Assembly: GCF_016679925.1 (NCBI RefSeq)
Contig: NZ_JAEQBW010000006.1
Span: 186,001 to 250,000 of the forward strand
DNA length: 64,000 nt
Source of the DNA: Marivirga aurantiaca
GTDB lineage: Bacteria > Bacteroidota > Bacteroidia > Cytophagales > Cyclobacteriaceae
Direction of reading: 5' to 3'
The notes beneath the pieces were generated by a model. That model worked only from the letters and a program-made list of their open reading frames with translations. It was not told where the DNA came from and did no database searches. How positions within the stretch are numbered: the stretch's first letter is position 1; each line of letters begins with the position of its first letter. Below are positions 1-64,000 of the stretch, piece by piece. The position numbers were made by a program, and so were the translations under genes.

Positions 1-625
1 CATTGGCAGAAACCATCACCACCCTGGGAGTCATAATTTCGGATACTCTAATGCTTTTAAGTTTGATCAGGTTTTGAATAATTTTATTCTCTTTGTCACC
101 AAAAACCCCTTCCTGTGTTCCAATATTGGCCAGGGCTGAAATTTCCTCTCTGCTGGTGGTTAGTTCTGGCTCTTTTTTCAGGAGCAATCTTGTAATGACT
201 GCCGATAATACTACCAATGGATAGGTAATAATGATTAATACTTTTAAAGTACTGGCAGTAAAGGGGCCTAATTCTTTGCTGTAGTTGGCTCCGAGTGTTT
301 TAGGAATTATCTCAGTAAACACTAATATCAATATGGTAAGAATTGCCGAAACAAGCCCAAAATAAGCTTCACCGAAAACAATAGTAGCCTGAGCACCAAC
401 TCCGGCAGCACCTATAGTATGGGCCACGGTATTTAATGAAAGAATAGAAGATAAGGGTTTATCCACATTCTGCTTCATTTCAATCAGGGTATTAGCTGAC
501 TTGTCTCCTTTTTCCGATTTTGCTATTAAATAAGATATTGGAACTGATAACAAAGCGGATTCCAGTATAGAACACAAGAATGAAGTAAACAGCGCTATGA
601 ACAGGTAGATAAAAAGTAAAGTCAT
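1..625 (-). CDS. CNNM/DUF21 transporter-like membrane protein (CorC/HlyC family), partial
   Basis: The gene starts at the ATG complementary to 623-625 and runs off the left edge, leaving 208 codons. The visible part is a hydrophobic DUF21/CNNM domain: a first membrane segment from residue 1, further segments around residues 60-150, and the family motif TEIIPKTLGANY near the third helix. It ends in RVSEIMTPRVVMVSA, the usual junction to a CBS-domain pair, which would lie outside the window together with a CorC/HlyC C-terminal domain. Proteins of this family are annotated as hemolysin-like or Mg2+/Co2+ efflux proteins; the ion cannot be read from the sequence. The start is firm because the first codons already form the membrane helix. 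Confidence 0.85.
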   Translation of the reverse strand, partial: MTLLFIYLFIALFTSFLCSILESALLSVPISYLIAKSEKGDKSANTLIEMKQNVDKPLSSILSLNTVAHTIGAAGVGAQATIVFGEAYFGLVSAILTILILVFTEIIPKTLGANYSKELGPFTASTLKVLIIITYPLVVLSAVITRLLLKKEPELTTSREEISALANIGTQEGVFGDKENKIIQNLIKLKSIRVSEIMTPRVVMVSAN

Positions 626-777
626 TTTCTTTCTATGAAGATATAGATACTAACGAAAGAAACCATTATTGTTTTGATTTTACAAACAATAATGGCCGTA
701 GTCTCCTCCTCCTTAGCTTAGGATGGCAGCATTTAGTGTAGTTCTCCCGGGGAATTAAAAAGGAGGCTGTTTTTCAC

Positions 778-1161
778 TTAAAACATTGAATTGTCATTTT
801 GGGCTTTTTCAGGAATGACCTGCAGCACATCCCAATGCTCCACTATTTTCCCCTTATCATCAAAGCGGAAAATATCTATTCCTGCATAATCCTTGTCACC
901 AGGCCAGCTTTGGAAACAATGTAGCACCACAAATTCATCTTCCGCAATGGCTTTCTTGAATTCTACTTTTTTTCCGGGGTATTCCGATGCCATTCGGGTG
1001 AAATAATCAATAAAAGCTTGTTTCCCATCTCCCACTTCCGGGTTGTGTTGAGTGTATGATTCTCCTACAAATCTGTCTACGGCTTCCTTTGGTTGGCATT
1101 GGTTGAACATTAAATCATAAAATGCCATTGCTTTTTCTTTGTTTTTCTGAGTCTGTTGCAT
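778..1161 (-). CDS. SnoaL-like (NTF2-fold) protein
   Basis: A 127-residue single-domain protein. The pattern of an N-terminal helix (KAMAFYDLMFNQCQPKEA), then YTQHNP, a glycine-rich turn, and a C-terminal strand ending in GKIVEHWDVLQ is typical of the SnoaL-like branch of the NTF2 fold. Such proteins are small cone-shaped enzymes or binding proteins and are often annotated as aldol-condensation or ester-cyclase-like; the substrate here is unknown. There is no signal peptide, so it should be cytoplasmic. It is transcribed away from the PhoD-like gene, 37 bp downstream of that gene's stop, so the two could share a transcript. Confidence 0.75.
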   Translation of the reverse strand: MQQTQKNKEKAMAFYDLMFNQCQPKEAVDRFVGESYTQHNPEVGDGKQAFIDYFTRMASEYPGKKVEFKKAIAEDEFVVLHCFQSWPGDKDYAGIDIFRFDDKGKIVEHWDVLQVIPEKAQNDNSMF

Positions 1162-1198
1162 AGGAATTGAGGTTTTTCCTGGTGATAGAATAACTATG

Positions 1199-2233
1199 CT
1201 AATTATTAAAAACCATTTCTTTTTCCAAATACAGCTGCTGATCTTCCCCTCTTATTTGAGAGACGACTTTTATTTCTCCTTTGCTGCCAGCACTTATTTC
1301 CAACAATCCATAATTCAATTGTGCTATTAATTCACCTTCCCTATGTTGGTTGTACTCTTCTGCATCATCACCGCTCCAGGTGTGCGTCAATCCGCTGGAA
1401 GTTATATCTACCAAAGGATATGGGAGGTTTCTCCAATCTATTGTAGAGATTTCTGCTATATGTCTATCTCCACTTAAGAAAATCACACCTTTAGGGTTTT
1501 TATCGGCTATTAAATTAAACATCTTCTTTCTTTCATTCGGGAAATTAGCCCATTTCTCATAAGGATGATCTTCTGCTATAAACTGAATACCGGAGGCAAT
1601 GATATATAAATCAACAAGTGAATCGCTTATTTCATTTCCCAACCAGCTCCATTGCTCTTTGCCTAAAATGGTGCCTTTTTCGTTGAGTATATACTTATTG
1701 TTGGTTTTTATGATATCATCCCTGTGATAGCGTGCATCCAGTAAAATGATTTTAATCTTTTGATCATTCCAGTTTAGCTGATAAGAAGAATACACGCCCT
1801 CTCTTTTTCTACGTGGACTGTTTTCGGGTACCTCAAAAAAATCAAGAAAAAGCTGCTGACTTTCCTCCTTATGGGAGTATTCCTTTCCAGCATCATTTTT
1901 GCCATAGTCGTGGTCATCCCATACTCCTATAATCTCTGTTTGCTTTTTTAACTTTGTGTAGTCCGGCTGTTGATTTTGCTTTTCATATTTATCCTCAAGA
2001 ATCCTCATGTTATTGGTATCTCCATAGATGTTGTCCCCCAAAAACAAGAAAAGATCAGGTTCATGCGCAAGGATATCTTTCCATAAAGGTTGCGGTCTGT
2101 ATTGTTTGTTACAAGATCCAAAAGCAATGACAAGCTTCTCCTTTTCTTCAACAGTAACAGTCCTGTCCTGACCAAATGCCAGTTGGGTAGATAACACAAC
2201 TGACAATATTAATTGCAGTGATAAATATTTCAT
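1199..2233 (-). CDS. PhoD-like alkaline phosphatase family protein (exported)
   Basis: 344 residues. An N-terminal signal peptide of about 21 residues ends at AFGQ, pointing to the periplasm or outside. Metallophosphoesterase motifs of the PhoD family follow in order: FGSCNKQ (38-44), LGDNIYGD (65-72), WDDHDYG (105-111) and SGDRHIAE (254-261). These supply the Asp, Asn and His ligands of the metal centre. PhoD-like enzymes hydrolyse phosphomonoesters or diesters. This short form lacks the usual N-terminal PhoD domain and resembles the alkaline phosphatase D-like hydrolases of Bacteroidota. It precedes the SnoaL-like gene in the same direction. No phosphate-regulon site was recognised. Confidence 0.8.
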   Translation of the reverse strand: MKYLSLQLILSVVLSTQLAFGQDRTVTVEEKEKLVIAFGSCNKQYRPQPLWKDILAHEPDLFLFLGDNIYGDTNNMRILEDKYEKQNQQPDYTKLKKQTEIIGVWDDHDYGKNDAGKEYSHKEESQQLFLDFFEVPENSPRRKREGVYSSYQLNWNDQKIKIILLDARYHRDDIIKTNNKYILNEKGTILGKEQWSWLGNEISDSLVDLYIIASGIQFIAEDHPYEKWANFPNERKKMFNLIADKNPKGVIFLSGDRHIAEISTIDWRNLPYPLVDITSSGLTHTWSGDDAEEYNQHREGELIAQLNYGLLEISAGSKGEIKVVSQIRGEDQQLYLEKEMVFNN

Positions 2234-2415
2234 GTGTATATGTTCGTTTTTATGTTACCACATGGAATTCGCGATAAATATTCATCTGGCGGTTGGTATA
2301 AATTCGCCCTCGAATATTTATGCTCATTTCATGGGAATAGATTTTATATTGGCAAAAATACAGGAAATGGACAAGGAAGGAGTTACCAAATCATTATGGT
2401 TTGGAAACCTAAAGT

Positions 2416-3195
2416 TTATTGATCAGCATTTTCCAGGCTTGAGATCAACTCGTACACTGAATAAATACGCTCTGAAGGGTAGAGTGCCAGTGCCTGGCTG
2501 ATTTTCGCTTTAGCCAGGGGGTAATTTTGTTCTTTAATGGCATAAATTCCATGATTGTAATATTGCAGCCCACTTAATTGTTTAATATTGATCTTTTTGA
2601 ATATGGTGTTAGTTTCGGTGGTTAAATAGCTTTCGGCACCAATCTCAATAGTATTCTGAATGACTTTGGTCAGAGGATCAGGCTTGAATTTTGCAATATA
2701 TTGTATAACGGCATTTTCATCCTTGATAAACCCATTTAAAGGATCTGTACTTTCAAGAATGAAGTCTTTACCATCTATCCTGGCTACAATAAATACATGA
2801 TAATCCGTTTCGATAATACTGTGGTCAATATTGAAATAAGTGAGGATCAGGGAATAGGCAAGGCTGCCACTCACGCAATCGTAATCTCCTGTTTCCAACA
2901 TTTTGCCAAAATCGGAATGTTTACCATAGTTTTTCAATAAGGTATTATGGGTTTTGTAGAACAGGAAGTCCAGAAAGTATTCGGGATTTGCAGAAGATTT
3001 TTTCTCTAGTTTTTCGATGAGCTTGTTCCATTGGGCATGCTGCTCTAAAAGTTGTTGAGAGACTATCAAATTTCTTTTCTTTTCATATTCAGAAGTGTCA
3101 GTGGTTGCATAGATGTTGCCCACCAATACCATTCCTATGAGGAAAAGCAAAAGTGTTTTGATTCTTCTTTGGCCATATGGGAATAAAAAATTCAA
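2416..3195 (-). CDS. Transglutaminase-like exported protein with C-terminal TPR-like helices
   Basis: 259 residues. The reading frame has a stop (TAA) two codons before residue 1 and no ATG ahead of the hydrophobic signal segment (residues 12-30), so the start is most likely the TTG complementary to 3193-3195. A transglutaminase-like core is suggested by YDCVSGS (Cys107), DYHVFI (His133) and STDP (Asp151), a plausible Cys-His-Asp triad. The C-terminal part (about 205-245) reads like a TPR-type helical hairpin. Secreted Bacteroidota proteins of this build are thought to be papain-fold proteases or cross-linkers; the substrate is unknown. It is separated from the PhoD-like gene by 182 bp. Confidence 0.6.
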   Translation of the reverse strand: MNFLFPYGQRRIKTLLLFLIGMVLVGNIYATTDTSEYEKKRNLIVSQQLLEQHAQWNKLIEKLEKKSSANPEYFLDFLFYKTHNTLLKNYGKHSDFGKMLETGDYDCVSGSLAYSLILTYFNIDHSIIETDYHVFIVARIDGKDFILESTDPLNGFIKDENAVIQYIAKFKPDPLTKVIQNTIEIGAESYLTTETNTIFKKINIKQLSGLQYYNHGIYAIKEQNYPLAKAKISQALALYPSERIYSVYELISSLENADQ

Positions 3196-3600
3196 TTCTT
3201 ATATTACCTTAATGTTACTTATTTAACTTGTATATGAACTTTAAGTTAAGAAATATTCCATGAAATTAATATTGAGTTAACTAAAAATTATTACAAATGG
3301 TTCTTTTTGCATGAAAAACATGCCTTTTAGTATCTTTTCGGGGCGAAAGTCGGTTAAATTAGCTACAGATCTGATTCTGGTTGTAAGCAATAAGTATATG
3401 AAGTGGCTTGTTGTAGAAACACCTGGCCAGTGCAATTGCTTTCTTAATCATATCATGAACTTATTCTGAGATGAAAGCAGAAATTGAATGTGATGATAAA
3501 ATAATCAGACAATATCTATCCTTTAAATTAACCAGCTCGTAATGTAAACCTTAGCTATATTATTTATAACTTTAAAGTATAAAACTACAAATTCCTAATC
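3196..3600. other. Intergenic region between divergent genes
   Basis: This AT-rich stretch must hold the promoters of the minus-strand transglutaminase-like gene and the plus-strand AsmA gene. A small palindrome, GCATG-AAAAA-CATGC followed by CTTTT, lies at 3309-3323. I do not see a convincing TTTG/TAnnTTTG promoter pair or an ORF. Confidence 0.4.
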
Positions 3601-6234
3601 ATGAGAAAATTACTGATCATTGTTGGCAGTATCCTTGCATTTTTGATTCTTGCAATCATTTTAATCCCCATTCTTTTCAAAGACCGAATTTTAAGGGAAG
3701 TGCAAACAGAAGTAAATAAATCTGTCAATGCAAATGTGAATTTTGACCCTGATGATTTTAGCCTTTCCCTATTAAAGGATTTTCCTAATCTTACCGTAGG
3801 ACTAAAAAATTTATCAGTTACCGGAAAAGAGATGTTTGAAGGGGATACTTTGTTTGCTACAAAGGATTTTTCTCTGGAAGTCGACATTGTCGCTATTATT
3901 AAAAGTGAGCCTTTGCGAATCAAAGGTATTATATTAGATCAACCTACCATCAATATATTAGTGTTGGAAGATGGCTCAGCCAATTATGATATTGTTGTAC
4001 CGTCTGATGAAACAGATACCACTACCACTGAAGAGAGTGATATGCAAATAGGTATTGACCATTGGGAAATCAAAAATGGCAACATTAGCTATTATGATCA
4101 ATCCGCTGATATGGCTATGTCAATAATAGGTTTAAACCATACCGGAAAGGGCGATTTTTCCCAAACAGTGTTTGATATGGTGACAAAGACCACTGCAGAT
4201 GATTTTTCTTTCGCTTATGATGAAGATGTTTATGTGGCACATAAAACACTTGAAATTAATATGATTCTGGGAATGGATCTTGACGCCATGAAATTTAAGT
4301 TTAATGAGACTTCGGTCAGGATGAATGAGTTTAAATTAAACTTTGATGGATTCTTTGCCATGCCTGAAGAGGATATTGACATGGACGTCAAGTTTTTTGT
4401 GGAAGACACACAATTTAAAAGCGTTCTTTCTTTGGTGCCAGGGATGTATGCCGATGGTTTTGAAAGCCTGGAAACCAAAGGTGAATTTGATTTTAAGGGT
4501 TTTGCAAAAGGAACTTATGGTGAGGATAAACTGCCTGCATTTTCAATAAATTTATCAGTAAATGATGCTTATGTAAAATCTCCTGATGTACCATTGCCTG
4601 TCCAAAATATTTCTCTGGACTTACTGGCAAAGAGTGAGACTGGCGATTTGAAAGATGGTTTACTGGAAATCAAGAATTTTGGGTTGACAATTGATAAAGA
4701 TCGCTTCACTGCCAATGCAGTAGTTAATAATTTTGATGCTCCAAGCTGGGATTTGAATGCTCAAGGGGCTTTAAATCTTGATGTTATTTCCAGAATTGAA
4801 CCAACTACTGACTATAGTATTGGAGGAATTGTAAAGGCAGACATTACCTCAAAAGGAAACTATGCTGATGTAGAACAGGAGAATTATCAAAATCTAAATA
4901 CTTCAGGTACATTGGAATTAAATAACTTCTTTTATTCCACTACTGATCTTCCTGATTTTAAAATTTCACAAGCTAATTTGAATTTCAATCCTCAGTTTGT
5001 TGAAATGTCTCAAATGGAAGGTAATTTCGGTAAAAGTGATTTCAAAGTAACTGGCCAGTTGAGTAATTATATTGCTTATGCCATAAAGGAAAATGCTAAA
5101 CTGGAAGGACAAATGAGCTTAACTTCCCAATTATTGGATGTAAATGAAATGATGGGCTCATCCGAAGAGGAAACCACTACGGAAGAAGATACCACCTCAA
5201 TGGAATTGGTGTTGGTACCGGAAAATATCGACTTCACCTTTAATGCTGATGTGCAGCAAATAGTGTATGACAATTTCGTCCTCAAAAATGCGAAAGGCAA
5301 GATCAGGGTCAACAATCAAATTTTAACCATGGATCCGTTACGATTTGACATGCTGGAAGGCTCCATCAATATGGCGGGAAATTACAACACACAGGATGAG
5401 GATAATCCGATATTTGATTTTAATCTTGGTATTGTAGACGTAAGCATACCCGAGACATTCAAAAATGTAGTAACTGTTCAAAAATTTGTGCCTGTTGCTG
5501 AGAAGATGACAGGTAAATTCAGTACAGATTTTGCTATTCAGGGAATAATGACACAGGAAATGATGCCTGATCTTCCTACTTTGTCAGGTTCAGGCATTGT
5601 AAAAATTAAAGAAGCAGCCGTTGTTGATTCAAAAATTATTAAAGGTGTTACTTCCTTATCCAAACTTGATAATACCAATACAATCAACCTAAAAGATATC
5701 ACACTTAAAGCGGAGATTAAAGATGGTAAACTAGGTGTAGAACCCTTTGATATTGATATGGGGAAATATAAAGCCACCATTGATGGAACTACTGCTTTTG
5801 ACGGCAACATTGCCTACAATTTAAAATTGAATGTGCCTACTGGCAGTGTAGGGCAGGCAGCCAACCAGGCGCTTTCGGGTTTGCTGGGAACAGACGTGAA
5901 GGCAGTTGGGAGTTCAGTAAACCTTAATTTTAATGTGACGGGCACTTATGATGACCCTAATATAAAATTAGGAAAAACAACTACTGAAGGTGGACAGTCA
6001 GTTGCAGGTAGTGCAAAAACTGCCGTGAAAGAAAAAATAACAGAAGAAACTGATAAACTGAAAGAAGAAGCAGAGGCCAAAATTGAAGCAGCTAAAGATA
6101 GTGCAAAAAATGAACTTGAAAGGCGAAAGAAACTAGCAGAAGAAGAGGCCAGAAAGAAAGCGGAAGAAGAAAAGGCTAAGTTGAAAGAAAAGGCGAAGAA
6201 CAAGGTCAAGGATATATTTGGAGGAGGAAGGTAA
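3601..6234 (+). CDS. AsmA family protein
   Basis: 877 residues. One N-terminal transmembrane segment (about 4-27) is followed by a long beta-rich region typical of AsmA/TamB-like proteins, including an AsmA-like C-terminal region around 600-790 (KFSTDFAIQGIMTQ, then YKATIDGTTAFDGNIAYNLKL). Large AsmA proteins are thought to form hydrophobic grooves that carry lipids between inner and outer membranes. The last 70 residues (about 805-872) are an unusual Lys/Glu/Ala-rich charged helix, probably a coiled coil, ending in KDIFGGGR. An acidic Thr/Glu/Asp-rich spacer sits at about 505-520. The gene stands alone. The ATG at 3601 is chosen because it begins the membrane anchor. Confidence 0.8.
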   Translation: MRKLLIIVGSILAFLILAIILIPILFKDRILREVQTEVNKSVNANVNFDPDDFSLSLLKDFPNLTVGLKNLSVTGKEMFEGDTLFATKDFSLEVDIVAIIKSEPLRIKGIILDQPTINILVLEDGSANYDIVVPSDETDTTTTEESDMQIGIDHWEIKNGNISYYDQSADMAMSIIGLNHTGKGDFSQTVFDMVTKTTADDFSFAYDEDVYVAHKTLEINMILGMDLDAMKFKFNETSVRMNEFKLNFDGFFAMPEEDIDMDVKFFVEDTQFKSVLSLVPGMYADGFESLETKGEFDFKGFAKGTYGEDKLPAFSINLSVNDAYVKSPDVPLPVQNISLDLLAKSETGDLKDGLLEIKNFGLTIDKDRFTANAVVNNFDAPSWDLNAQGALNLDVISRIEPTTDYSIGGIVKADITSKGNYADVEQENYQNLNTSGTLELNNFFYSTTDLPDFKISQANLNFNPQFVEMSQMEGNFGKSDFKVTGQLSNYIAYAIKENAKLEGQMSLTSQLLDVNEMMGSSEEETTTEEDTTSMELVLVPENIDFTFNADVQQIVYDNFVLKNAKGKIRVNNQILTMDPLRFDMLEGSINMAGNYNTQDEDNPIFDFNLGIVDVSIPETFKNVVTVQKFVPVAEKMTGKFSTDFAIQGIMTQEMMPDLPTLSGSGIVKIKEAAVVDSKIIKGVTSLSKLDNTNTINLKDITLKAEIKDGKLGVEPFDIDMGKYKATIDGTTAFDGNIAYNLKLNVPTGSVGQAANQALSGLLGTDVKAVGSSVNLNFNVTGTYDDPNIKLGKTTTEGGQSVAGSAKTAVKEKITEETDKLKEEAEAKIEAAKDSAKNELERRKKLAEEEARKKAEEEKAKLKEKAKNKVKDIFGGGR

Positions 6235-6280
6235 TTCTTTCTTCTTTAGTTTTTATTAATAGAGTGAACTAACTGGTTAT

Positions 6281-6317
6281 TCCTCACCCTCTATCCTAAT
6301 TATCGGAAGGGTGAGGA
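6281..6317 (+). terminator. Hairpin after the AsmA gene
   Basis: A perfect 10-bp stem (TCCTCACCCT pairing with AGGGTGAGGA) with a 17-nt loop lies 47 bp after the AsmA stop. There is no clear U-run, so it is a weak intrinsic terminator or a small palindromic repeat. The CTCACCC text resembles the end of the two-hairpin repeats at 10447 and 13294. Confidence 0.45.
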
Positions 6318-6446
6318 TTGACTAAAAGAGGATAATTTTTCTACATTTTATCCAATCCAATTCATCAGAATTCGTTGTCATAAATAAGTAAGGATTTTAA
6401 GCCGGAAAATTCCATTTTTCATGGAGGGCAACAAATTTTATTTACC

Positions 6447-6454
6447 TATTTTTG
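6447..6454 (+). promoter_or_regulatory. Candidate -7 box for pruA
   Basis: TATTTTTG matches the Bacteroidota -7 consensus TAnnTTTG and lies 37 bp before the pruA start. No good TTTG is found 18-20 bp upstream, so only half of the promoter is supported. Confidence 0.4.
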
Positions 6455-6491
6455 CGAAACCATTTTTATTCAATTACAAAATTACAAAGAT

Positions 6492-8123
6492 ATGCCAAAA
6501 GGAATTTACCAATTGCCATTTGCAGAGAACGAGCCGGTGAACAGTTATGCTCCCGGAACTCCGGAGAGACAACAATTAAAGGATGCTTTAAAGAAAGCAC
6601 GTTCCAAACAAGTTGATGTACCTATGTATATTGGTGCTGAAGAGGTGAAAACCGGAAATAAAAAGCCACTAAATCCACCGCATGACCATCAGCATGTGTT
6701 GGGATATTTCCACGAGGGCGATGCAAGTCATGTGGAACAGGCCATCAAAGCAGCTTTAGCAGCCAAAGAAAAATGGGCTAATTTAAGCTGGGAACATAGA
6801 GCGGCTATTTTCCTGAAAGCAGCTGATTTAATTGCTGGTCCTTTCAGAAATGAAATTAATGCAGCTACTATGTTAGGCCAATCAAAAAGTGCTTATCAGG
6901 CGGAAATTGATTCAGCTTGTGAATTAGTAGATTTCTTGCGTTATAATGTGCAGTTCATGAGCGAGATTTATAGTGAGCAGCCGGAATCCTCTGCAGGAAT
7001 GTGGAACAGAACGGAATACCGTCCATTGGAAGGTTTCGTTTTTGCGATCACTCCGTTTAACTTTACTGCCATTGCGGGTAATTTACCTTCAAGCGCTGCC
7101 TTAATGGGCAATACTGTAGTTTGGAAAGCAGCTTACACGCAAATATACGCAGCAGATGTAATCATGCGTGTATTTAAAGCAGCCGGCTTGCCGGATGGTG
7201 TGATTAACTTAGTACATGTAAGTGGGCCTGATGCAGGTGAAGTTGTATTCAAACATCCTGATTTTGCAGGTTTGCACTTTACAGGTAGTACAGGTGTTTT
7301 CAAACACTTATGGAAAACCATAGGAGAAAATATAGATATTTATAAATCTTACCCAAGAATTGTCGGAGAAACAGGTGGTAAGGATTTCATTGTAGCACAT
7401 CATACTGCCCATGCAAGGGATGTGGCAACAGCTATAGTAAGAGGTGCCTTTGAATACCAGGGCCAGAAATGTTCAGCTGCTTCACGAGTTTATCTGCCGG
7501 ATAATATTGCAGAGGAAGTACAGAAATTGGTGATAGAAGATGTGAAGGATATAAAGATGGGTGGCCCTGAGGATTTTGAGAATTTCTTCAATGCGGTGAT
7601 CGATAAAAAATCCTTTGACAAAATTGCAGGCTATATTGAGAAAGCAAAAGAAAGCAGCACTTCTAAAATTATTGCAGGTGGTGAGTATGATGATTCCAAA
7701 GGGTATTTCATCCAGCCAACAGTAATTTTAACAGAAGACCCTCAATTCATTACCATGAAGGAAGAAATCTTCGGCCCTGTAGTGACTCTTTATGTGTACA
7801 AGCAGGAGAACTTTGAAGAAACACTTACTTTGGTGGATGAAACTTCTCCTTATGCTTTAACAGGTGCAATATTCAGTAACGATCGTTATATCATTGAATT
7901 AGCAACTAAAAAATTATCTAATGCAGCCGGTAATTTCTATATCAATGATAAACCAACCGGAGCAGTTGTGGGACAACAACCATTTGGTGGAGCCAGAGGT
8001 TCCGGAACCAACGACAAAGCAGGTTCGAAATTGAACTTATTGCGTTGGGTTTCGGCCAGAACTATAAAAGAAACATTTGTTCCGGCAACTGATTACCGTT
8101 ACCCATTCATGGATAAAGAGTAA
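6492..8123 (+). CDS. pruA: L-glutamate gamma-semialdehyde dehydrogenase (1-pyrroline-5-carboxylate dehydrogenase)
   Basis: 543 residues, the usual length for the stand-alone group of this enzyme. It oxidises glutamate semialdehyde (from proline or arginine breakdown) to glutamate with NAD+. Aldehyde dehydrogenase landmarks are all present: PFNFTAIAGNLPSSAALMGN in the cofactor domain, FTGSTGVF, the general-base Glu293 in GETGGKDF, and the catalytic Cys327 in QGQKCSAASR. The C-terminal QPFGGARGSGTNDKAGS is characteristic of PruA rather than other dehydrogenases. It is cytoplasmic. It has no proline dehydrogenase neighbour here, so it is monocistronic and followed by its own terminator. Confidence 0.95.
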   Translation: MPKGIYQLPFAENEPVNSYAPGTPERQQLKDALKKARSKQVDVPMYIGAEEVKTGNKKPLNPPHDHQHVLGYFHEGDASHVEQAIKAALAAKEKWANLSWEHRAAIFLKAADLIAGPFRNEINAATMLGQSKSAYQAEIDSACELVDFLRYNVQFMSEIYSEQPESSAGMWNRTEYRPLEGFVFAITPFNFTAIAGNLPSSAALMGNTVVWKAAYTQIYAADVIMRVFKAAGLPDGVINLVHVSGPDAGEVVFKHPDFAGLHFTGSTGVFKHLWKTIGENIDIYKSYPRIVGETGGKDFIVAHHTAHARDVATAIVRGAFEYQGQKCSAASRVYLPDNIAEEVQKLVIEDVKDIKMGGPEDFENFFNAVIDKKSFDKIAGYIEKAKESSTSKIIAGGEYDDSKGYFIQPTVILTEDPQFITMKEEIFGPVVTLYVYKQENFEETLTLVDETSPYALTGAIFSNDRYIIELATKKLSNAAGNFYINDKPTGAVVGQQPFGGARGSGTNDKAGSKLNLLRWVSARTIKETFVPATDYRYPFMDKE

Positions 8124-8149
8124 TAGTCACGAAAATTTATCAATTAATG

Positions 8150-8182
8150 AAGCTTCTGGATGCAAATTCAGGAGCTTTTTTT
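8150..8182 (+). terminator. Intrinsic terminator of pruA
   Basis: A 9-bp stem with one mismatch (AAGCTTCTG at 8150-8158 and CAGGAGCTT at 8169-8177) runs into a T-run, 27 bp after the pruA stop. Confidence 0.8.
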
Positions 8183-8690
8183 ATGGCACAAATAGCCTGC
8201 CCTCGATTGTGTCTCCTCAATCGAGCGTACAGTTCTAAAGGAATATTATTATATGGCAGAGGATGTTGGCCATCACCGGTCAGTACGGCTTCAAGCCGTC
8301 AGACCGCTAGTTTCTATTCTACTTAAACCGCTGGCTGTTGGTTTCTTTATTTGTAGCCTGTTATTGAAGCTGTAAGCAAAGCCCGGTACTGAACTGTAGC
8401 CTAACAACTTCAATAAAATTGAGAGAAAGCACCATTTATTTCACTCCTATCGGAGCTTTTTGTATGCCTGCTGGTATTTCTATTAGGATTTTACCCCTCT
8501 GGGGCAAATCAGCCTGATTGCTGGTTTGTCTTGTCCTTATCATTTGATAGATGTGCTTGGATGGCAGAGAAAGTTGTCCATCACGGTCAATATGGCTTCA
8601 AGTGACTTTGACTCGAATATATTCACAGCCGTGGTTTGTGTCTCACGAAACACTTATGGAGCCCATGCTAACTCGGCCGTAATTAAACCC
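8183..8690. repeat. Cluster of short palindromic and diverged repeats
   Basis: This non-coding stretch carries several small hairpins: ACGGCTT-C-AAGCCGT (8285-8299), CTCC-TATC-GGAG (8444-8455) and CCCCTCTGGGG (8494-8504). A roughly 50-bp segment starting with GGCAGAGGATGTTGGCCATC (from 8257) recurs in diverged form at about 8561-8606. A degenerate copy of the GTTCGTG-TCT-CACGAAC hairpin lies at 8631-8653. The stretch looks like several decayed intergenic repeat elements; no ORF was recognised. The bases up to 8863 hold the promoter of the next gene. Confidence 0.6.
8631..8653. repeat. Hairpin repeat R3, degenerate copy
   Basis: GTGGTTTGTG-TCT-CACGAAACAC, preceded by GCC. It matches the perfect hairpins at 53320-53342 and 60567-60589 but has two unpaired positions, so it looks like a decayed member of the same small family. 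Confidence 0.6.
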
Positions 8691-8863
8691 GAAATACATT
8701 GAAAACTTTCTTCAAAATGAAATAGTGCTGAAGTATCTTATTGTAGCTTGAGAATATGAAACAAAATAACAGGAAAATGATATAAGCATCAAGCAAAATC
8801 ATATAATAATTGAGGGAATATAAATTGGTAAATTTATAGGGACCACAATAACCCCCCACTGTT

Positions 8864-10312
8864 ATGAAAGCTTTATCAACTTCTGTTATTTTCCTCCTTT
8901 TGCTAATTGTTGGCTGTAAGTCTGAGAATGAAGATCTTAAGACATTTAAAAAAGGAGAAGTGTCTTTTTCACTTGAGTTAATAGGTGAAAGTGCAGCGAC
9001 AAGAGAATCGTTCAATCTTCCTACAGGATCTTATTTGCAAATTAGCATAGAGACTGCTGAAGGCACGGAGGTCTTGGCTCAGGACTCAATTGCTATTTTA
9101 ACTTTCAATGGCACTTTTGTAAGTGCACCGCTTGAGTTGAATGAAGCAGCTTATCTATTGACAGAATTTATGGTGCTTAGCCCTGGTAATGAAGTTTTAT
9201 ATGCCACACCTGTATCAGGTTCTCCAATGGCAGATTTAACAAATGATCCACTTCCATTTCCATTTGAGGTAGTGGCCAATGAGGCGACTTCACTTTCATT
9301 AGAAGTATTGAATGTTTCAATGTTAACTCCTGAGGATATTGGATACGTTTCATTTCCTTTTACTATTGTCAACCACTTTTTTGTATCTGTTTTTGAGCTG
9401 GAGGAAAATGGCCAAACCCTTACCGATGCACAAGGCTATATCATTCAGGAGTCGGATACAGTCAAAGAATTTTCAGTAGAACCTGAAATAAATGCAGTTA
9501 CCTTTTCAGGAAATGATACAGTGGAATTTACTTTGGTAATTGTAAAAGATGGTTTTGCCAAACATACCCAAAACTTTACCATCAAAGATATCTATGATGA
9601 CTATGATAATGCCATAGTTCCTGTAAGTTTAATTCCTGCCCTCACCTTTGTGGCTGTGCCCGGTAATTATGATAATGCCACTTATCCTGATGAGTTCGGT
9701 TTTAGCCTCACTTACCAGGGAAATATAACGATTGATTGGGGAGATGGAACTGTTGAGGAGGGATCTTTTGTGAGTAATTATTGGGCTAGTCATAATTATG
9801 AGAGTTTTGGTGAATACTTTGTAAGTGTGACAGGTGACCTCGCAACTTTTACGGAATTTTATTCTTACTATGGGCAAGGACCTATGAAGGCTATCAATCT
9901 ATACCACCTTCCTGAGCTGGATGATCTGAGGATTGGATTTAATGGTAGTGGCGAATGCCCCAAAGTCATTGATCTCTCGAGAAATCATAAAGTGAGAACA
10001 CTTAACTTAGCCCTTAACCATGATTTAGAAGAAATTATTATACCGGAGCTTAATCAGGTACTCCATCTGTTAATCCAGGGACCTAATAATATTTCCACTG
10101 CGAATCTGGAAAATATTATTGCCCCCATTTATGAATCAGTAGTGGCTACAGGGAGAACGGGAGGTGCCATTAATTTGGGATCTGAAGAAGAATTTGGTGA
10201 GACTGCGGGTCCACCTTCAGAATCAGATTGGGCTAAATTGCGAATATTGAAAAATGAGTATGACTGGTTTGTTTATCCTGATCCGGATTCAGAAAAGGCG
10301 TCCTTTTTTTAG
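8864..10312 (+). CDS. Surface lipoprotein with PKD-like segment, unknown function
   Basis: 482 residues. A lipoprotein signal peptide ends in IVGC (Cys18). The following text is beta-rich, with TWGDGT-type sequence (IDWGDGTVEEG near residue 290) of the kind found in PKD or surface Ig-like domains. A leucine-rich stretch follows (about 345-420; LPELDDLRIGF, KVRTLNLALNHDLEEIIIPEL), similar to the irregular leucine-rich surface proteins of Bacteroidota. The last residues (EYDWFVYPDPD) are typical of such repeats. It is probably an outer-membrane or surface protein; the ligand is unknown. It stands alone between repeat-rich intergenic regions. Confidence 0.6.
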   Translation: MKALSTSVIFLLLLIVGCKSENEDLKTFKKGEVSFSLELIGESAATRESFNLPTGSYLQISIETAEGTEVLAQDSIAILTFNGTFVSAPLELNEAAYLLTEFMVLSPGNEVLYATPVSGSPMADLTNDPLPFPFEVVANEATSLSLEVLNVSMLTPEDIGYVSFPFTIVNHFFVSVFELEENGQTLTDAQGYIIQESDTVKEFSVEPEINAVTFSGNDTVEFTLVIVKDGFAKHTQNFTIKDIYDDYDNAIVPVSLIPALTFVAVPGNYDNATYPDEFGFSLTYQGNITIDWGDGTVEEGSFVSNYWASHNYESFGEYFVSVTGDLATFTEFYSYYGQGPMKAINLYHLPELDDLRIGFNGSGECPKVIDLSRNHKVRTLNLALNHDLEEIIIPELNQVLHLLIQGPNNISTANLENIIAPIYESVVATGRTGGAINLGSEEEFGETAGPPSESDWAKLRILKNEYDWFVYPDPDSEKASFF

Positions 10313-10319
10313 AGAACTC

Positions 10320-10416
10320 TTGATAATACTACCATGTCAGGCAAGCAAATAAAATCCCGACTTACCGGGACAAGTTTTGCTGATATAGAGCGCGTGGGCC
10401 ATCAAAAAGGCGGGGG
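10320..10416 (+). repeat. Dispersed repeat R1, partial copy a
   Basis: It begins with TGATAATACTACCATGTCA and includes ACAAGTTTTGCT, GCGCGTGGGCC and AAAAAGGCGGGG, shared with R1 copies at 18008, 18333, 44246 and 57815. After the GGCGGGG text it diverges and meets the R2 repeat. It lies just downstream of the lipoprotein gene, in the same orientation to that gene as other copies are to theirs. Confidence 0.65.
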
Positions 10417-10446
10417 TCACCCTTCTTACCGATGGGTCGGCACATG

Positions 10447-10606
10447 CTTTTTGGGAAGAGAAGGGAATATTGTTTTCAACCTTTTTTGAATAAAGAATCT
10501 TTCTGCTTCTAACAAATATTGAAACGCGTTAATTTATACGCGATTTCTCCCCTCTTTCCTTGGGAGAGAGGGGAAGATTTGTCGAAGACGAATCAGGGGT
10601 GAGTCT
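10447..10606 (+). repeat. Two-hairpin repeat R2, copy A
   Basis: This roughly 160-bp element is shared with 13294-13453. The conserved 3' half carries two adjacent hairpins: TCCCCTCTTTC/GAGAGAGGGGA, then GATTTGTC-GAA-GACGAATC, ending in AGGGGTGAGTCT. It abuts the 3' end of the minus-strand receiver gene and could work as a bidirectional terminator. Confidence 0.75.
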
Positions 10607-10618
10607 AATAGGCTCTAT

Positions 10619-11044
10619 TTAAAATGAATTGGGATGCTTGGAGTTTTTCCAGTATTCAAATATGTGTTGAAGCATTTTCTTTATTTCTCCGTAATCTGTT
10701 CCTTTAATGAAAAAGCCTTGCACAGTTACTTTTATGTAAGCTTCTTCAACATCCTTTTGGCTGGCATAGGTAGACAAGAATACAAAAGGAATACTTTTCT
10801 TCCGAAGCTCCGGGTCTGCATCTATATCATATTTAAATTGTATTCCATTTTTGCCTGGCAGATTGATGTCAGAAAATATCAGGAAAACCTTTTCATCGGT
10901 GGTTTTCAGAAAGTCAAAAGCACTTTCAGTTTCTACAAACCACTTTATTTCATTTTGAATACCTAATTCCCTTACAATAGATTCGAAAATTTCTTTGTCA
11001 TCTTCATCATCTTCAATGATCACTATTGGGCCTGATTTTGACAT
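10619..11044 (-). CDS. Stand-alone response regulator receiver protein
   Basis: 141 residues forming only a CheY-like receiver domain. The acidic pocket is EDDEDD (residues 11-16), the phospho-acceptor is Asp59 in IFSDINLPGKNG, the switch Ser/Thr is in VFLSTYAS, and the conserved Lys is in GFFIKGTDYGEI. There is no output domain. Bacteroidota encode many such single-domain regulators, usually working with hybrid histidine kinases through protein contacts. No kinase is adjacent, so its partner is unknown. The gene is monocistronic and its 3' end touches repeat R2. Confidence 0.85.
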   Translation of the reverse strand: MSKSGPIVIIEDDEDDKEIFESIVRELGIQNEIKWFVETESAFDFLKTTDEKVFLIFSDINLPGKNGIQFKYDIDADPELRKKSIPFVFLSTYASQKDVEEAYIKVTVQGFFIKGTDYGEIKKMLQHIFEYWKNSKHPNSF

Positions 11045-11672
11045 ACTTGATTGATTTTGAGGTTATAATTCTGGCGACATTGAAATATGCAACAGTGCTG
11101 CACTTTCTTTGTGCTGATTGCCAATAATTCCTTTTTGGTTACTTTAAGGCGGGTAGAATGGGATTTTTTTATCTGTTAATACGAATCGCCTTAAATCTTT
11201 AATTCTTTCTATTTTTAGAATACGTAAGTAGCCGGTAGTTGTTCAGTATCTGTAGTGATCATTTTGATGCAATACTTGTCTGTTGCTACTCTTATACTCT
11301 CTACTGGATTTAAATAAAATTTGCATATAGCATTTGAAATATCGAGCTGTATATTAACCTGATCCGATTTTAAATTGCGCTAAAACCCCACTGCCACCTC
11401 ATTCCGGAATCACTACCTACATATAGGTATTTTGCTGTGGCTTTCGATGAAAAGTTAGGATATATTATGGAAAGGAAGTATGTTGAAGAGCTTTAATAAG
11501 CCTGATGACAGAAGAAAGATTGTAAATGGTTGTGAGCGTTTATAGGCGCTTGCTGTCGGGTAGTAAATATAAGAAATATATTAAATGAGTAGTGTAATAA
11601 TAATATGTATAAACAATGTTCATACATTTATGTTGGCAAACATACAACAAAACAACAGAATAATTTAATCCT
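11045..11672. other. Intergenic region upstream of the receiver and SieB-like genes
   Basis: A 628-bp AT-rich stretch with no recognised gene. It should hold the promoter of the minus-strand receiver gene. Its right end carries the box TGTTGGCAAAC (11631-11641), which is repeated in inverted form after the SieB-like gene, and a small palindrome ATGTAT...ATACAT (11605-11627). Confidence 0.4.
11631..11641. repeat. Left inverted box of the SieB-like unit
   Basis: TGTTGGCAAAC is the exact reverse complement of GTTTGCCAACA at 12263-12273, so an 11-bp perfect inverted repeat brackets the gene. GTTGGC matches the attC R'-type core GTTRRRY of integron cassettes. The left side lacks an obvious full palindrome. 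Confidence 0.6.
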
Positions 11673-12257
11673 ATGAGTTTCAAAATAAGCGATTTGATTG
11701 ACTTAGATAAAATCCCTATGAAAATCATCATTTTTTTAGGGATAGTTAGTGGGATTTTTGTGTTGGCGTCTGACAGTTTTTTAAGGATTCTTAAAATGAC
11801 AGAATTTGAAGAAGACTATGGGAAATTTTTCGGGCCGATTTTTATAGCGTCAATTGCATTTATAGGGCTGTCAGTAATTTATTATATTAAAGATAAATTA
11901 GAGTATCAGTTCAATAGGAATAAAGGAAATAAAATAATTATTGAAGAGTTAGAATCATTGGATCCTTTCGAACAATCTGTAATTTGGGAATTTGCAATTC
12001 AACAGAAAAAATCTGTAAAGATGCCAATAGATAATTCAACAGTTGTAGGTTTAATTAATAAAGAGATTTTAAAAAGAGTGTCTAACATTGGAGACGGACT
12101 ATATTTTCCTTTGACTCTGACAACGTTAGCGGATAGAAAATTAAAAGAAACTCACTTAGGTTTATCAAAAGAATTGACGGAGGAAGAATTATCTGAAATC
12201 TTTTCCTTTAGACCTGATTGGGCTACAGATTATTTTTACCAACAACATTGTAAGTAA
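11673..12257 (+). CDS. SieB-like superinfection exclusion protein B family
   Basis: 194 residues with two membrane segments (about 16-34 and 53-72) followed by a soluble domain. The order LDPFEQSVIWEFAIQQKKSVKMPIDNS, then VVGLINKEILKRVSNIGD, resembles the superinfection exclusion B family as I remember it (ELLREFxxQ, then VVxGLxxKGIL). The founding member, phage lambda SieB, aborts infection by some heteroimmune phages. Function in this host is inference. The gene stands alone, is AT-rich like its surroundings, and is bracketed by inverted boxes with an attC-like palindrome after it, which suggests acquisition as a cassette. It is probably an inner-membrane protein. Confidence 0.7.
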   Translation: MSFKISDLIDLDKIPMKIIIFLGIVSGIFVLASDSFLRILKMTEFEEDYGKFFGPIFIASIAFIGLSVIYYIKDKLEYQFNRNKGNKIIIEELESLDPFEQSVIWEFAIQQKKSVKMPIDNSTVVGLINKEILKRVSNIGDGLYFPLTLTTLADRKLKETHLGLSKELTEEELSEIFSFRPDWATDYFYQQHCK

Positions 12258-12262
12258 AATAC

Positions 12263-12388
12263 GTTTGCCAACAGCGTATAAAAACAATGCTTGAATCTGT
12301 CTAAAATCGAAATTCTGTGCTCGCTTGCTCAGCGGATTTCCTGCTGATAATCACACTCGCTCGCACTGTTTTTATACGGGACGTGGGC
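12263..12388 (+). repeat. attC-like imperfect palindrome after the SieB-like gene
   Basis: The outer arms are GTTTGCCAACA (12263-12273) and ACGTGGGC (12381-12388). The main stem pairs CGTATAAAAACAATGC (12275-12290) with GCACTGTTTTTATACG (12363-12378), 15 of 16 bases. The 72-nt loop holds an inner small hairpin (AGCGGATTTCCTGCT). The layout, with an R''-like GCCAAC, a long stem and an R'-like GTGGGC, is that of an integron attC site or a related cassette recombination site. Alternatively it is a large terminator-type palindrome. No integrase is in the window. Confidence 0.5.
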
Positions 12389-12586
12389 GTTTCATAAAAC
12401 TACAGACAAATTTACCATACGAGATTTCTTGGTCTCTATTCACTTGTGGGACTGACTGCTCATTGTCTAGCCTTCCCCCAAATTAGAACTCCTTATTTCC
12501 CATGGCAGAGAATTTACTCATCTTGTTTGAGATTGATTTGTAGGGAGTTAGGAGAAATTTAATACAATTACTATCTTTATGGTTAA

Positions 12587-12982
12587 ATGAGGAACCCAAA
12601 AACTTATCGAAAAGAGCAATTCTCCAAATGGTTACTGACAGTAACTTTATTGTTGGGTATATTTTCTTTTTCAGGATATGCGGGCAATTCTCAGGTAAAG
12701 GTTCAGCAACTCCATCAGACGGAGCAACTTTTTTCCTTTCAGTCGCAAAGGACTCACAAAACAATCTCATTTTATCATTCTTGTGAGGGAAACAGTCCGG
12801 TAAAGCCTCTTTTATCGAACAGGTATCAAGCAATTTTATGGAAGCATGCCGGAGAAAGTAAAGTAAATTATGTGAACCATCAACAGCTTTACCGCTTAAC
12901 CAAATCAGAATGCTCTGTTTATTTTAATAAAACCATCCCTGCAAGTTCTCCTGAGGACTTATTCACTTCTTTGGTAGGTTAA
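12587..12982 (+). CDS. Small exported protein, unknown function
   Basis: 131 residues. A hydrophobic segment (about 15-33, ending near SGYAGNS) reads as a signal peptide or N-terminal anchor after a basic start. The rest is hydrophilic with no recognised domain; it has two cysteines (in SCEGNSP and SECSVYF). Nothing known comes to mind. It lies between the cassette-like unit and a small membrane protein gene on the same strand. It may be a real short secreted protein, but coding is supported only by the signal-like start and the open frame. Confidence 0.45.
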   Translation: MRNPKTYRKEQFSKWLLTVTLLLGIFSFSGYAGNSQVKVQQLHQTEQLFSFQSQRTHKTISFYHSCEGNSPVKPLLSNRYQAILWKHAGESKVNYVNHQQLYRLTKSECSVYFNKTIPASSPEDLFTSLVG

Positions 12983-13082
12983 TACCTATCCATCCATTAG
13001 TCAATTCTCATTGACTTTATTCAAAATTTCAAATATTAAACTATTGCCGTCAGGCAATGGCATTACCTTATATATCTCAATC

Positions 13083-13280
13083 ATGAAGAGTTTTAAGAAA
13101 ACTTTAAGGCGAATAGGCTTTATTGTATTAATCATATTAGCTGCAGTTGGAGTGGGCTTTTTTGGAGGAATTCCTTTGCCTAAACCGACCAAGAAGGAAG
13201 ATACTATTGAAATGATAGTAGAAATGGAAGAGTCTGTAAAAGATGATGAAATAGTATCAGATTATTTTAACCAGGAATAA
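13083..13280 (+). CDS. Small single-pass membrane protein
   Basis: 65 residues from the ATG at 13083. An upstream in-frame start at 13011 exists, but it would add 24 residues ahead of a clean basic start plus helix (KSFKKTLRRIGFIVLIILAAVGVGFFGG). The membrane segment covers about residues 11-31. A Pro/Lys hinge (PLPKPTKKED) and an acidic tail rich in Glu, Asp and Val follow. Short proteins of this build are common in Bacteroidota and have no assigned function. It is followed directly by repeat R2. Confidence 0.55.
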   Translation: MKSFKKTLRRIGFIVLIILAAVGVGFFGGIPLPKPTKKEDTIEMIVEMEESVKDDEIVSDYFNQE

Positions 13281-13293
13281 TAATGGAGGGAGC

Positions 13294-13453
13294 TCTTTTT
13301 TTGAAGAGAAGGAAATATTGGTAGCAGTCATTTTTAAATGATAATCTTTCTGCATATAGTATTTTAAGGATTACATAGATTCTCACGAGATTTCTCCCCT
13401 CTTTCCTGGGGAGAGAGGGGAAGATTTGTCGAAGACGAATCAGGGGTGAGTCT
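13294..13453 (+). repeat. Two-hairpin repeat R2, copy B
   Basis: The second copy of the element at 10447-10606. Flanking text is also shared (GAAGAGAAGG, AATATTG, then AATCTTTCTGC) but is more diverged than the two hairpins. It lies 13 bp after the small membrane protein gene. Confidence 0.75.
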
Positions 13454-13538
13454 GATTCCATGATCAATGGCGCATCGGCCATCTCACTTAAATAGCTACC
13501 TTTTCTGCTTCCGTTCGGTGCGCCACCGACCGGTGACT

Positions 13539-13748
13539 CAATGCTATTAAGTTAAGACAACTTTCCTTCTCTCTGGAGAAGGGTGCAAGGTTGAGGTCAA
13601 TGTCGTTAAGTTAAGACAAACCTCCTTCTCCCTTTAGCTTGTCCCGACCAATCGGGAGAGAAGGATAAAAGGTTGAGGTTTTAGTTTAAAGCTTAACTTA
13701 ACGACATTGAGGTTGAGGTTTAAATTAAAGCTTAACTTAATAGCATTA
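13539..13748. mobile_element. MITE-like element M1 (interrupted by M2)
   Basis: The terminal arms are CAATGCTATTAAGTTAAG and CTTAACTTAATAGCATTA. It is flanked on both sides by ACCGGTGACT (13529-13538 and 13749-13758), a 10-bp target-site duplication. Removing the nested element M2 and one copy of its duplication leaves a unit of about 88 bp with an internal hairpin-like core (CCTTCTC...GGAGAAGG). It has no coding capacity, so mobility would need a transposase supplied from elsewhere. Confidence 0.8.
13598..13709. mobile_element. MITE-like element M2 nested in M1
   Basis: 112 bp with ends CAATGTCGTTAAGTTAAG and CTTAACTTAACGACATTG, flanked by AGGTTGAGGT on both sides (13588-13597 and 13710-13719). 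The duplicated 10 bp come from the body of M1, which proves insertion into an existing copy. The core contains TTCTCCC...GGGAGAGAA, a nested hairpin. Its arms differ from those of M1 at positions 6-8, but both arms changed together. Confidence 0.85.
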
Positions 13749-13850
13749 ACCGGTGACTAATGTGGGTTTACGTCAATTTTTAAAATCTAACTCAAATTAT
13801 AAAGTATTAGCCTCCGGAGACAAAACATTTTTATGGTTTCTTCGATTAAT
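13711..13850 (+). repeat. Direct repeat D, copy 1
   Basis: 140 bp shared with 13955-14094. The last 104 bp (13747-13850 against 13991-14094) differ at a single position (GGTGAC against GGTAAC). The first 36 bp are the right end of a MITE-like element and are more diverged. Confidence 0.85.
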
Positions 13851-13902
13851 AATGCTGAAAGCTCAAAGTTGTTGGCCTTGCAAATTTCACTATGATTTAT
13901 TG

Positions 13903-13992
13903 CAATGCTATTAAGTTAAGACAATTTTCCTTCTCCCATCGGAGAAGGATGAAAGGTTGAGGTTTTAATTAAAGATTAACTTAATAGCATTA
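13903..13992. mobile_element. MITE-like element M3 (no target duplication)
   Basis: A 90-bp copy with left arm CAATGCTATTAAGTTAAG and right arm GATTAACTTAATAGCATTA. Its flanks differ (TGATTTATTG left, ACCGGTAACT right). The right flank copies the target site of M1, so this copy looks like a product of recombination or duplication rather than a fresh insertion. Confidence 0.7.
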
Positions 13993-14094
13993 ACCGGTAA
14001 CTAATGTGGGTTTACGTCAATTTTTAAAATCTAACTCAAATTATAAAGTATTAGCCTCCGGAGACAAAACATTTTTATGGTTTCTTCGATTAAT
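13955..14094 (+). repeat. Direct repeat D, copy 2
   Basis: The second copy of the 140-bp direct repeat starting at 13711; the two starts lie 244 bp apart. Together with M3 it shows that a segment next to M1 was duplicated. The remaining bases to 14218 hold the egtB promoter region, where no clear promoter was identified. Confidence 0.85.
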
Positions 14095-14218
14095 ATAATG
14101 CTTAGCGTCAGAAACCCTCCTCTTTAAAAAGGCCTAATGATGGAAGGATGCGGACATTACTGAAGATAAACAAGATTCTTCTACCAATTTTTTATAATAA
14201 TTATTACTTTCAATTTCT

Positions 14219-15376
14219 ATGAACCAACCAAAAGAGCGATACCATGCGGTGAGAAAGTACACAGAAAAACTTTGTCAGCCATTGGTAATTGAAGATTATG
14301 GTGCCCAGCCCATCCCGGATGTAAGTCCGCCTAAATGGCATTTGGCGCATTCTACCTGGTTTTTTGAGACTTTCTTATTGAAGAAACATCTGAAAGGATA
14401 CAGTGAGTTTGATCCTCATTACAGTTACTTGTTTAACAGCTATTATGAAGCAGTAGGAGAGAGGGTTCTAAAGCCTAACCGTGGCAACATGACAAGGCCA
14501 ACTGTGGAACAGGTTTATCAATACCGCGAATATGTAGATCAGTCAATGAAGGAATTACTTTCTTCTGATCTGGATAAAACGCAACTGGCTATATTGGAAA
14601 TTGGCCTGCAGCATGAGCAGCAACATCAGGAACTGCTGATTTATGATATCAAATACATCTTAGGGTACAATCCGCTTTTCCCTGTTTATGATGAGGGTTT
14701 CAAGGAGTATCAGCCGGAAAATAACATACAAGAATTTATTCCTTTGGAGAAAGGGAATTATAAAATTGGTTATGAGGGCGATGGGTTTGCCTTTGACAAT
14801 GAGCGCATGCATCATGAAGTACATTTAATGGGGGCACAGATTAGTAATAGATTAGTCACCAATGCAGAATATGCCGAATTTATTGAAAGTGGAGCGTACG
14901 CAGATCATCAGTTCTGGCATAGCGATGCACGCGCATGGTTGGAGCAAACCGCGATTTCTGCGCCATTGTACTGGCACAAAATTGATGGAGATTGGTATCA
15001 TTACACATTGGCCGGGCTGAAGAAAATTATTGAAAATGCCGCTGTAATGCATGTGAGCTTTTATGAAGCCTATGCTTTTGCCGAATGGAAAGGCATGCGA
15101 CTGCCTACAGAATTTGAGTGGGAAGTGGCGGCCAATCAATTGGATTGGGGGCAAAGATGGGAATTCACAGGAAGTGCTTACTTACCCTATCCGGGATATA
15201 AAAAACCACCGGGAGCCATTGGTGAATACAATGGCAAATTTATGGTTAACCAAATGGTACTTAGGGGAGCCTCTGTGGCTACACCTGAAAATCATTCCAG
15301 AAAAACATATAGAAATTTTTTCCATCCGCATTTGCAATGGCAATTCAATGGAATCAGACTAGCTAAAAATTTATGA
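14219..15376 (+). CDS. egtB: Ergothioneine biosynthesis protein EgtB (sulfoxide synthase)
   Basis: 385 residues. The N-terminal DinB-like iron domain has the ligand motifs HLAHSTWFFE (41-50) and HEQQHQE (132-138). The C-terminal half is an FGE/sulfatase-modifying fold (GDGFAFDNERMHHEV near 195, then MRLPTEFEWEVAAN near 300, and a final NGIRLAKN). EgtB is a non-haem iron enzyme that joins hercynine (trimethyl-histidine) to a thiol donor with O2; whether the donor is gamma-glutamylcysteine or cysteine cannot be told here. It overlaps egtD by ATGA, so the two are translationally coupled. It is cytoplasmic. Confidence 0.92.
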   Translation: MNQPKERYHAVRKYTEKLCQPLVIEDYGAQPIPDVSPPKWHLAHSTWFFETFLLKKHLKGYSEFDPHYSYLFNSYYEAVGERVLKPNRGNMTRPTVEQVYQYREYVDQSMKELLSSDLDKTQLAILEIGLQHEQQHQELLIYDIKYILGYNPLFPVYDEGFKEYQPENNIQEFIPLEKGNYKIGYEGDGFAFDNERMHHEVHLMGAQISNRLVTNAEYAEFIESGAYADHQFWHSDARAWLEQTAISAPLYWHKIDGDWYHYTLAGLKKIIENAAVMHVSFYEAYAFAEWKGMRLPTEFEWEVAANQLDWGQRWEFTGSAYLPYPGYKKPPGAIGEYNGKFMVNQMVLRGASVATPENHSRKTYRNFFHPHLQWQFNGIRLAKNL

Positions 15377-16338
15377 TCGATACCAAAAAAATTAATCAAG
15401 CCGTTGCCAATGAGGTGATTAATGGATTGAGCAGGAAGAATAAAAGTTTACCAAGTTGGTTGTTTTATGATGAAGAAGGTGATAAGCTTTTTCAACAGAT
15501 AATGAACATGCCTGAATATTATCTTACGGACAGTGAGTACCAGATATTTCAAAACTACAAAGCAGATATTCTGTCTGTTTTTACTGAAAACTCCCGGGGA
15601 TTCAATTTGATTGAATTTGGTGCCGGAGACGGAATGAAAACAGAGGTTTTGTTAAAATATTTCACTTCTCAGAAAGCCAACTTTACCTATAAGCCTGTTG
15701 ATATTTCTGCTTCTGTATTGGATCAACTGGCCAATAGAATGAAGCAATCTGTTCCGGATTTATCCATCGAACCCATCAACAAGGAATATTTCTCGGCCCT
15801 GGAAGCTTTAAATTCAGATAGGAAGAATCCTATGATTGTACTCTTCATGGGGGCTAATATTGGCAATTTTGCCTTAAGTGAAGCAAAGGATTTTGTAAGG
15901 AAAATTGCAGGCTCACTTCGGTCTCAGGATCAACTAATGATTGGCTTTGACCTTAAAAAGAATCCCAATATGATATTGGATGCCTATAATGATGCGGCTG
16001 GTATTACCACAGCTTTTAATATGAACCTATTGACAAGGCTCAACAGGGAGCTGGAAGCCAATTTTGAGCTGGATAAATTTATGCATTATCCCTATTATGA
16101 CCCACAAACGGGTACTGCCAAAAGTTTTATTGTCTCAAAAGAGGAGCAAACGGTGAGCTTTAACACTTTAAATGAGTCTTTTGATTTCAAGGCTTGGGAG
16201 CCCATTCATGTGGAATTCTCACAAAAGTTTGATGAAGAAATGATTGCCGAACTAGCACGTCAGGCAGGTTTGTCAGTAGAAAAATATTTCTACGATAATA
16301 AAAAATATTTTGCAGATGTAGTACTCAAGAAGGTTTAA
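15373..16338 (+). CDS. egtD: L-histidine N(alpha)-methyltransferase EgtD
   Basis: 321 residues, the normal family length. It methylates histidine three times with S-adenosylmethionine to give hercynine, the substrate of EgtB. The SAM-binding motif is LIEFGAGDGMKTEVLL (about 76-91), and the family signature near the start (GLSRKNKSLPSWLFYDEEGDKLF) and PEYYLTDSEYQIF are both present. The gene overlaps egtB by 4 bp (ATGA). EgtC, EgtA and EgtE are not nearby; two-gene egtBD operons occur in many bacteria, with the C-S lyase step done by another enzyme. The 466 bp after it hold three small hairpins. Confidence 0.93.
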   Translation: MIDTKKINQAVANEVINGLSRKNKSLPSWLFYDEEGDKLFQQIMNMPEYYLTDSEYQIFQNYKADILSVFTENSRGFNLIEFGAGDGMKTEVLLKYFTSQKANFTYKPVDISASVLDQLANRMKQSVPDLSIEPINKEYFSALEALNSDRKNPMIVLFMGANIGNFALSEAKDFVRKIAGSLRSQDQLMIGFDLKKNPNMILDAYNDAAGITTAFNMNLLTRLNRELEANFELDKFMHYPYYDPQTGTAKSFIVSKEEQTVSFNTLNESFDFKAWEPIHVEFSQKFDEEMIAELARQAGLSVEKYFYDNKKYFADVVLKKV

Positions 16339-16568
16339 TAGACAATTGGTAGGTAGTTGAAAAAAACACTTCCAAAACATTTTATACTATTTTTTTGCTG
16401 ATGTTTTTAAGATGTAATTAAAGTAGTCTGTAAATATTTATATTTCATTGTGTGTCAATTCACTTTAAAATAATTGGATAATAGAAAGAATGTTTTTATC
16501 TTAGTGTGAATGCGTTTTATTCTTCTAAAATATCGCAATTTAAATTTCAACCCTAAAAAAATATTTGG

Positions 16569-16686
16569 GCTCAAAATCTTGAGCTTCAAACCGGTTCACT
16601 TACTGAATTTGCAACCGGTTTTCGATTGTTAGTCCCTTTTCTCATATTATTTAATACTTCCTTTCAGGTAAAGGTTTCAAACCTTT
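16569..16686 (+). terminator. Hairpins downstream of egtD
   Basis: Three small stems lie in the intergenic space: GCTCAA-AATC-TTGAGC (16569-16584), a paired AACCGGTT at 16589-16596 and 16613-16620 followed by TTCG, and AAAGGTT-TCA-AACCTTT (16670-16686). The second may terminate egtBD transcription, but it lacks a strong U-run. Nothing else was recognised between 16339 and 16843. Confidence 0.45.
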
Positions 16687-16843
16687 TGCTTCTGTAAATA
16701 CATTTCTCAGTTTATTAGGAGATTGTACTTTATGGATATAAATCAATTAATGGTTTATTAGCTATATATGCTATGGATCCTAATGGTGAGTAGCGCCCGG
16801 AAGGTTGATAAAATCAATTAATTTTATTAAAAGACTAACAATT

Positions 16844-17935
16844 ATGAAAAAGATAAGCTATGCATTTATCGCAATTTTAATGATATTTTCCGCGTGTACG
16901 GAAGAAAGTGTGGAAATGGGAAAACCTGCCCATGCCGGTGGTCCTAAAGACAAAGACAATGATGGAGGTGGAACCGACAGTGGTGTAACTTACTACCTTA
17001 CCGGTAGTGAAACTGATGTACAAACCAATACAACTGCAGGTTACCTTCTAGCAGGAGGTTCCAGTGATCAAAAATCCTGGTTCGATTGGATGGTAGGTAA
17101 ATCCGGGGGTGGTGATTTTGTAGTCATTCGTAGTTCCAATAGTAGTGGTTATAATGATGACACATTCATTGAAGGAACAAATTCGATCTGGACTTTAGTA
17201 ATAGATAGCAGAGAAGCAGCAAATTCTGAATTTGTAAAAGAGAAAATTCGAAATGCAGAGGCTTTATTTATAGCTGGAGGTGACCAGACAGCCTACTACG
17301 ATTATTGGAATGATACGGAAGTAGAGTTTGCAATTAACTACCTGGTGAATGAGAAGAAAATACCTGTTGGAGGTACTTCAGCCGGCTTGGCCATACTGGG
17401 AGAATTTGCTTATATTCCACAATCAAGTGGTGTTATTTCATCTGAAGCTTTATCTGATCCCTATCATTCTTATATGGAGTCCTTAGAAAATGACTTTTTA
17501 CAACTGCCGGGTCTGGGAAGTATTGTTACTGATTCACATTTTTCTGAAAGAGACAGGCTTGGTCGTACAATTACATTTATGGCCAGGCTAATTCAAGATG
17601 GATTGGTCAGCGATTATCAACAAATTAAAGCGATAGCGGTAGATGAATACACAGCTGCGGCCATTGAGGCCAATGGGGATGTTTCTGTATTAGGGGATCC
17701 GGATTATGAAGATTATGCTTTCTTTTTCTCCGCTAATTCAGCTCCTGATGTTTGTGAACAGGGAGAATCATTAGATTGGGCCAATGCAGTGAATGTTTAT
17801 GCGATAAAAGGTAAAAATCCGCCTTCAGTAAGCTTTAATATTGCTAATTGGTCTGCACAAAGCAGCGATGCAGTTTTACACCAGGTGAATGTAAATAACG
17901 GAAGTATCAGTAATGATATCCAACAACCTCAATAA
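16844..17935 (+). CDS. Cyanophycinase-like peptidase S51 lipoprotein
   Basis: 363 residues from the ATG at 16844, chosen because it starts directly at the lipoprotein signal (IFSAC); an in-frame start at 16805 would put 13 extra residues ahead. A Gly/Asp-rich linker leads to a peptidase S51 domain: FIAGGDQTAYYDYW, the nucleophile Ser179 in GGTSAGLA, and a downstream DSHFSERDRLGR. Cyanophycinases cleave the Arg-Asp polymer cyanophycin, and related S51 enzymes cleave Asp dipeptides. Export and lipidation suggest use of an external substrate rather than an internal store. It stands alone with its own terminator. Confidence 0.85.
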   Translation: MKKISYAFIAILMIFSACTEESVEMGKPAHAGGPKDKDNDGGGTDSGVTYYLTGSETDVQTNTTAGYLLAGGSSDQKSWFDWMVGKSGGGDFVVIRSSNSSGYNDDTFIEGTNSIWTLVIDSREAANSEFVKEKIRNAEALFIAGGDQTAYYDYWNDTEVEFAINYLVNEKKIPVGGTSAGLAILGEFAYIPQSSGVISSEALSDPYHSYMESLENDFLQLPGLGSIVTDSHFSERDRLGRTITFMARLIQDGLVSDYQQIKAIAVDEYTAAAIEANGDVSVLGDPDYEDYAFFFSANSAPDVCEQGESLDWANAVNVYAIKGKNPPSVSFNIANWSAQSSDAVLHQVNVNNGSISNDIQQPQ

Positions 17936-17958
17936 CTAAAATTTATCAGCAATAGCGA

Positions 17959-17990
17959 AGGCCTTAGAAAATATTTTAAGGCCTTTTTTC
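17959..17990 (+). terminator. Intrinsic terminator of the cyanophycinase-like gene
   Basis: AGGCCTTA (17959-17966) pairs with TAAGGCCT (17977-17984), followed by TTTTTC. Confidence 0.9.
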
Positions 17991-18007
17991 TTTCTTTTAG
18001 GGAAATT

Positions 18008-18073
18008 TTGATAAATAATGCCATGTCAGAAAACCCAATGTACCGGGACAAGTTTTGCTATTAATGAGCGGAA
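18008..18073 (+). repeat. Dispersed repeat R1, partial copy b
   Basis: It shares TTGATAAATAATGCCATGTCA and TACCGGGACAAGTTTTGCT with copy a at 10320, then stops. It is only the 5' part of the element. Confidence 0.55.
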
Positions 18074-18187
18074 TAGCCTGTCAGCTTCAAGTTTTAAAAA
18101 AATCTTTTGCAATAGTAGAAAATTGTGATCAGCTTATTATTCTCTGCTGGTATAAATCTGTGAGACATATCCCTTGAAAGCGATTAT

Positions 18188-18277
18188 TAATGCTATTAAG
18201 TTAAGACAAATTTCCTTCTCTCTTCGGAGAAGGATGCAAGGTTGAGGTTTAAATTAAAACTTAACTTAATAGCATTG
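18188..18277. mobile_element. MITE-like element M4
   Basis: A 90-bp copy with arms AATGCTATTAAGTTAAG and CTTAACTTAATAGCATT. The flanks AAGCGATTAT (18178-18187) and AGGGGATTAT (18278-18287) agree at 8 of 10 positions, a decayed 10-bp target duplication. Confidence 0.75.
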
Positions 18278-18332
18278 AGGGGATTATAGGGGTGTAGACT
18301 GGAAAATAAGAAATCTTGTTATATAGGGTACT

Positions 18333-18566
18333 CTTGATAAATGCTCCAATATTCAAAAACCAAATAAAATTTGCTCGGAGTATGCGCGTGGGTGGACAAA
18401 AAGGCGGGGAGCGCGTGGAATTGCAGCTTGGAAGCATCTTTTTGTCTTGATTTTTTCAATCTTTTGTATCAAGACAAAAGATGAAGAATAAAATTTGGTT
18501 TAAAAATGAATAAAATTTAAGTTAAACCTTAATATTAAATGAAATTCCTGTTTTCTGAGGTTTTGT
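18333..18566 (+). repeat. Dispersed repeat R1, copy c
   Basis: It contains the core GACAAAAAGGCGGGGAGCGC, then TGGAAGCATCTTTTTGTCTT. A 12-bp stem pairs TTTTGTCTTGAT (18440-18451) with ATCAAGACAAAA (18468-18479), followed by AATAAAATTTGG. The terminal AAACCTT...GAGGTTTT hairpin is weaker here than in copies d and e. From here to 18778 no gene was seen. Confidence 0.75.
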
Positions 18567-18778
18567 ACTTTGATTTAAATTTAAAGAAACACTAATAAAA
18601 GCAAGGATACCCAGTTTATAGGTGAAATTTATTTTTCATTAGGAGCCTATATAGCAGCAAAAAAACGAAATCAATTTTCAATATGACTGATCACAATTTA
18701 TTAAATCAAAATAGTGTCCAACTCAAAAAAGTGGAAAGTAAAGTAGTCGTAGCCCTGTGAAAGACTACGACTATCAAT

Positions 18779-21700
18779 TTATTGCTTTATTAATTTTGTA
18801 TAACTAACTATTGATCCAGTAGCCGAGGGTGATTCAACCTTTAACTGATATGAACCTGCTGAAAGTCCACTAACATCTACGCTTAGACGATTGTTTTCAA
18901 CAGTATGTGCTTGATTAATTACCATTCTACCCATATTGTCAAATAGCTGAATTTGCGCTTTCGATATATTTCCTTCCTCAAAAACAATATTTAAAGTATT
19001 CTTTACCGGATTTGGAAACAGGGATATATTGCCCGCCTTTTCTTTAAACTGGATAACAACTACGGGCGAATAGGAATATTTTCCATCATAATCTATCTGC
19101 CTGAATCTGTAATAGGTGGTACCGGAATTTTCCCCGGTATCAAAAAACCTATAATTTGTTGGTTCATATTTTGTGCCCTGACCTTCAATAATACCAATGA
19201 TGTCAAAGTTTTCACCATCCTTCGATTTCTCCAATTCAAAATAATCATTGTTGATTTCACTGGCTGTTTGCCATGTGAGTTCTGCAGCATCATTGATTAT
19301 TTCCCCCTTAAAATAAACCAGGCTTATAGGTAATGGGCCATCGGAAGAAACACCTACTGAAAAATCACTAAAACCTGAAAGATTAGCTCTTGAAACAGTA
19401 ATTGGATTATTAAAACTTCCCACTTCATTTAATGCCATATGATCTCCCAATATTGACCAGTCGTTTAATTCTGAATCTCTCTTCAATAAAATATGGTTGG
19501 TGAAGATATTTCCATTTGTATGGCCTCTTGAAGTTATTGATATATCATATGTGACAACTACAGAAGGAGATGTTGGTTTTATGGTCCAAAATCCATAGTT
19601 CAGAACATCATTCACCTGATTAGGGCCAACGTTCAGGCCATTGGGAGCATTCCCTCTATGGCCTGCATTGAACTCAGCATCTATACAGGTAGCCTCACTG
19701 ATAGCGCTGAAATGAATCCAGGCATTTTCCAGATGGTTGGGTGAGCCCACGGGAAAATTATAGGATTGATCTGCTATTACGCATCTCCTTAATTTGCCAT
19801 TTATGAAAGCATCTTCACCAAAAGACGAGATAGCATCAGGATCTGTGTTTTCTACCCAAATAATGCCATTGTCAGTTTTAACAACTCCATTTGTTAAGAT
19901 GAGGTTGCCTGCAATTTTTAAATCATTTTCAATAGTGATACGCCCGTTGTTTCTGTTAAATTCAAAATTATTCACATAATTATTGGTTGTAGATATTGCC
20001 AGTACACCTGCATTACCCGCTCCATTAATGGTCAGGCTTGCATCAATATCACCACTTAAAGTGCCGTTTGTGCTATTGATATGACCATTTAATGTAAGGC
20101 TATTTGTATTCATTGTCAAAGTGCCGGTAGTTAGATTCAACGCACCTTCAAGAATAAGGTCATTACTAAGTGTAAGGCCGTTTCCATTGTTAAGCCTTAG
20201 GCTATTCAAGTGCGTAGCCTGAGTGGGCAAAATCATTCCTGCAGCGCTACCTTCAATAGAGATAGAAGAAGTACTATTGGTCAAAAGATTAGCGGTACTC
20301 CCAGCAATTGGATTTCTGATGGTGAGGGTGTTGTCCTCTACACTTAGTGTGCCGGATACCAAATTCAGTATGCCTTGAATGTTGGTATTTCCATTCATTA
20401 TCACTCCATTTGTGTTATTAATTGAAAGTCCACCAATAATACCTCTGAGATTTTGAACGTCCGTTCCCCTCATATTAATGATTCCATTTCCTGTAGACAG
20501 TGTGCCATCATTATAGCAATTACCATAAACATTTAATGTTCTTGTTGCATTTACAGTTATTCTGGCTCCTGCATTTATCTCTAAATTATATGCAGGCACA
20601 TCTGAATTGATAACAGGGTAATTCCCACCGATAGGAGATGTTGGTATCAAAGCACTGAAAGTTGAAGAAGGAATTGAGGCTGACCAGTTACTGGCAAGGC
20701 TCCAATCTGTGGAATGTCCCAACCAGACATTTCCAACAAATACATCGAATGATTCACTTGAGCTACAAATACCATCTTGTACAGTTAAAGTAATTGTTAC
20801 TGTACCGAACTGGTTATTGGCTGGTGTTATAGTTACGTTTCTGTTGCCACCGGTTCCATTTATTACAATATTAGCAGTAGGAATAATAGAAGTATTGGAA
20901 GAGCTGGCCGAAACAGTGAGCAAACCCGCAGTGGTTTCCGTATCTGCTACTGTAAAAGGGATAGCAGCAGTTGAAGTGTTAAGATCTGTAATTACATCTG
21001 CTATTTGGGTGAGTGTGGGCGCTGTGTTGTCTTCTACAGCTACCGTGACTGAACCGGAATTGTTGCTAAAATCACTGTCGACCTGGTTATAAGATCTAAC
21101 ACTTGCATAAGCTGTAATGGAATTTAAATTTTGACCAATTTCTACTGTTCCTCTCATTTCAAGGCTTACAGTTTCACCATTGCTTATTAAGGGAATAGTC
21201 CAGAATCCACTGGCCTGATTATAGGTTCCTGAACTCACTTCAGATTCCACAGGAGTGAAACCAAAAGGCAATGCAGAGGTAACGATCACATTGGTTCCGT
21301 CATTGGGGCCATTATTGGTAACATTTACTGTGTATGATACGAGTCCATTTACGCAAGGAGTTCCATTGTCACTTTCAAAGGCGAGTGATAAATCTGCAGT
21401 CTGATTGGGCGTTTCCCCAAACACCATCATCCTGTGCATGTTCCTGCCATTTAGATATAGCCTTTCATTTAAATCAAAATTAATACCATATGGCTGGCTC
21501 ATATTTCTGTCTGTAGCGGTGCCGGATGCTCCTGCACCATCATTAAAAGATACTGTTTCAGTAAAATTCCTTTGTCCCAAAACAATATCGGCACTAGCAT
21601 TATTAACAGTAGGAATTTCATTGAAAATCAATGCTCTGTGATTCAAAAAATCGGCTATTGCCACTACTCCCGAAGGGGAAACCGTTACTCCTGGCCCATT

Positions 21701-23890
21701 GAGCCTGTTTCCGGTATTGCCCGCACCATTATTGGCAAAGTTTGATTGTCCGATAACAACATTTGCTGCTGCACCATTGGTAGTAGGGATTGTGTTATAC
21801 ACAAGTACTCTGTTGTTCATGTCATCGGCAATCAATAATTTACCATCAGGGGCTAATGATGTGTTCCATGGCTGCCTTAAGGCTGTAGTGGAAGTGCCTG
21901 CATTACCATTGGTGAAATTGGTTTGACCAATCACCACATCAGCAGCGGCATTATTGGTTGTAGGTATTTTGTTGAAAATCAGAACCCTGTTATTGTTCCT
22001 GTCTGTTACAATCATTTTACCACTTGGAGTAATCTGCACATCGGTAGGTCTGTTGAACCTACTTGCTGTTCTCCCGGTGCCATTGTTGGTGAAATTGGTT
22101 TGACCAATTACTACATCAGCAGCCTGGTTGTTGGAGGTAGGAATAGCGTTCCAAATCAGGATTCTATTATTCCCTGCGTCTGCAACAATAAGTTTATTGC
22201 CATCAGGACTGAAGGTTACACCATCCGGAGCTCTCAAACGTGAAGCCGTATTCGCTGCACCGGTATTGGTGAAATTGGTTTGTCCCACTACAATATTGGC
22301 AGGAGTTCCATCAGCAGTAGGTACGCTATTCCAAATCAGCACCCGATTGGTGGTTTGAGAGCCTACAGCAAGTACACCCTTTGCGCTTACCGCAGAACTA
22401 TTGGATCCTGGTGCTGTTACCTGGCTGGCCGTGGTACTTACTGTATTGAAATCTACCTGTCCCACTACAATTTTTGCACTTTCAAAATTGGAATAGCTTT
22501 GTTTAAATACTTCTACATTAAAGCTAATCGTTTTTGCGCATGTACCATCCGATACTTCAATGGATATATCTGAAACACCGAATTGATTCAGTCCCGGGGT
22601 AATTGTCAGAGTTCTATCATTTCCTGTGCCTGTAAGGTCAAGCCCTGAAAGGGGTAGTACTGTTGTATTGGAAGAGGTAATAGTAATAATTAAATCATCC
22701 ACAGCAGTTTCAGCATCAGAGATAGTGAAATCAATTGGGGAAGATACTTGATTGTAGCCGACAGATTGGTCAGTGATTGCTGAGATTTCAGGTATAGTAT
22801 TGGTTCCAACTGAAACTGTAATGTCTGAGGCATCATTAGCACTATTGTTATCAAACATGCTGGAAGATACAATTTCAGCATTAGCTAATAAACTATTGCC
22901 ACTTTGATCAACATTTACGGTAGCTTTAATTATTAGTATAAGATTTTCTCCGTTGCTTAAATTATTGATTGTCCAATTTCCGGTACCTGAATTATAGTTA
23001 CCTTCTTCGGCATTGGCTTCAACAAAAGTTAAACCAGCAGGTAAATCAAAATTAACAGATATATTTTCTGTAGTAGCCGGTCCATTATTTGTCAAGCTTA
23101 TTTCATAGAGAATTTCCTGGCCTACACAAGGGTTGCCGGTATTGGCTGCAATATTGATGGATAAATCGGCAGAGGGTGGAGCAAATGCAAAAACAAGACC
23201 GTTTGTTGGAACCACCCCATTATTAATAACTATGCCTATACCTCTATCATTTGTGTTGACTGTGTTATTGGTATCCCAATTAGTATTAGCACCTACTCTA
23301 CTTTGAAAATCTGTATTGTTCCGATTGATACTCACTTGTGAAACGCTTTGGGTGCCGGTATGAGTAAAGTTACCATAATGAAACTCAATCAAATTTGAGC
23401 TTTCATATAGCTTTAATTGAAAATTATAACTTCCGTCTTTACCATTCCATCTATAGTTACTCCATTGAATTGTAAATACTCTATTAGGGGCATTTCCTGT
23501 AGTCTGAGCCCTCAGTTCTGATCCGGCTTGGGCTCTTAAATCACCGGAAAGTGGGCTTATAGAATTATCTAATCCGTTAAATAGTGGATAAGTAGTACCA
23601 TCACCATTACTAAAACTCGCAAACCCATTAATTGATACTCCAATAGTAGTATGATCTGTACCAAAATAATTAAAATCAAAACCAATGTTCCTATTATTGA
23701 AGAATTGATTGTCATGATTTTGATTGTTTGAAATAACAGTTCCACCTGTAATGGGAACGTAATTTCTTATTTCAGCATTAAAAATATAATCCGTAGCATT
23801 TTGAGAGCGGACTTCGGAAAGGTTAAATAGGAGTGTGATAGCTATGGCTACACTTTTAATAATCGAACTAACAGTAAAGAGTGATTTCAT
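18779..23890 (-). CDS. Giant secreted T9SS substrate with DUF11, NHL-like repeats and sorting domain
   Basis: 1703 residues from the ATG complementary to 23888-23890; the frame is open 49 codons further, but the signal peptide (KSLFTVSSIIKSVAIAITLL) begins here. In order: a beta domain (30-240), a DUF11 adhesion-type domain (240-365), a cadherin-like domain (365-460), about five NHL-like repeats (460-830; unit VVIGQTNFTNNG..NRVLIFN), a second DUF11 (830-955), a second cadherin-like domain (to 1045), and a beta-helix-like region of short TLNG/TSTS repeats (1045-1400). An Fn3-like region (LPISLVYFKGEI) and the type A sorting domain (SLFPNPVKNTLNI...GSYQLKVES, final 80 residues) complete it. It is probably cell-surface attached or released, with an adhesive or binding role. 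Confidence 0.85.
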   Translation of the reverse strand: MKSLFTVSSIIKSVAIAITLLFNLSEVRSQNATDYIFNAEIRNYVPITGGTVISNNQNHDNQFFNNRNIGFDFNYFGTDHTTIGVSINGFASFSNGDGTTYPLFNGLDNSISPLSGDLRAQAGSELRAQTTGNAPNRVFTIQWSNYRWNGKDGSYNFQLKLYESSNLIEFHYGNFTHTGTQSVSQVSINRNNTDFQSRVGANTNWDTNNTVNTNDRGIGIVINNGVVPTNGLVFAFAPPSADLSINIAANTGNPCVGQEILYEISLTNNGPATTENISVNFDLPAGLTFVEANAEEGNYNSGTGNWTINNLSNGENLILIIKATVNVDQSGNSLLANAEIVSSSMFDNNSANDASDITVSVGTNTIPEISAITDQSVGYNQVSSPIDFTISDAETAVDDLIITITSSNTTVLPLSGLDLTGTGNDRTLTITPGLNQFGVSDISIEVSDGTCAKTISFNVEVFKQSYSNFESAKIVVGQVDFNTVSTTASQVTAPGSNSSAVSAKGVLAVGSQTTNRVLIWNSVPTADGTPANIVVGQTNFTNTGAANTASRLRAPDGVTFSPDGNKLIVADAGNNRILIWNAIPTSNNQAADVVIGQTNFTNNGTGRTASRFNRPTDVQITPSGKMIVTDRNNNRVLIFNKIPTTNNAAADVVIGQTNFTNGNAGTSTTALRQPWNTSLAPDGKLLIADDMNNRVLVYNTIPTTNGAAANVVIGQSNFANNGAGNTGNRLNGPGVTVSPSGVVAIADFLNHRALIFNEIPTVNNASADIVLGQRNFTETVSFNDGAGASGTATDRNMSQPYGINFDLNERLYLNGRNMHRMMVFGETPNQTADLSLAFESDNGTPCVNGLVSYTVNVTNNGPNDGTNVIVTSALPFGFTPVESEVSSGTYNQASGFWTIPLISNGETVSLEMRGTVEIGQNLNSITAYASVRSYNQVDSDFSNNSGSVTVAVEDNTAPTLTQIADVITDLNTSTAAIPFTVADTETTAGLLTVSASSSNTSIIPTANIVINGTGGNRNVTITPANNQFGTVTITLTVQDGICSSSESFDVFVGNVWLGHSTDWSLASNWSASIPSSTFSALIPTSPIGGNYPVINSDVPAYNLEINAGARITVNATRTLNVYGNCYNDGTLSTGNGIINMRGTDVQNLRGIIGGLSINNTNGVIMNGNTNIQGILNLVSGTLSVEDNTLTIRNPIAGSTANLLTNSTSSISIEGSAAGMILPTQATHLNSLRLNNGNGLTLSNDLILEGALNLTTGTLTMNTNSLTLNGHINSTNGTLSGDIDASLTINGAGNAGVLAISTTNNYVNNFEFNRNNGRITIENDLKIAGNLILTNGVVKTDNGIIWVENTDPDAISSFGEDAFINGKLRRCVIADQSYNFPVGSPNHLENAWIHFSAISEATCIDAEFNAGHRGNAPNGLNVGPNQVNDVLNYGFWTIKPTSPSVVVTYDISITSRGHTNGNIFTNHILLKRDSELNDWSILGDHMALNEVGSFNNPITVSRANLSGFSDFSVGVSSDGPLPISLVYFKGEIINDAAELTWQTASEINNDYFELEKSKDGENFDIIGIIEGQGTKYEPTNYRFFDTGENSGTTYYRFRQIDYDGKYSYSPVVVIQFKEKAGNISLFPNPVKNTLNIVFEEGNISKAQIQLFDNMGRMVINQAHTVENNRLSVDVSGLSAGSYQLKVESPSATGSIVSYTKLIKQ
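21400..22490 (-). repeat. Tandem NHL-like repeat-coding block
   Basis: Five units of roughly 60 codons, each containing GGTGAAATTGGTTTGNCC-type text (for example near 21912, 22090 and 22266 on the plus strand), encode ADVVIGQTNF-type repeats in the T9SS protein. Near-identical DNA between units makes the block prone to length change by recombination. Confidence 0.7.
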
Positions 23891-24284
23891 CTTTGAATAA
23901 TTTAAAAAATAACAAGCAAAGTAAGTTAGAATTATTCTAATAGAAGAAGTTGGTGAACAGTGGAGGAGGCTCTTAGGTGTAAGGAATGAATTATTTCCAG
24001 GGAACGAGTGACATGTATTCTGTTCTAAGAGATTCACTTATTTTTTAAACTACGTAAATCACCTATTGATCTGTATTTTAAGGCCTTATATCTAATAAGA
24101 GGAAGATGTAATGTTTAGGTAGTAATTAAATATTGTGGTGAACGGTTTTTTTAATCTCTAGGGTAGGTGTAAATGGTATTATTTATATAATTATTATAGA
24201 GTAATCGTGTAGTATTGAAGAAGAAAAAATGAATTCTTCCCCTACCTTATATAATCATTGCAAATGAGTCACTTTTGTTGAGGT
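23891..24284. other. Intergenic region upstream of the T9SS protein gene
   Basis: It holds the unused 5' extension of the giant ORF and an AT-rich stretch. On the minus strand TTACTTTG lies about 40 bp before the start and resembles a -7 box, but no -33 element was found. No gene is visible to 24284. Confidence 0.35.
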
Positions 24285-24917
24285 CTATATCCGCGACTGC
24301 TTATTTTCAATTTCTTTTAGTTCCCTGTTCAGATTAAGCCTGGCTTTCGTTTCATATTGATTGTAAAAATGCTCCGATTGATAAATCCTTTCCATCTCTA
24401 GAAAATGTCTAAGTACCTTCTTCCTGCCAGGATAATAAAGCATGTCCGGGTAAATTTTATACTCTTTTCTGATTTGTGCAGTATAGTTTTTATACACTTC
24501 GGGCTCGCTACCTAAAATGGATAAGTCAGCATCAGTGAAAAGGTTGATTTCCGGATGACCTGCCTCATGGCTTTTTGTGGCAAGGATCATTTGCTTACAA
24601 AGTGTTGCTAAATCTGTGGGATAGGAAATTGATTCAAGCCTTTTCACAGCTAAATCGGCACTTTTTTCCTCATTATTGCTTTTTAAAGGATTGTAAATAA
24701 TATCATGATAGGCAATAGCCATTACAACAGTATCCCAATGGGAGAACTGGTCTTTAAGCGGCTGTAATTCATGGGTTAAATTATTGAGATGAGTTAAGGT
24801 ATGATAGTACCGACCCTTTTTGCAATAACACCTTTCTATTTCTTTCCACATACTGGAAATTTGTTGCTCATCGGAAGTGAATTTCCTCAAGCTGGTTTGG
24901 TATACTTCTTTCATCAT
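24285..24917 (-). CDS. HD-superfamily metal-dependent phosphohydrolase
   Basis: 210 residues. The His/Asp pattern fits the predicted HD phosphohydrolase family: RYYHTLTHL (His39 and His43), AYHDIIYNP (His71-Asp72), KSHEAGHPE and FTDADLSILG. Family members bind a divalent metal and are presumed nucleotidases or phosphodiesterases; no substrate is established. It is cytoplasmic. It ends a minus-strand run (25664 to 24285) that starts with the acetolactate decarboxylase-like gene only 24 bp upstream, so the two may be cotranscribed. Two ATG codons sit side by side at the start (24915-24917 and 24912-24914). Confidence 0.8.
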   Translation of the reverse strand: MMKEVYQTSLRKFTSDEQQISSMWKEIERCYCKKGRYYHTLTHLNNLTHELQPLKDQFSHWDTVVMAIAYHDIIYNPLKSNNEEKSADLAVKRLESISYPTDLATLCKQMILATKSHEAGHPEINLFTDADLSILGSEPEVYKNYTAQIRKEYKIYPDMLYYPGRKKVLRHFLEMERIYQSEHFYNQYETKARLNLNRELKEIENKQSRI

Positions 24918-24941
24918 GAGGGTTTTTCTTTGAACCTGGAT

Positions 24942-25664
24942 TTATCTTTCAGGCAGATATAATTTCATTTTTTTATCTCCAAATATAACTTCATCCAAAT
25001 GCCCCATTTGTGATCGATTGGTGGTAATGAGGTGCATATGTAAAAAGGAATCATGGTGGGTGAAAACTCCTTTATGTTCAGTAGAAAAGAAACCCACAAT
25101 TTCTACTTCTTCATTTTGTAAAAGGTAATTTGTCTGCCCCTGGTGTGCTTCCTCTGGTGAGCTGACTTTTGTTCCCTTAGGTAAATTCTGGATGTGGATT
25201 TTTGCTTCCTTGATCCTTCCTTTCAGCTTGAAAGCAAATGGTCTAATATTAGTTTTGCTTTGGTAATCAATAAATTGTTCCAGCTGGTGTAGATTTTGGA
25301 TACTGTCTGGCAAATTATACTCTTTCCAGTGCTCTACATTGGCATACACGAAAAATGGTGCTTTTATATCATATGTTTCCTTTACTTCCATGGTGGAATC
25401 CGAAAGTACAGTAGAAACATAGGATTGCCCATCAATTATGAGTAGTTCCCCTGTTAAATATTCAACAGGTCCAAGACCATATAATCCTTTTTTAGACGCT
25501 ATGGTATCGAGCTGTATGGTACCGGCTAATTCTCCTTTCCACATGACGTTTTTCATGGCGCCCACTATTTGTACTTCTGTTCCGGAGGTTTCTTTTTTGC
25601 TATCGGGTCCACAACTTATAGCCATTAATGCTATGATGCCCATTAAGTAAATTTTTTGTGTCAT
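24942..25664 (-). CDS. Exported acetolactate decarboxylase-like lipoprotein
   Basis: 240 residues. A lipoprotein signal ends at Cys18 (MAISCGP). The mature part matches alpha-acetolactate decarboxylase: GLGPVEYLTGELLIIDG, PFFVYANVEHW, and the zinc site HHDSFLHMHL plus a later His in GHLDEV. The cytoplasmic enzyme turns acetolactate into acetoin. Here the catalytic ligands are kept but the protein is exported and lipidated, and no acetolactate synthase or acetoin gene is nearby. The product is therefore best called a homologue whose substrate may differ. It is followed by the HD phosphohydrolase gene. Confidence 0.82.
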   Translation of the reverse strand: MTQKIYLMGIIALMAISCGPDSKKETSGTEVQIVGAMKNVMWKGELAGTIQLDTIASKKGLYGLGPVEYLTGELLIIDGQSYVSTVLSDSTMEVKETYDIKAPFFVYANVEHWKEYNLPDSIQNLHQLEQFIDYQSKTNIRPFAFKLKGRIKEAKIHIQNLPKGTKVSSPEEAHQGQTNYLLQNEEVEIVGFFSTEHKGVFTHHDSFLHMHLITTNRSQMGHLDEVIFGDKKMKLYLPER

Positions 25665-25675
25665 TTTATTGCTCC

Positions 25676-26350
25676 TTAAGTATTATCAGGTGTTATTCTA
25701 TTATGAAAATCAATTAAAAATTCTTTATGCTCTATCAAATCATTTAAATCGGCCTCAAATGTTTTTATTTCCTTTAGGTTCGGAAAGCTTAATTTAGCCT
25801 TTGCTATTGAGTAAGAAATGGTTAGGTTAACATAATTATAAATCAGAATTACCTTTTGAATGGGATCAGTTCTTACTGTTCGAAATCCTATTTTTTTAGC
25901 TGTTCTCTCATTTAAGATATAGCTTGTTCCTTTTATTTTAATAGAGTCGTTGGCTTTACCCTCATATGCCTCAATAAGCTTCAAAATTCCTTCCAAATAG
26001 TTTTTGATGATGAAATTGGTGCGTTGCCTGCCATTTAGGTCTTTATTGATCACGAAATAGTAATCAAACAAAGTGCCTCCATGAATGATGATCAGATTAT
26101 TTTTCTCTTTTTCTGCCAAGAGGAGAGGGGCATAATATATAAGTTGGCCACTTTTACTCAATGAGGGGGTATCAAAAAACGGTGCAATTACAGATAGGGT
26201 AATGGTAATTGACAAAATAGCGATAAGGTATATTCCACTATAGATTGCAATAAGGAGAATGGGTAGGTTAAGGATGAAAGCACAGAATCCAATCATGAAT
26301 TGAATTTTGTGTTGCTCTTTTTGAGCTTTTTGGTAGAATGGATGATTCAA
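25676..26350 (-). CDS. Two-helix membrane protein, unknown function
   Basis: 224 residues. Two adjacent membrane helices (about residues 17-60) are followed by a soluble C-terminal part with alternating charged helices and no motif I recognise. It ends 12 bp before the acetolactate decarboxylase-like gene begins, so it is likely the first gene of that short transcript. A membrane anchor plus cytosolic domain is the only safe statement. Confidence 0.5.
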   Translation of the reverse strand: MNHPFYQKAQKEQHKIQFMIGFCAFILNLPILLIAIYSGIYLIAILSITITLSVIAPFFDTPSLSKSGQLIYYAPLLLAEKEKNNLIIIHGGTLFDYYFVINKDLNGRQRTNFIIKNYLEGILKLIEAYEGKANDSIKIKGTSYILNERTAKKIGFRTVRTDPIQKVILIYNYVNLTISYSIAKAKLSFPNLKEIKTFEADLNDLIEHKEFLIDFHNRITPDNT

Positions 26351-26420
26351 TTAAGGTGTGTAGTTTAATGTAAAAATTTTCTTAGTAACTATATTCCGGG
26401 TTTTTCAAATAATAAATTTA

Positions 26421-27059
26421 TTAATTTTCCTGTATGGTTACTAATTTTTGAGAGCTAAACATGGCTGCAGGAGAAATCACCTTTTCATCTAATGGAATGT
26501 CGTTTCCGTACCTTTCTTTAAGTTTTTCTCTGACAGCTTTCTGAGTTAAATCGAAATCAGAAAGTTGCTCCAATTGGCCAATCGGTATACCGGTGGCTTC
26601 TTTATAAATTTTCCATACCAGCTCAGAACAATAGATTTTATCATCAGACCATTCAAAGTATACATCATAATCTTTCCCCTTGAATTTTTCACCTGCCAGC
26701 TTCATCTTTTTTAGAATATCCGGGGTTAAAATTTGATCTGCACTTTTGAGTCTTTTAATTACGTAATGTCCTTTTTCACCTCGTTTTATCCATTCTGAGA
26801 GTGGTGTTAATTTTACAGGCTGAACAGCTTCATAGACTAAGAACCGGCCATCATTTTCATAGATAATTCCCATGTGGCTGTATTTGGAATCTGTTGCCAA
26901 TTGAATGGCTTTACTCTGGCTTGATTTTGAAGTTTGAAAAATGATGTCACCGCTTTGGATGATGTTTTCCATCTCCTGAATTTCTTCTGCTTTTTTACCC
27001 TCAGTGCAAGCCAGGAGAAATGTGAGTGTGATAAGGAAGATTAGTTTCAAGGAATACAT
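26421..27059 (-). CDS. YiiX/YebB-like NlpC/P60 cysteine hydrolase lipoprotein
   Basis: 212 residues. A lipoprotein signal ends at Cys18 (FLLACTEG). A permuted NlpC/P60-type fold is shown by SGDIIFQTSKSSQS (36-49), the catalytic His62 in SKYSHMGIIYE and Cys144 in KIYCSELVWKIY. Known members hydrolyse peptide or amide bonds, some acting on cell wall or lipid amides; the substrate is unknown here. It is periplasmic or outer-membrane facing. It stands alone, with a MITE-like element (M5) 17 bp upstream of its start, which could influence its promoter. Confidence 0.8.
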   Translation of the reverse strand: MYSLKLIFLITLTFLLACTEGKKAEEIQEMENIIQSGDIIFQTSKSSQSKAIQLATDSKYSHMGIIYENDGRFLVYEAVQPVKLTPLSEWIKRGEKGHYVIKRLKSADQILTPDILKKMKLAGEKFKGKDYDVYFEWSDDKIYCSELVWKIYKEATGIPIGQLEQLSDFDLTQKAVREKLKERYGNDIPLDEKVISPAAMFSSQKLVTIQEN

Positions 27060-27075
27060 ATTATAATTCGTAATT

Positions 27076-27183
27076 CAATGTCGTTTAGTTAAGCTTTCAA
27101 CTAAAACCTCAACCTTCCATCCTTCTCTCCCGATTGGGACAAGCTAAAAGGAGAAGGAAGTTTGTCTTAACTAAACGACATTG
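27076..27183. mobile_element. MITE-like element M5
   Basis: 108 bp, in the opposite orientation to M1-M4. Ends are CAATGTCGTTTAGTTAAG and CTTAACTAAACGACATTG, perfectly complementary. The flanks ATTCGTAATT (27066-27075) and ATTCATAATT (27184-27193) agree at 9 of 10 positions, a target duplication. The core matches M2 (AGCTTGTCCCAATCGGGAGA on the minus strand). The rest of the 27060-27382 gap shows no gene. Confidence 0.85.
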
Positions 27184-27382
27184 ATTCATAATTGAAGTTT
27201 TTTTCAGCTAAACGAATAAAAGTAATGATTTATGTTTTAGTAGACAATGGCATTAGAACAAATGAGGAGGTGTTAAACAAAGGAAGAGTGGCTTTTGGTG
27301 AAAGTAGGCACTAACTGGTGGATATCCCAACTTATTCACTTCAACACTTCTGCACTTCAAAACCTATAAACCTGCCAACTTA

Positions 27383-28738
27383 CTACCTTTTCTTCTTTTT
27401 CTGTTGATTGAATTGCTTATCGCCACGGGTTTGGGCTTTTTTATGTTTGGCGGCCAATTTTTTACGATAGGAGCCCCCTTCATTTACCTTTTTATTTTTC
27501 TCCAGCTTTTCATGATGACTCGGGCCTTTTTTCTCATCTTTCTCGTTCCTGAAAAAGCTTTTATCATTTGTTTCTATCCGCTCTTCCGGAATGAGCTCAT
27601 TATTAATAACCACTTCCTCAGGGAAATCGATAAGTGGTATTTTATAATCCATCAGACTTTCAATGGCTTCTTTTGCTTCTTCTTCTCTTTCGGTGTAAAA
27701 AAGAATGCTTTTACCTTCCAGTGTAGCCCTGCCTGTCCTTCCAATGCGGTGCATGTAATTCTCAGGATAAGCCGGTGTGTCGAAATTGATCACATGAGAT
27801 ACTTTGTCCAAATCCAGTCCCCTGGAGATTACATCCGTGGCTATTAAGAGTCTTTTTTCACCACTTTCAAATTCCTGCACAGATCTCATCCTGTAGTTTT
27901 GTGATTTATTGGAATGGATAATGGCTTTTGAGGAACCAAAGGAGTCTTCCAGGCAATCGAACAATCTGTCAGCCATTTTTTTATTCGAGACAAAAACCAA
28001 TACTTTTTGGTATTCCTCTTTATTGCTCAACAAATGAGTAAGTAAGTTCACTTTGGTGAAGAAGTTTTTGACCGGGTAAGCCTGCTGTGAAATATTATCC
28101 AAAGGAGTACCACTTGGGGCAATGGAAATTCTGTGAGGTGCAACAAAAAAGTCATCCATCAATGCATCTACATCATCCGTCATGGTAGCCGAAAACATGA
28201 TGTTTTGTCTGCGTGCCGGCAACAGATCCAGGATGTTGATCAACTGTGGGCGAAAACCCAGGTCCAGCATTACATCTACCTCATCAATCACCAATTTATT
28301 GATGTCTTTCAGGCTTAAGGATCTTTTAATGACTAAATCATAAAGCCTGCCGGGAGTAGCCACCAGAATGTCCAGTCCCTCGGCTATGGCTTGTTTTTGT
28401 AGTTTAATGTTGGCCTCACCAAATATACCCAGAACACGTATATTTATGTATTTGGCATAGCTGTTAATATTCTCCACCACTTGCGTTACCAGTTCCCTGG
28501 TAGGGACCATGATTAAAATCCTGGGATTATCCTGCTTTGAAAACTTTAGCTGTTGTAATATGGGAAGCAAATAAGCCAGGGTTTTACCGGTACCTGTTTG
28601 TGCAATACCTACTACATCTTTACCTGACATTACCACCGGAAAAGCCTGCTCCTGTATGGGCGTAGGTGTTTCAAAGCTCAGCTCTTCAATGGCATTATTT
28701 AATTGTTTTGTCAGTTTAAAATTTTCAAAAGTAATCAT
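27383..28738 (-). CDS. DEAD-box RNA helicase (DEVD variant)
   Basis: 451 residues. Motifs in order: Q-motif TPTPIQEQA (25-33), Walker A AQTGTGKT (46-53), PTREL (79-83), TPGR (128-131), motif II IDEVDVML with DEVD in place of DEAD (152-155), SAT (183-185), and motif VI HRIGRTGRA near 330. The C-terminal tail (about 390-451) is very basic and likely binds RNA. It is probably an ATP-dependent helper of ribosome assembly or RNA decay; the exact RhlE/SrmB-type role is not decidable. It is monocistronic. Confidence 0.9.
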   Translation of the reverse strand: MITFENFKLTKQLNNAIEELSFETPTPIQEQAFPVVMSGKDVVGIAQTGTGKTLAYLLPILQQLKFSKQDNPRILIMVPTRELVTQVVENINSYAKYINIRVLGIFGEANIKLQKQAIAEGLDILVATPGRLYDLVIKRSLSLKDINKLVIDEVDVMLDLGFRPQLINILDLLPARRQNIMFSATMTDDVDALMDDFFVAPHRISIAPSGTPLDNISQQAYPVKNFFTKVNLLTHLLSNKEEYQKVLVFVSNKKMADRLFDCLEDSFGSSKAIIHSNKSQNYRMRSVQEFESGEKRLLIATDVISRGLDLDKVSHVINFDTPAYPENYMHRIGRTGRATLEGKSILFYTEREEEAKEAIESLMDYKIPLIDFPEEVVINNELIPEERIETNDKSFFRNEKDEKKGPSHHEKLEKNKKVNEGGSYRKKLAAKHKKAQTRGDKQFNQQKKKKR

Positions 28739-29025
28739 CAGAATAGTTATTTATGCAAAGGTAACTATTTGAGACTGGCAATAATTGAATAGAGCCTGCA
28801 TTATTGTGTAGAAAATAAATACTTTGATGAAAAGATTGACTATGAGCGAGTTCTAATTATGATGAAGGTATCTATCAATTCTATTAGGGATACCCAATTT
28901 ATTCTTTACTGCTTTTTCAGACACTTAAATTTGCTCTTATCATTAAATCTATAAGCCTGTTTTTGTTTTTCAAGTAAAAGAACATGGGAAATTATGTAAA
29001 TTGTTATCCCGTAAGTTCTACTACC

Positions 29026-29484
29026 TTAATGTAATTTCATCTTTAAAATGGGAAAGTCTTTACCCTGGCTGTCTTTCTCTGTCCTGTCGTAGGTGATGAA
29101 CCCAAATTTGGAATAGAATTCAACAGCTTTTCCATTGTCTTCGTTTACATCCACTTCAGTTGCGTTCAGTTTTTCCAGCCCGAATTTTAATAATGTCTTC
29201 CCCCAACCTTTTCCAAAGAAATGCGGATCAATAAATAGCATTTCGATCTTGTTTTCTGCCACCCCGATAAAGCCGTTTAGCTTTTCTTCATGAAATGAGC
29301 AATAAACCTGAAACGATTGAAAATCTATATCCTTTACTATCCCTTTAAAATAGTCAATGTCACTTGGTTTTAAAAAATGGTGTGTAGCCCGAACAGATTT
29401 TTCCCAAACTTCCACTAAACTATTTCGGTGTTCTTCTCTATATTTTTGTATTTTGATTTCCAATTTAATCCATTCATTTTTCAA
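29026..29484 (-). CDS. GNAT family N-acetyltransferase (YjaB-like)
   Basis: 152 residues. A GNAT fold is shown by VWEKSVRATHHFLKPSDI near the start, the acetyl-CoA loop region FGKGWGKTLLKFGLEKL, and EVDVNEDNGKAVEFYSKFGF. The overall pattern resembles E. coli YjaB. It would transfer an acetyl group to an amine; the target is unknown. It overlaps the upstream SRPBCC gene by 11 bp, indicating translational coupling. Confidence 0.8.
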   Translation of the reverse strand: MKNEWIKLEIKIQKYREEHRNSLVEVWEKSVRATHHFLKPSDIDYFKGIVKDIDFQSFQVYCSFHEEKLNGFIGVAENKIEMLFIDPHFFGKGWGKTLLKFGLEKLNATEVDVNEDNGKAVEFYSKFGFITYDRTEKDSQGKDFPILKMKLH

Positions 29485-30013
29485 GCTGGGTTTTTAATTC
29501 ATTCAATCCTTCCTGAAAGTCATTGCCTATCATTTCTTCAAAATCCATAAAAAGCATCATCAGGTTCATAGGGTAATCCATATGTCCGCTAAACCCCCAT
29601 TTTACCTTGGTTTGATTTTCCGAAACTGCTTCAGTTGTCATAAATGCAGGTGCAGTGGATTCCATGGGTTTGATAAAACGAAGCTCATAATCAATTCTTT
29701 CCCCTTCAATAATGTTGGTGATTTCTTGCTCGCCTGTACCGACTTCATCATTGTCACTTTCCCAGGCTGAGACAAAGCCTACAGTCCCGTCTGTTCCACG
29801 ATAGGTCTTTTTCATTTCCGGGTCCATTGTTGCCCACTTGCTGAAATTATCTTGGTTTTTGAGGTACTTTACATAATCAAAAACTTCTTGTTGAGGCTTG
29901 TTAATAATAATTTCCCGTTCTACTTCGTAAGTTTTGTTTACGAATAAGGCTATAATTAAAGGAATAGCAATTATAATTGCTATGGCGATCAAGATTTTCT
30001 TTGGAGTTCCCAT
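29474..30013 (-). CDS. SRPBCC (START-like) domain protein with N-terminal membrane anchor
   Basis: 179 residues. A membrane segment (about 8-26, rich in Ile) precedes a lipid-cavity SRPBCC domain (VEREIIINKPQQEVFDYVKYLKNQDNFSKW...ERIDYELRFIKPME). Similar Bacteroidota proteins are annotated as polyketide cyclase or SRPBCC family and bind hydrophobic ligands. It forms a two-gene unit with the GNAT gene (11-bp overlap). A long hairpin lies about 64 bp upstream of its start. Confidence 0.75.
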   Translation of the reverse strand: MGTPKKILIAIAIIIAIPLIIALFVNKTYEVEREIIINKPQQEVFDYVKYLKNQDNFSKWATMDPEMKKTYRGTDGTVGFVSAWESDNDEVGTGEQEITNIIEGERIDYELRFIKPMESTAPAFMTTEAVSENQTKVKWGFSGHMDYPMNLMMLFMDFEEMIGNDFQEGLNELKTQLEK

Positions 30014-30076
30014 CTGTACAACTATGTTTAGGTTAGTTGTAAATTTAGCTTGTAATATTCATATAAAAAAATAAAT

Positions 30077-30119
30077 AATCCCATATAAAACACTATTATA
30101 CTGTATTTTATATGGGATT
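30077..30119 (-). terminator. 14-bp perfect inverted repeat
   Basis: AATCCCATATAAAA (30077-30090) and TTTTATATGGGATT (30106-30119), with a 15-nt loop. Read on the minus strand the second arm is followed by an A/T-rich tail with a run of seven T, so it probably terminates the upstream lipoprotein gene. Confidence 0.7.
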
Positions 30120-30297
30120 GATAGCCTTTATGCTATAAGTTATTACATACTTCGCTAGGTGTTGATAGTTGAAACATTCGTTTTAAAAGAAAAACAAGCA
30201 GAAGGTTACTCAGGGTTTCAATTTTCAATCAATTTATAGACCAATAAATCAATTGAAAATTTCCAAAGTCATTGCCGATTTTTTTTGCTAAAATTCT

Positions 30298-30921
30298 TTA
30301 AAAAGGGTAACTGGTTATACCAATTGTAGTCCATACTCCCTCTTTCTTTTCCAAATAATGGAGTCCTGCTGCTTTTAATGTGGGACCTTCGGGGGATTCC
30401 ATGAACCAAAATAACTCAATTCCTAACATGGCCTGTGTTTTGTCCTCATTAAAACCTATGTTGTTGAGGGAGACGAATGTGCTATTTGACTCAGGATATT
30501 TTGTTTTAAATAAGTCCCAACCTTTATAGCTATCTTCTCTTTCAAAATAATAAGCATACTCTTCATTGGACATAAGTTTCGTCTCTGCTGTTGCGACTTC
30601 AATCTTTTCATCCAGCAAGTAGGAGCTTTGATTTGCCTGAAGGTATAGGTCAAATAAGCCGGGCTCCATATTTTTCATCTTTTCTAAACTGAAAAATAAT
30701 TCAAAGTGGTCTTTAGGTGGGGTATATACTGAGGTTTTCTGATTAATAATCAGATGTTTTATACTCATTCTCTCCAGACTGGCACTATATACCAGGTATT
30801 CTTCTGCACTTAGCTCATCATGTGGGTCTAATGCAAATTCAGGAGTAAGTTCGTCTTTCTTATCGCATGACAAAAGAAAGAAAATGCTCAATAGGAGAAG
30901 AGTAAATATTGCTTTTTTCAT
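30298..30921 (-). CDS. Lipoprotein of unknown function
   Basis: 207 residues. A clear lipoprotein signal ends at Cys19 (FFLLSCDKKDE). The mature protein is hydrophilic, with no domain I recognise; the end (YLEKKEGVWTTIGITSYPF) resembles small outer-membrane-facing Bacteroidota proteins. It is monocistronic and is followed by the hairpin at 30077. Confidence 0.6.
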   Translation of the reverse strand: MKKAIFTLLLLSIFFLLSCDKKDELTPEFALDPHDELSAEEYLVYSASLERMSIKHLIINQKTSVYTPPKDHFELFFSLEKMKNMEPGLFDLYLQANQSSYLLDEKIEVATAETKLMSNEEYAYYFEREDSYKGWDLFKTKYPESNSTFVSLNNIGFNEDKTQAMLGIELFWFMESPEGPTLKAAGLHYLEKKEGVWTTIGITSYPF

Positions 30922-31054
30922 ACGGTAAAATTAAGTGATTATCAGGAATTATTTTTATGCTGATATAGTAAAAAAACAGAAAATTATCACCGGAAAAATC
31001 CTCGTCTATTACTATTAGATTTCACTATAATCCCTTAATATGAACCATACACTA

Positions 31055-31765
31055 CTAAGAGGGTGAAGTGGAAACCATCTCCTTTTTATTCTTTGCGCTA
31101 AAAATCAAGAACCACACGCAAATGCCCAGTTCACCAATGCTGGCTGGTAACCTTATGTAGGAAGAAATGCCCATTTCATCATAATGAGGAAGTAGGGAAT
31201 AACCAAAGAAATTTATTAAGTAACCTAAACTTCCAAGCATTAGAAAAATGCCTAGAGTTTTTGGCAGAAACCCGGATTTAAATACTAAATAACCAAAAGG
31301 GAACAGCCAAAGTCCCCAGAAAATGGAGGCAATAAGAATCCCATTGTTATACGATTCTAAAGATAGCATCACTTGAGCCTGCAACTGCTCTGCTGTCAGT
31401 ACTTTTAAATATTCTGCACCGCTTAATAGGGAAAGAATATCAAATTTATATAATATACTGATAAATGAAATGGGAACACTTACTACTGCGAGTATCACCA
31501 TGAGTGATGCCATTGTTTTATCAACTTGCGAGAGTAATTTGTATAGTACCAGGGGTAATATTAAGAAGAATGTATAACATAATAAGCCACTTACAGCACC
31601 CAATCGATAGAGCGATTCAGAAGCTATAATATTATTTACAGTTGCGGAAGCATCACTCCACACGATGAGCTTTGAAGGTACGTACATCAGACTGAAGATG
31701 CCACACAATACTACCATTAGATAAACCAGGCCGGCAAATCTTGCAATCTTTTTGTTTGAATTCAT
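31055..31765 (-). CDS. DUF4386 family membrane protein
   Basis: 236 residues with about six membrane helices. The order RFAGLVYLMVVLCGIFSL, ASESLYRLGAVSGLL, LLSLESYNNGILIASIFWGLWLFPFG and a C-terminal GYLINFFGYSLLPHYD matches DUF4386 proteins, which are of unknown function. It lies in the inner membrane. There is no partner in the same operon. The 290 bp after the next gene hold nothing clear. Confidence 0.8.
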   Translation of the reverse strand: MNSNKKIARFAGLVYLMVVLCGIFSLMYVPSKLIVWSDASATVNNIIASESLYRLGAVSGLLCYTFFLILPLVLYKLLSQVDKTMASLMVILAVVSVPISFISILYKFDILSLLSGAEYLKVLTAEQLQAQVMLSLESYNNGILIASIFWGLWLFPFGYLVFKSGFLPKTLGIFLMLGSLGYLINFFGYSLLPHYDEMGISSYIRLPASIGELGICVWFLIFSAKNKKEMVSTSPS

Positions 31766-32056
31766 TCTTAGTATTTTTATTCTCGTGTAAAACCCTCTAT
31801 TGGTTGCACCTTGCTTTGCAAAATAGTTACATCCTTGGAAGTTACTTATTTAGTAATTTATTTCTATCTCTGACCTGCTTTTTTTTCAGTAATTTAAATA
31901 GTTTACGCCAACTGTTTTTTTCTTCCAATGACGTATCCTCAACTCCCTTCTAAATTTTTAAAGCTTCTGACAACCATTTCACTATATTGTCCTGCTGTTC
32001 ATCATGAGATTATAGGAATGTTTGATTACAGATTTTGGTAATCAGTTAATACGCCC

Positions 32057-33571
32057 TCATTGTTTCTCAAGCTTTATGTAAAATGGATAGGCATAATACT
32101 CTCTGTCTGCTGCGGCCAGGGCTACAATAGTTCCGGTCATATTGTTATTGTCTTTAAATAGTTTTAAAGACATAAATTGACTCATTTCCTGGCGAATGTC
32201 TTCTGAAGGTAAATTGCCAGGATACATTCCAATAAACGAATTCTTATTTATCATACCGTTCAATAAAATTGATTTGTTGGGAATCGGATTATCATTTGTG
32301 AAATACGATTTATAGGTATAGTCAAGATACTCCATCATAATTGTGCCATCAGAATTAATATGTAATGTACAAGGGATATCTAAACCCTCTACGCTCATAG
32401 TTCCTTTCCAAGTGCCGTAAAGGCTTGTGTCCGCAGTATGTTGTTTGTAATTGGCTATCTCATTTGTAGGTTTCGGATTATAGCCTGGTAAAACAATACT
32501 ACTTAGCTGATCGGTAATTGCTCGTGAAAATGCTTGGTTTGAGGTGTTTAACATCACTGCAATGGCTATGTTTTCATCAGGAATAAGCTTTAGCATTGTG
32601 CTTGCTCCCATCATACCTCCTTCGTGCCAAACAATCCTGTACCCATCGTCATTTTTAAAGTACCAACCCAGTCCGTAATAAGTAGAATCATAGTAGGGGT
32701 AGATAACATCTGGATCTATATAATTGTGCATCAAATCAACTTCTTTAGGAGAGAGTATGTCATTTTCCTGGCTGATTAGATGGAACATTCCAAATTTGAT
32801 TAAATCCTGAATACTGGAATACACATTACCTGCTCCTGTTGTGTTGTTTATTATTTCAGGAAGTAATTTTAAATTCTTATCATATTTTTTAGCGACAGAC
32901 AATCCCGGATTATCAGGATTGTTGACGAAAGAGTTGTTCATACCAAGAGGATTGAATATTTCAGTTTGTAAAAATTGAGCGTATGATTTTCCACTTTGAT
33001 TGGAGATAATGTAATCAAGTAGTCCATAGCCAAGGTTTGAGTATTCACAAATGCGTCCGACAGGATAGAACAGTTTGCCATACTTATTAAAGGCAGTTTT
33101 AAAGTCGTCCCCTTCAAATGGTTCATCAGCATAATTTAATTGAAAATATGTTCCTAACCCTGAGGTATGGTTTAAGAGATTAATGATTTTAACATCAGAG
33201 GGATTGGTTTCTGTGGCTTTAAATTGTAGTGGGTCCATATACTTCTCTGCCTGAGAATAAATATCAATTATTTTTTGATGATTCAATATCATTACAGCTG
33301 TGGCAGTAATTGGTTTAGTAATAGAGGCTAATTGATAAGCAGTAGAAGAGTTGGCTTCAATTTTATTTTCAATATCTGCATAGCCGAAAGCATTTTGATA
33401 AATTATCATGCCATCTTTTGCAACAGCTATTGCAACAGAAGGGGTCTCTTCCTTCTCAATGGCTTCTTTGATAAAATGTTCAATCTTGCTAAAGTCTAAT
33501 GAGTTGTTTTGTTGGCCATTTAAATAACCTGGTATGATAAGGGCAAGTAATATGATGAGCTTTTTTTTCAT
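32057..33571 (-). CDS. Beta-lactamase-like serine hydrolase 1
   Basis: 504 residues from the ATG complementary to 33569-33571. The open frame extends 65 codons further but would run into the AraC regulator gene, and the signal peptide (KKKLIILLALIIPGYLNGQ) begins here. Class C-like motifs: SITK (83-86, catalytic Ser83), YSN (177-179) and HEGG (near 300). The C-terminal 150 residues are an extra beta domain (LYGTWKGTMSVEGLDIPCTL). Members include esterases and D-aminopeptidases acting outside the cell. The AraC-type regulator gene begins 52 bp upstream and likely controls it. Confidence 0.82.
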   Translation of the reverse strand: MKKKLIILLALIIPGYLNGQQNNSLDFSKIEHFIKEAIEKEETPSVAIAVAKDGMIIYQNAFGYADIENKIEANSSTAYQLASITKPITATAVMILNHQKIIDIYSQAEKYMDPLQFKATETNPSDVKIINLLNHTSGLGTYFQLNYADEPFEGDDFKTAFNKYGKLFYPVGRICEYSNLGYGLLDYIISNQSGKSYAQFLQTEIFNPLGMNNSFVNNPDNPGLSVAKKYDKNLKLLPEIINNTTGAGNVYSSIQDLIKFGMFHLISQENDILSPKEVDLMHNYIDPDVIYPYYDSTYYGLGWYFKNDDGYRIVWHEGGMMGASTMLKLIPDENIAIAVMLNTSNQAFSRAITDQLSSIVLPGYNPKPTNEIANYKQHTADTSLYGTWKGTMSVEGLDIPCTLHINSDGTIMMEYLDYTYKSYFTNDNPIPNKSILLNGMINKNSFIGMYPGNLPSEDIRQEMSQFMSLKLFKDNNNMTGTIVALAAADREYYAYPFYIKLEKQ

Positions 33572-33623
33572 AAATGTGAGTTTTGAATTAAATGATAAAG
33601 CAAAATTCACGGTTCTTGCGTCC

Positions 33624-34787
33624 TTATTCGTCCGAAATCGCGTCTTCGGACAAATTATTATTTTCTTTCTGTACCAGGAGATAATACTCTTTGGGAGTTT
33701 TCTTCGTATATTTTTTGAAGATGTGGTTAAAGGTAGATTTGGAAGCAAAACCACTTTCATAAGCATGGCCTAGTAATGTTAAGCCGGAGGCAGTTTTGTT
33801 GCTAATCCTACGAATGAATTCCTCAACACGATAACGATTGACAAATTCATGGAAATTCATTTTAAGTTCCTGGTTAATGGCCTTTGATATATGTTTCGCT
33901 TGTATGTCTAGTCGCTTTGATAATGATTTTAAGTGAAGATCCTGTTCCAGGTAAAGCTTTTCTTTTTCCATGCTTTCTTTTATGCTGTGTATAATCCCGG
34001 CATAATTAATATCCGGATTTTTCTCGTAAGTATTTAAATTGTCGTTGTTGATAAAGCCGCTTGTACCGGTTTGGGATCTTACATACCCTTGAAATCCTAC
34101 CCAAATAGTAAGTATTGATAGCAAGATAAACATGGGATAGAAATATATATGGGCATAATCTCCTGAGTAGATTAACAAGTCTATTATACGAACGCTAAAC
34201 CATATACACCAAAATGAAACAAAGGTAATTACAGGGGCGTGTAGCCATTGTAGTGATTTGTGTTGCAAAGACGAAAAATTGTTGTGCAACCACCTTTTGT
34301 AATCCAATAATAGCTTTACTGAAAATAGCATATACATTGAACCAGAAATAACCCCTATCCATTGCTGACACATAAAAAATATATGTTCAAAATTCTGAGG
34401 GCTTTCAAAGAGTTCTATTGCACCCTCTCTGTAAAAGGAGGTTCTATAATAAAAGAATTCCAATAAGACTGGTAAGAAATGCAGATACGATGTTTTTTCG
34501 ATTTTATATTCGGGATTGGTAATGCTTTTGGTATACAAATAAAGAGCTGGGCCAATTCCATAGAGGAGTTCTAGTCTTATATAAGGTATTAGTTCCGAAT
34601 ATCCACCTACTGATAAACCAAAATAAATGGCAATATTTGCTGCAGTCAGTCCAAAAAAGAATATTACTAATCCAAGTAGTGCACTTGCCTGTTTGTTCCG
34701 GTTTTTAAAAAACAGAAGTATGCTCAAAATAATGGCCTGCAATGATAAGATGGTGATGATTGTTATGGCTACTCTTCCTTGAATCAT
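33624..34787 (-). CDS. Membrane-anchored AraC-family regulator 1
   Basis: 387 residues. Seven or so N-terminal membrane helices (about 1-240, including an acidic/aromatic rich periplasmic-facing part) are followed by a C-terminal AraC DNA-binding domain (about 285-380: LYLEQDLHLKSLSKRLDIQAKHISKAINQ, GFASKSTFNHIFKKYTKKTPKEYY). Regulators of this shape in Bacteroidota sense an external signal through the membrane part. It is upstream of and transcribed with serine hydrolase 1, a module that is repeated at 36192-38555. Confidence 0.85.
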   Translation of the reverse strand: MIQGRVAITIITILSLQAIILSILLFFKNRNKQASALLGLVIFFFGLTAANIAIYFGLSVGGYSELIPYIRLELLYGIGPALYLYTKSITNPEYKIEKTSYLHFLPVLLEFFYYRTSFYREGAIELFESPQNFEHIFFMCQQWIGVISGSMYMLFSVKLLLDYKRWLHNNFSSLQHKSLQWLHAPVITFVSFWCIWFSVRIIDLLIYSGDYAHIYFYPMFILLSILTIWVGFQGYVRSQTGTSGFINNDNLNTYEKNPDINYAGIIHSIKESMEKEKLYLEQDLHLKSLSKRLDIQAKHISKAINQELKMNFHEFVNRYRVEEFIRRISNKTASGLTLLGHAYESGFASKSTFNHIFKKYTKKTPKEYYLLVQKENNNLSEDAISDE

Positions 34788-35259
34788 CAGAGACTAAACG
34801 GTTGGTTTTCTCATGCCGGATGAAGCCGTATTTGAGGGGAGTTCCTTCCGTACACTGTGCTGTTCAATTTGACAGAGTATGTGTTTTAATGAGCTATTTG
34901 CTTTCATCTGTAGTTGGCATCCAAGGTACTATTTTATCTCAAATAGTACAAGCACACCATTTTTCCAATAAAAGTATTTCACTTAAATTATAGATGAACT
35001 ATTATCTTAAAAAAGCTTGCACTTGCTGAAAACTATGATGGATTAATCATTGCCTGAAAATATATGAAGTATGTTTTTAGTATTAAGCGGTTTTTAAGCA
35101 AGCCGTAAATATACAATCCCGTTAATTTCTTCAAGCTTATCATAGGAAATAAAATATCCGTTGATATTGATCATTTCATTACAAGAAGAAGCTTTACTTA
35201 CAACCCTGATAAAATATTCATTTAAAAATAATTACTATTTTTACCTCAAAGCCCCTAAA
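34788..35259. other. Intergenic region
   Basis: It contains the promoters of the divergent AraC and lipoprotein genes. No convincing -33/-7 pair, repeat or RNA was recognised. Confidence 0.35.
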
Positions 35260-36165
35260 ATGAGAGCAATATTTTTTATCACTATTTTTATTACAGCAGT
35301 TGCCTGCACACCTGAGGATTTAAGCGAGGAAGAACTTACGGAACAATGTAAAGCCCTCACACTTGTACAACCGCAGTTAAGAGAAGTAGAAACTTCCGGA
35401 TTCAAAAACGAAGGAATGGTCAAAATAGAGACTGAAAAAATGGGTGGGGTTTGGAGAATTATTGTGAAATCGGAAGTCCTGAAAGACAGAAATCTTTTTC
35501 CGGATCAGGTTTATATGGAGAACTTTTACCAAATTAATACCTACTATCCGGAAGATCTATTAGTTAATAATAGCGATCCACTTAAAGAATACTGGATTAT
35601 TGAAGCTGCATTGCCGTCAACCAATATTCGCTCCCGCTACGAAATTATATACGAATGTGAAAATGGGAGTACCTCAGGGGTTTCCTTCTTAACAGTTGAA
35701 AGCATTGACTTATGTCAGAGTCATGAGGAATGGGGAGTGTGGGTAATTGACCTTTCCAGCGCATATGCTACAAATATCCCAAAATCAGTTTCTACAATAG
35801 ATGTTGCATTGAATTTTGAAAGACTGGCTGCTGGAGAAGCCGGATCATTAAGTTATATTCCTTATGATAAAATTACATCAGCAACAGCCTATGTTTCATC
35901 AGGTAGCTATACCTTCGTTTATGAGGATTTTATTCAGGCATTTTTAAAAGATGGTTCTGAAAAATTCTCCTATTTTTCCAGCATTCCATTAGAAATTTAT
36001 TTGCATGAAATCACAGGTATTAGTGCTGAGGAGTGGGAAAGCTGGCCGCATAATAATGTTGTTGTGGATGTTGAGTTAAAGATTTGTGGTCAAACTTTTT
36101 ATCCTTCAGCTCAAATGGAGCCTGGTACTGAGAGAATTCGTATGTTAAACTGGAATCCCAACTAG
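35260..36165 (+). CDS. Lipoprotein of unknown function
   Basis: 301 residues from the ATG at 35260; an upstream in-frame start at 35161 was rejected because the lipoprotein signal (RAIFFITIFITAVACTPED, Cys16) begins here. The mature part is a mostly beta-rich, hydrophilic protein with no family I recognise. It sits between the two AraC/serine hydrolase modules on the opposite strand. It may be a surface protein. Confidence 0.55.
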   Translation: MRAIFFITIFITAVACTPEDLSEEELTEQCKALTLVQPQLREVETSGFKNEGMVKIETEKMGGVWRIIVKSEVLKDRNLFPDQVYMENFYQINTYYPEDLLVNNSDPLKEYWIIEAALPSTNIRSRYEIIYECENGSTSGVSFLTVESIDLCQSHEEWGVWVIDLSSAYATNIPKSVSTIDVALNFERLAAGEAGSLSYIPYDKITSATAYVSSGSYTFVYEDFIQAFLKDGSEKFSYFSSIPLEIYLHEITGISAEEWESWPHNNVVVDVELKICGQTFYPSAQMEPGTERIRMLNWNPN

Positions 36166-36191
36166 TGCTAAGTTAAAATTCCAATTGAAAT

Positions 36192-37319
36192 TCAGTTCCT
36201 TTCCTGTTCGCTCTTTTTGTCTCCTACCAGCTGATGTAAAATATCCCAATACAACCAATCCGGTGTTCCACCAGGAGCAAGTCCCCATCGTGTTAATAAA
36301 TCCAATTTTGTTTTATGTGCGATGACAAGTTTTCTTTTAGGAATTACTGTGATATACTGCCCCCCATATCCTGTTGCACTATAAGCCCCTTCAAAATCAG
36401 GGATTCCTTTGAAGTAATCAACAAGCCACCACATATAACCATAGGAAAATTGAATAGTGCTGGAATCTGTACGATTATATCGTTCATTGACTACTTCAGT
36501 GGGAGTAATGGTAGTTGTTGTTTTTTGTATCCATTGGCTGGGAATAAGTTGTTTCCCATTCCACTGACCTTCATTTAACATTAGTTGACCAATTTTAGCC
36601 ATATCCCGGGTAGATAAATAAATATGGTAAGCCGGATATCTGGATTTCTTCTTATTCTCTTTTTTCTTTTGGTTTTTGAGGTTCCAATCCTGAAATCCTA
36701 AAGGTTTTGCTAACTGTTTTTCTAATTCTTCATAAATAGAATTTCCGGTTTCTTGCTCCAGAATGTATCCTGCTACATTAAAATCCCAATTGCTATAAAC
36801 AAAATATTCCCCCGGCTTTACACTTCCTCGTTCTAAGAAGTTCTTTTTGTCATACCCGCCATTGGCAGCCACATGAAATACGCCTGACCTTGAAGTAATT
36901 ATATCGTTTATGGTAGCTTCTTTCTCAATAGGTAATAAACCATCTTTTTCATCAATTCCTATGCTTCCAATCTTCTGTTGCAAATCAATCGATCCGTTGT
37001 CTACATGTTTTCCATACAACATGCTCAAAACGCTTTTTCTGCAAGAGGCAATGTAGCTGATTTCTTTGGTGTCACCATATTCATAGAGGACTTTACCATC
37101 ATACAAAACCACCATTCCTGTGGTTTCAGAATGGTCGTTGATAAATGCAGTCAGCTTATCTAATTTATCCTTGTCAAATCCGGAATTTTCTAAGGATTCG
37201 TGTTTTTCTAATGCAGTTCCTTTAAATGTAGGTTTATGAGTTGTACAGCTTTGAAACCCAATTAAGAACATTATTACTGTTACAATTAATCCCTCTTTTA
37301 CGCTTTTGTAAATCTTCAT
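36192..37319 (-). CDS. Beta-lactamase-like serine hydrolase 2 (lipoprotein)
   Basis: 375 residues from the ATG complementary to 37317-37319 (the frame opens 21 codons earlier, but the signal starts here). The lipoprotein signal ends at Cys25 (FQSCTT). Motifs: SCRK (92-95, catalytic Ser92) and YSN (175-177), with GYGGQY near the C-terminus. This is a class C-like hydrolase, so probably an esterase or peptidase anchored on the membrane. It is followed by nothing on its strand; the AraC regulator 2 gene begins upstream. Confidence 0.82.
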   Translation of the reverse strand: MKIYKSVKEGLIVTVIMFLIGFQSCTTHKPTFKGTALEKHESLENSGFDKDKLDKLTAFINDHSETTGMVVLYDGKVLYEYGDTKEISYIASCRKSVLSMLYGKHVDNGSIDLQQKIGSIGIDEKDGLLPIEKEATINDIITSRSGVFHVAANGGYDKKNFLERGSVKPGEYFVYSNWDFNVAGYILEQETGNSIYEELEKQLAKPLGFQDWNLKNQKKKENKKKSRYPAYHIYLSTRDMAKIGQLMLNEGQWNGKQLIPSQWIQKTTTTITPTEVVNERYNRTDSSTIQFSYGYMWWLVDYFKGIPDFEGAYSATGYGGQYITVIPKRKLVIAHKTKLDLLTRWGLAPGGTPDWLYWDILHQLVGDKKSEQERN

Positions 37320-37415
37320 CCGTTCAATACTTTGTTTTTTTCCTGGCAAAGAATAGGCTTTTTTCTCATAGCACCTTCTCAAAACACGTTTTGAGAGTAA
37401 ATAAATAATTTGTAT

Positions 37416-38555
37416 TTAATTTTTATTCACTTGAAGAATATATTCTTTAGGAGTCATTCCTGTATTTGTTTTGAAAATTCTATAAAAACTGGCCTCTGAA
37501 TTAAAACCACATTCCAATGCAATCCCTAATATAGATTTATGCTGATGCTTCGTATCTTTTAATTTTGATTTCACCTCTTCAATTCTATAATCATTAATCA
37601 AGTCCCTGAAGCTTTTTTTAAAGGACCGGTTCACCACATAGGACAAATGGCTTTGGCTGATCTCCAAAATTTTGGCTAATTCCTGAGAGTTGATTTTAGG
37701 ATTTAGAAATACTTTGTCTTTTTGCAATGCTTCTTCAAGTCCTTTTATTACCTGAGCAGCTTTTTCTTCAGATAATTTTACAGGATTTGGAATGATAGTA
37801 GTTTTTTCAATTTCTTCCATCTGAAAATCCGGTTGTTGATAGCCAACAAATCCCAGATAATAAATAAGAAAGGCAATAAAAATAAAATACGCTTCCCAAT
37901 GAATAGAATAGACTGGGTTGAAGTCAAACAATTGATCAAGTGACAAGTTGACGAATAAAAAAAGCCCCAAAACAGTTGATAAAACAAATATGCCAGTTAA
38001 CCAATTAAAATTAGGGAAGGTATTATCTGATATATTATCGTTTAACCATTTCCTGTATTTTTGAAGCCTTAAAAATCCCAGTATTAAGTACCCGAAAATA
38101 GATAAAAGTACCAGGTAATCTTCTGTTTTTTTAATAGGATAAAAGCCTAAAGAGTCGGCTACTAAATCTTTATGATCTAAAGCAGGAATCCCGGAGATTT
38201 TGAAATAGACAAAAAAGGCATACGTTTGAGAAAGTATAAATGGAATGAAATGCAAACTGTCTTTCCATTTGAATTTAAATGCAGGAGTAGTCAGGGATTT
38301 CACATAGAAATAGACCAAAGGTGCAATAGCCAGTTCTATGCCAATCGGGAAATACCTGAAAGAAGTAGTTTCCCATAAACCTAAAGTATGGAGTAAGATT
38401 TTTACACTTAAAAGGCAAAATGATAGAATGGCGAAAGCTAAGAATCTATTGCTAAGTGAATTTTTTGTAGAAACCATTAACAATATACTGGTGATTACTC
38501 CCTGGGTAATTCCGATCAACATTAACAAGTCAAATAAAGAAAACTGGTTTTTCAA
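37416..38555 (-). CDS. Membrane-anchored AraC-family regulator 2
   Basis: 379 residues with seven or so N-terminal helices (about 5-235) and a C-terminal AraC domain (about 275-375: LEISQSHLSYVVNRSFKKSFRDL, LGIALECGFNSEASFYRIFKTNTGMTPKEY). It is a paralogue-like counterpart of the regulator at 33624, again upstream of a serine hydrolase gene (97 bp before it). The pair suggests a regulator that responds to a signal handled by the hydrolase; this is inference. Confidence 0.85.
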   Translation of the reverse strand: MKNQFSLFDLLMLIGITQGVITSILLMVSTKNSLSNRFLAFAILSFCLLSVKILLHTLGLWETTSFRYFPIGIELAIAPLVYFYVKSLTTPAFKFKWKDSLHFIPFILSQTYAFFVYFKISGIPALDHKDLVADSLGFYPIKKTEDYLVLLSIFGYLILGFLRLQKYRKWLNDNISDNTFPNFNWLTGIFVLSTVLGLFLFVNLSLDQLFDFNPVYSIHWEAYFIFIAFLIYYLGFVGYQQPDFQMEEIEKTTIIPNPVKLSEEKAAQVIKGLEEALQKDKVFLNPKINSQELAKILEISQSHLSYVVNRSFKKSFRDLINDYRIEEVKSKLKDTKHQHKSILGIALECGFNSEASFYRIFKTNTGMTPKEYILQVNKN

Positions 38556-39186
38556 TTTACTATCAGATTTAAATCCACATCACTTCCAGGTAAATTTTAA
38601 ATGATTAAAAGTAATCATATTTATTTATTCGACTCCTCCAATTTGATTTTTAACACTATAATAGTTAATAGTAAAAGAACATTAATAAAAGTTGGTTTGG
38701 AGGGCAAGTAAAGATAGTTCCGGCTTTGTTTTAAAAGTATAATTCATAATTGCCTGTGCATTTGTCGGAATTTTAATACAACGAATTCAATACCCTACCT
38801 CTTTTGGTAACTCTAAAGCGAAACCCAGGTGCTGAAATTTAAAAAATGTCGAAAAAAAAGTGTAATATTCAGTTATTTCTGTGAACAATATTAAGGCAAT
38901 ATTATCAGCCATCTTTTCTGCTTCTGTAGCGAACCCCGCAAGAAGAGAATTTTCTCCTTATCTGCAGTAAGTTGATAATTTAAATGTTAAGTCAAAATAT
39001 ACAGAATAATATACTTTACATTAAAATAATTTTATCCTCAACAAAATAATAATTGGCGTGTAATTTCATGAAAGCTTAGCTTAACATTACATTATAATAA
39101 TAATTACTTCATATCTCAGATAGTTATAGTACCAAATTCTTCTCACATCTTTGCATTGTCAAAAGAAACAAAAACAAAAAAAGACA
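38556..39186. other. Intergenic region
   Basis: AT-rich, with no ORF or repeat recognised. It must hold the promoters of the AraC regulator 2 and the exported-protein gene. Near 39140, CATCTTTG resembles TAnnTTTG with one mismatch at the first base. Confidence 0.35.
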
Positions 39187-39774
39187 ATGAAAAAATTATT
39201 AGTAGCTGCATGTATTTTATTTTCAAGTGTATCAGCAATTGCAAATGATAATGAAGATAAAACAGTTGTTGCCAAATTTAAGGTTACCACCAATAAGATT
39301 GGTAAAATGGCGAACCTTACTTTTATTCCTACTACTTCTGAAAAAGTAACAGTAAAAATTTTAGATGAGAAGGGGAATGTGATATTTCAGGAGCAAATCT
39401 TGAACAAAGAAGGGTTTAGCAGACCTTATAACCTTAGCCAATTAGAGGGTACGGAATATACTATCGTAGTAAAAGAGGGTAAAACCACTTACGAAGAAAA
39501 AATTTCTATTGGAACTACCGAATTAAGTACAACATCTAAGAATTTGGTAGCTACTGCCAGTAGGATTGATGAAAACAGAGTGGAGCTTAAAGTTTTACAA
39601 AATACTGTGAATCCTGTTTTTATTATAATGAGGGATAGTGCCGGTAAAATCGTGTATACTTCAACTGTCACTGATAGAGTAAGTTTTGTTCAAAAATTTC
39701 ATGTAAGACAAGTAAGTAATGAATTGTCTTTTGAAGTGAAAGCTGGTGACGTGGTGAAAACTATCGAACTATAA
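39187..39774 (+). CDS. Exported protein with two similar beta halves
   Basis: 195 residues from the ATG at 39187 (the frame opens 12 codons earlier). A clear signal peptide ends at SAIA. The mature part reads as two related beta-sandwich halves: VTVKILDEKGNVIFQEQI and PVFIIMRDSAGKIVYTSTV, each followed by a strand-rich tail. The internal symmetry resembles T9SS C-terminal-type Ig repeats, but it is too short to be a normal sorting protein. Function is unknown. It is followed by a strong terminator. Confidence 0.6.
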   Translation: MKKLLVAACILFSSVSAIANDNEDKTVVAKFKVTTNKIGKMANLTFIPTTSEKVTVKILDEKGNVIFQEQILNKEGFSRPYNLSQLEGTEYTIVVKEGKTTYEEKISIGTTELSTTSKNLVATASRIDENRVELKVLQNTVNPVFIIMRDSAGKIVYTSTVTDRVSFVQKFHVRQVSNELSFEVKAGDVVKTIEL

Positions 39775-39806
39775 TTCCAAATAAGATAAGTTTAGGTTAC
39801 AATTAG

Positions 39807-39828
39807 GCCCGCGAAAGCGGGCTTTTTT
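39807..39828 (+). terminator. Intrinsic terminator
   Basis: GCCCGC (39807-39812), GAAA loop, GCGGGC (39817-39822), then TTTTTTG. It ends the exported-protein gene. Confidence 0.95.
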
Positions 39829-39843
39829 GTTGTTAAAAAACCA

Positions 39844-40575
39844 TTAAAAATCAGACATTTGGGTGAGTTCCTCATAGTAAGGTTGGCATTCTGCTAAAAG
39901 AGGTTTCAATTTTTCAGGAAATAGAGTTTCTTTCGGCTTGTAGGGTATAAAACTTGAAGATTGATGAATATTTCCATACCAATATTTTGCCCAAATACCA
40001 TCCTCAGGTATAGCACCAGTCTGCCATTGCAACATAGCCGGATCAAAAGGGATTCCAATAGCCTCACAAAGCTTTTCCAGCTGCTTTTCAGGATTGAGCA
40101 ATATGGATTTGGAATCAACCACTATCACAGGCAAATCCATAGATTGCAGTTCTTTTACGATTTCATGATGCATTTTATAGCCTACATCTTCCAGAGTAGG
40201 GTTTTCAATTACCTCTGCAAAAGACGGTAGCATCTCTACCGGGTTCCTGGTCAGAATTACATTGACCATAGATTTCATAAAATCCCTGCCGAGCTCAGGT
40301 AGAAGGTGATGCGCCATATTCTTAAAAAAGAGTACGGGTTTTTCTGAATAGTTCAACATCATGTCCACCACTTTCTTCCCGTTCGTTTCCATGGACTGCA
40401 TAATATCTTCTGCTCCCGGGTGGTAAGCCGCAGCATCGGAATGCTTAAGATAATACCCATACAAAGGCTCGTCAAAAACTTTAGTGTCCTGCCTCTGGGC
40501 AAAAGAATACATCAGGGCAGTGGAAATATTCCTTGGTCCTGACCACAATGCAATGCGTTTTATTGAATTTTCCAT
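39844..40575 (-). CDS. Sulfotransferase-like P-loop protein
   Basis: 243 residues from the ATG complementary to 40573-40575 (an adjacent TTG would add one residue). A PAPS-type nucleotide loop is present: WSGPRNIST (11-19), plus a downstream VILTRNPVEMLPSF, which matches the 3'-phosphate-binding region of sulfotransferases. It is 5 bp after the class IV aminotransferase gene, so the two are cotranscribed. Related fusions of these two domain types are known to me from plant aminotransferase-like proteins. The acceptor is unknown. It is cytoplasmic. Confidence 0.72.
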   Translation of the reverse strand: MENSIKRIALWSGPRNISTALMYSFAQRQDTKVFDEPLYGYYLKHSDAAAYHPGAEDIMQSMETNGKKVVDMMLNYSEKPVLFFKNMAHHLLPELGRDFMKSMVNVILTRNPVEMLPSFAEVIENPTLEDVGYKMHHEIVKELQSMDLPVIVVDSKSILLNPEKQLEKLCEAIGIPFDPAMLQWQTGAIPEDGIWAKYWYGNIHQSSSFIPYKPKETLFPEKLKPLLAECQPYYEELTQMSDF

Positions 40576-40580
40576 CAAAT

Positions 40581-41495
40581 TTATGAGTTAATTTCCTTCT
40601 CAACCAGACTTTTGTACAATGTACTTAATTGGCTAGTGACAGTTCCGGGAGTCCCTTCACCAATAGTTCTGCCGTCAACTTTGATGACAGGAGTAAGCCC
40701 TCCAAAAGTACCGGTTACAAAACATTCATCTGCTCCGTACACATCAAACAAAGAGAAGTTTTTTTCTTTGCAAATAATATTATTCTCCTTGCAAACCTGA
40801 ATGACATTTCCTCTGGTGATGCCATTCATACAATATTGTCCGGTGGAGGTCCATACTTCTTCTCCTCGTACCATAAAAAAGTTAGTTGCGTTACAGGTTG
40901 CCACAAAGCCGTGGACATCCAGCATAAGGGCTTCATCGGCACCTGCTTCCAGTGCCTGGATGAGGGCTTGTACCTCGTGCAACTTACTGTGGCAATTCAG
41001 TCGTGGATCCAGGTAATCAGGCGAGCCTCTTCTGATTGTGGAAGTGAAAAGAGTAATACCTTTATTCTTAGTTTCCTCAGAAGCGATTTTATGTTCGGCT
41101 ATGATAACCACGTTGGGACCGGAAATAGTTAATCTTGGATCCTGAGAGGGAGTTTTCTTGAAACCTCGCGTCACCATTACCCTCACATGGATATGGTCTT
41201 TCATCACATTGGCATCCAAAGTTTTCCGGACATTTTGTAATAATTCTGTCTTGCTAAAAGGGAGCTTCAATCCAATGACTTTCGCTGATTGCCACATGCG
41301 GTCCAGGTGCTTATCTACAAAAATCATTTGACCCTGATGAACCCGAAAAGCTTCCCAGATTCCGTCCCCCACTAAGTAGCCACTATCAAAAACAGAGATT
41401 TTTGCTTCCTCACGCGCGAATAATTCTCCGTTGATGAATATTTTGATATCCTTATTCCTTGGATCTTCTATGGCATTATGCGTTCCTGAAATCAT
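40581..41495 (-). CDS. Class IV aminotransferase-like PLP protein lacking the usual Glu
   Basis: 304 residues. Fold type IV landmarks are present: Lys171 in HSKLHEVQ (Schiff-base lysine), the R-loop region (RGFKKTPSQDPRL) and the C-terminal GTFGGLTPVIKVDGR. Where BCAT/D-Ala aminotransferases have SETNATN, this protein has ATCNATN (199-205): the conserved Glu that contacts the PLP ring nitrogen is replaced by Thr200. It therefore may not be an ordinary aminotransferase. It is first in a two-gene operon with the sulfotransferase-like gene (5 bp gap). Confidence 0.82.
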   Translation of the reverse strand: MISGTHNAIEDPRNKDIKIFINGELFAREEAKISVFDSGYLVGDGIWEAFRVHQGQMIFVDKHLDRMWQSAKVIGLKLPFSKTELLQNVRKTLDANVMKDHIHVRVMVTRGFKKTPSQDPRLTISGPNVVIIAEHKIASEETKNKGITLFTSTIRRGSPDYLDPRLNCHSKLHEVQALIQALEAGADEALMLDVHGFVATCNATNFFMVRGEEVWTSTGQYCMNGITRGNVIQVCKENNIICKEKNFSLFDVYGADECFVTGTFGGLTPVIKVDGRTIGEGTPGTVTSQLSTLYKSLVEKEINS

Positions 41496-41656
41496 GCTGT
41501 TCTTTTTTGGCCAATTTAAGTGATTAGAAAGTAAAATAAAATCATTTTAGAAACTCATCTGGTTTGGCCATATATCTTTCGGAAGAAGGAGAATAATAAT
41601 ATTTTCTTTATTTTCACTCTTCAGAAGTTTATTTGACATTAAATCCTACCACACAC

Positions 41657-43237
41657 ATGAAACATATATTATTAATTTTTTTTGTTCTGGTTCCACTTTT
41701 AGGATACACCCAAAGCACTGTCTCTATTATTCCGTTTCCCAATCAGCTGGTAACTGAAGATGGTTTTTTCTCCATTAATGCACAGACAGAAATCGTGGCT
41801 GATGAAGGGTTGGAATTTGAGGTAAAGTACTTGCAATCTATTATAGATAATCATTTTAGGATAAAACCTACAGTAGCTAAAAAGTTAGGTGAAAATGTAA
41901 TTCTACTTCAATTATCGCAATCAGATATGGCGGAAGAGGCTTATGAGTTACATATCACTGCTGAGCAAATTAGTATTACAGCTTCGGAAAGTACTGGGGT
42001 TTTTTATGGGTTGCAATCTCTGAGACAAATCTTAGCTTCCATTGAAGAGAACCGTATTCCAGCCATGAAAATCAATGACAGCCCACGGTTTGATTGGCGG
42101 GGTATGCACCTGGATTGCAGCCGACATTTCTTCAATCCCGAGGAAGTGAAGAAGTACCTCGATTATATGGCACTTTATAAAATGAACACTTTTCATTGGC
42201 ACCTTACCGAAGATCAAGGCTGGCGCATAGAAATTAAAGCATTTCCTAAATTGACTGAAATTGGTGCATGGCGAACAGGCACTATGGTGGGGAAATATGA
42301 CAATCATGAATATGACAGCATCCGCTATGGTGGATTTTATACGCAAGAAGAGATTAAGGAAATAGTGGCTTATGCAAAAGAAAGGCATATCACTGTTGTG
42401 CCGGAAATTGAAATGCCGGGACATTCTCTCGCAGCTTTGGCAGCTTATCCTGAATTATCCTGCACAGGCGGTCCTTTTCAGGTAGCCAGGAAGTGGGGTG
42501 TTTTTGAAGATGTTTATTGTGCCGGGAATGATTCCGTCTTTGTTTTTTTAGAAACCGTAATGGATGAAGTTTTAATACTTTTTCCAAGTCAGTATATTCA
42601 CATTGGAGGGGATGAATCTCCTAAAAAGAGATGGGAAGCTTGTGCAAAATGTCAGAACCGCATCAAAGAGGAAGGCTTAAAGGATGAGCATGAACTACAA
42701 AGCTATTTTATTCAACGTATGGAGCAGTACCTGAATGCTAAAGGCCGTAAAATTATTGGCTGGGATGAAATATTAGAAGGTGGACTTGCGCCCAATGCTG
42801 CAGTAATGAGTTGGCGCGGTACAGAAGGTGGTATTGCGGCCGCCAGGGAAGCACATTCTGTAGTAATGAGCCCCGGAAGCCCTTGCTATTTTGATCATTA
42901 TCAGGTAAAAGATCCAACAAATGAACCATTGGCTATAGGTGGCTACAATCCCTTAGATAAAGTCTATGCCTACGAGCCAATTCCTGAATCATTATCTCCT
43001 ACTGAAGGAGACTACATCATGGGAGCTCAAGGCAATGTATGGACAGAATACATGAAAAGTTTTGATCATGTGGAGTATATGGCTTTGCCCAGGATGTCCG
43101 CGCTTTCTGAAGTTTTATGGACGCAGCCTGAGTTTAAAAACTACAAAGACTTTCTGCATCGACTTAAATATAATACCCAAATTCTGGACGAAATGGGTGC
43201 TAACTACAGTAAACATTTCTTAAGCGATATCAAATGA
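41657..43237 (+). CDS. Beta-N-acetylhexosaminidase (GH20), exported
   Basis: 526 residues from the ATG at 41657, where a signal peptide (KHILLIFFVLVPLLGYTQ) begins. An N-terminal GH20b domain (about 20-145) precedes the catalytic TIM barrel with the acid-base pair Asp319-Glu320 in HIGGDESPK, plus FHWHLTEDQGWRIEIK and DEMGANYSKHF near the end. It removes terminal GlcNAc/GalNAc from glycans. It overlaps the glycosylasparaginase gene by ATGA, so the two work together on N-linked glycoprotein breakdown. Confidence 0.93.
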   Translation: MKHILLIFFVLVPLLGYTQSTVSIIPFPNQLVTEDGFFSINAQTEIVADEGLEFEVKYLQSIIDNHFRIKPTVAKKLGENVILLQLSQSDMAEEAYELHITAEQISITASESTGVFYGLQSLRQILASIEENRIPAMKINDSPRFDWRGMHLDCSRHFFNPEEVKKYLDYMALYKMNTFHWHLTEDQGWRIEIKAFPKLTEIGAWRTGTMVGKYDNHEYDSIRYGGFYTQEEIKEIVAYAKERHITVVPEIEMPGHSLAALAAYPELSCTGGPFQVARKWGVFEDVYCAGNDSVFVFLETVMDEVLILFPSQYIHIGGDESPKKRWEACAKCQNRIKEEGLKDEHELQSYFIQRMEQYLNAKGRKIIGWDEILEGGLAPNAAVMSWRGTEGGIAAAREAHSVVMSPGSPCYFDHYQVKDPTNEPLAIGGYNPLDKVYAYEPIPESLSPTEGDYIMGAQGNVWTEYMKSFDHVEYMALPRMSALSEVLWTQPEFKNYKDFLHRLKYNTQILDEMGANYSKHFLSDIK

Positions 43238-44223
43238 AGGCACACAGAAGAAATTTCCTGAAATCAGGCTTGGCACTTGCAGCCGGAATGGCCTTGAAGC
43301 CGCTAAAAGTTTTTGGGACTCATACCCCGTCAGTACAAAACAAACCAATTGTGTTGAGCACCTGGCGATTTGGCCTAGAAGCTAACCAGGCAGCATGGGA
43401 AGTTCTGAGTAATAAAGGCACTGCTCTGGATGCAGTGGAGAAAGGTGTGCAGCTAGTGGAGGCAGATCCTAATGAGCGCAGCGTGGGCTACGGTGGTCGG
43501 CCGGACCGTGATGGCAAGGTGACACTGGATGCCTGCATAATGGATGAAAAAGCTAATATTGGTTCTGTGGCTTGTTTGGAGAATATTAAGCACCCTATTT
43601 CTGTGGCGCGTGCGGTGATGGAGAGAAGCCCGCATGTGATGTTAGTGGGGGAAGGAGCTTTGCAGTTTGCCCTGGAACAGGGCTTCCCAAAGGAAAATCT
43701 GCTGACAGATATTTCTGAAAAAGAATGGAGGGAATGGCTTAAAACTTCGAAATATGAACCGGTGGTAAATATTGAAAATCACGATACCATCGGAATGATT
43801 GCACTTGATGCACACGGAAACCTATCCGGTGCGTGCACTACCAGCGGCATGGCCTATAAAATGCATGGTCGTGTGGGAGATTCTCCTATAATTGGTGCCG
43901 GGCTGTATGTAGATAATGAGGTGGGCGCTGCCGTAGCTACCGGACATGGGGAGGAAATTATTAGAGTGGTAGGATCTCATTTGGTGGTGGAGCAAATGCG
44001 CCACGGGAAATCTCCCCAGCTAGCCTGTGAGGCAGCGGTTAAACTGATTCTGAAAAAATTTCAACTACGGGAAAAGGATTTCTCTACCACTCAAATAGGT
44101 TTTATAGCCCTGAATAAAGCAGGTGAATATGGATCTTACTGTTTGCAAAAAGGCTTTAACTATGCAGTTTTAGATCAAAAAGAAGGAAACAGATTATTAG
44201 ATGCAGACTATTTAGGGAGGTAG
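43234..44223 (+). CDS. Glycosylasparaginase (N4-(beta-N-acetylglucosaminyl)-L-asparaginase)
   Basis: 329 residues. The N-terminus carries an RRNFLKSGLALAAG sequence, which reads as a Tat-type export signal. The Ntn hydrolase is self-cleaved before the nucleophile Thr185 in ENHDTIGMI; the flanking SGACTTSGMAYKMHGRVGDS and ATGHGEEIIR are family signatures. It cleaves the GlcNAc-Asn bond of glycopeptides. It is coupled to the GH20 gene by the ATGA overlap. Together they fit host or environmental glycoprotein use. Confidence 0.92.
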   Translation: MKAHRRNFLKSGLALAAGMALKPLKVFGTHTPSVQNKPIVLSTWRFGLEANQAAWEVLSNKGTALDAVEKGVQLVEADPNERSVGYGGRPDRDGKVTLDACIMDEKANIGSVACLENIKHPISVARAVMERSPHVMLVGEGALQFALEQGFPKENLLTDISEKEWREWLKTSKYEPVVNIENHDTIGMIALDAHGNLSGACTTSGMAYKMHGRVGDSPIIGAGLYVDNEVGAAVATGHGEEIIRVVGSHLVVEQMRHGKSPQLACEAAVKLILKKFQLREKDFSTTQIGFIALNKAGEYGSYCLQKGFNYAVLDQKEGNRLLDADYLGR

Positions 44224-44245
44224 AGGGACAATGTTTAGGCCCCTC

Positions 44246-44473
44246 ATGAAAAATACCTCAATGTTCAAAAGCCAAATAATCTTTGCTCGAAGCAGGCGGG
44301 CTGGACGACAAAAAGGCGGGGAGTGCGTTGGTTGCAGCGTGGAAGCATCTTTTTGTCTTGATTTTTTGTTTCTTTTTGATCAAACAAAAAGAAAGGAGAA
44401 TAAAATTTGGAAATAGATGACTTGAAATTTGATCCCCAAGTTTAAGTGAAAACCTTATTTTATAAGGTTTTTT
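44246..44473 (+). repeat. Dispersed repeat R1, copy d
   Basis: The core CGACAAAAAGGCGGGGAGTG, then TGGAAGCATCTTTTTGTCTT. It ends in a hairpin, AACCTTA (44451-44457) pairing with TAAGGTT (44463-44469), followed by a T-run. A 61-codon frame runs through it, but it is not a gene. It follows the glycosylasparaginase stop within 25 bp. Confidence 0.8.
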
Positions 44474-44733
44474 AACTGTTATGTTTTTATTAAGTGCTTT
44501 AAAAACCTTGTTTAAACATTATCTTTTTTTAAAAAAAATAACTGGTATAATTTATTGTCATTCTGTCATTCGACATTTTTCATCTGTGAATATTTAATTC
44601 TACCAGTAAGGTGAGGCCACTAAACAAAATCATCATTATAATAATAAAATAACCCAACTGATAAAGGAGGAGCTCGTAACAACAATTATAGCCAAAGTGG
44701 CCAAACTATTTTTTAACCTTTAACTTTTTAATT

Positions 44734-45066
44734 ATGGCTCATAATCAGGAATTACTTCAAAAATTAGGTGCATGCGCAGCAGCATGTGAAATGTGTGCAG
44801 ACGCTTGTCTGGGCGAAGACGACATCAAAAAGATGGTAAGGTGTATAAGACTGGATAGAGATTGTGCAAAAATTTGCTATACTACAGCCAGTTTTGTAGC
44901 CTCACATTCCGAGCATACAGAACGTTTGATAAAAGAATGTGAGGAGCTTTGCAGAATGTGTGCAGAAGAATGTGAACAACATGAAATGGATCATTGTCGT
45001 GAATGCGCCAAAGCTTGTCGGGAATGTGAGGAAGCTTGCAAAAGTTTCTCAGGAGTAGGAGTATAA
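44734..45066 (+). CDS. Four-helix-bundle copper-binding protein (Csp-like)
   Basis: 110 residues with 16 cysteines, mostly as CxxxC or CxxC pairs on helices (CAAACEMCADAC, ECEELCRMC, HCRECAKAC). It matches the four-helix copper-storage family (Csp), which buries many Cu(I) ions along the bundle core. It has no signal peptide and would be cytosolic, like Csp3. AAGGAGG lies about 70 bp upstream, too far to be a start-deciding site. It stands alone and ends in a strong terminator. The 310 bp upstream hold R1-d and no gene. Confidence 0.85.
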   Translation: MAHNQELLQKLGACAAACEMCADACLGEDDIKKMVRCIRLDRDCAKICYTTASFVASHSEHTERLIKECEELCRMCAEECEQHEMDHCRECAKACRECEEACKSFSGVGV

Positions 45067-45087
45067 ACTTTCCAAGGGTATAAAAAA

Positions 45088-45135
45088 GCAACTGACCAGC
45101 TGGTATTAACTCAGCCTGTGTCAGTTGCTTTTTTT
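45088..45135 (+). terminator. Intrinsic terminator of the Csp-like gene
   Basis: GCAACTGAC (45088-45096) and GTCAGTTGC (45120-45128) form a 9-bp stem with a 23-nt loop, then seven T. Confidence 0.9.
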
Positions 45136-45368
45136 ATGAATAAGATTCTGGATTCCTGTTGAGGAGAATAGACTTGAAAAATCATTTGGAAAGGAATATC
45201 TGAAATATAAAAAGGTAAGCTGGTGGATTTAATTCCTTCTAAGATAATGTGTACTTGTAGAATAAGTGAATTGTTTATCTTCTTAGATAGAAGATTAAGT
45301 ATTCGAATATGTTCTTCTCAGCCCCGTTGCAGGTCTTGTACCGGATTATTAACTTATAAAAGTTTTGA

Positions 45369-45755
45369 ATGATCAAAAATGACACTTACCGAAAGATTAT
45401 AGAAAACTATATCCAGGCATATAACAGGTTTGATATTGAAAAGATGCTTATTGATATGCATGATGGGATAGTATTTGAGAACATTTCTAATGGTGAAGTC
45501 AATTTATCCACTGCCGGTATTGTAGCGTTTAAAGAACAAGCTGAGAAAGCAAAGGGAATATTTAAGGAAAGAAAGCAAAAAATTACAGATTTTCATTTTT
45601 ATAATGATCAAGTTAATGTGGACATTGACTATAATGGCATATTAGCCGTAGATCTCATAAACGACTTAAAATCAGGAGATAGGATTGAGCTGAAGGGCCA
45701 GTCAGCTTTTAAGTTTAAAGACAATAAAATTATTGAGATAAAGGACATTAGCTAA
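45369..45755 (+). CDS. NTF2-like (SnoaL-type) protein
   Basis: 128 residues. An NTF2-fold pattern: YRKIIENYIQAYNRFDIEKMLIDMHDGIVFENIS, then a beta-rich second half ending FKFKDNKIIEIKDIS. Such proteins include small isomerases and stress-linked binding proteins. It is 43 bp before the VOC family gene on the same strand and may be cotranscribed with it. Substrate is unknown. Confidence 0.75.
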   Translation: MIKNDTYRKIIENYIQAYNRFDIEKMLIDMHDGIVFENISNGEVNLSTAGIVAFKEQAEKAKGIFKERKQKITDFHFYNDQVNVDIDYNGILAVDLINDLKSGDRIELKGQSAFKFKDNKIIEIKDIS

Positions 45756-45798
45756 AAATTGGCTTGAATGTAATTTTAGGATAAGTAAAAGTAAAAAA

Positions 45799-46176
45799 AT
45801 GAATGCCAAAGAAATAACTATACGTAGAATTGTTCCAAATATTTATTCTGACAATCTAGAAGCAAGCAAAGCATTTTATGTGAACTTTTTACAAATGGAT
45901 TTGATGATGGATCTCGGATGGGTTTTAACATTTGCATCCGGGGAAAACCCTACAGCTCAAATAAGTATTTTCAAAAATGAAGGAGCTGAAAAGCCAGATA
46001 ATAAATCAATTTTTCTCTCTATTGAAGTGTCTGATGTTGATAAAATGTATGAGAGAGCGGAAAAAATGGATTGTGATATAGTTTATAAACTAACAGATGA
46101 AGACTGGGGCGTAAGGCGTTTCTTTGTGAAAGACCCTAACGGAGTTACAATTAATCTATTAACACACAAAAATTAA
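45799..46176 (+). CDS. VOC (glyoxalase/bleomycin resistance) family protein
   Basis: 125 residues forming one VOC unit of two beta-alpha-beta-beta-beta repeats: RIVPNIYSDNLEASKAFYVNFLQMDL and GVRRFFVKDPNGVTINLLTH. The Glu/His metal ligands are not all conserved (there is no clear His in the first strand), so it may be a non-metal binder. It resembles bleomycin-resistance-type proteins; substrate unknown. Confidence 0.78.
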   Translation: MNAKEITIRRIVPNIYSDNLEASKAFYVNFLQMDLMMDLGWVLTFASGENPTAQISIFKNEGAEKPDNKSIFLSIEVSDVDKMYERAEKMDCDIVYKLTDEDWGVRRFFVKDPNGVTINLLTHKN

Positions 46177-46279
46177 TAGAGTAGCCTACAGTAAAGAGGA
46201 TAGTAGCAATTAGTGAAAGTGTGCAAATGAAGTATGGATACTTATTCCCAACTTCATTTACACCTTTCATAAGATTAAA

Positions 46280-46813
46280 TCAATATTTTATTTCATAAGT
46301 CAAAATTTGAAGTCCATAATCATATTTTTTACCTTCTAGTGCTTTTAGTGCATATTTTTTGGAAGAATTTCCAAACAGACGCACTCCATTCCCCAACAGC
46401 AGAGGATTTAATTTAATTTTAAGAATATCAATCAATTCTGCTTCCAGCAACCAGCCTGCAAAATCTCCACCACCACAAAGATAAATATCTGTCCCTTTTA
46501 CCTTTTTGAGCTCCTTAATGAGTTCAATATCCGGCTTACAAACGCTGACTTTCTCATCAGGATTATCAAGCACCAACTGACTTGAAAATATATAATGATT
46601 CATCTGTGGATAAGGCGCTTGCCCTGGTTTTAACCCAAATTGATAACCAGCTTCATAAGTTTTTCTTCCCATGATTACTGTATCAAATGATTTCAGATCG
46701 TTGATATATTGATTTACTCCACTTCCTTCGAACAGGAAGCCACTTACATCACCATCTTGTCCTGAAATAAATCCATCGACAGATGTAGCTATATAATAGA
46801 TAATCTTTCTCAT
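46280..46813 (-). CDS. Dihydrofolate reductase-like (RibD C-terminal) protein
   Basis: 177 residues. The RibD_C/DHFR-like fold shows IYYIATSVDGFISGQDGDV, VIMGRKTYEAG, and DIYLCGGGDFAGWLLEAELID. It probably uses NADPH to reduce a small substrate; the true dihydrofolate or riboflavin activity is unproven. It is monocistronic, with a small HMA-like gene after a 97-bp gap upstream. Confidence 0.8.
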   Translation of the reverse strand: MRKIIYYIATSVDGFISGQDGDVSGFLFEGSGVNQYINDLKSFDTVIMGRKTYEAGYQFGLKPGQAPYPQMNHYIFSSQLVLDNPDEKVSVCKPDIELIKELKKVKGTDIYLCGGGDFAGWLLEAELIDILKIKLNPLLLGNGVRLFGNSSKKYALKALEGKKYDYGLQILTYEIKY

Positions 46814-46910
46814 TTTAATATTTGGTTTTGTGTGTAAATAATGTTGTTAGAATCACCTGCGGTATCGAAGCAAAAGGAATACGTTTATTGCCCTTTGAAA
46901 TTGATTTTTT

Positions 46911-47138
46911 TCAATCATCCAGTTCTTCAATGAAAAATCCTTCAGCTTTTATAATAGCCTGAATTTGATCAGAATGTCCTTTTGTAGATTCTATACGAAG
47001 GATTCTGTCACAATCTTCCAGATCGAAATTCCAGTTACCTCCATCACCTGTAAGGCTGTTTAACAAGTGAGAGAGCCTATTTATCTCGTAAGCATTTCTA
47101 ACAGATGTTCGAAATACGTGTATGTGATTTTTTTCCAT
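46911..47138 (-). CDS. Small HMA-like (heavy-metal-associated fold) protein
   Basis: 75 residues. The length and order (HVFRTSVRNAYEINRLSHLLN, GGNWNFDLEDCDRILRIES, IIKAEGFFIEELDD) resemble the ferredoxin-like HMA fold. The usual CxxC is absent, so metal binding is doubtful; this is a common small conserved protein in Bacteroidota. Confidence 0.6.
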   Translation of the reverse strand: MEKNHIHVFRTSVRNAYEINRLSHLLNSLTGDGGNWNFDLEDCDRILRIESTKGHSDQIQAIIKAEGFFIEELDD

Positions 47139-47631
47139 GGGAAATCAATGTTAATAGAATGATAGATTTGATTTCAAGCAGTACATGCTTGATGAATAGG
47201 AGGATAATCGTTAAAATGCTCATGATTCCGATTATTTAAAGCCCCAAAGCAACTTGATGCAAGTTTTTTGATGCTAGTGTTGAATAATAGATTTAATGAA
47301 ATATTTGATTATCCGGAAGAGAATAATCAATTCGCCTTAAAGAGTAAAAGGCTATGTGTTCCTTATAGAGAGATGAAAAACTTCATAATAAACCAAAAGT
47401 AAAACAGGGTATTCAGTTTTCCAAAAATATGAGTAAAAAAATATTTCAATGGTTTGGTTGAAATGAAATCATTAAGAATCAATACCTTAACTTAATAGTA
47501 AGACAGTAATTGAGAATGTAATATCTAACACTTCATAAAAGATGAGCATACTCTTCAGTATCCTCATCTAAAGCTAATATCGATTAAATTCTCAGTGAGA
47601 TTTTGCCTAAGCACTTGTTGTCAATCTTCAA
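47139..47631. other. Intergenic region
   Basis: 493 bp without a recognised gene. It contains CTTAACTTAATAG (47486-47498), a 13-bp match to a MITE-like arm, possibly a solo end, but it may be chance. No promoter was identified. Confidence 0.3.
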
Positions 47632-48234
47632 TCATCTTGATTTAACCATTGTTTTTGCTGAATGAGGTTTTTTGATAAATCGATCCAGTAGCCCATTCCA
47701 GCTATTTCTTGGCTTCTGAAAATTTAGTAGAAGGTGAAGTAAAGCAACTATTATAGCACCGGGAATTAAGTTAATTACTAACCAGCTAAAGGCAGAATAA
47801 GAAGCAACCTCTTCAAAGCCATTTACAATCACTACGCTACCAGCTTCCAGCCTGATTTTTAGCACCAGGAAAACAGAGATGGTGGCAAAGTGGAAGCCAT
47901 TGACAAAAAGATGCAATATGTATTCCCAGCGAGGCAAACCTCCCATCCACAACCTGCTATTTTCTTCCGAATAGGCATCTATTCCCACGGTAATTATATC
48001 TATAAACACTAATAGTAGTCCGAAATAAAAATATTCAGGACTGCTAGATATAAATACAAAGTATAGTATTGCCGGAAATAAAATTGCTCTTAATGTATGG
48101 GTAATATGCTCCGTTTTACTTTGTCTGTAATTAGGTAAGCGATATTTCATGAGGTGTAAATACAAACCATCATAAGTTGCCAGTATAGCAAATGCGACAA
48201 GCAAAATGCTGGATATAATAAATCCAATTTCCAT
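47632..48234 (-). CDS. Membrane protein of unknown function (ArsM operon)
   Basis: 200 residues from the ATG complementary to 48232-48234. Five or so membrane helices are visible (6-28, 50-67, 72-90, 105-127, 145-167), and the end is basic. It is the last gene of the SigZ-ArsM-membrane protein run (56-bp gap). The function is unknown; a link to arsenic or metalloid handling is only inferred from position. Confidence 0.6.
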   Translation of the reverse strand: MEIGFIISSILLVAFAILATYDGLYLHLMKYRLPNYRQSKTEHITHTLRAILFPAILYFVFISSSPEYFYFGLLLVFIDIITVGIDAYSEENSRLWMGGLPRWEYILHLFVNGFHFATISVFLVLKIRLEAGSVVIVNGFEEVASYSAFSWLVINLIPGAIIVALLHLLLNFQKPRNSWNGLLDRFIKKPHSAKTMVKSR

Positions 48235-48290
48235 ATTCAATTAATTTTAGTTGTTTGTAAGAATTATAGCAGCTCTTTTATGGTAGCCGA

Positions 48291-49079
48291 TCAGAATTTC
48301 TCCGCATACACATTAATGCTGGAAACAGAGAAAGGAATGGCCTTAAAATCTTCCTTTTCTTCAGCTGTTAAATATTTGTTCAGCAAGGCTTCCGGAATGT
48401 TGAAATGTTTTTCCGATTGAATTTTGATGTTGGAAAAGCCAGCCGTTTCTATTGCCATGAGATAGTCTTCCTTGTTAATGGCACCGGATATGCAGGCAGA
48501 ATACAATAATTCTGACTTTTTCACTTGTTCGGGGAGTTGTCCTTCAATGACTATATCCGATATGCTGAAATGCCCTCCGGGTTTCAGTACACGAAAAACC
48601 TCAGAATAGGCTTTCTCTTTGTTGGGAACCAAATTCATCACACAATTACTAATGGCTACATCTATGCTGTTGTTGCTTAAAGGTATGTTTTCAATGTCCC
48701 CCAATAGGAAACTTACATTTCTAGCGTCAATTTTTTCTTTGTTGATATTAGCCTTTGCAACCATGGCTTCTGTCATATCTATTCCTATCACCTTGCCTGT
48801 TTCCCCCACTATTTTGCTGGCAACAAATGCATCATTCCCAGCCCCGGATCCTAAATCCAATACTGTGTCTCCCTCTTTAATCAATGCTAATTCAGTCGGG
48901 ATACCACAGCCCAGGCCAAAATCTGCTTCCTGCATATAACCTTGTACCTTGGAATAATCTTCCTTAAATAAGTTGGCATCTACCTCATTGCCACAACATG
49001 AGCCTTGTAAGGATAAATTACCGTTATTGACTGTTTCTGTATAAATCTTTTTTACACTTTCTTTTATTGGATCAGACAT
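48291..49079 (-). CDS. arsM: Arsenite S-adenosylmethyltransferase (ArsM-like)
   Basis: 262 residues. A SAM domain with LDLGSGAGND (74-83), and ArsM-type cysteines: Cys28-Cys29 in GSCCGNE, Cys58 in GLGCGIP, Cys146 in SNCVMNL and Cys196 in YSACISGA. The enzyme methylates As(III), making volatile or less toxic forms. It lies between sigma-Z and a membrane protein gene, with gaps of 80 and 56 bp; it is likely controlled by the sigma factor or cotranscribed with it. No arsR or arsB is near. Confidence 0.88.
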   Translation of the reverse strand: MSDPIKESVKKIYTETVNNGNLSLQGSCCGNEVDANLFKEDYSKVQGYMQEADFGLGCGIPTELALIKEGDTVLDLGSGAGNDAFVASKIVGETGKVIGIDMTEAMVAKANINKEKIDARNVSFLLGDIENIPLSNNSIDVAISNCVMNLVPNKEKAYSEVFRVLKPGGHFSISDIVIEGQLPEQVKKSELLYSACISGAINKEDYLMAIETAGFSNIKIQSEKHFNIPEALLNKYLTAEEKEDFKAIPFSVSSINVYAEKF

Positions 49080-49159
49080 GCTTTCTACTTTTTAGTTTAT
49101 CAATAATTTCAGCATGTAGACGCATGATCATTTAATAAGACGCAAAATTTTTTTAGACT

Positions 49160-49732
49160 TTACTCAAATTTGTAGATAAAAGGCTTTCTGCGATAGTCAA
49201 TAACGTTTCCATATACATCAGTTTTTATTTCGCAGCACTTGAGTACTATCTCTTTTAGCATTTCCCTGCCACGCTGAACACGTGACTTAGTAGCCGGATA
49301 GGAAATATTCAGAGCTTTTGCTACTTCCTTTTGTGACAGACCTTTAATTTCGGTAAGCAGGAGTACTTCTCTATATTTTTCAGGAAGCATTAATATTAAA
49401 GGAAGAACGCATTTTGAGAATTCCTGCATTGTTTTTTCAGCCTCATTCTGTTCACAGTTGTTTTCTTTGTCCTCTACCGCTGTTAAATCATCATAATTTT
49501 CCTTTTTAACTTTGCGGAAATGATCTACAATTATATTTCGAGTAATTTGAAATATCCAGGAACTGAATTTGTCGTCAGATTTTAGATTACCAATATTTTG
49601 TTCCACTCGGATAAAAACTTCCTGCAGGATATCTTTTGCTATTTCCTTGTCATGAACTTTGCTGAGTATAAAATTCTCCAATCGTTCATTGAGCTCCAGC
49701 CAGTTTTTTATTATATCATTTTCCTTTTCCAT
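49160..49732 (-). CDS. ECF-type RNA polymerase sigma factor (SigZ-like)
   Basis: 190 residues from the ATG complementary to 49730-49732 (a GTG two codons upstream is possible). Region 2 (FILSKVHDKEIAKDILQEVFIRVEQNI, FSSWIFQITRNIIVDHFRK) and region 4 (LPEKYREVLLLTEIKGLSQKEVAKALNISYPATKSRVQRGREML) are intact. The cysteines near the end (LKCCEIKTDVYGN) and the sequence resemble SigZ. No anti-sigma factor is adjacent; the direct neighbour is arsM. Confidence 0.82.
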   Translation of the reverse strand: MEKENDIIKNWLELNERLENFILSKVHDKEIAKDILQEVFIRVEQNIGNLKSDDKFSSWIFQITRNIIVDHFRKVKKENYDDLTAVEDKENNCEQNEAEKTMQEFSKCVLPLILMLPEKYREVLLLTEIKGLSQKEVAKALNISYPATKSRVQRGREMLKEIVLKCCEIKTDVYGNVIDYRRKPFIYKFE

Positions 49733-49853
49733 AAACACATAAATTACCCTAAATACTATAGACGAAGAATTATAGAAAAGGACGCAAATTTATTTATCCA
49801 GCTGATTTTGAAGTGTTAAAAATTCAAATATAATTAGTTTTCTCATCTTTACT

Positions 49854-50360
49854 TTAGTTGTTTTTCGACTTTAAAATTTCCTTCATCTGCTGTAAATGAC
49901 GCTCCGTATGCACAGCATTAAAGCCAACCCATTCCAGCCGGGTAAAAGGACCATACTCCGGAATTTCAAAATCCAGGCATAACATAGTTAAATCCTGATG
50001 TTTAATGACTTCTTTTTGCTCATTGATCCGCTCCTTTAATTTTGTAATTAAATCCTCTTTTTCAATGGGCGTCTCTTCTGGAATTATCTCCTTTGGTGAA
50101 TCCATTTTGATGTTAAAATTTAGAAATAGCTTTTCAACCTCATCTAATTTCTCATCAGGAGCACGGTCAATGTTTTTTACATGACCATTTAAAACAGCTG
50201 AAATTTCATAAGATTTATAAAGGTGCTCTCCAATTTGAGCCAAAGACCATTTCCCCAATTTAGGAGCTTCGTTTAGTTCACTTTCGCTTAATGAAGATAA
50301 TAATCTAATCAGCTCCGAAGTAACACTATCAAATTTCTTTAATATCTCCTTATTTTCCAT
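49854..50360 (-). CDS. DinB superfamily protein
   Basis: 168 residues. The four-helix DinB fold shows GKWSLAQIGEHLYKSYE near 60 (His in GEHLY), and a late His pair in NAVHTERHLQQMKEIL, which would be the metal ligands. DinB proteins are stress-induced metal-dependent transferases of unclear substrate. It is separated from the sigma gene by 121 bp, with its own promoter likely. Confidence 0.8.
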   Translation of the reverse strand: MENKEILKKFDSVTSELIRLLSSLSESELNEAPKLGKWSLAQIGEHLYKSYEISAVLNGHVKNIDRAPDEKLDEVEKLFLNFNIKMDSPKEIIPEETPIEKEDLITKLKERINEQKEVIKHQDLTMLCLDFEIPEYGPFTRLEWVGFNAVHTERHLQQMKEILKSKNN

Positions 50361-50522
50361 TCTTGCTGCGTTTATTGATGTTTTACAAATATCTGTAAAT
50401 TATGATGCAACTAGCTGGTGTAAGAACGACACATTTAGGGGAGATTACGACAAGAGCCTTTATCCGAAAATATTAGAGCATCTTTCTTTTTTTCCATATT
50501 TTACACATCTTTGACTATTGAA

Positions 50523-51193
50523 ATGAGAAAAATATCTACAATTATCCTTCTAATAACCTCTTTGGCTGGTTTGCAATATTCCTGTTCCACTACACGACAG
50601 AAAACATCAAAGCCTGGTACACTTTCAGCGATTGATACGCTTGCTTTTTTAACTCCTCAGATTGTAATTGAATCGCAAAACAGCCATTCTGTTAAAATTG
50701 AAGAAGATTTATCAATGGAGATAAGAGAAGATGTGAGGGAAATTATTTCTGCCACTTTAAGGAAAAAGTATCAGCTATTACCGGAGCCGCTGCAAATAAC
50801 TGAGTTCGATAATCAAAAGATAACCCATTTTTTTGAAAACTCGATGCTGCTGAGGACTCGGTCGATCAGGTGGAACTCCCTTCATTTTTAAATGACTTTA
50901 CTCAACAATCAAAGAATCGTTATATTTTAGCAACATTCATTCATGGATTCTATAATTCTGAATATAAGCCAAATCATTCTATTAATAAGGTACTAATGAC
51001 GGGTACTATTAATTTAAACGAAGCTCCTAAAAAAGAGATGTTTGTAAGGATAGTAGTTGCAGATAGAGAAACCAACAATATAATATTTCATAGTGCGGAG
51101 CAAACTCGTCAAATTGATCCACGAATACCGGAACAAATAGAAACTATGGTGAAAAAAATGATCCGGCCACTATATTACAAGAATGTTTATTGA
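50523..51193 (+). pseudogene. Lipoprotein gene broken by a frameshift
   Basis: The first part (from ATG 50523) gives a lipoprotein signal (Cys21, LQYSCSTT) and reads to FFEN. The second part resumes in the -1 frame as DAAEDSVDQVELPSFLNDF, which fits on directly, and continues to YYKNVY at 51193. Adding one A to the run AAAA at 50836-50839 would join the two frames, giving a protein of about 223 residues. Both parts appear intact, so this is a recent mutation, a sequencing error in an A-run, or, less likely, programmed frameshifting. Function is unknown. Confidence 0.7.
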
Positions 51194-51281
51194 CTTTAAA
51201 ATCCCCATTCTTCCATTTTATTCATTTTGTTTTAGCTCCACAATCCCGCATCTTTACATTCGGTTTACATAATTGCTTATA

Positions 51282-51923
51282 ATGGATTCACATAAAATAA
51301 AAATGATCCTTTTCGATTTAGGTGGAGTCATCATCAACTTGCATACTGAAAGAACCATTGAGGCGCTGGCTGGTTTGTCCAAATCTTCTGTGGAAGAGGT
51401 TCGGGAAGCTTATGAAAATGCAGAATATTTCAAAATCCTTGAAAAGGGATTGATATCAGAGACTGATTTTAGAAATGAACTGAGAAAGGACTTAAAATTA
51501 AGTGCAACAGATAGTCAAATAGACAAAGCCTGGAGTGCTATGCTAGGCACAATACCTGAGGAAAGGATTGAACAAATTAAGGAACTGAGCGAAAATTTTG
51601 ATTGTGTGATCTTAAGTAACACCAATGCCATCCACGAACGTGCTTTCCATGAAATTTTAAGTCAATCGACTAGTTATACCCATTTAAATGATATATTTCA
51701 TCATGTACATTTCTCTCATGACCTTAATATGCGTAAACCTGATATAGAAATTTATCATAAAGTACTGGATATACATCAGACAGAACCACAGCAAGTTATA
51801 TTTTTGGAAGATACGGAGCACAATTTGACCATGGCAGCGCAAGCTGGAATACATACCTTGCACATTCCGCGGAATGAGGGTTTTTACGCATTACTCTCTG
51901 ACAAGTTAAAACAGATTAAATAG
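51282..51923 (+). CDS. HAD-superfamily phosphatase (YihX-like)
   Basis: 213 residues from the ATG at 51282. HAD motifs: LFDLGGVIINL (motif I; the second Asp is replaced by Gly as in the DxGGV-type group), ILSNTNAIH (motif II), RKPD (motif III) and IFLEDTEHNL (motif IV). Sugar-phosphate phosphatases such as YihX use the same text, so the substrate may be a hexose phosphate. The gene is monocistronic. Confidence 0.82.
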   Translation: MDSHKIKMILFDLGGVIINLHTERTIEALAGLSKSSVEEVREAYENAEYFKILEKGLISETDFRNELRKDLKLSATDSQIDKAWSAMLGTIPEERIEQIKELSENFDCVILSNTNAIHERAFHEILSQSTSYTHLNDIFHHVHFSHDLNMRKPDIEIYHKVLDIHQTEPQQVIFLEDTEHNLTMAAQAGIHTLHIPRNEGFYALLSDKLKQIK

Positions 51924-52023
51924 AGCCTATTAGGCAATTATATGAGAATCATTTGTAACTACTTGAAAATAAGAATCAAATGACGAACATTTGTGTAATT
52001 TATTTTTTGAATCTATATAATAT

Positions 52024-53151
52024 ATGATTGAAAAGGACAGTAAGTATTACCTGAAGAAGATTCTTTTATTCGTTGTTACCTTTATTTGTACCACTTTGGC
52101 AGGTGGGGAATGGGCAACTGGTAAATATATTTTTTATTCTCCTGATTATGCATGGGCTGATTTTGCAGCTGGCTTTGCTTATTCAGTCCCATTTTTACTC
52201 ATTCTGGGTGTACATGAATTTGGACATTTCTTCACAGCCAAATATCATAAAGTAGAAGTGACCCTGCCTAATTTTATTCCCGGTTGGTTGGGATTTATGG
52301 GTACTTTTTCATTTGGTACATTTGGGGCATTGATCAGAATTATTGGCCCCATCCGGTCCAGGAAACAATATTTTGACATAGGTATCGCAGGCCCTATTGC
52401 TGGTTTCGTAGTGGCATTGGGAGTACTCTGGTATGGTTTTGCTACTTTGCCCCCACACGAGTATATTTTTCAGGTACATCCTGAATATGAACAGTATGGC
52501 TTGGATTATGCGGATCATGTATACAATGATCCAGAACAGGAATCTATTGTATTAGGAAATAACATCCTTTTCTGGCTCTTTGAGGAGTATGTGGCAGATC
52601 CGGAAAGGTTGCCCAACCATAGGGAAATCATGCATTATCCCATACTCTTAGCAGGATTCTTATCACTGTTTTTTACCGCACTTAATTTATTGCCTATTGG
52701 TCAGTTGGATGGAGGGCACATTATTTATGGAATTTTTGGGGCCAAAAAGCATCAATGGATAGCTACGACTTTATATTTCCTGTTGGCTTATGTAGCTGGT
52801 TTGGGTTTGATAACAGTGGAAACCTCCCTGGATTCGCTTCCCTGGACCTCCATACTATATGTGGGATTTCTGTTTATTTGCTTTAAAGGATTAAATTATA
52901 GTTTTAAAACTACCATCATTCTGGCTTTAAGCGTATTTGTGGCCCAATATTTAACAAGTATCATATCCAGGGATTTTAGTGGTTTTCAGGGCTATTTATT
53001 ATTTGTTTTCATTTTGGGCAGATTTATTGGCGTAAAACACCCTGTGACAGCTGACGAAACCCCACTAAGTACCCAAAGAAAAGTACTTGGCTGGATTGCC
53101 CTGCTAATTTTTGTTTTATGCTTTAGCTTTAATCCTTTTGTCATAGAATAA
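52024..53151 (+). CDS. Site-2 protease family membrane metalloprotease (M50)
   Basis: 375 residues with about eight membrane helices. The zinc motif HEFGH (64-68) and the second ligand region NLLPIGQLDGGH (about 219-230) place it in the S2P family. Such enzymes cleave membrane-bound substrates within the bilayer, for example anti-sigma factors. The intervening loop is long (about 135-185) and differs from RseP because no PDZ domain is visible. No dedicated sigma factor is near. It stands alone. Confidence 0.85.
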   Translation: MIEKDSKYYLKKILLFVVTFICTTLAGGEWATGKYIFYSPDYAWADFAAGFAYSVPFLLILGVHEFGHFFTAKYHKVEVTLPNFIPGWLGFMGTFSFGTFGALIRIIGPIRSRKQYFDIGIAGPIAGFVVALGVLWYGFATLPPHEYIFQVHPEYEQYGLDYADHVYNDPEQESIVLGNNILFWLFEEYVADPERLPNHREIMHYPILLAGFLSLFFTALNLLPIGQLDGGHIIYGIFGAKKHQWIATTLYFLLAYVAGLGLITVETSLDSLPWTSILYVGFLFICFKGLNYSFKTTIILALSVFVAQYLTSIISRDFSGFQGYLLFVFILGRFIGVKHPVTADETPLSTQRKVLGWIALLIFVLCFSFNPFVIE

Positions 53152-53172
53152 AATCCGGCAGTTGTTTAATTT

Positions 53173-53194
53173 TAAAGCTTAACTTAGCGACAGT
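53173..53194. mobile_element. MITE-like element M6, solo end fragment
   Basis: AAAGCTTAACTTAGCGACAGTG matches the right arm of M2 (CTTAACTTAACGACATTG) with two changes. No left arm or target duplication was found, so it is a relic. Confidence 0.5.
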
Positions 53195-53199
53195 GCACG

Positions 53200-53345
53200 T
53201 ACAATAGTCCTGAAAGGGCTTCATCAACAGCGGAGTGTGTAGCACTCTGCAATTATTGTAGTGATTGAATTAAGCCCTGAAAGGGTGTTATCTCCATTAG
53301 CACATTTAATCCCTCTGCCGTGGTTCGTGTCTCACGAACCACTGA
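53200..53345. repeat. Composite palindromic repeat with R3 hairpin
   Basis: It contains CCTGAAAGGG (twice, near 53210 and 53276), GCGGAGTG-TGTAG-CACTCTGC (53230-53250) and the perfect R3 hairpin GTGGTTCGTG-TCT-CACGAACCAC at 53320-53342. No ORF is present. The remaining bases to 53519 contain a gldA promoter candidate. Confidence 0.7.
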
Positions 53346-53472
53346 ATTTTTCGCACTGTTTTCCGTTCATCCTCCCTATAGTCTGTGATTCATAGATCAC
53401 TACTAAGACCACAAGTTAAAATTCCAATTCTCTAAATCCATATTCATCCATCAGCTTCTCCAATACTTTTAT

Positions 53473-53480
53473 TACTTTTG
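53473..53480 (+). promoter_or_regulatory. Candidate -7 box for gldA
   Basis: TACTTTTG matches TAnnTTTG and lies 39 bp before the gldA start. No -33 TTTG at the right distance was found, so support is partial. Confidence 0.4.
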
Positions 53481-53519
53481 CGTTAGTTAGAAAATTGTAC
53501 CTGAACATATATTATATAC

Positions 53520-54425
53520 ATGTCCATTCGTGTTCATTCACTAGTTAAAAAATTTGATCAACAACTGGCAGTCAATAATATTTCCTTTGAAATAGATAAA
53601 GGCAATATTGTGGGTTTTCTGGGGCCGAATGGCGCTGGTAAATCCACTACCATGAAGATTATCACAGGTACATTACCAGCTACAAGCGGTAAAGTGGAGG
53701 TAGATGGTATTGACATAGCCGATGATTTGCAATCAGTGAAAGAGCTGATTGGATACCTGCCTGAACATAACCCGCTTTACCTGGATATGTATGTGCATGA
53801 ATTTCTCAGGTTCTGCGGAGGCATATATAAGCTTTCAGGAAAAAAATTAAATAACAGAGTGGCTGAGCTGGTGCATTTGTGTGGCTTGGAGAAAGAACAG
53901 AATAAATTGATTGGCTCCTTGTCCAAAGGCTACAGGCAAAGAGTGGGGCTGGCCCAGGCATTGGTGCATGATCCTTCAGTTTTGATTTTAGATGAGCCAA
54001 CTACAGGCCTTGATCCTAACCAAATTATAGAAATCCGTCACCTGATTCAATCCATCAGCAAGGATAAAACTGTATTACTCAGTACACATATTATGCAGGA
54101 AGTGCAGGCTCTTTGCCATAGGGCAATTATCATCAAAGAGGGTAAATTGGTGGCCGATCAGCCGGTGAGTGAACTCACCCACGAACAGGAAAAATTCACT
54201 ATCAGGATAGAACTGGCTTCAGCTGCGGATCTAATTTATTGGACCACCCACGATTTAGTAAATGATTTGAAAAAAATAACAGAAGCGCAATATTTGTTGG
54301 AAGCAAAAGCAGACATTAGAAAGGAAATATTTCAATGGGCAACCCAAAACAATGTTGATTTGATAGGAATAGCCCTTGAGAAAGGAAATATGGAAGAAGT
54401 GTTCCAAAAACTGACTAAAGATTAA
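53520..54425 (+). CDS. gldA: Gliding-associated ABC transporter ATP-binding protein GldA
   Basis: 301 residues. Walker A GPNGAGKST (35-43), signature LSKGYRQRVGLAQ (134-146), Walker B VLILDEP (154-160), and H-loop STHIMQEV are all intact. GldA energises the GldF/GldG ABC complex needed for gliding or T9SS-linked motility in some Bacteroidota. It is 4 bp before gldF on the same strand; in Flavobacterium gldA lies apart from gldFG, whereas here they are contiguous. Generic ABC-2-type transport cannot be excluded. Confidence 0.85.
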   Translation: MSIRVHSLVKKFDQQLAVNNISFEIDKGNIVGFLGPNGAGKSTTMKIITGTLPATSGKVEVDGIDIADDLQSVKELIGYLPEHNPLYLDMYVHEFLRFCGGIYKLSGKKLNNRVAELVHLCGLEKEQNKLIGSLSKGYRQRVGLAQALVHDPSVLILDEPTTGLDPNQIIEIRHLIQSISKDKTVLLSTHIMQEVQALCHRAIIIKEGKLVADQPVSELTHEQEKFTIRIELASAADLIYWTTHDLVNDLKKITEAQYLLEAKADIRKEIFQWATQNNVDLIGIALEKGNMEEVFQKLTKD

Positions 54426-54429
54426 GCCA

Positions 54430-55164
54430 ATGTGGAGCATTTTTAAAAAAGAAATCAACACTTTCCTGAATTCCCTCATCGCCTATATGGTGATGGCTGT
54501 ATTCTTAATAAGCATGGGCTTATTGGTTTGGGTTTTCCCGGATACTTCCATATTTGAATATGGCTATGCCGATTTAGGTATATTTTTCAATCTGGCACCC
54601 TACGTTTTTATGTTCCTGATTCCTGCCATTACCATGCGTGCTTTGGCTGAAGAATCTAAAACAGGAACTTTAGAGCTTCTGTTAACCAAGCCCATTAATG
54701 AGTCAGGTTTATTAATAGGGAAATATTTGGCAGGAGTTGCCCTGGTGGTGGTTACGCTAATTCCTACTTTGGTGTATTATTTTTCTTTGTCATACATCAG
54801 CAATCCGGCCGGAAATGTAGATACAGCCGGTATAATGGGCGCTTATCTGGGACTGATATTGTTAGCGTCAGCTTATACTTCCATCGGTATTTTCGCCTCT
54901 GCATTATCTGATAACCAAATAGTTGCTTTTATCATTGCTGTATTTATCAGTTTTATATTCTTTATGGGATTTTCATCTCTTTCTGATCTGGAAGCTATGT
55001 CTGGTTTAGACATTCAACTAGAAAAACTGGGTATGTTAGCACACTATGATGCTTTGGGCAAAGGGGTGATTGATTTGCGGGATGTCATATATTTTGTATC
55101 CATGACCATTGCGTTTTTGGGAGCTACTTTCTGGATTTTAAAAATGAAAAAATGGAATTCTTAA
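54430..55164 (+). CDS. gldF: Gliding-associated ABC transporter permease GldF
   Basis: 244 residues with six membrane helices (about 15-40, 50-70, 95-120, 135-160, 165-185, 215-235). It is an ABC-2-type permease; the ALAEESKTGTLELLLTKPI motif near residue 70 is the coupling-helix region. It is the membrane subunit of the GldA-GldF-GldG complex. It overlaps gldG by 13 bp, so translation is coupled. Confidence 0.82.
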   Translation: MWSIFKKEINTFLNSLIAYMVMAVFLISMGLLVWVFPDTSIFEYGYADLGIFFNLAPYVFMFLIPAITMRALAEESKTGTLELLLTKPINESGLLIGKYLAGVALVVVTLIPTLVYYFSLSYISNPAGNVDTAGIMGAYLGLILLASAYTSIGIFASALSDNQIVAFIIAVFISFIFFMGFSSLSDLEAMSGLDIQLEKLGMLAHYDALGKGVIDLRDVIYFVSMTIAFLGATFWILKMKKWNS

Positions 55165-56843
55165 ACCGAAAGACGACCGAATACACCTTGAAATTCCTGA
55201 TTGCATTAGTGCTGCTTTTGCTGGTAAATTTTTTAGTACGCTATACTTTAATTCGCTGGGATCTTACGGAAGAGAATCGTTATACCATGAGCGAAGCCAC
55301 TCAATCGCTATTGCAAAATCTGGAAGAACCATTATATGTGGAGGTTTATTTGGCTGGCGATATTAATCCGGAATTTTCCAGATTGCAAACTGCCATTAAG
55401 CAGACGTTGGGCCAGTTTAAGGAATATGCCCACGGCAATTTGCAGTATAGTTTTGTAAATCCAGATGAAGCGGAATCTAAAAAAGCCCGAAATCAGTTTT
55501 ATAATTATTTGATTGATAAAGGGATTCCGCCAACTACTGTTTATGATGATCAGGAGGGAAGAAAATCCCAGAAAATGATTTTTCCCGGAGCAGAAATAAG
55601 CTATAAAGGTCAAAGTTTACCGGTGATTTTATTAAGTGGAAACAATGCTGCAGGGGCGAAAGAAGCCATCAATCAATCTGTCGAAAATCTCGAGTATGAA
55701 TTGGCTAATACTATTAAAACACTTTCTGATTCGGAAAGAAAGAAAATTGCCTTAATTCAAGGACATGGAGAACCGTCAGGAGCGCAGGTTTTTGGACTGA
55801 AAGAAGCATTGGAGAAGAAATTTGATATTTTTGCGCTGACTGACCTAAGTCAACTTTCGCATTTTGATGCGGCTTTGTTTGTAAAGCCAACAGAGAATTT
55901 TACCAATTCAGAGTTATATGATATTGACCAGTACATTATGCAGGGAGGGAAAACACTCTTTTTCCTTGATGGATTATCAATAGCAGTGGATAGCATCAAA
56001 GAATATGGTGCAATGGCACTGCCAATCGACAATAATCTGGACGATATCCTTTTCAAATATGGAGTGCGAGTTAATAAAGATGTGCTGCAGGATGTAAATA
56101 GTGGAAACTTCCCTATTGTGACCGGCAGAATGGGAAAAGATCCTCAAATCCAGCTTTTGCCATGGCCATATTATATTATTTTTAACAATTACGCTAACCA
56201 TCCAATTGTTAAAAATCTCAATGCAGTCTATGGTAAATTCGTTAGTTCAATTGATACCATTGCTTCGGCAGGAGTAAAAAAGACGCCTTTGATTTTTACT
56301 TCAGACTACACCAGACAAATGAATGGGCCAGTACATATTAATTTTGATGATTTGAAAAAAGAGGTGGTGCCTGAAAATTTCAACAAGAAGAATATTCCGG
56401 TTGCCTATTTATTGGAGGGTAATTTCAGCTCGGCATACAAAAACCGTTTACCACCTAAGACCAGAGCCAATCAAAAAGCGATTAACCAAAGCGAGCAGAA
56501 TTCCATCATTGTGGTATCAGACGGAGATTTGCTATTGAGTGAAATCAATAAAGAAGAGGGAACGCCTTTTCCTTTAGGTGTGGATCCTTATGCCCGCCAT
56601 CCGACCCCATTTGCCAATGAGCAACTGTTGTTGAATATGGTGAACTATATGACGGATGATCAAGGTTTGATTATTTCACGAAACAAAGAATTTAAAATCA
56701 GGCCATTGGATAAAGTAAAAATTGCCGAGAATAAATTATTGCTGCAACTATTAAATGTGGCACTGCCTATTCTTCTAATCATTCTATTTGGTGTGGTAAG
56801 GTATTTCTGGCGCAAACGAAAATATGCAAGCTTCAATGAGTAA
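55152..56843 (+). CDS. gldG: Gliding-associated ABC transporter substrate-binding protein GldG
   Basis: 563 residues. One N-terminal membrane helix (about 14-30), a large periplasmic GldG-type domain (LVRYTLIRWDLTEENRYTMSEAT at the start; IALIQGHGEPS near 200; VGAxxF-type turns later) and a C-terminal membrane helix (about 533-552). It works with GldA/GldF in motility or envelope transport. It overlaps the DUF4340 gene by 8 bp, so the four genes form one operon. Confidence 0.85.
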   Translation: MEFLNRKTTEYTLKFLIALVLLLLVNFLVRYTLIRWDLTEENRYTMSEATQSLLQNLEEPLYVEVYLAGDINPEFSRLQTAIKQTLGQFKEYAHGNLQYSFVNPDEAESKKARNQFYNYLIDKGIPPTTVYDDQEGRKSQKMIFPGAEISYKGQSLPVILLSGNNAAGAKEAINQSVENLEYELANTIKTLSDSERKKIALIQGHGEPSGAQVFGLKEALEKKFDIFALTDLSQLSHFDAALFVKPTENFTNSELYDIDQYIMQGGKTLFFLDGLSIAVDSIKEYGAMALPIDNNLDDILFKYGVRVNKDVLQDVNSGNFPIVTGRMGKDPQIQLLPWPYYIIFNNYANHPIVKNLNAVYGKFVSSIDTIASAGVKKTPLIFTSDYTRQMNGPVHINFDDLKKEVVPENFNKKNIPVAYLLEGNFSSAYKNRLPPKTRANQKAINQSEQNSIIVVSDGDLLLSEINKEEGTPFPLGVDPYARHPTPFANEQLLLNMVNYMTDDQGLIISRNKEFKIRPLDKVKIAENKLLLQLLNVALPILLIILFGVVRYFWRKRKYASFNE

Positions 56844-57771
56844 AGCACAAAAAAATAAAAATATAGGCCTTTTAGTTTTGCTGTTGGTATTAGTAGTGGG
56901 AGCCATTTGGGCATATCAGTACAATCCTTATTCACAAAAATCCACCACTTTCGATAAGCAACTATTCGCTGTTGAAGATCCTGCTGAACAGCTGACGAAA
57001 ATTAGTATGCAGTCGGATAAAATCAGCAATGTAATAGAGAAAAAAGATGGGGTGTGGCGCGTAAATGATACGTATGATTTAGACCCCTCTATGAAGGAGG
57101 TGTTAATGGCACTGCTGGAAAGGATTTCCATACAAAGGGAAGTGACAGGGCAGGAGATGGAAAGTATTAAAGACCAGGTTTTAGATACAGGAATTCATGT
57201 GCAATTATATGGTGAGAATGATTTGCTCAATGAATTTAAAGCAGGAGGGAGCCTTGCCACAGTGAGTTCCTATTTTTTGAAAGATGATCAGGTGTATTCC
57301 ATGCATTTGCCGGGTTATCAAAGTTATGTGGCCGGTATTTTTGAAGTGAAAGAAAGCGACTGGCGTGACAGAACCATTTTCCCCGGCACCTGGCAAGATA
57401 TTGTGAGCATGGAAATTCTAGAAGCAGATGGAGACTCCTTAGAATTCAAATATGATGAGGGCTTAATAAAATGGCCACACCCACAGGCCGACAGTGTAAA
57501 AGTGATGGATTTTGTGGAGCAGTTTAATTACTTCTATGTAGATCAGTACTTAACCAAAGACAATGAAGTATTCAGATACAAAGATGATTTCCAGTTGAAA
57601 GGAAAAATAAATATTGAGGCATTAAATAGCTCAAGAAGCTTGCAGATGACATTTTATACCGTTCCTAACTTCAATGCCATATTAGTTAATTTTAAAGATG
57701 ATGAATGGGGAGCCATTCCTATTGCAAGGGCTAATAAGTTTTTCCCTAAAAAGGAAAATTTGATGAAGTGA
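56836..57771 (+). CDS. DUF4340 domain protein
   Basis: 311 residues from the ATG at 56836; an ATG 12 bp earlier is possible. A short membrane anchor (about 8-27) precedes a DUF4340 region with WRVNDTYDLDPSMKEVLMALL and FYTVPNFNAILVN. DUF4340 proteins accompany GldG-type ABC operons in many phyla and are thought to be extracytoplasmic accessories. It is the last gene of the gld operon, with repeat R1 after it. Confidence 0.8.
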   Translation: MSKAQKNKNIGLLVLLLVLVVGAIWAYQYNPYSQKSTTFDKQLFAVEDPAEQLTKISMQSDKISNVIEKKDGVWRVNDTYDLDPSMKEVLMALLERISIQREVTGQEMESIKDQVLDTGIHVQLYGENDLLNEFKAGGSLATVSSYFLKDDQVYSMHLPGYQSYVAGIFEVKESDWRDRTIFPGTWQDIVSMEILEADGDSLEFKYDEGLIKWPHPQADSVKVMDFVEQFNYFYVDQYLTKDNEVFRYKDDFQLKGKINIEALNSSRSLQMTFYTVPNFNAILVNFKDDEWGAIPIARANKFFPKKENLMK

Positions 57772-57814
57772 TTTTTCTTTATCTAACCTTTCCAAAGTTT
57801 CGACTAGCTAGGGT

Positions 57815-58065
57815 GTTGAATACCTCAATATCAGAAAATCAAGTAATATCCCGATTTACGGACATAAGTTTTGCTCGGAGAGAGCGCGTGGATCGACAAA
57901 AAGGCGGGGAATGCGTTGAATTGTAGCGTGGAAGCATCTTTTTGTCTTGATTTTTTCTATCTTTTTTATCAAGAAAAAAGATTAAAAAGAAAATTGGCAA
58001 GAAAAATTTTAGATTAATGACTAACCTCAATTTAAAAGCGAAACCTCCAATTAGCGAGGTTTTTT
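57815..58065 (+). repeat. Dispersed repeat R1, copy e
   Basis: The fullest copy. It has TACCTCAATATCAGAAAATC, the core GACAAAAAGGCGGGGAATGC, TGGAAGCATCTTTTTGTCTT, a TTTTTATCAAGAAAAAAG arm, and the end hairpin AACCTC-CAATTAGC-GAGGTT (58042-58061) plus a T-run. It follows the gld operon stop by 44 bp and probably terminates that transcript. Confidence 0.8.
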
Positions 58066-58245
58066 AATATTGCAAGAATTTAAGAAAATCTAATTTAGGT
58101 TCCTAAGAATACATTATGGAAATTATTGATTGTCCTATGTAAAGAGAAATCCCTTCTCATTTGAGTTAAAAACCCAATAAATTTTTTACCTCAACTGTAT
58201 TTTTTAGCTCTACAGCGACAAAATGCTACTAACTTATATTTATTA

Positions 58246-58276
58246 TTTGCTAAATGTAGGATAAAGTATAGATTTG
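58246..58276 (+). promoter_or_regulatory. Promoter of dnaN
   Basis: TTTG (58246-58249), a 19-bp spacer, and TAGATTTG (58269-58276) match the Bacteroidota consensus TTTG-N19-TAnnTTTG. A second -7-like box, TAACTTTG, lies at 58289-58296 without a -33 partner. The start codon is 98 bp downstream. Confidence 0.75.
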
Positions 58277-58374
58277 CGAATTTATTTTTAACTTTGTTAG
58301 TACAAATTTAATCTATACCTAAAGAGAATTCTGTGGACCTTATCACAGAGCCAACAGATAAACTAAATTAAGAA

Positions 58375-59499
58375 ATGAAATTTATAGTATCCTCATCCGC
58401 ACTGCTCAAACAAATTTCAGCCATAAACGGTGTTATAACCACCAATCCTGTGGTGCCAATTTTGGAGAACTTTCTGTTTGAAATTCAAGATGGTCTTTTG
58501 ACTATCACTGCCTCTGATTTGCAGACTTCCATGATCACGGAAATCGATGTGGAATCTTCTGAGAATGGTAATATTGCAGTACCTGCCCGTATCTTAATGG
58601 ACACCCTTAAAAATTTACCGGAGCAGCCTATTACTATTTCTATCGATGTGGAAACTTATAGTATTGAAATCAGCTCAGACAATGGCCGTTATAAATTAGC
58701 CGGTGAAAATGCCACTGATTTCCCAAAAGTACAGGAAGTAGAAAACCCTGACACTGTGGATATTTCAGCTGATGTATTGTCAACAGCTATCAATCACACT
58801 ATTTATGCCACCAGTAACGATGAATTACGACCGGCAATGGGTGGGGTTTATGTGAAATTTGATGAAACCAACACCACTTTTGTAGCAACTGATGGTAATC
58901 GTCTGATCCGTTACAGAAGAGTGGATATTGCCTCAGATGCTGGTACTGGAATCATCATTCCAAGAAAAGCATTGTCTTTATTGAAAAACTGTTTACCTGC
59001 TGAGAATGTAAATGTGACTGTTGAGTTCAATATGTCCAACGCATATTTTAAATTCAACCAGATTAAAATGATTTGCCGATTGGTAGATGAGCGTTTCCCT
59101 GATTATGAAAACGTGATCCCTGCAGAAAGCAATATCAAAATGACTATTAATAGGCAGGAATTCATGTCTTCCCTGAAGAGGATCAGCATTTACGCCAATA
59201 AAACCACTCACCAGGTAAGGTTAAAAATTGCCGGTAGTGAACTACAAATATTTGCGGAAGATTTAGATTTCTCTAATGAAGCCAATGAAATTTTAGCTTG
59301 CGACCACCAGGGAGAAGATATCGAAATTGGTTTCAATGCTAAGTTTTTGGTAGAGATGTTGAACAATCTGGACAGTAAAGAAGTCAGCATTGATATGTCG
59401 GCTCCTAACAAGGCAGGTTTATTATTCCCATCTGATATGGATGAGAACGAAGATATCCTTTTATTGGTAATGCCAGTGATGTTGAACAACTATGTTTAA
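58375..59499 (+). CDS. dnaN: DNA polymerase III subunit beta (sliding clamp)
   Basis: 374 residues, standard length for the three-domain clamp. Landmarks are the N-terminal MKFIVSSSALLKQISAI, VPILENFLFEI in domain 1, ATDGNRLIRY in domain 2, and the C-terminal VMPVMLNN. It encircles DNA and tethers polymerase III. dnaN next to gldG is a familiar Bacteroidota arrangement. It is followed 11 bp later by the phhA leader promoter. Confidence 0.97.
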   Translation: MKFIVSSSALLKQISAINGVITTNPVVPILENFLFEIQDGLLTITASDLQTSMITEIDVESSENGNIAVPARILMDTLKNLPEQPITISIDVETYSIEISSDNGRYKLAGENATDFPKVQEVENPDTVDISADVLSTAINHTIYATSNDELRPAMGGVYVKFDETNTTFVATDGNRLIRYRRVDIASDAGTGIIIPRKALSLLKNCLPAENVNVTVEFNMSNAYFKFNQIKMICRLVDERFPDYENVIPAESNIKMTINRQEFMSSLKRISIYANKTTHQVRLKIAGSELQIFAEDLDFSNEANEILACDHQGEDIEIGFNAKFLVEMLNNLDSKEVSIDMSAPNKAGLLFPSDMDENEDILLLVMPVMLNNYV

Positions 59500-59510
59500 T
59501 AAGCATTAAT

Positions 59511-59540
59511 TTTGCAATTCAAAAAAAGAAACTATATTTG
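59511..59540 (+). promoter_or_regulatory. Promoter of the phhA leader
   Basis: TTTG (59511-59514), an 18-bp spacer, and TATATTTG (59533-59540) fit the Bacteroidota promoter consensus. Transcription would start about 5-7 bp later, so the leader ATG at 59547 is nearly at the transcript 5' end. Confidence 0.75.
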
Positions 59541-59546
59541 CATCCA

Positions 59547-59624
59547 ATGAAGACGACTCATAACCATTATTATTACTATCATCTATTCCTGACAGGAATC
59601 GGTAATGGTATGGTTATGCATTAA
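59547..59624 (+). CDS. Leader peptide rich in Tyr and His codons
   Basis: 25 residues. The peptide begins MKTTHNHYYYYHLFL: four consecutive Tyr codons, three His around them and a Phe nearby, then GIGNGMVMH. Such runs are typical of attenuation leader peptides that sense charged tRNA. It lies right after the promoter and ahead of a terminator (59659) and the phenylalanine hydroxylase gene, whose product is tyrosine. Pause-type pairing ATAACCAT (59561-59568) with ATGGTTAT (59610-59617) is visible in the transcript. It is presumably rapidly degraded. Confidence 0.72.
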   Translation: MKTTHNHYYYYHLFLTGIGNGMVMH

Positions 59625-59658
59625 CTATAGAAATTAAAGAAATTTAATATACCACACA

Positions 59659-59687
59659 GCCCGATTCTTATGAGTCGGGCTTTTTTT
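59659..59687 (+). terminator. Attenuator terminator of phhA
   Basis: GCCCGATTC (59659-59667) and GAGTCGGGC (59672-59680) form a 9-bp stem with a TTAT loop, then seven T. It sits between the leader peptide and phhA, so readthrough is needed to express the gene. Confidence 0.88.
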
Positions 59688-59780
59688 ATTTATAATCTGT
59701 AGGAAATCAGAAACGAAGATCAAATCCGAAAGATTATGCCTTTTTTTAAACAAAAAATTAAATAAAACACTTTAGAAAAG

Positions 59781-60521
59781 ATGAATCAGGTTTACGAAAA
59801 TTACACACCGGAAGATCAGGAAGTATGGGGAATCCTTTTTAACAGACAGTTTAAAAATATTGATCTTTCTGCCACTAAGGAATTTTCTCAGGGAGCAGCT
59901 AAAATTAAATTCACTCCGGAAGCCATCCCCAATTTTGAGGAAACAAATAAGTATCTGAAAGAATTAACCGGCTGGCAAGTTACAGCAGTTCCGGGAATAG
60001 TGGATGATGATAAATTCTTTGAGCTGCTGAGTAACAGGATTTTCCCTGCCACCACCTGGTTACGTACACGTGAGCAATTGGATTACCTGGAGGAACCGGA
60101 TATGTTCCATGATGTATTTGGTCATATTCCCTTACTGGCAAACCAGCCTTTCGTAGATTTCCTTCAAGGTCTGGCAAAAATCGGTCTGAAGTACCTGGAC
60201 AACCCCTGGGCAATTCATCTTTTAAGTAGAATTTACTGGTTTACTATTGAGTTTGGTTTAATTCGTGAGAATGGAGAACTCAAAATATACGGAGCCGGAA
60301 TTATTTCTTCTCCGGGAGAGACGAAGTTCTCATTAAGTAATGAGCCTGAACATTTGGCTTACGACATAGAGGCCATCATCGACAGCAGCTATAAAAAAGA
60401 TTCATTTCAAACGAAATACTTTATTATTGAAAATTACGAAGAATTGTATAGTTCACTGCCTTTAATTGAGCAAATTATTGAAGACAGACTGAAAGAGCAG
60501 CCTGTTAGTAAAGTAAAATGA
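59781..60521 (+). CDS. phhA: Phenylalanine 4-monooxygenase
   Basis: 246 residues, the short bacterial single-domain type without an N-terminal regulatory ACT domain. The iron ligands are in DMFHDVFGHIPLL (His-x4-His) and IYWFTIEFGLI (Glu). It turns phenylalanine into tyrosine with tetrahydropterin and O2. The leader with Tyr codons suggests control by tyrosine supply. It precedes the his genes by 126 bp, with a small hairpin repeat in between. Confidence 0.92.
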   Translation: MNQVYENYTPEDQEVWGILFNRQFKNIDLSATKEFSQGAAKIKFTPEAIPNFEETNKYLKELTGWQVTAVPGIVDDDKFFELLSNRIFPATTWLRTREQLDYLEEPDMFHDVFGHIPLLANQPFVDFLQGLAKIGLKYLDNPWAIHLLSRIYWFTIEFGLIRENGELKIYGAGIISSPGETKFSLSNEPEHLAYDIEAIIDSSYKKDSFQTKYFIIENYEELYSSLPLIEQIIEDRLKEQPVSKVK

Positions 60522-60566
60522 TAATTTTACAATACTCTGGTCTTTGCTTCACAGATCCTGCCAGCC

Positions 60567-60589
60567 CAGGTTCGTGTCTCACGAACCTG
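60567..60589. repeat. Hairpin repeat R3, perfect copy
   Basis: CAGGTTCGTG-TCT-CACGAACCTG, a 10-bp perfect stem with TCT loop. The outer stem bases differ from those of the copy at 53320-53342 (GTGG/CCAC there, CAGG/CCTG here) yet remain complementary. Confidence 0.75.
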
Positions 60590-60647
60590 TTGCATAAGTA
60601 TAGCCCTGCTCCGGTCATATCGGGGTGTTAACTAATTTATAACATAT

Positions 60648-61232
60648 ATGAAAGTAGCAATTATAAAATACAATGCAGGTAATATAAAATCAGTATTGCT
60701 TGCCTTAAAACGTTTGGGCCTTGAAGGCACTTTAACAGACAATCCGGAGGAAATTTTAGCTGCTGATAAGGTGATTTTTCCCGGTCAGGGAGAGGCGAAA
60801 TCTGCCATGCGTTATTTGAAAAGCAGAGGATTAGACCAAGTGATTAAATCCATCACGAATCCTTTCCTGGGCATTTGCTTAGGCCTGCAACTATTATGTG
60901 AGCATTCCGAGGAAGGAGATACTCCTTGCCTTGGTGTATTTAATAGCCAGGTGAAGAAGTTTCCTGATCACCTGAAAGTGCCTCATATGGGATGGAATAC
61001 CTTAAGCGAATCTGCTGACCCTATTTTTAAAGACATTCAATTTCCGGCTTATTTTTATTTCGTGCACAGCTATTATGCCACAGTTTCGGCACAAACACTA
61101 TCACAAACAGATTATATGTTACCCTTTAGTGCGGTGTTGAAAAAGGATAATTTCTACGCCATTCAGCCGCACCCTGAAAAAAGTGCGGATGTCGGAGAGC
61201 AATTTTTAAAGAACTTTTTATTCAATATTTAA
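60648..61232 (+). CDS. hisH: Imidazole glycerol phosphate synthase subunit HisH
   Basis: 194 residues. A class I glutamine amidotransferase with nucleophile Cys in FLGICLGLQLLCEH (about 80) and the His-Glu pair in IQPHPEKS. It supplies ammonia to HisF in histidine synthesis. It starts the hisH-hisA-hisF-hisIE run, with a 4-bp gap to hisA. The first his genes (hisG, D, C, B) are not here. Confidence 0.95.
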   Translation: MKVAIIKYNAGNIKSVLLALKRLGLEGTLTDNPEEILAADKVIFPGQGEAKSAMRYLKSRGLDQVIKSITNPFLGICLGLQLLCEHSEEGDTPCLGVFNSQVKKFPDHLKVPHMGWNTLSESADPIFKDIQFPAYFYFVHSYYATVSAQTLSQTDYMLPFSAVLKKDNFYAIQPHPEKSADVGEQFLKNFLFNI

Positions 61233-61236
61233 AACT

Positions 61237-61956
61237 ATGTATATAATACCTGCAATAGACATCATAGACGGAAAATGCGTTCGCTTAACAAAAGGTGACT
61301 ACAATCAGAAAACCGAGTACAACAGCAATCCATTGGCCGTTGCTAAAGAATTTGAGGCGGCCGGACTTAAACGCCTGCACCTGGTGGATTTGGATGGTGC
61401 AAAAGCCAAAAAGGTGATTAATTTACCGGTTTTACGATCAATAGCTGAGAATACTGCTTTGGAAGTTGATTTTGGCGGAGGAGTGCAAAGTACTGAGGAC
61501 CTTGCTGCAGTATTTAAAGCAGGAGCAAAGCAGATTACCGGAGGAAGTGTAGCAGTTAAAAATGAAGCGTTATTTACTGAATGGATACAGGAATTTGGAG
61601 GAGAGAAAATCATTTTAGGCGCAGATGTTAAGGGTAGGAATATAGCGATCCATGGCTGGCAGGAAAGTGCAGACTGGCACATTTTTGATTTCCTGGAGCA
61701 CTATCTCAATAAAGGAATTACACATGTAGTTTGCACTGATGTTTCCAAAGATGGGGTGCTTCAGGGAACTTCTAATGAATTGTATGCTGAAATTATAGAG
61801 AGGTTTCCTCAAATTAAGCTGATAGCAAGTGGAGGTGTCAGTAGTATGAATGATTTAGATTTATTAGATGAAATGAACATTTATGGAGCCATAGTGGGGA
61901 AAGCCATTTATGAAAAGAGGATAGAATTGAACGAATTAGAAAGATTTTTAAAATAA
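61237..61956 (+). CDS. hisA: Phosphoribosylformimino-AICAR isomerase HisA
   Basis: 239 residues, a beta/alpha barrel. Signatures: [20 protein letters not shown] at the start (Asp catalytic) and [27 protein letters not shown] in the phosphate-binding half. It isomerises ProFAR to PRFAR, the substrate of HisF/HisH. It is 1 bp before hisF. Confidence 0.96.
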
Positions 61957-61957
61957 T

Positions 61958-62713
61958 ATGCTTACGAAAAGAATAATTCCTTGCCTGGATATTAAGAATG
62001 GCCGTACTGTAAAAGGTGTTAATTTTCTGGAACTCCGTGATGCGGGCGATCCGGTTGAATTAGCTAAATTATATGCAGAACAAGGGGCAGACGAGCTGGT
62101 TTTTTTGGATATCACGGCTACCAATGAAAAGCGAAAAACTTTAGCTGAATTGGTAGGTCAGGTTGCAGAAGCCATTAACATTCCATTCACGGTGGGTGGA
62201 GGCATTAGTACAGTGGAGGATGTATCAGTATTATTGGCTGCAGGAGCGGATAAAGTTTCCATTAATTCTGCGGCAGTACGAAATCCTCAGATCATTAAAG
62301 AAATGGCTGATGAGTTTGGTTCCCAATGCATTGTAGTAGCTATTGATAGTCGTCTGGTAAACGGTAGAAACCTTGTGCATACTCATGGAGGCTCTGTTCC
62401 CACTACAATTGAAACGGAGGATTGGGTGCAAGAGGTAGTGGCTTTGGGTGCCGGGGAAATTTTATTGACTTCCATGGACCATGATGGTACCAAATCTGGC
62501 TTTGCCGATGAGCTATTGGCCAGAATTTCCTCTTTAGTGAATGTGCCCATCATTGCTTCCGGTGGGGCGGGTAATATGGAGCATTTTTTTGATACCTTTA
62601 CCACAGGGAAATCCGATGCAGCATTAGCAGCTAGTATATTCCACTTTAAGGAAATAGGCATACCTGATTTAAAAGCTTACCTGAAAGAAAAAAACATTGC
62701 CATCAGGATTTAA
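61958..62713 (+). CDS. hisF: Imidazole glycerol phosphate synthase subunit HisF
   Basis: 251 residues. [20 protein letters not shown] near the start and [17 protein letters not shown] later carry the two catalytic Asp residues; [11 protein letters not shown] is the phosphate-binding loop. With HisH it makes imidazole glycerol phosphate and AICAR. A 52-bp gap separates it from hisIE. Confidence 0.97.
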
Positions 62714-62765
62714 AAGTCTACTTATCTGAACTCATAATTCTACAAATCGTAAATCTAAATTAACA

Positions 62766-63362
62766 ATGGAGATACCTAATTTTTCAAAAGGTGAAAATGG
62801 ACTTTTACCTGCTATCATACAAGATGAAACAACAGGGAAAGTTTTAATGTTGGGCTATATGAACGAAGCCGCTTTAAAACAGACGTATGAAATTGATAAA
62901 GTAACATTTTTTAGCCGGAGCAAAAACAGGTTGTGGACGAAAGGGGAGAGCTCCGGGAATTATTTGCATGTGAGAAACATTGCTTTTGATTGCGATCAGG
63001 ATGCCATCTTGATCAAAGCAAAGCCGGAGGGGCCCACTTGCCATACCGGAGCAGATACCTGCTGGAATGAGAAAAATGAAAGCATTGGTTTTATTGCTCA
63101 ATTGGAAAGGGTAATTGAAAGCCGGAAGAATGGTGGAGATGAAAAATCTTACGTAAAGAGCTTATTTGATAAGGGAATTAATAAAATTGCCCAAAAAGTA
63201 GGGGAGGAAGCCATTGAAGTAGTGATAGAGGCCAAAGATAATGATTATGATTTGTTTCTGAATGAATCCGCAGATTTATTGTTTCATTATCTTATCTTAC
63301 TTCAGGCGAAAGGATTTAAGCTGCAGGATGTAGTTAAAATATTGGAAAGTCGTCATCGTTAA
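62766..63362 (+). CDS. hisI: Bifunctional phosphoribosyl-AMP cyclohydrolase/phosphoribosyl-ATP pyrophosphatase HisIE
   Basis: 198 residues. The HisI half has FFSRSKNRLWTKGESSGN and the metal motif FDCDQDAILIKAKP, with CHTGADTCW. The HisE half starts near residue 110 (KSYVKSLFDKGINKIAQKVGEEAIEVVIEAK; LFHYLILLQAKG). It carries out steps 2 and 3 of histidine synthesis. It is followed after 6 bp by a lipoprotein gene that may be cotranscribed. Confidence 0.95.
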   Translation: MEIPNFSKGENGLLPAIIQDETTGKVLMLGYMNEAALKQTYEIDKVTFFSRSKNRLWTKGESSGNYLHVRNIAFDCDQDAILIKAKPEGPTCHTGADTCWNEKNESIGFIAQLERVIESRKNGGDEKSYVKSLFDKGINKIAQKVGEEAIEVVIEAKDNDYDLFLNESADLLFHYLILLQAKGFKLQDVVKILESRHR

Positions 63363-63368
63363 GTGAAT

Positions 63369-63779
63369 ATGAAAACCTGGATATTTTTCTTAATCCCGTT
63401 AATATTTTTAGTCTCTTGTAAAGAAGAGGAGGAAGATAACTGTGCAGAAAGCATTGTCTGTTCCGATGTGTTCATTTCAATTAGTGTGAATATCAAAGAT
63501 TCTGATGGTGAAGCTGTAGTTTTAGATGAATTTTATACTTTTATAGATTCCAGAACTAAAATTGAATTGGATAGAAGTGATTTTCAAATTGAAAAAGGAA
63601 TTTATCCTGTTGCCACCGATGCAAATGAAGATTTAATTGATTTTGAGGGTACTAATGTGGTTTTTGTAGGTAAAATGGATGGCGAAAATGTAATAGAGCA
63701 TCCTATGATTATTGGAAAAGACTGCTGTCATATTAAGCTTATACAAGGAGAAGAAGAAATAATAATAGATGAATTATGA
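63369..63779 (+). CDS. Lipoprotein with paired Cys, unknown function (paralogue 1)
   Basis: 136 residues from the ATG at 63369. The lipoprotein signal ends at Cys17 (FLVSCKEEEE). The mature part has NCAESIVCSDVFISISVNIKDS and FYTFIDSRTKIEL, then a late Cys-Cys (KDCCHIKL). It overlaps the next gene by ATGA, and the two proteins share the pattern Cys-x6-Cys, V..I...G/E-V, YT/YS-FID. Its placement after the his operon may be incidental. Confidence 0.7.
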   Translation: MKTWIFFLIPLIFLVSCKEEEEDNCAESIVCSDVFISISVNIKDSDGEAVVLDEFYTFIDSRTKIELDRSDFQIEKGIYPVATDANEDLIDFEGTNVVFVGKMDGENVIEHPMIIGKDCCHIKLIQGEEEIIIDEL

Positions 63780-64000
63780 GGAAATTATTGATATTACTTA
63801 GCTTTATTTCATTGGCAGCCACTTGTCAGGATAAAAAATCTTCCGATGCGAAAACAGAGAATCCTTGTGATCCTGATATCATGTGTACGATGGTTTTTGC
63901 TACTGTAGATGTTCAGATTGTCAATGAGGCAGGGGAGCCTGTCAAATTTGATAAATATTATTCTGTAATAGATGGTGAAATTATTAACCTTCAGGAGCAA
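63776..64000 (+). CDS. Lipoprotein paralogue 2, partial at the right edge
   Basis: 75 codons are visible from the ATG at 63776. The lipoprotein signal ends at Cys17 (SLAATCQDKK). PCDPDIMCTMVFATVDVQIV and KYYSVIDGEII align with the upstream protein, so the two arose by tandem duplication. The ORF runs off the window edge, so the end is unknown. Confidence 0.7.
   Translation, partial: MRKLLILLSFISLAATCQDKKSSDAKTENPCDPDIMCTMVFATVDVQIVNEAGEPVKFDKYYSVIDGEIINLQEQ

Follow-up and report, generated by a model that had tools for sequence, protein, structure and literature searches.

Upstream of the phenylalanine hydroxylase gene phhA of the marine bacterium Marivirga aurantiaca lies what is very probably, judging from sequence comparison, an attenuator through which the ribosome controls transcription of the phhA-hisHAFIE operon. 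We consider it likely that its nearly leaderless 25-codon peptide acts as an OR gate for charged tRNA-Tyr and tRNA-His, coupling two unrelated pathways, and that its codons have been re-tuned by selection as the operon gained or lost his genes, giving Tyr-only, Tyr-plus-His and mainly-His sensors.

Anatomy of the phhA leader

In the window (the whole stretch of 64,000 nucleotides that was analysed), the promoter and leader region sits between dnaN and phhA, and all features of the locus described here are on the forward strand. A candidate promoter of the Bacteroidota type (-33/-7) occupies positions 59511-59540, with TTTG at 59511-59514, which we take to be the -33 element, the -7 box TATATTTG at 59533-59540, and a predicted transcription start at about 59545. 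The leader ATG stands six bases 3' of the -7 box, so that the transcript is predicted to be nearly leaderless, with the AUG about two bases after the start. The accessible text of PMC9723704 locates the box TAnnTTTG at -12 to -5, which would place the leader AUG at about +3. The exact box TAnnTTTG precedes the ATG by 4-11 nt in 35 of 94 leaders, against 1.4 expected from the density of the box, and in 28 of these 35 the spacing is 5 or 6 nt; 48 of the 94 have no exact box within 60 nt.

The leader ORF, MKTTHNHYYYYHLFLTGIGNGMVMH, has 25 codons (59547-59624) and is recognised by its sequence, its recurrence in relatives and the purifying selection seen in 31 Algoriphagus-type relatives. Its four Tyr codons are TAT TAT TAC TAT, and His is encoded by codons 5, 7, 12 and 25. 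Region 1, made of the control codons His-Asn-His-Tyr-Tyr-Tyr-Tyr-His (59559-59582), pairs over 59559-59577 with region 2 (59593-59618), which consists of the putative antiterminator 5' arm CAGGAATCGGTAATGG at 59593-59608 and serves as the partner of region 1 up to 59618. Region 3 (59656-59670) is the 5' arm of the terminator and the predicted antiterminator partner of region 2. The intrinsic terminator (59658-59690) was found by scanning and shows stem covariation in 26 relatives; it has a 10-bp stem (59658-59681) and a U-run.

Most of these parts had been named in an initial annotation of the locus, and the promoter, the 25-codon ORF with four Tyr and several His codons, the pairing region, the terminator and phhA are indeed all present. 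The pairing proposed there is that of CATAACCAT (59559-59567) with the complementary ATGGTTATG (59610-59618). Its terminator and U-run stand, with the stem corrected from nine to ten base pairs; it had missed the antiterminator, in which the leader sequence GAATCGG is able to base-pair with CCGATTC in the terminator.

The phhA gene itself (59781-60521; phenylalanine 4-monooxygenase, Pfam PF00351, NF008877 above cut-off) has its closest named relatives in Marivirga species, at 78-84% identity. It is followed by hisH (60648-61232, TIGR01855), hisA (61237-61956, TIGR00007), hisF (61958-62713, TIGR00735) and hisIE (62766-63362, NF002747). The gap between phhA and hisH (60522-60647) carries a copy of a palindromic repeat at 60569-60587, which lacks a U-run, and the scan found no intrinsic terminator in this gap; phhA and hisH are probably co-transcribed. 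Other copies of the repeat, GGTTCGTGTCTCACGAACC, are found in the window at 53322-53340 and, with two mismatches, at 8633-8651, and 35 copies with at most two mismatches occur genome-wide, against none for the reversed control. In some copies both arms vary together and the GTGTCTCAC between them stays the same, which resembles a REP element. Two ORFs after hisIE (63363-64000) resemble small lipoproteins; the first of them has no Pfam or NCBIfam match.

Scans of 58800-61500 for sigma-70-type promoters (seven sites, 8.5 in shuffles) and for terminators (one, 2.1 in shuffles) do not by themselves rise above chance; the case rests on conservation, RNA and linkage evidence. The fold of 59547-59690 has a z-score of -5.9, with none of 200 shuffles equally good.

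Recurrence and predicted folding of the leader

All ten genomes of the genus Marivirga have a phhA match, and in all ten it is preceded by a leader with YYYY or YYYYY, so that the Tyr run, whose loss in related genomes would have counted against the initial annotation, is kept throughout the genus. The C-terminal part of the leader, GIGNG, is identical in the ten. In the family, phhA was matched in 83 of 118 genomes (E<=0.001, distant homologues included). Short ORFs with at least five Tyr or His in 10 residues, within 450 nt upstream of phhA, were found at 83 of 182 distinct loci; the opposite strand gave 3/182 and dinucleotide shuffles (20 each) averaged 1.3/182, so the conserved Tyr/His-rich ORFs that the annotation suggested looking for do recur. 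Since leaders were picked on Tyr and His jointly, neither residue was favoured.

The distribution is patchy in family, order and class, and the leader reaches other orders of the class (L171 and L173, with YYYYY, where PhhA identity is about 41%). When a sample of the order was added (60 of 237 order genomes with phhA, picked for genus variety), leaders were present at 67 of the 104 phhA genes with linked his genes and at 30 of the 132 without; none was found within 450 nt of phhA in the other 37 and 102, respectively. Among the 37 leader-less linked cases (L184-L195 and others), 17 have a motif that we take to be DAHP-synthase-like just upstream of phhA, which may thus sit within a longer aromatic operon. 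Near-identical strains were retained, and four leaders with a score of 4 (L097, L140, L165, L218) were added by hand to the RNA sets of 87 and 84 sequences discussed below, not to the 94-row linkage test.

For 31 distinct Algoriphagus-type leaders, compared over 16 codons, pN/pS is 0.17 in the leader frame; the two alternative frames give 1.12 and 1.22. Purifying selection acts on the leader frame in these relatives, from which we infer that it is translated. The ratio is 0.59 for seven distinct unlinked Marivirga leaders, which have few differences. At the Algoriphagus loci (L086-L147), the start-to-start distances of phhA, hisH, hisA, hisF and hisIE differ by hundreds of bases between species, as if something repeatedly inserts into the gaps.

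A terminator follows the leader stop codon by 19-42 nt in 84 of 87 leaders. When region 2 was compared with its own shuffles for pairing with the 5' arm of the terminator, it did better at p<=0.05 in 58 of these 84 (median z -2.5), the other 26 falling short of p 0.05; the hairpin of regions 1 and 2 reaches p<=0.05 in 42 of the 84. The window itself scores p 0.035 for the antiterminator, whose arm in the leader is GGAATCGG, and p 0.005 for the pairing of regions 1 and 2, which is strong there. In 40 representatives, the mean energy of the antiterminator was -14.1 kcal/mol with its own partner and -10.9 kcal/mol with swapped partners (0 of 20,000 permutations as good), and the own partner was in the best tenth for 16 of the 40. 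The alternative fold that the annotation had asked for is thus predicted, and it co-varies with its own terminator. In the terminator stem, changes on both sides were seen in 7 of 10 pairs (26 sequences).

These elements suggest the following course of events. RNA polymerase would start about two bases before the leader AUG, with a ribosome following through the leader. When charged tRNA-Tyr or tRNA-His is scarce, the ribosome would stall on the Tyr or His codons and cover region 1; region 2 (GGAATCGGTAATGG), then free, would pair with the emerging terminator 5' arm (CCGATTC), the terminator would not form in time, and phhA and the his genes would be transcribed. With both tRNAs charged, a ribosome at the stop codon would cover region 2 and the terminator would form, as it would also without any ribosome, when region 1 pairs with region 2. 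Shortage of either tyrosine or histidine would thus open the gate.

Stalling was simulated in 84 leaders on the transcript as it is before the 3' arm of the terminator is made, with the ribosome assumed to mask up to 15 nt past the A-site. The mean simulated probability that the terminator 5' arm is sequestered was 0.69 in the stall state and 0.28 in ribosome-free RNA, and came to 0.22 when the ribosome stood on the stop codon; for the window the corresponding values were 0.73-0.74, 0.24 and 0.04. The stall value exceeded the ribosome-free value by more than 0.1 in 68 leaders, not in 16, and the stop-codon value by the same margin in 74. Simulated stalls at Tyr and at His codons were equivalent (0.68 each) and would lead to the same RNA state, which is what makes the logic that of an OR. 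At equilibrium, RNA of 59585-59690, from which region 1 has been removed, folds into the terminator and not the antiterminator, and the latter must therefore prevail by forming first. Readthrough in classical attenuators likewise depends on the antiterminator forming first. The two structures are predicted to be exclusive from their pairing and co-variation, and not from the equilibrium fold.

A covariance model (R1) was built from 26 leaders and run on 247 genomes of the class. Matches at E<=0.001 were obtained in 38 genomes, at 47 places, of which 43 were read. At 31 of these 43, a leader is followed by a gene that matches its residues: Tyr codons before phhA in nine cases (the window included, and L326 weak), Phe/Tyr before prephenate dehydratase (pheA) in 11 and before DAHP synthase in two, one of these in the window's own genome, Thr/Ile before aspartokinase (thrA) in five, Ile before threonine dehydratase in one, and His before hisG in three. 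The other 12 lack a leader that clearly matches. Pfam was used to check ten of the downstream genes, and the remainder were named by resemblance to those ten. The model thus picks up a leader plan common to these operons, and the correspondence of residues and genes that holds in the 31 matches supports the same reading for the window. The second attenuator candidate in the genome of M. aurantiaca (L347, G000:C30:276618-276748, minus strand) consists of MLNLQGRFYFYFYFIPLLRVGPCITM and a terminator before a DAHP synthase/chorismate mutase gene. A simple search of the same genome with the pattern TAYTAYTAYTAY gave 59 matches and 117 for the reversed control, and is useless alone.

Histidine codons and the his genes

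The number of His codons follows the position of hisH. Where hisH begins no more than 600 nt after phhA, 63 of 65 leaders contain at least two His in the 12-residue core; of the 29 leaders with no hisH in at least 1.3 kb, none does; of the latter, 15 have no His and 14 have one. The two linked exceptions are L266 (Y6H0) and L004 (Y5H1). The same is seen within the genus, where linkage is found in M. atlantica, with the leader HYYYYYH, and in the species of the window, with HNHYYYYH, and the eight other species, with forms such as HNTYYYYYQ, RNTYYYYYL and QNTYYYYYQ, are unlinked. That one leader could sense both amino acids had been put forward in the initial annotation, and this correspondence, down to the genus level, speaks for it. 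Some linked leaders are dominated by His (MNPTPRTYVHHSYHHQR). The leader of Anditalea (L024), in front of a phhA-his operon, has a His run with a single distant Tyr (MKKKIYLNISHHHHSVQG) and represents the opposite extreme from the Tyr-only leaders.

The linkage test left out loci with less than 1.3 kb downstream and no hisH (four of which have leaders: L018, L319, L325, L327), and removal of three duplicates reduced 97 rows to 94. On the PhhA tree, each of the two traits, His codons and hisH linkage, changes eight times, and Pagel's test favours their dependence (LR 35.8, p 3e-7, with a custom script, one tree and one rate at its bound). Concordance is 92 of 94 rows, a value reached in none of 273 simulations of independent traits, where the highest was 87; these are the simulations, out of 5000, in which both traits varied in at least 15 tips. 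Well-supported branches provide only three independent pairs; on average 2.8 of the 3 agree with the rule and none ever runs counter to it, and a sign test on these three alone is not significant (median p 0.25). One clade, Algoriphagus and its relatives, holds 41 of the 65 linked leaders. An earlier tree of 86 rows, with six changes per trait and two well-supported pairs, is superseded by the one used here.

In the unlinked Marivirga genomes, no His leader was seen in the 900 nt upstream of the separate hisH (7 of 8 genomes, those with hisH found); the highest count there is three His in 10 residues, from an ORF of L250 that starts with TTG. The eighth genome, 86% complete, has no hisH match, and hisA and hisF follow the separate hisH in the one locus listed (L251). 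A His leader ending in HAVHVFHHSSF or a close variant precedes hisG in nine of the ten genus genomes, those in which hisG was found (L239-L247).

The strongest competitor, though an improbable one, is an attenuator that senses Tyr only, with His codons that arose because CAY supplies C for pairing (ACCAT with ATGGT) or by drift from TAY. Codons TAY and CAY are one transition apart, the window does pair CATAACCAT with ATGGTTATG, and two linked leaders make do with no His or one. Against it, the number of His tracks hisH linkage after phylogenetic correction, some linked leaders are dominated by His (MNPTPRTYVHHSYHHQR) or combine a His run with one distant Tyr (MKKKIYLNISHHHHSVQG, L024), and Asn, which is also an NAY residue, is lower in linked leaders (0.43 vs 1.38 per core). 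A related idea, that the NAY codons for Tyr, His, Asn and Asp are read together by way of queuosine, was rejected, since it is the unlinked leaders that are richer in Asn, and Asp hardly occurs.

Two further explanations appear very unlikely. A simple terminator close to the promoter and free of regulation, or a gene for a small RNA, in either case with an ORF there by chance, would equally give a discrete short RNA, as any terminator soon after a promoter does, and would sit well with a terminator scan no better than chance, but selection on the frame, the recurrence at 83 of 182 loci against 1.3 and the match of residues to downstream genes all speak against it. The peptide might itself act, either as a Tyr-rich nascent chain that arrests the ribosome on a ligand or as a functional small protein, and the invariance of GIGNG in all ten genus leaders could be read that way; yet this part encodes the antiterminator arm, which elsewhere changes together with the terminator, and peptides of different families have little in common beyond their Tyr/His runs. 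The attenuator sensing both tyrosine and histidine is thus the reading that we prefer.

Known attenuators and the role of PhhA

In enterobacterial hisL, a run of control codons is followed by an intrinsic terminator with a competing antiterminator, and the ribosome stalls on codons whose tRNA is uncharged. The window element is similar in its control-codon run, intrinsic terminator and predicted competing antiterminator, and differs in having Tyr plus His codons, phhA as the first gene, a nearly leaderless ORF and no Rfam match. Indeed, no Rfam match reaches the gathering score in the window, and the five matches that 58800-64000 gives at E<=5 do not include His_leader, Phe_leader (presumably RF00514 and RF01859) or the T-box. 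Leaders that read several residues are known, thrL with Thr and Ile and the ilv leaders with Ile, Val and Leu, the residues in each being linked by one pathway family; several amino acids are read alike in the window, whereas its Tyr and His pathways are separate and joined only by the operon. The Sinorhizobium trpL is a leaderless leader peptide, with its AUG at or near the transcript start, and resembles the window leader in this placement, although it serves tryptophan and belongs to a different phylum. The putative mechanism is classical leader-peptide attenuation, and what is new, and well supported by comparison, is the combination of Tyr with His, of two unrelated pathways, and of a nearly leaderless ORF.

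According to the accessible text of PMC2965389, before its own case from Firmicutes no leader-peptide system was known outside Proteobacteria and Actinobacteria, the ermC leader aside. Within the same phylum as the window, a single sentence in PMC9723704 speaks of strong clues that amino-acid operons of F. psychrophilum are preceded by leader-peptide attenuators; tyrosine is absent from its main text, and its supplementary table may list a phhA case. Short ORFs in 5' UTRs of Bacteroides thetaiotaomicron are described as reminiscent of attenuation leader peptides in PMC7366714, where the accessible text has no mention of tyrosine and the example is a hypothetical gene. The database attenuators in the accessible text of PMC1173090 include those of tyrA operons and none before phhA. 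The main text of PMC8305728, on his genes of Bacteroidota, mentions neither leader nor hydroxylase, and the accessible part of PMC4833913 has no bearing on a Tyr/His leader. Among titles and abstract beginnings of the open-licence literature, supplements excluded, we found no mention of a leader for Tyr, or for Tyr with His, and none of phhA being attenuated, which is not proof of absence.

Phenylalanine hydroxylase is described as part of catabolism in the accessible text of PMC1173090. The genome of M. aurantiaca contains TyrA (PF02153); this protein has no match in two other genomes of the genus (G118 and G119, about 99% complete), both of which keep phhA and the Tyr leader. In the family, TyrA is without a match in 10 of 118 genomes, of which seven are at least 94% complete; all seven have phhA, and five have the leader. 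Such genomes, keeping phhA without a TyrA match, fit PhhA as a tyrosine-making enzyme, bearing in mind that absence in a profile search is not proof. The leader and the TyrA pattern together argue that PhhA makes tyrosine in these bacteria.

By these observations, leader-peptide attenuation would take in tyrosine, a phenylalanine hydroxylase and an operon that joins two pathways, and a family of Bacteroidota attenuators could be built up from model R1. Across the leaders of these bacteria, the sensor codons change with the genes that the operon contains, and this natural series makes the evolution of attenuator specificity directly testable.
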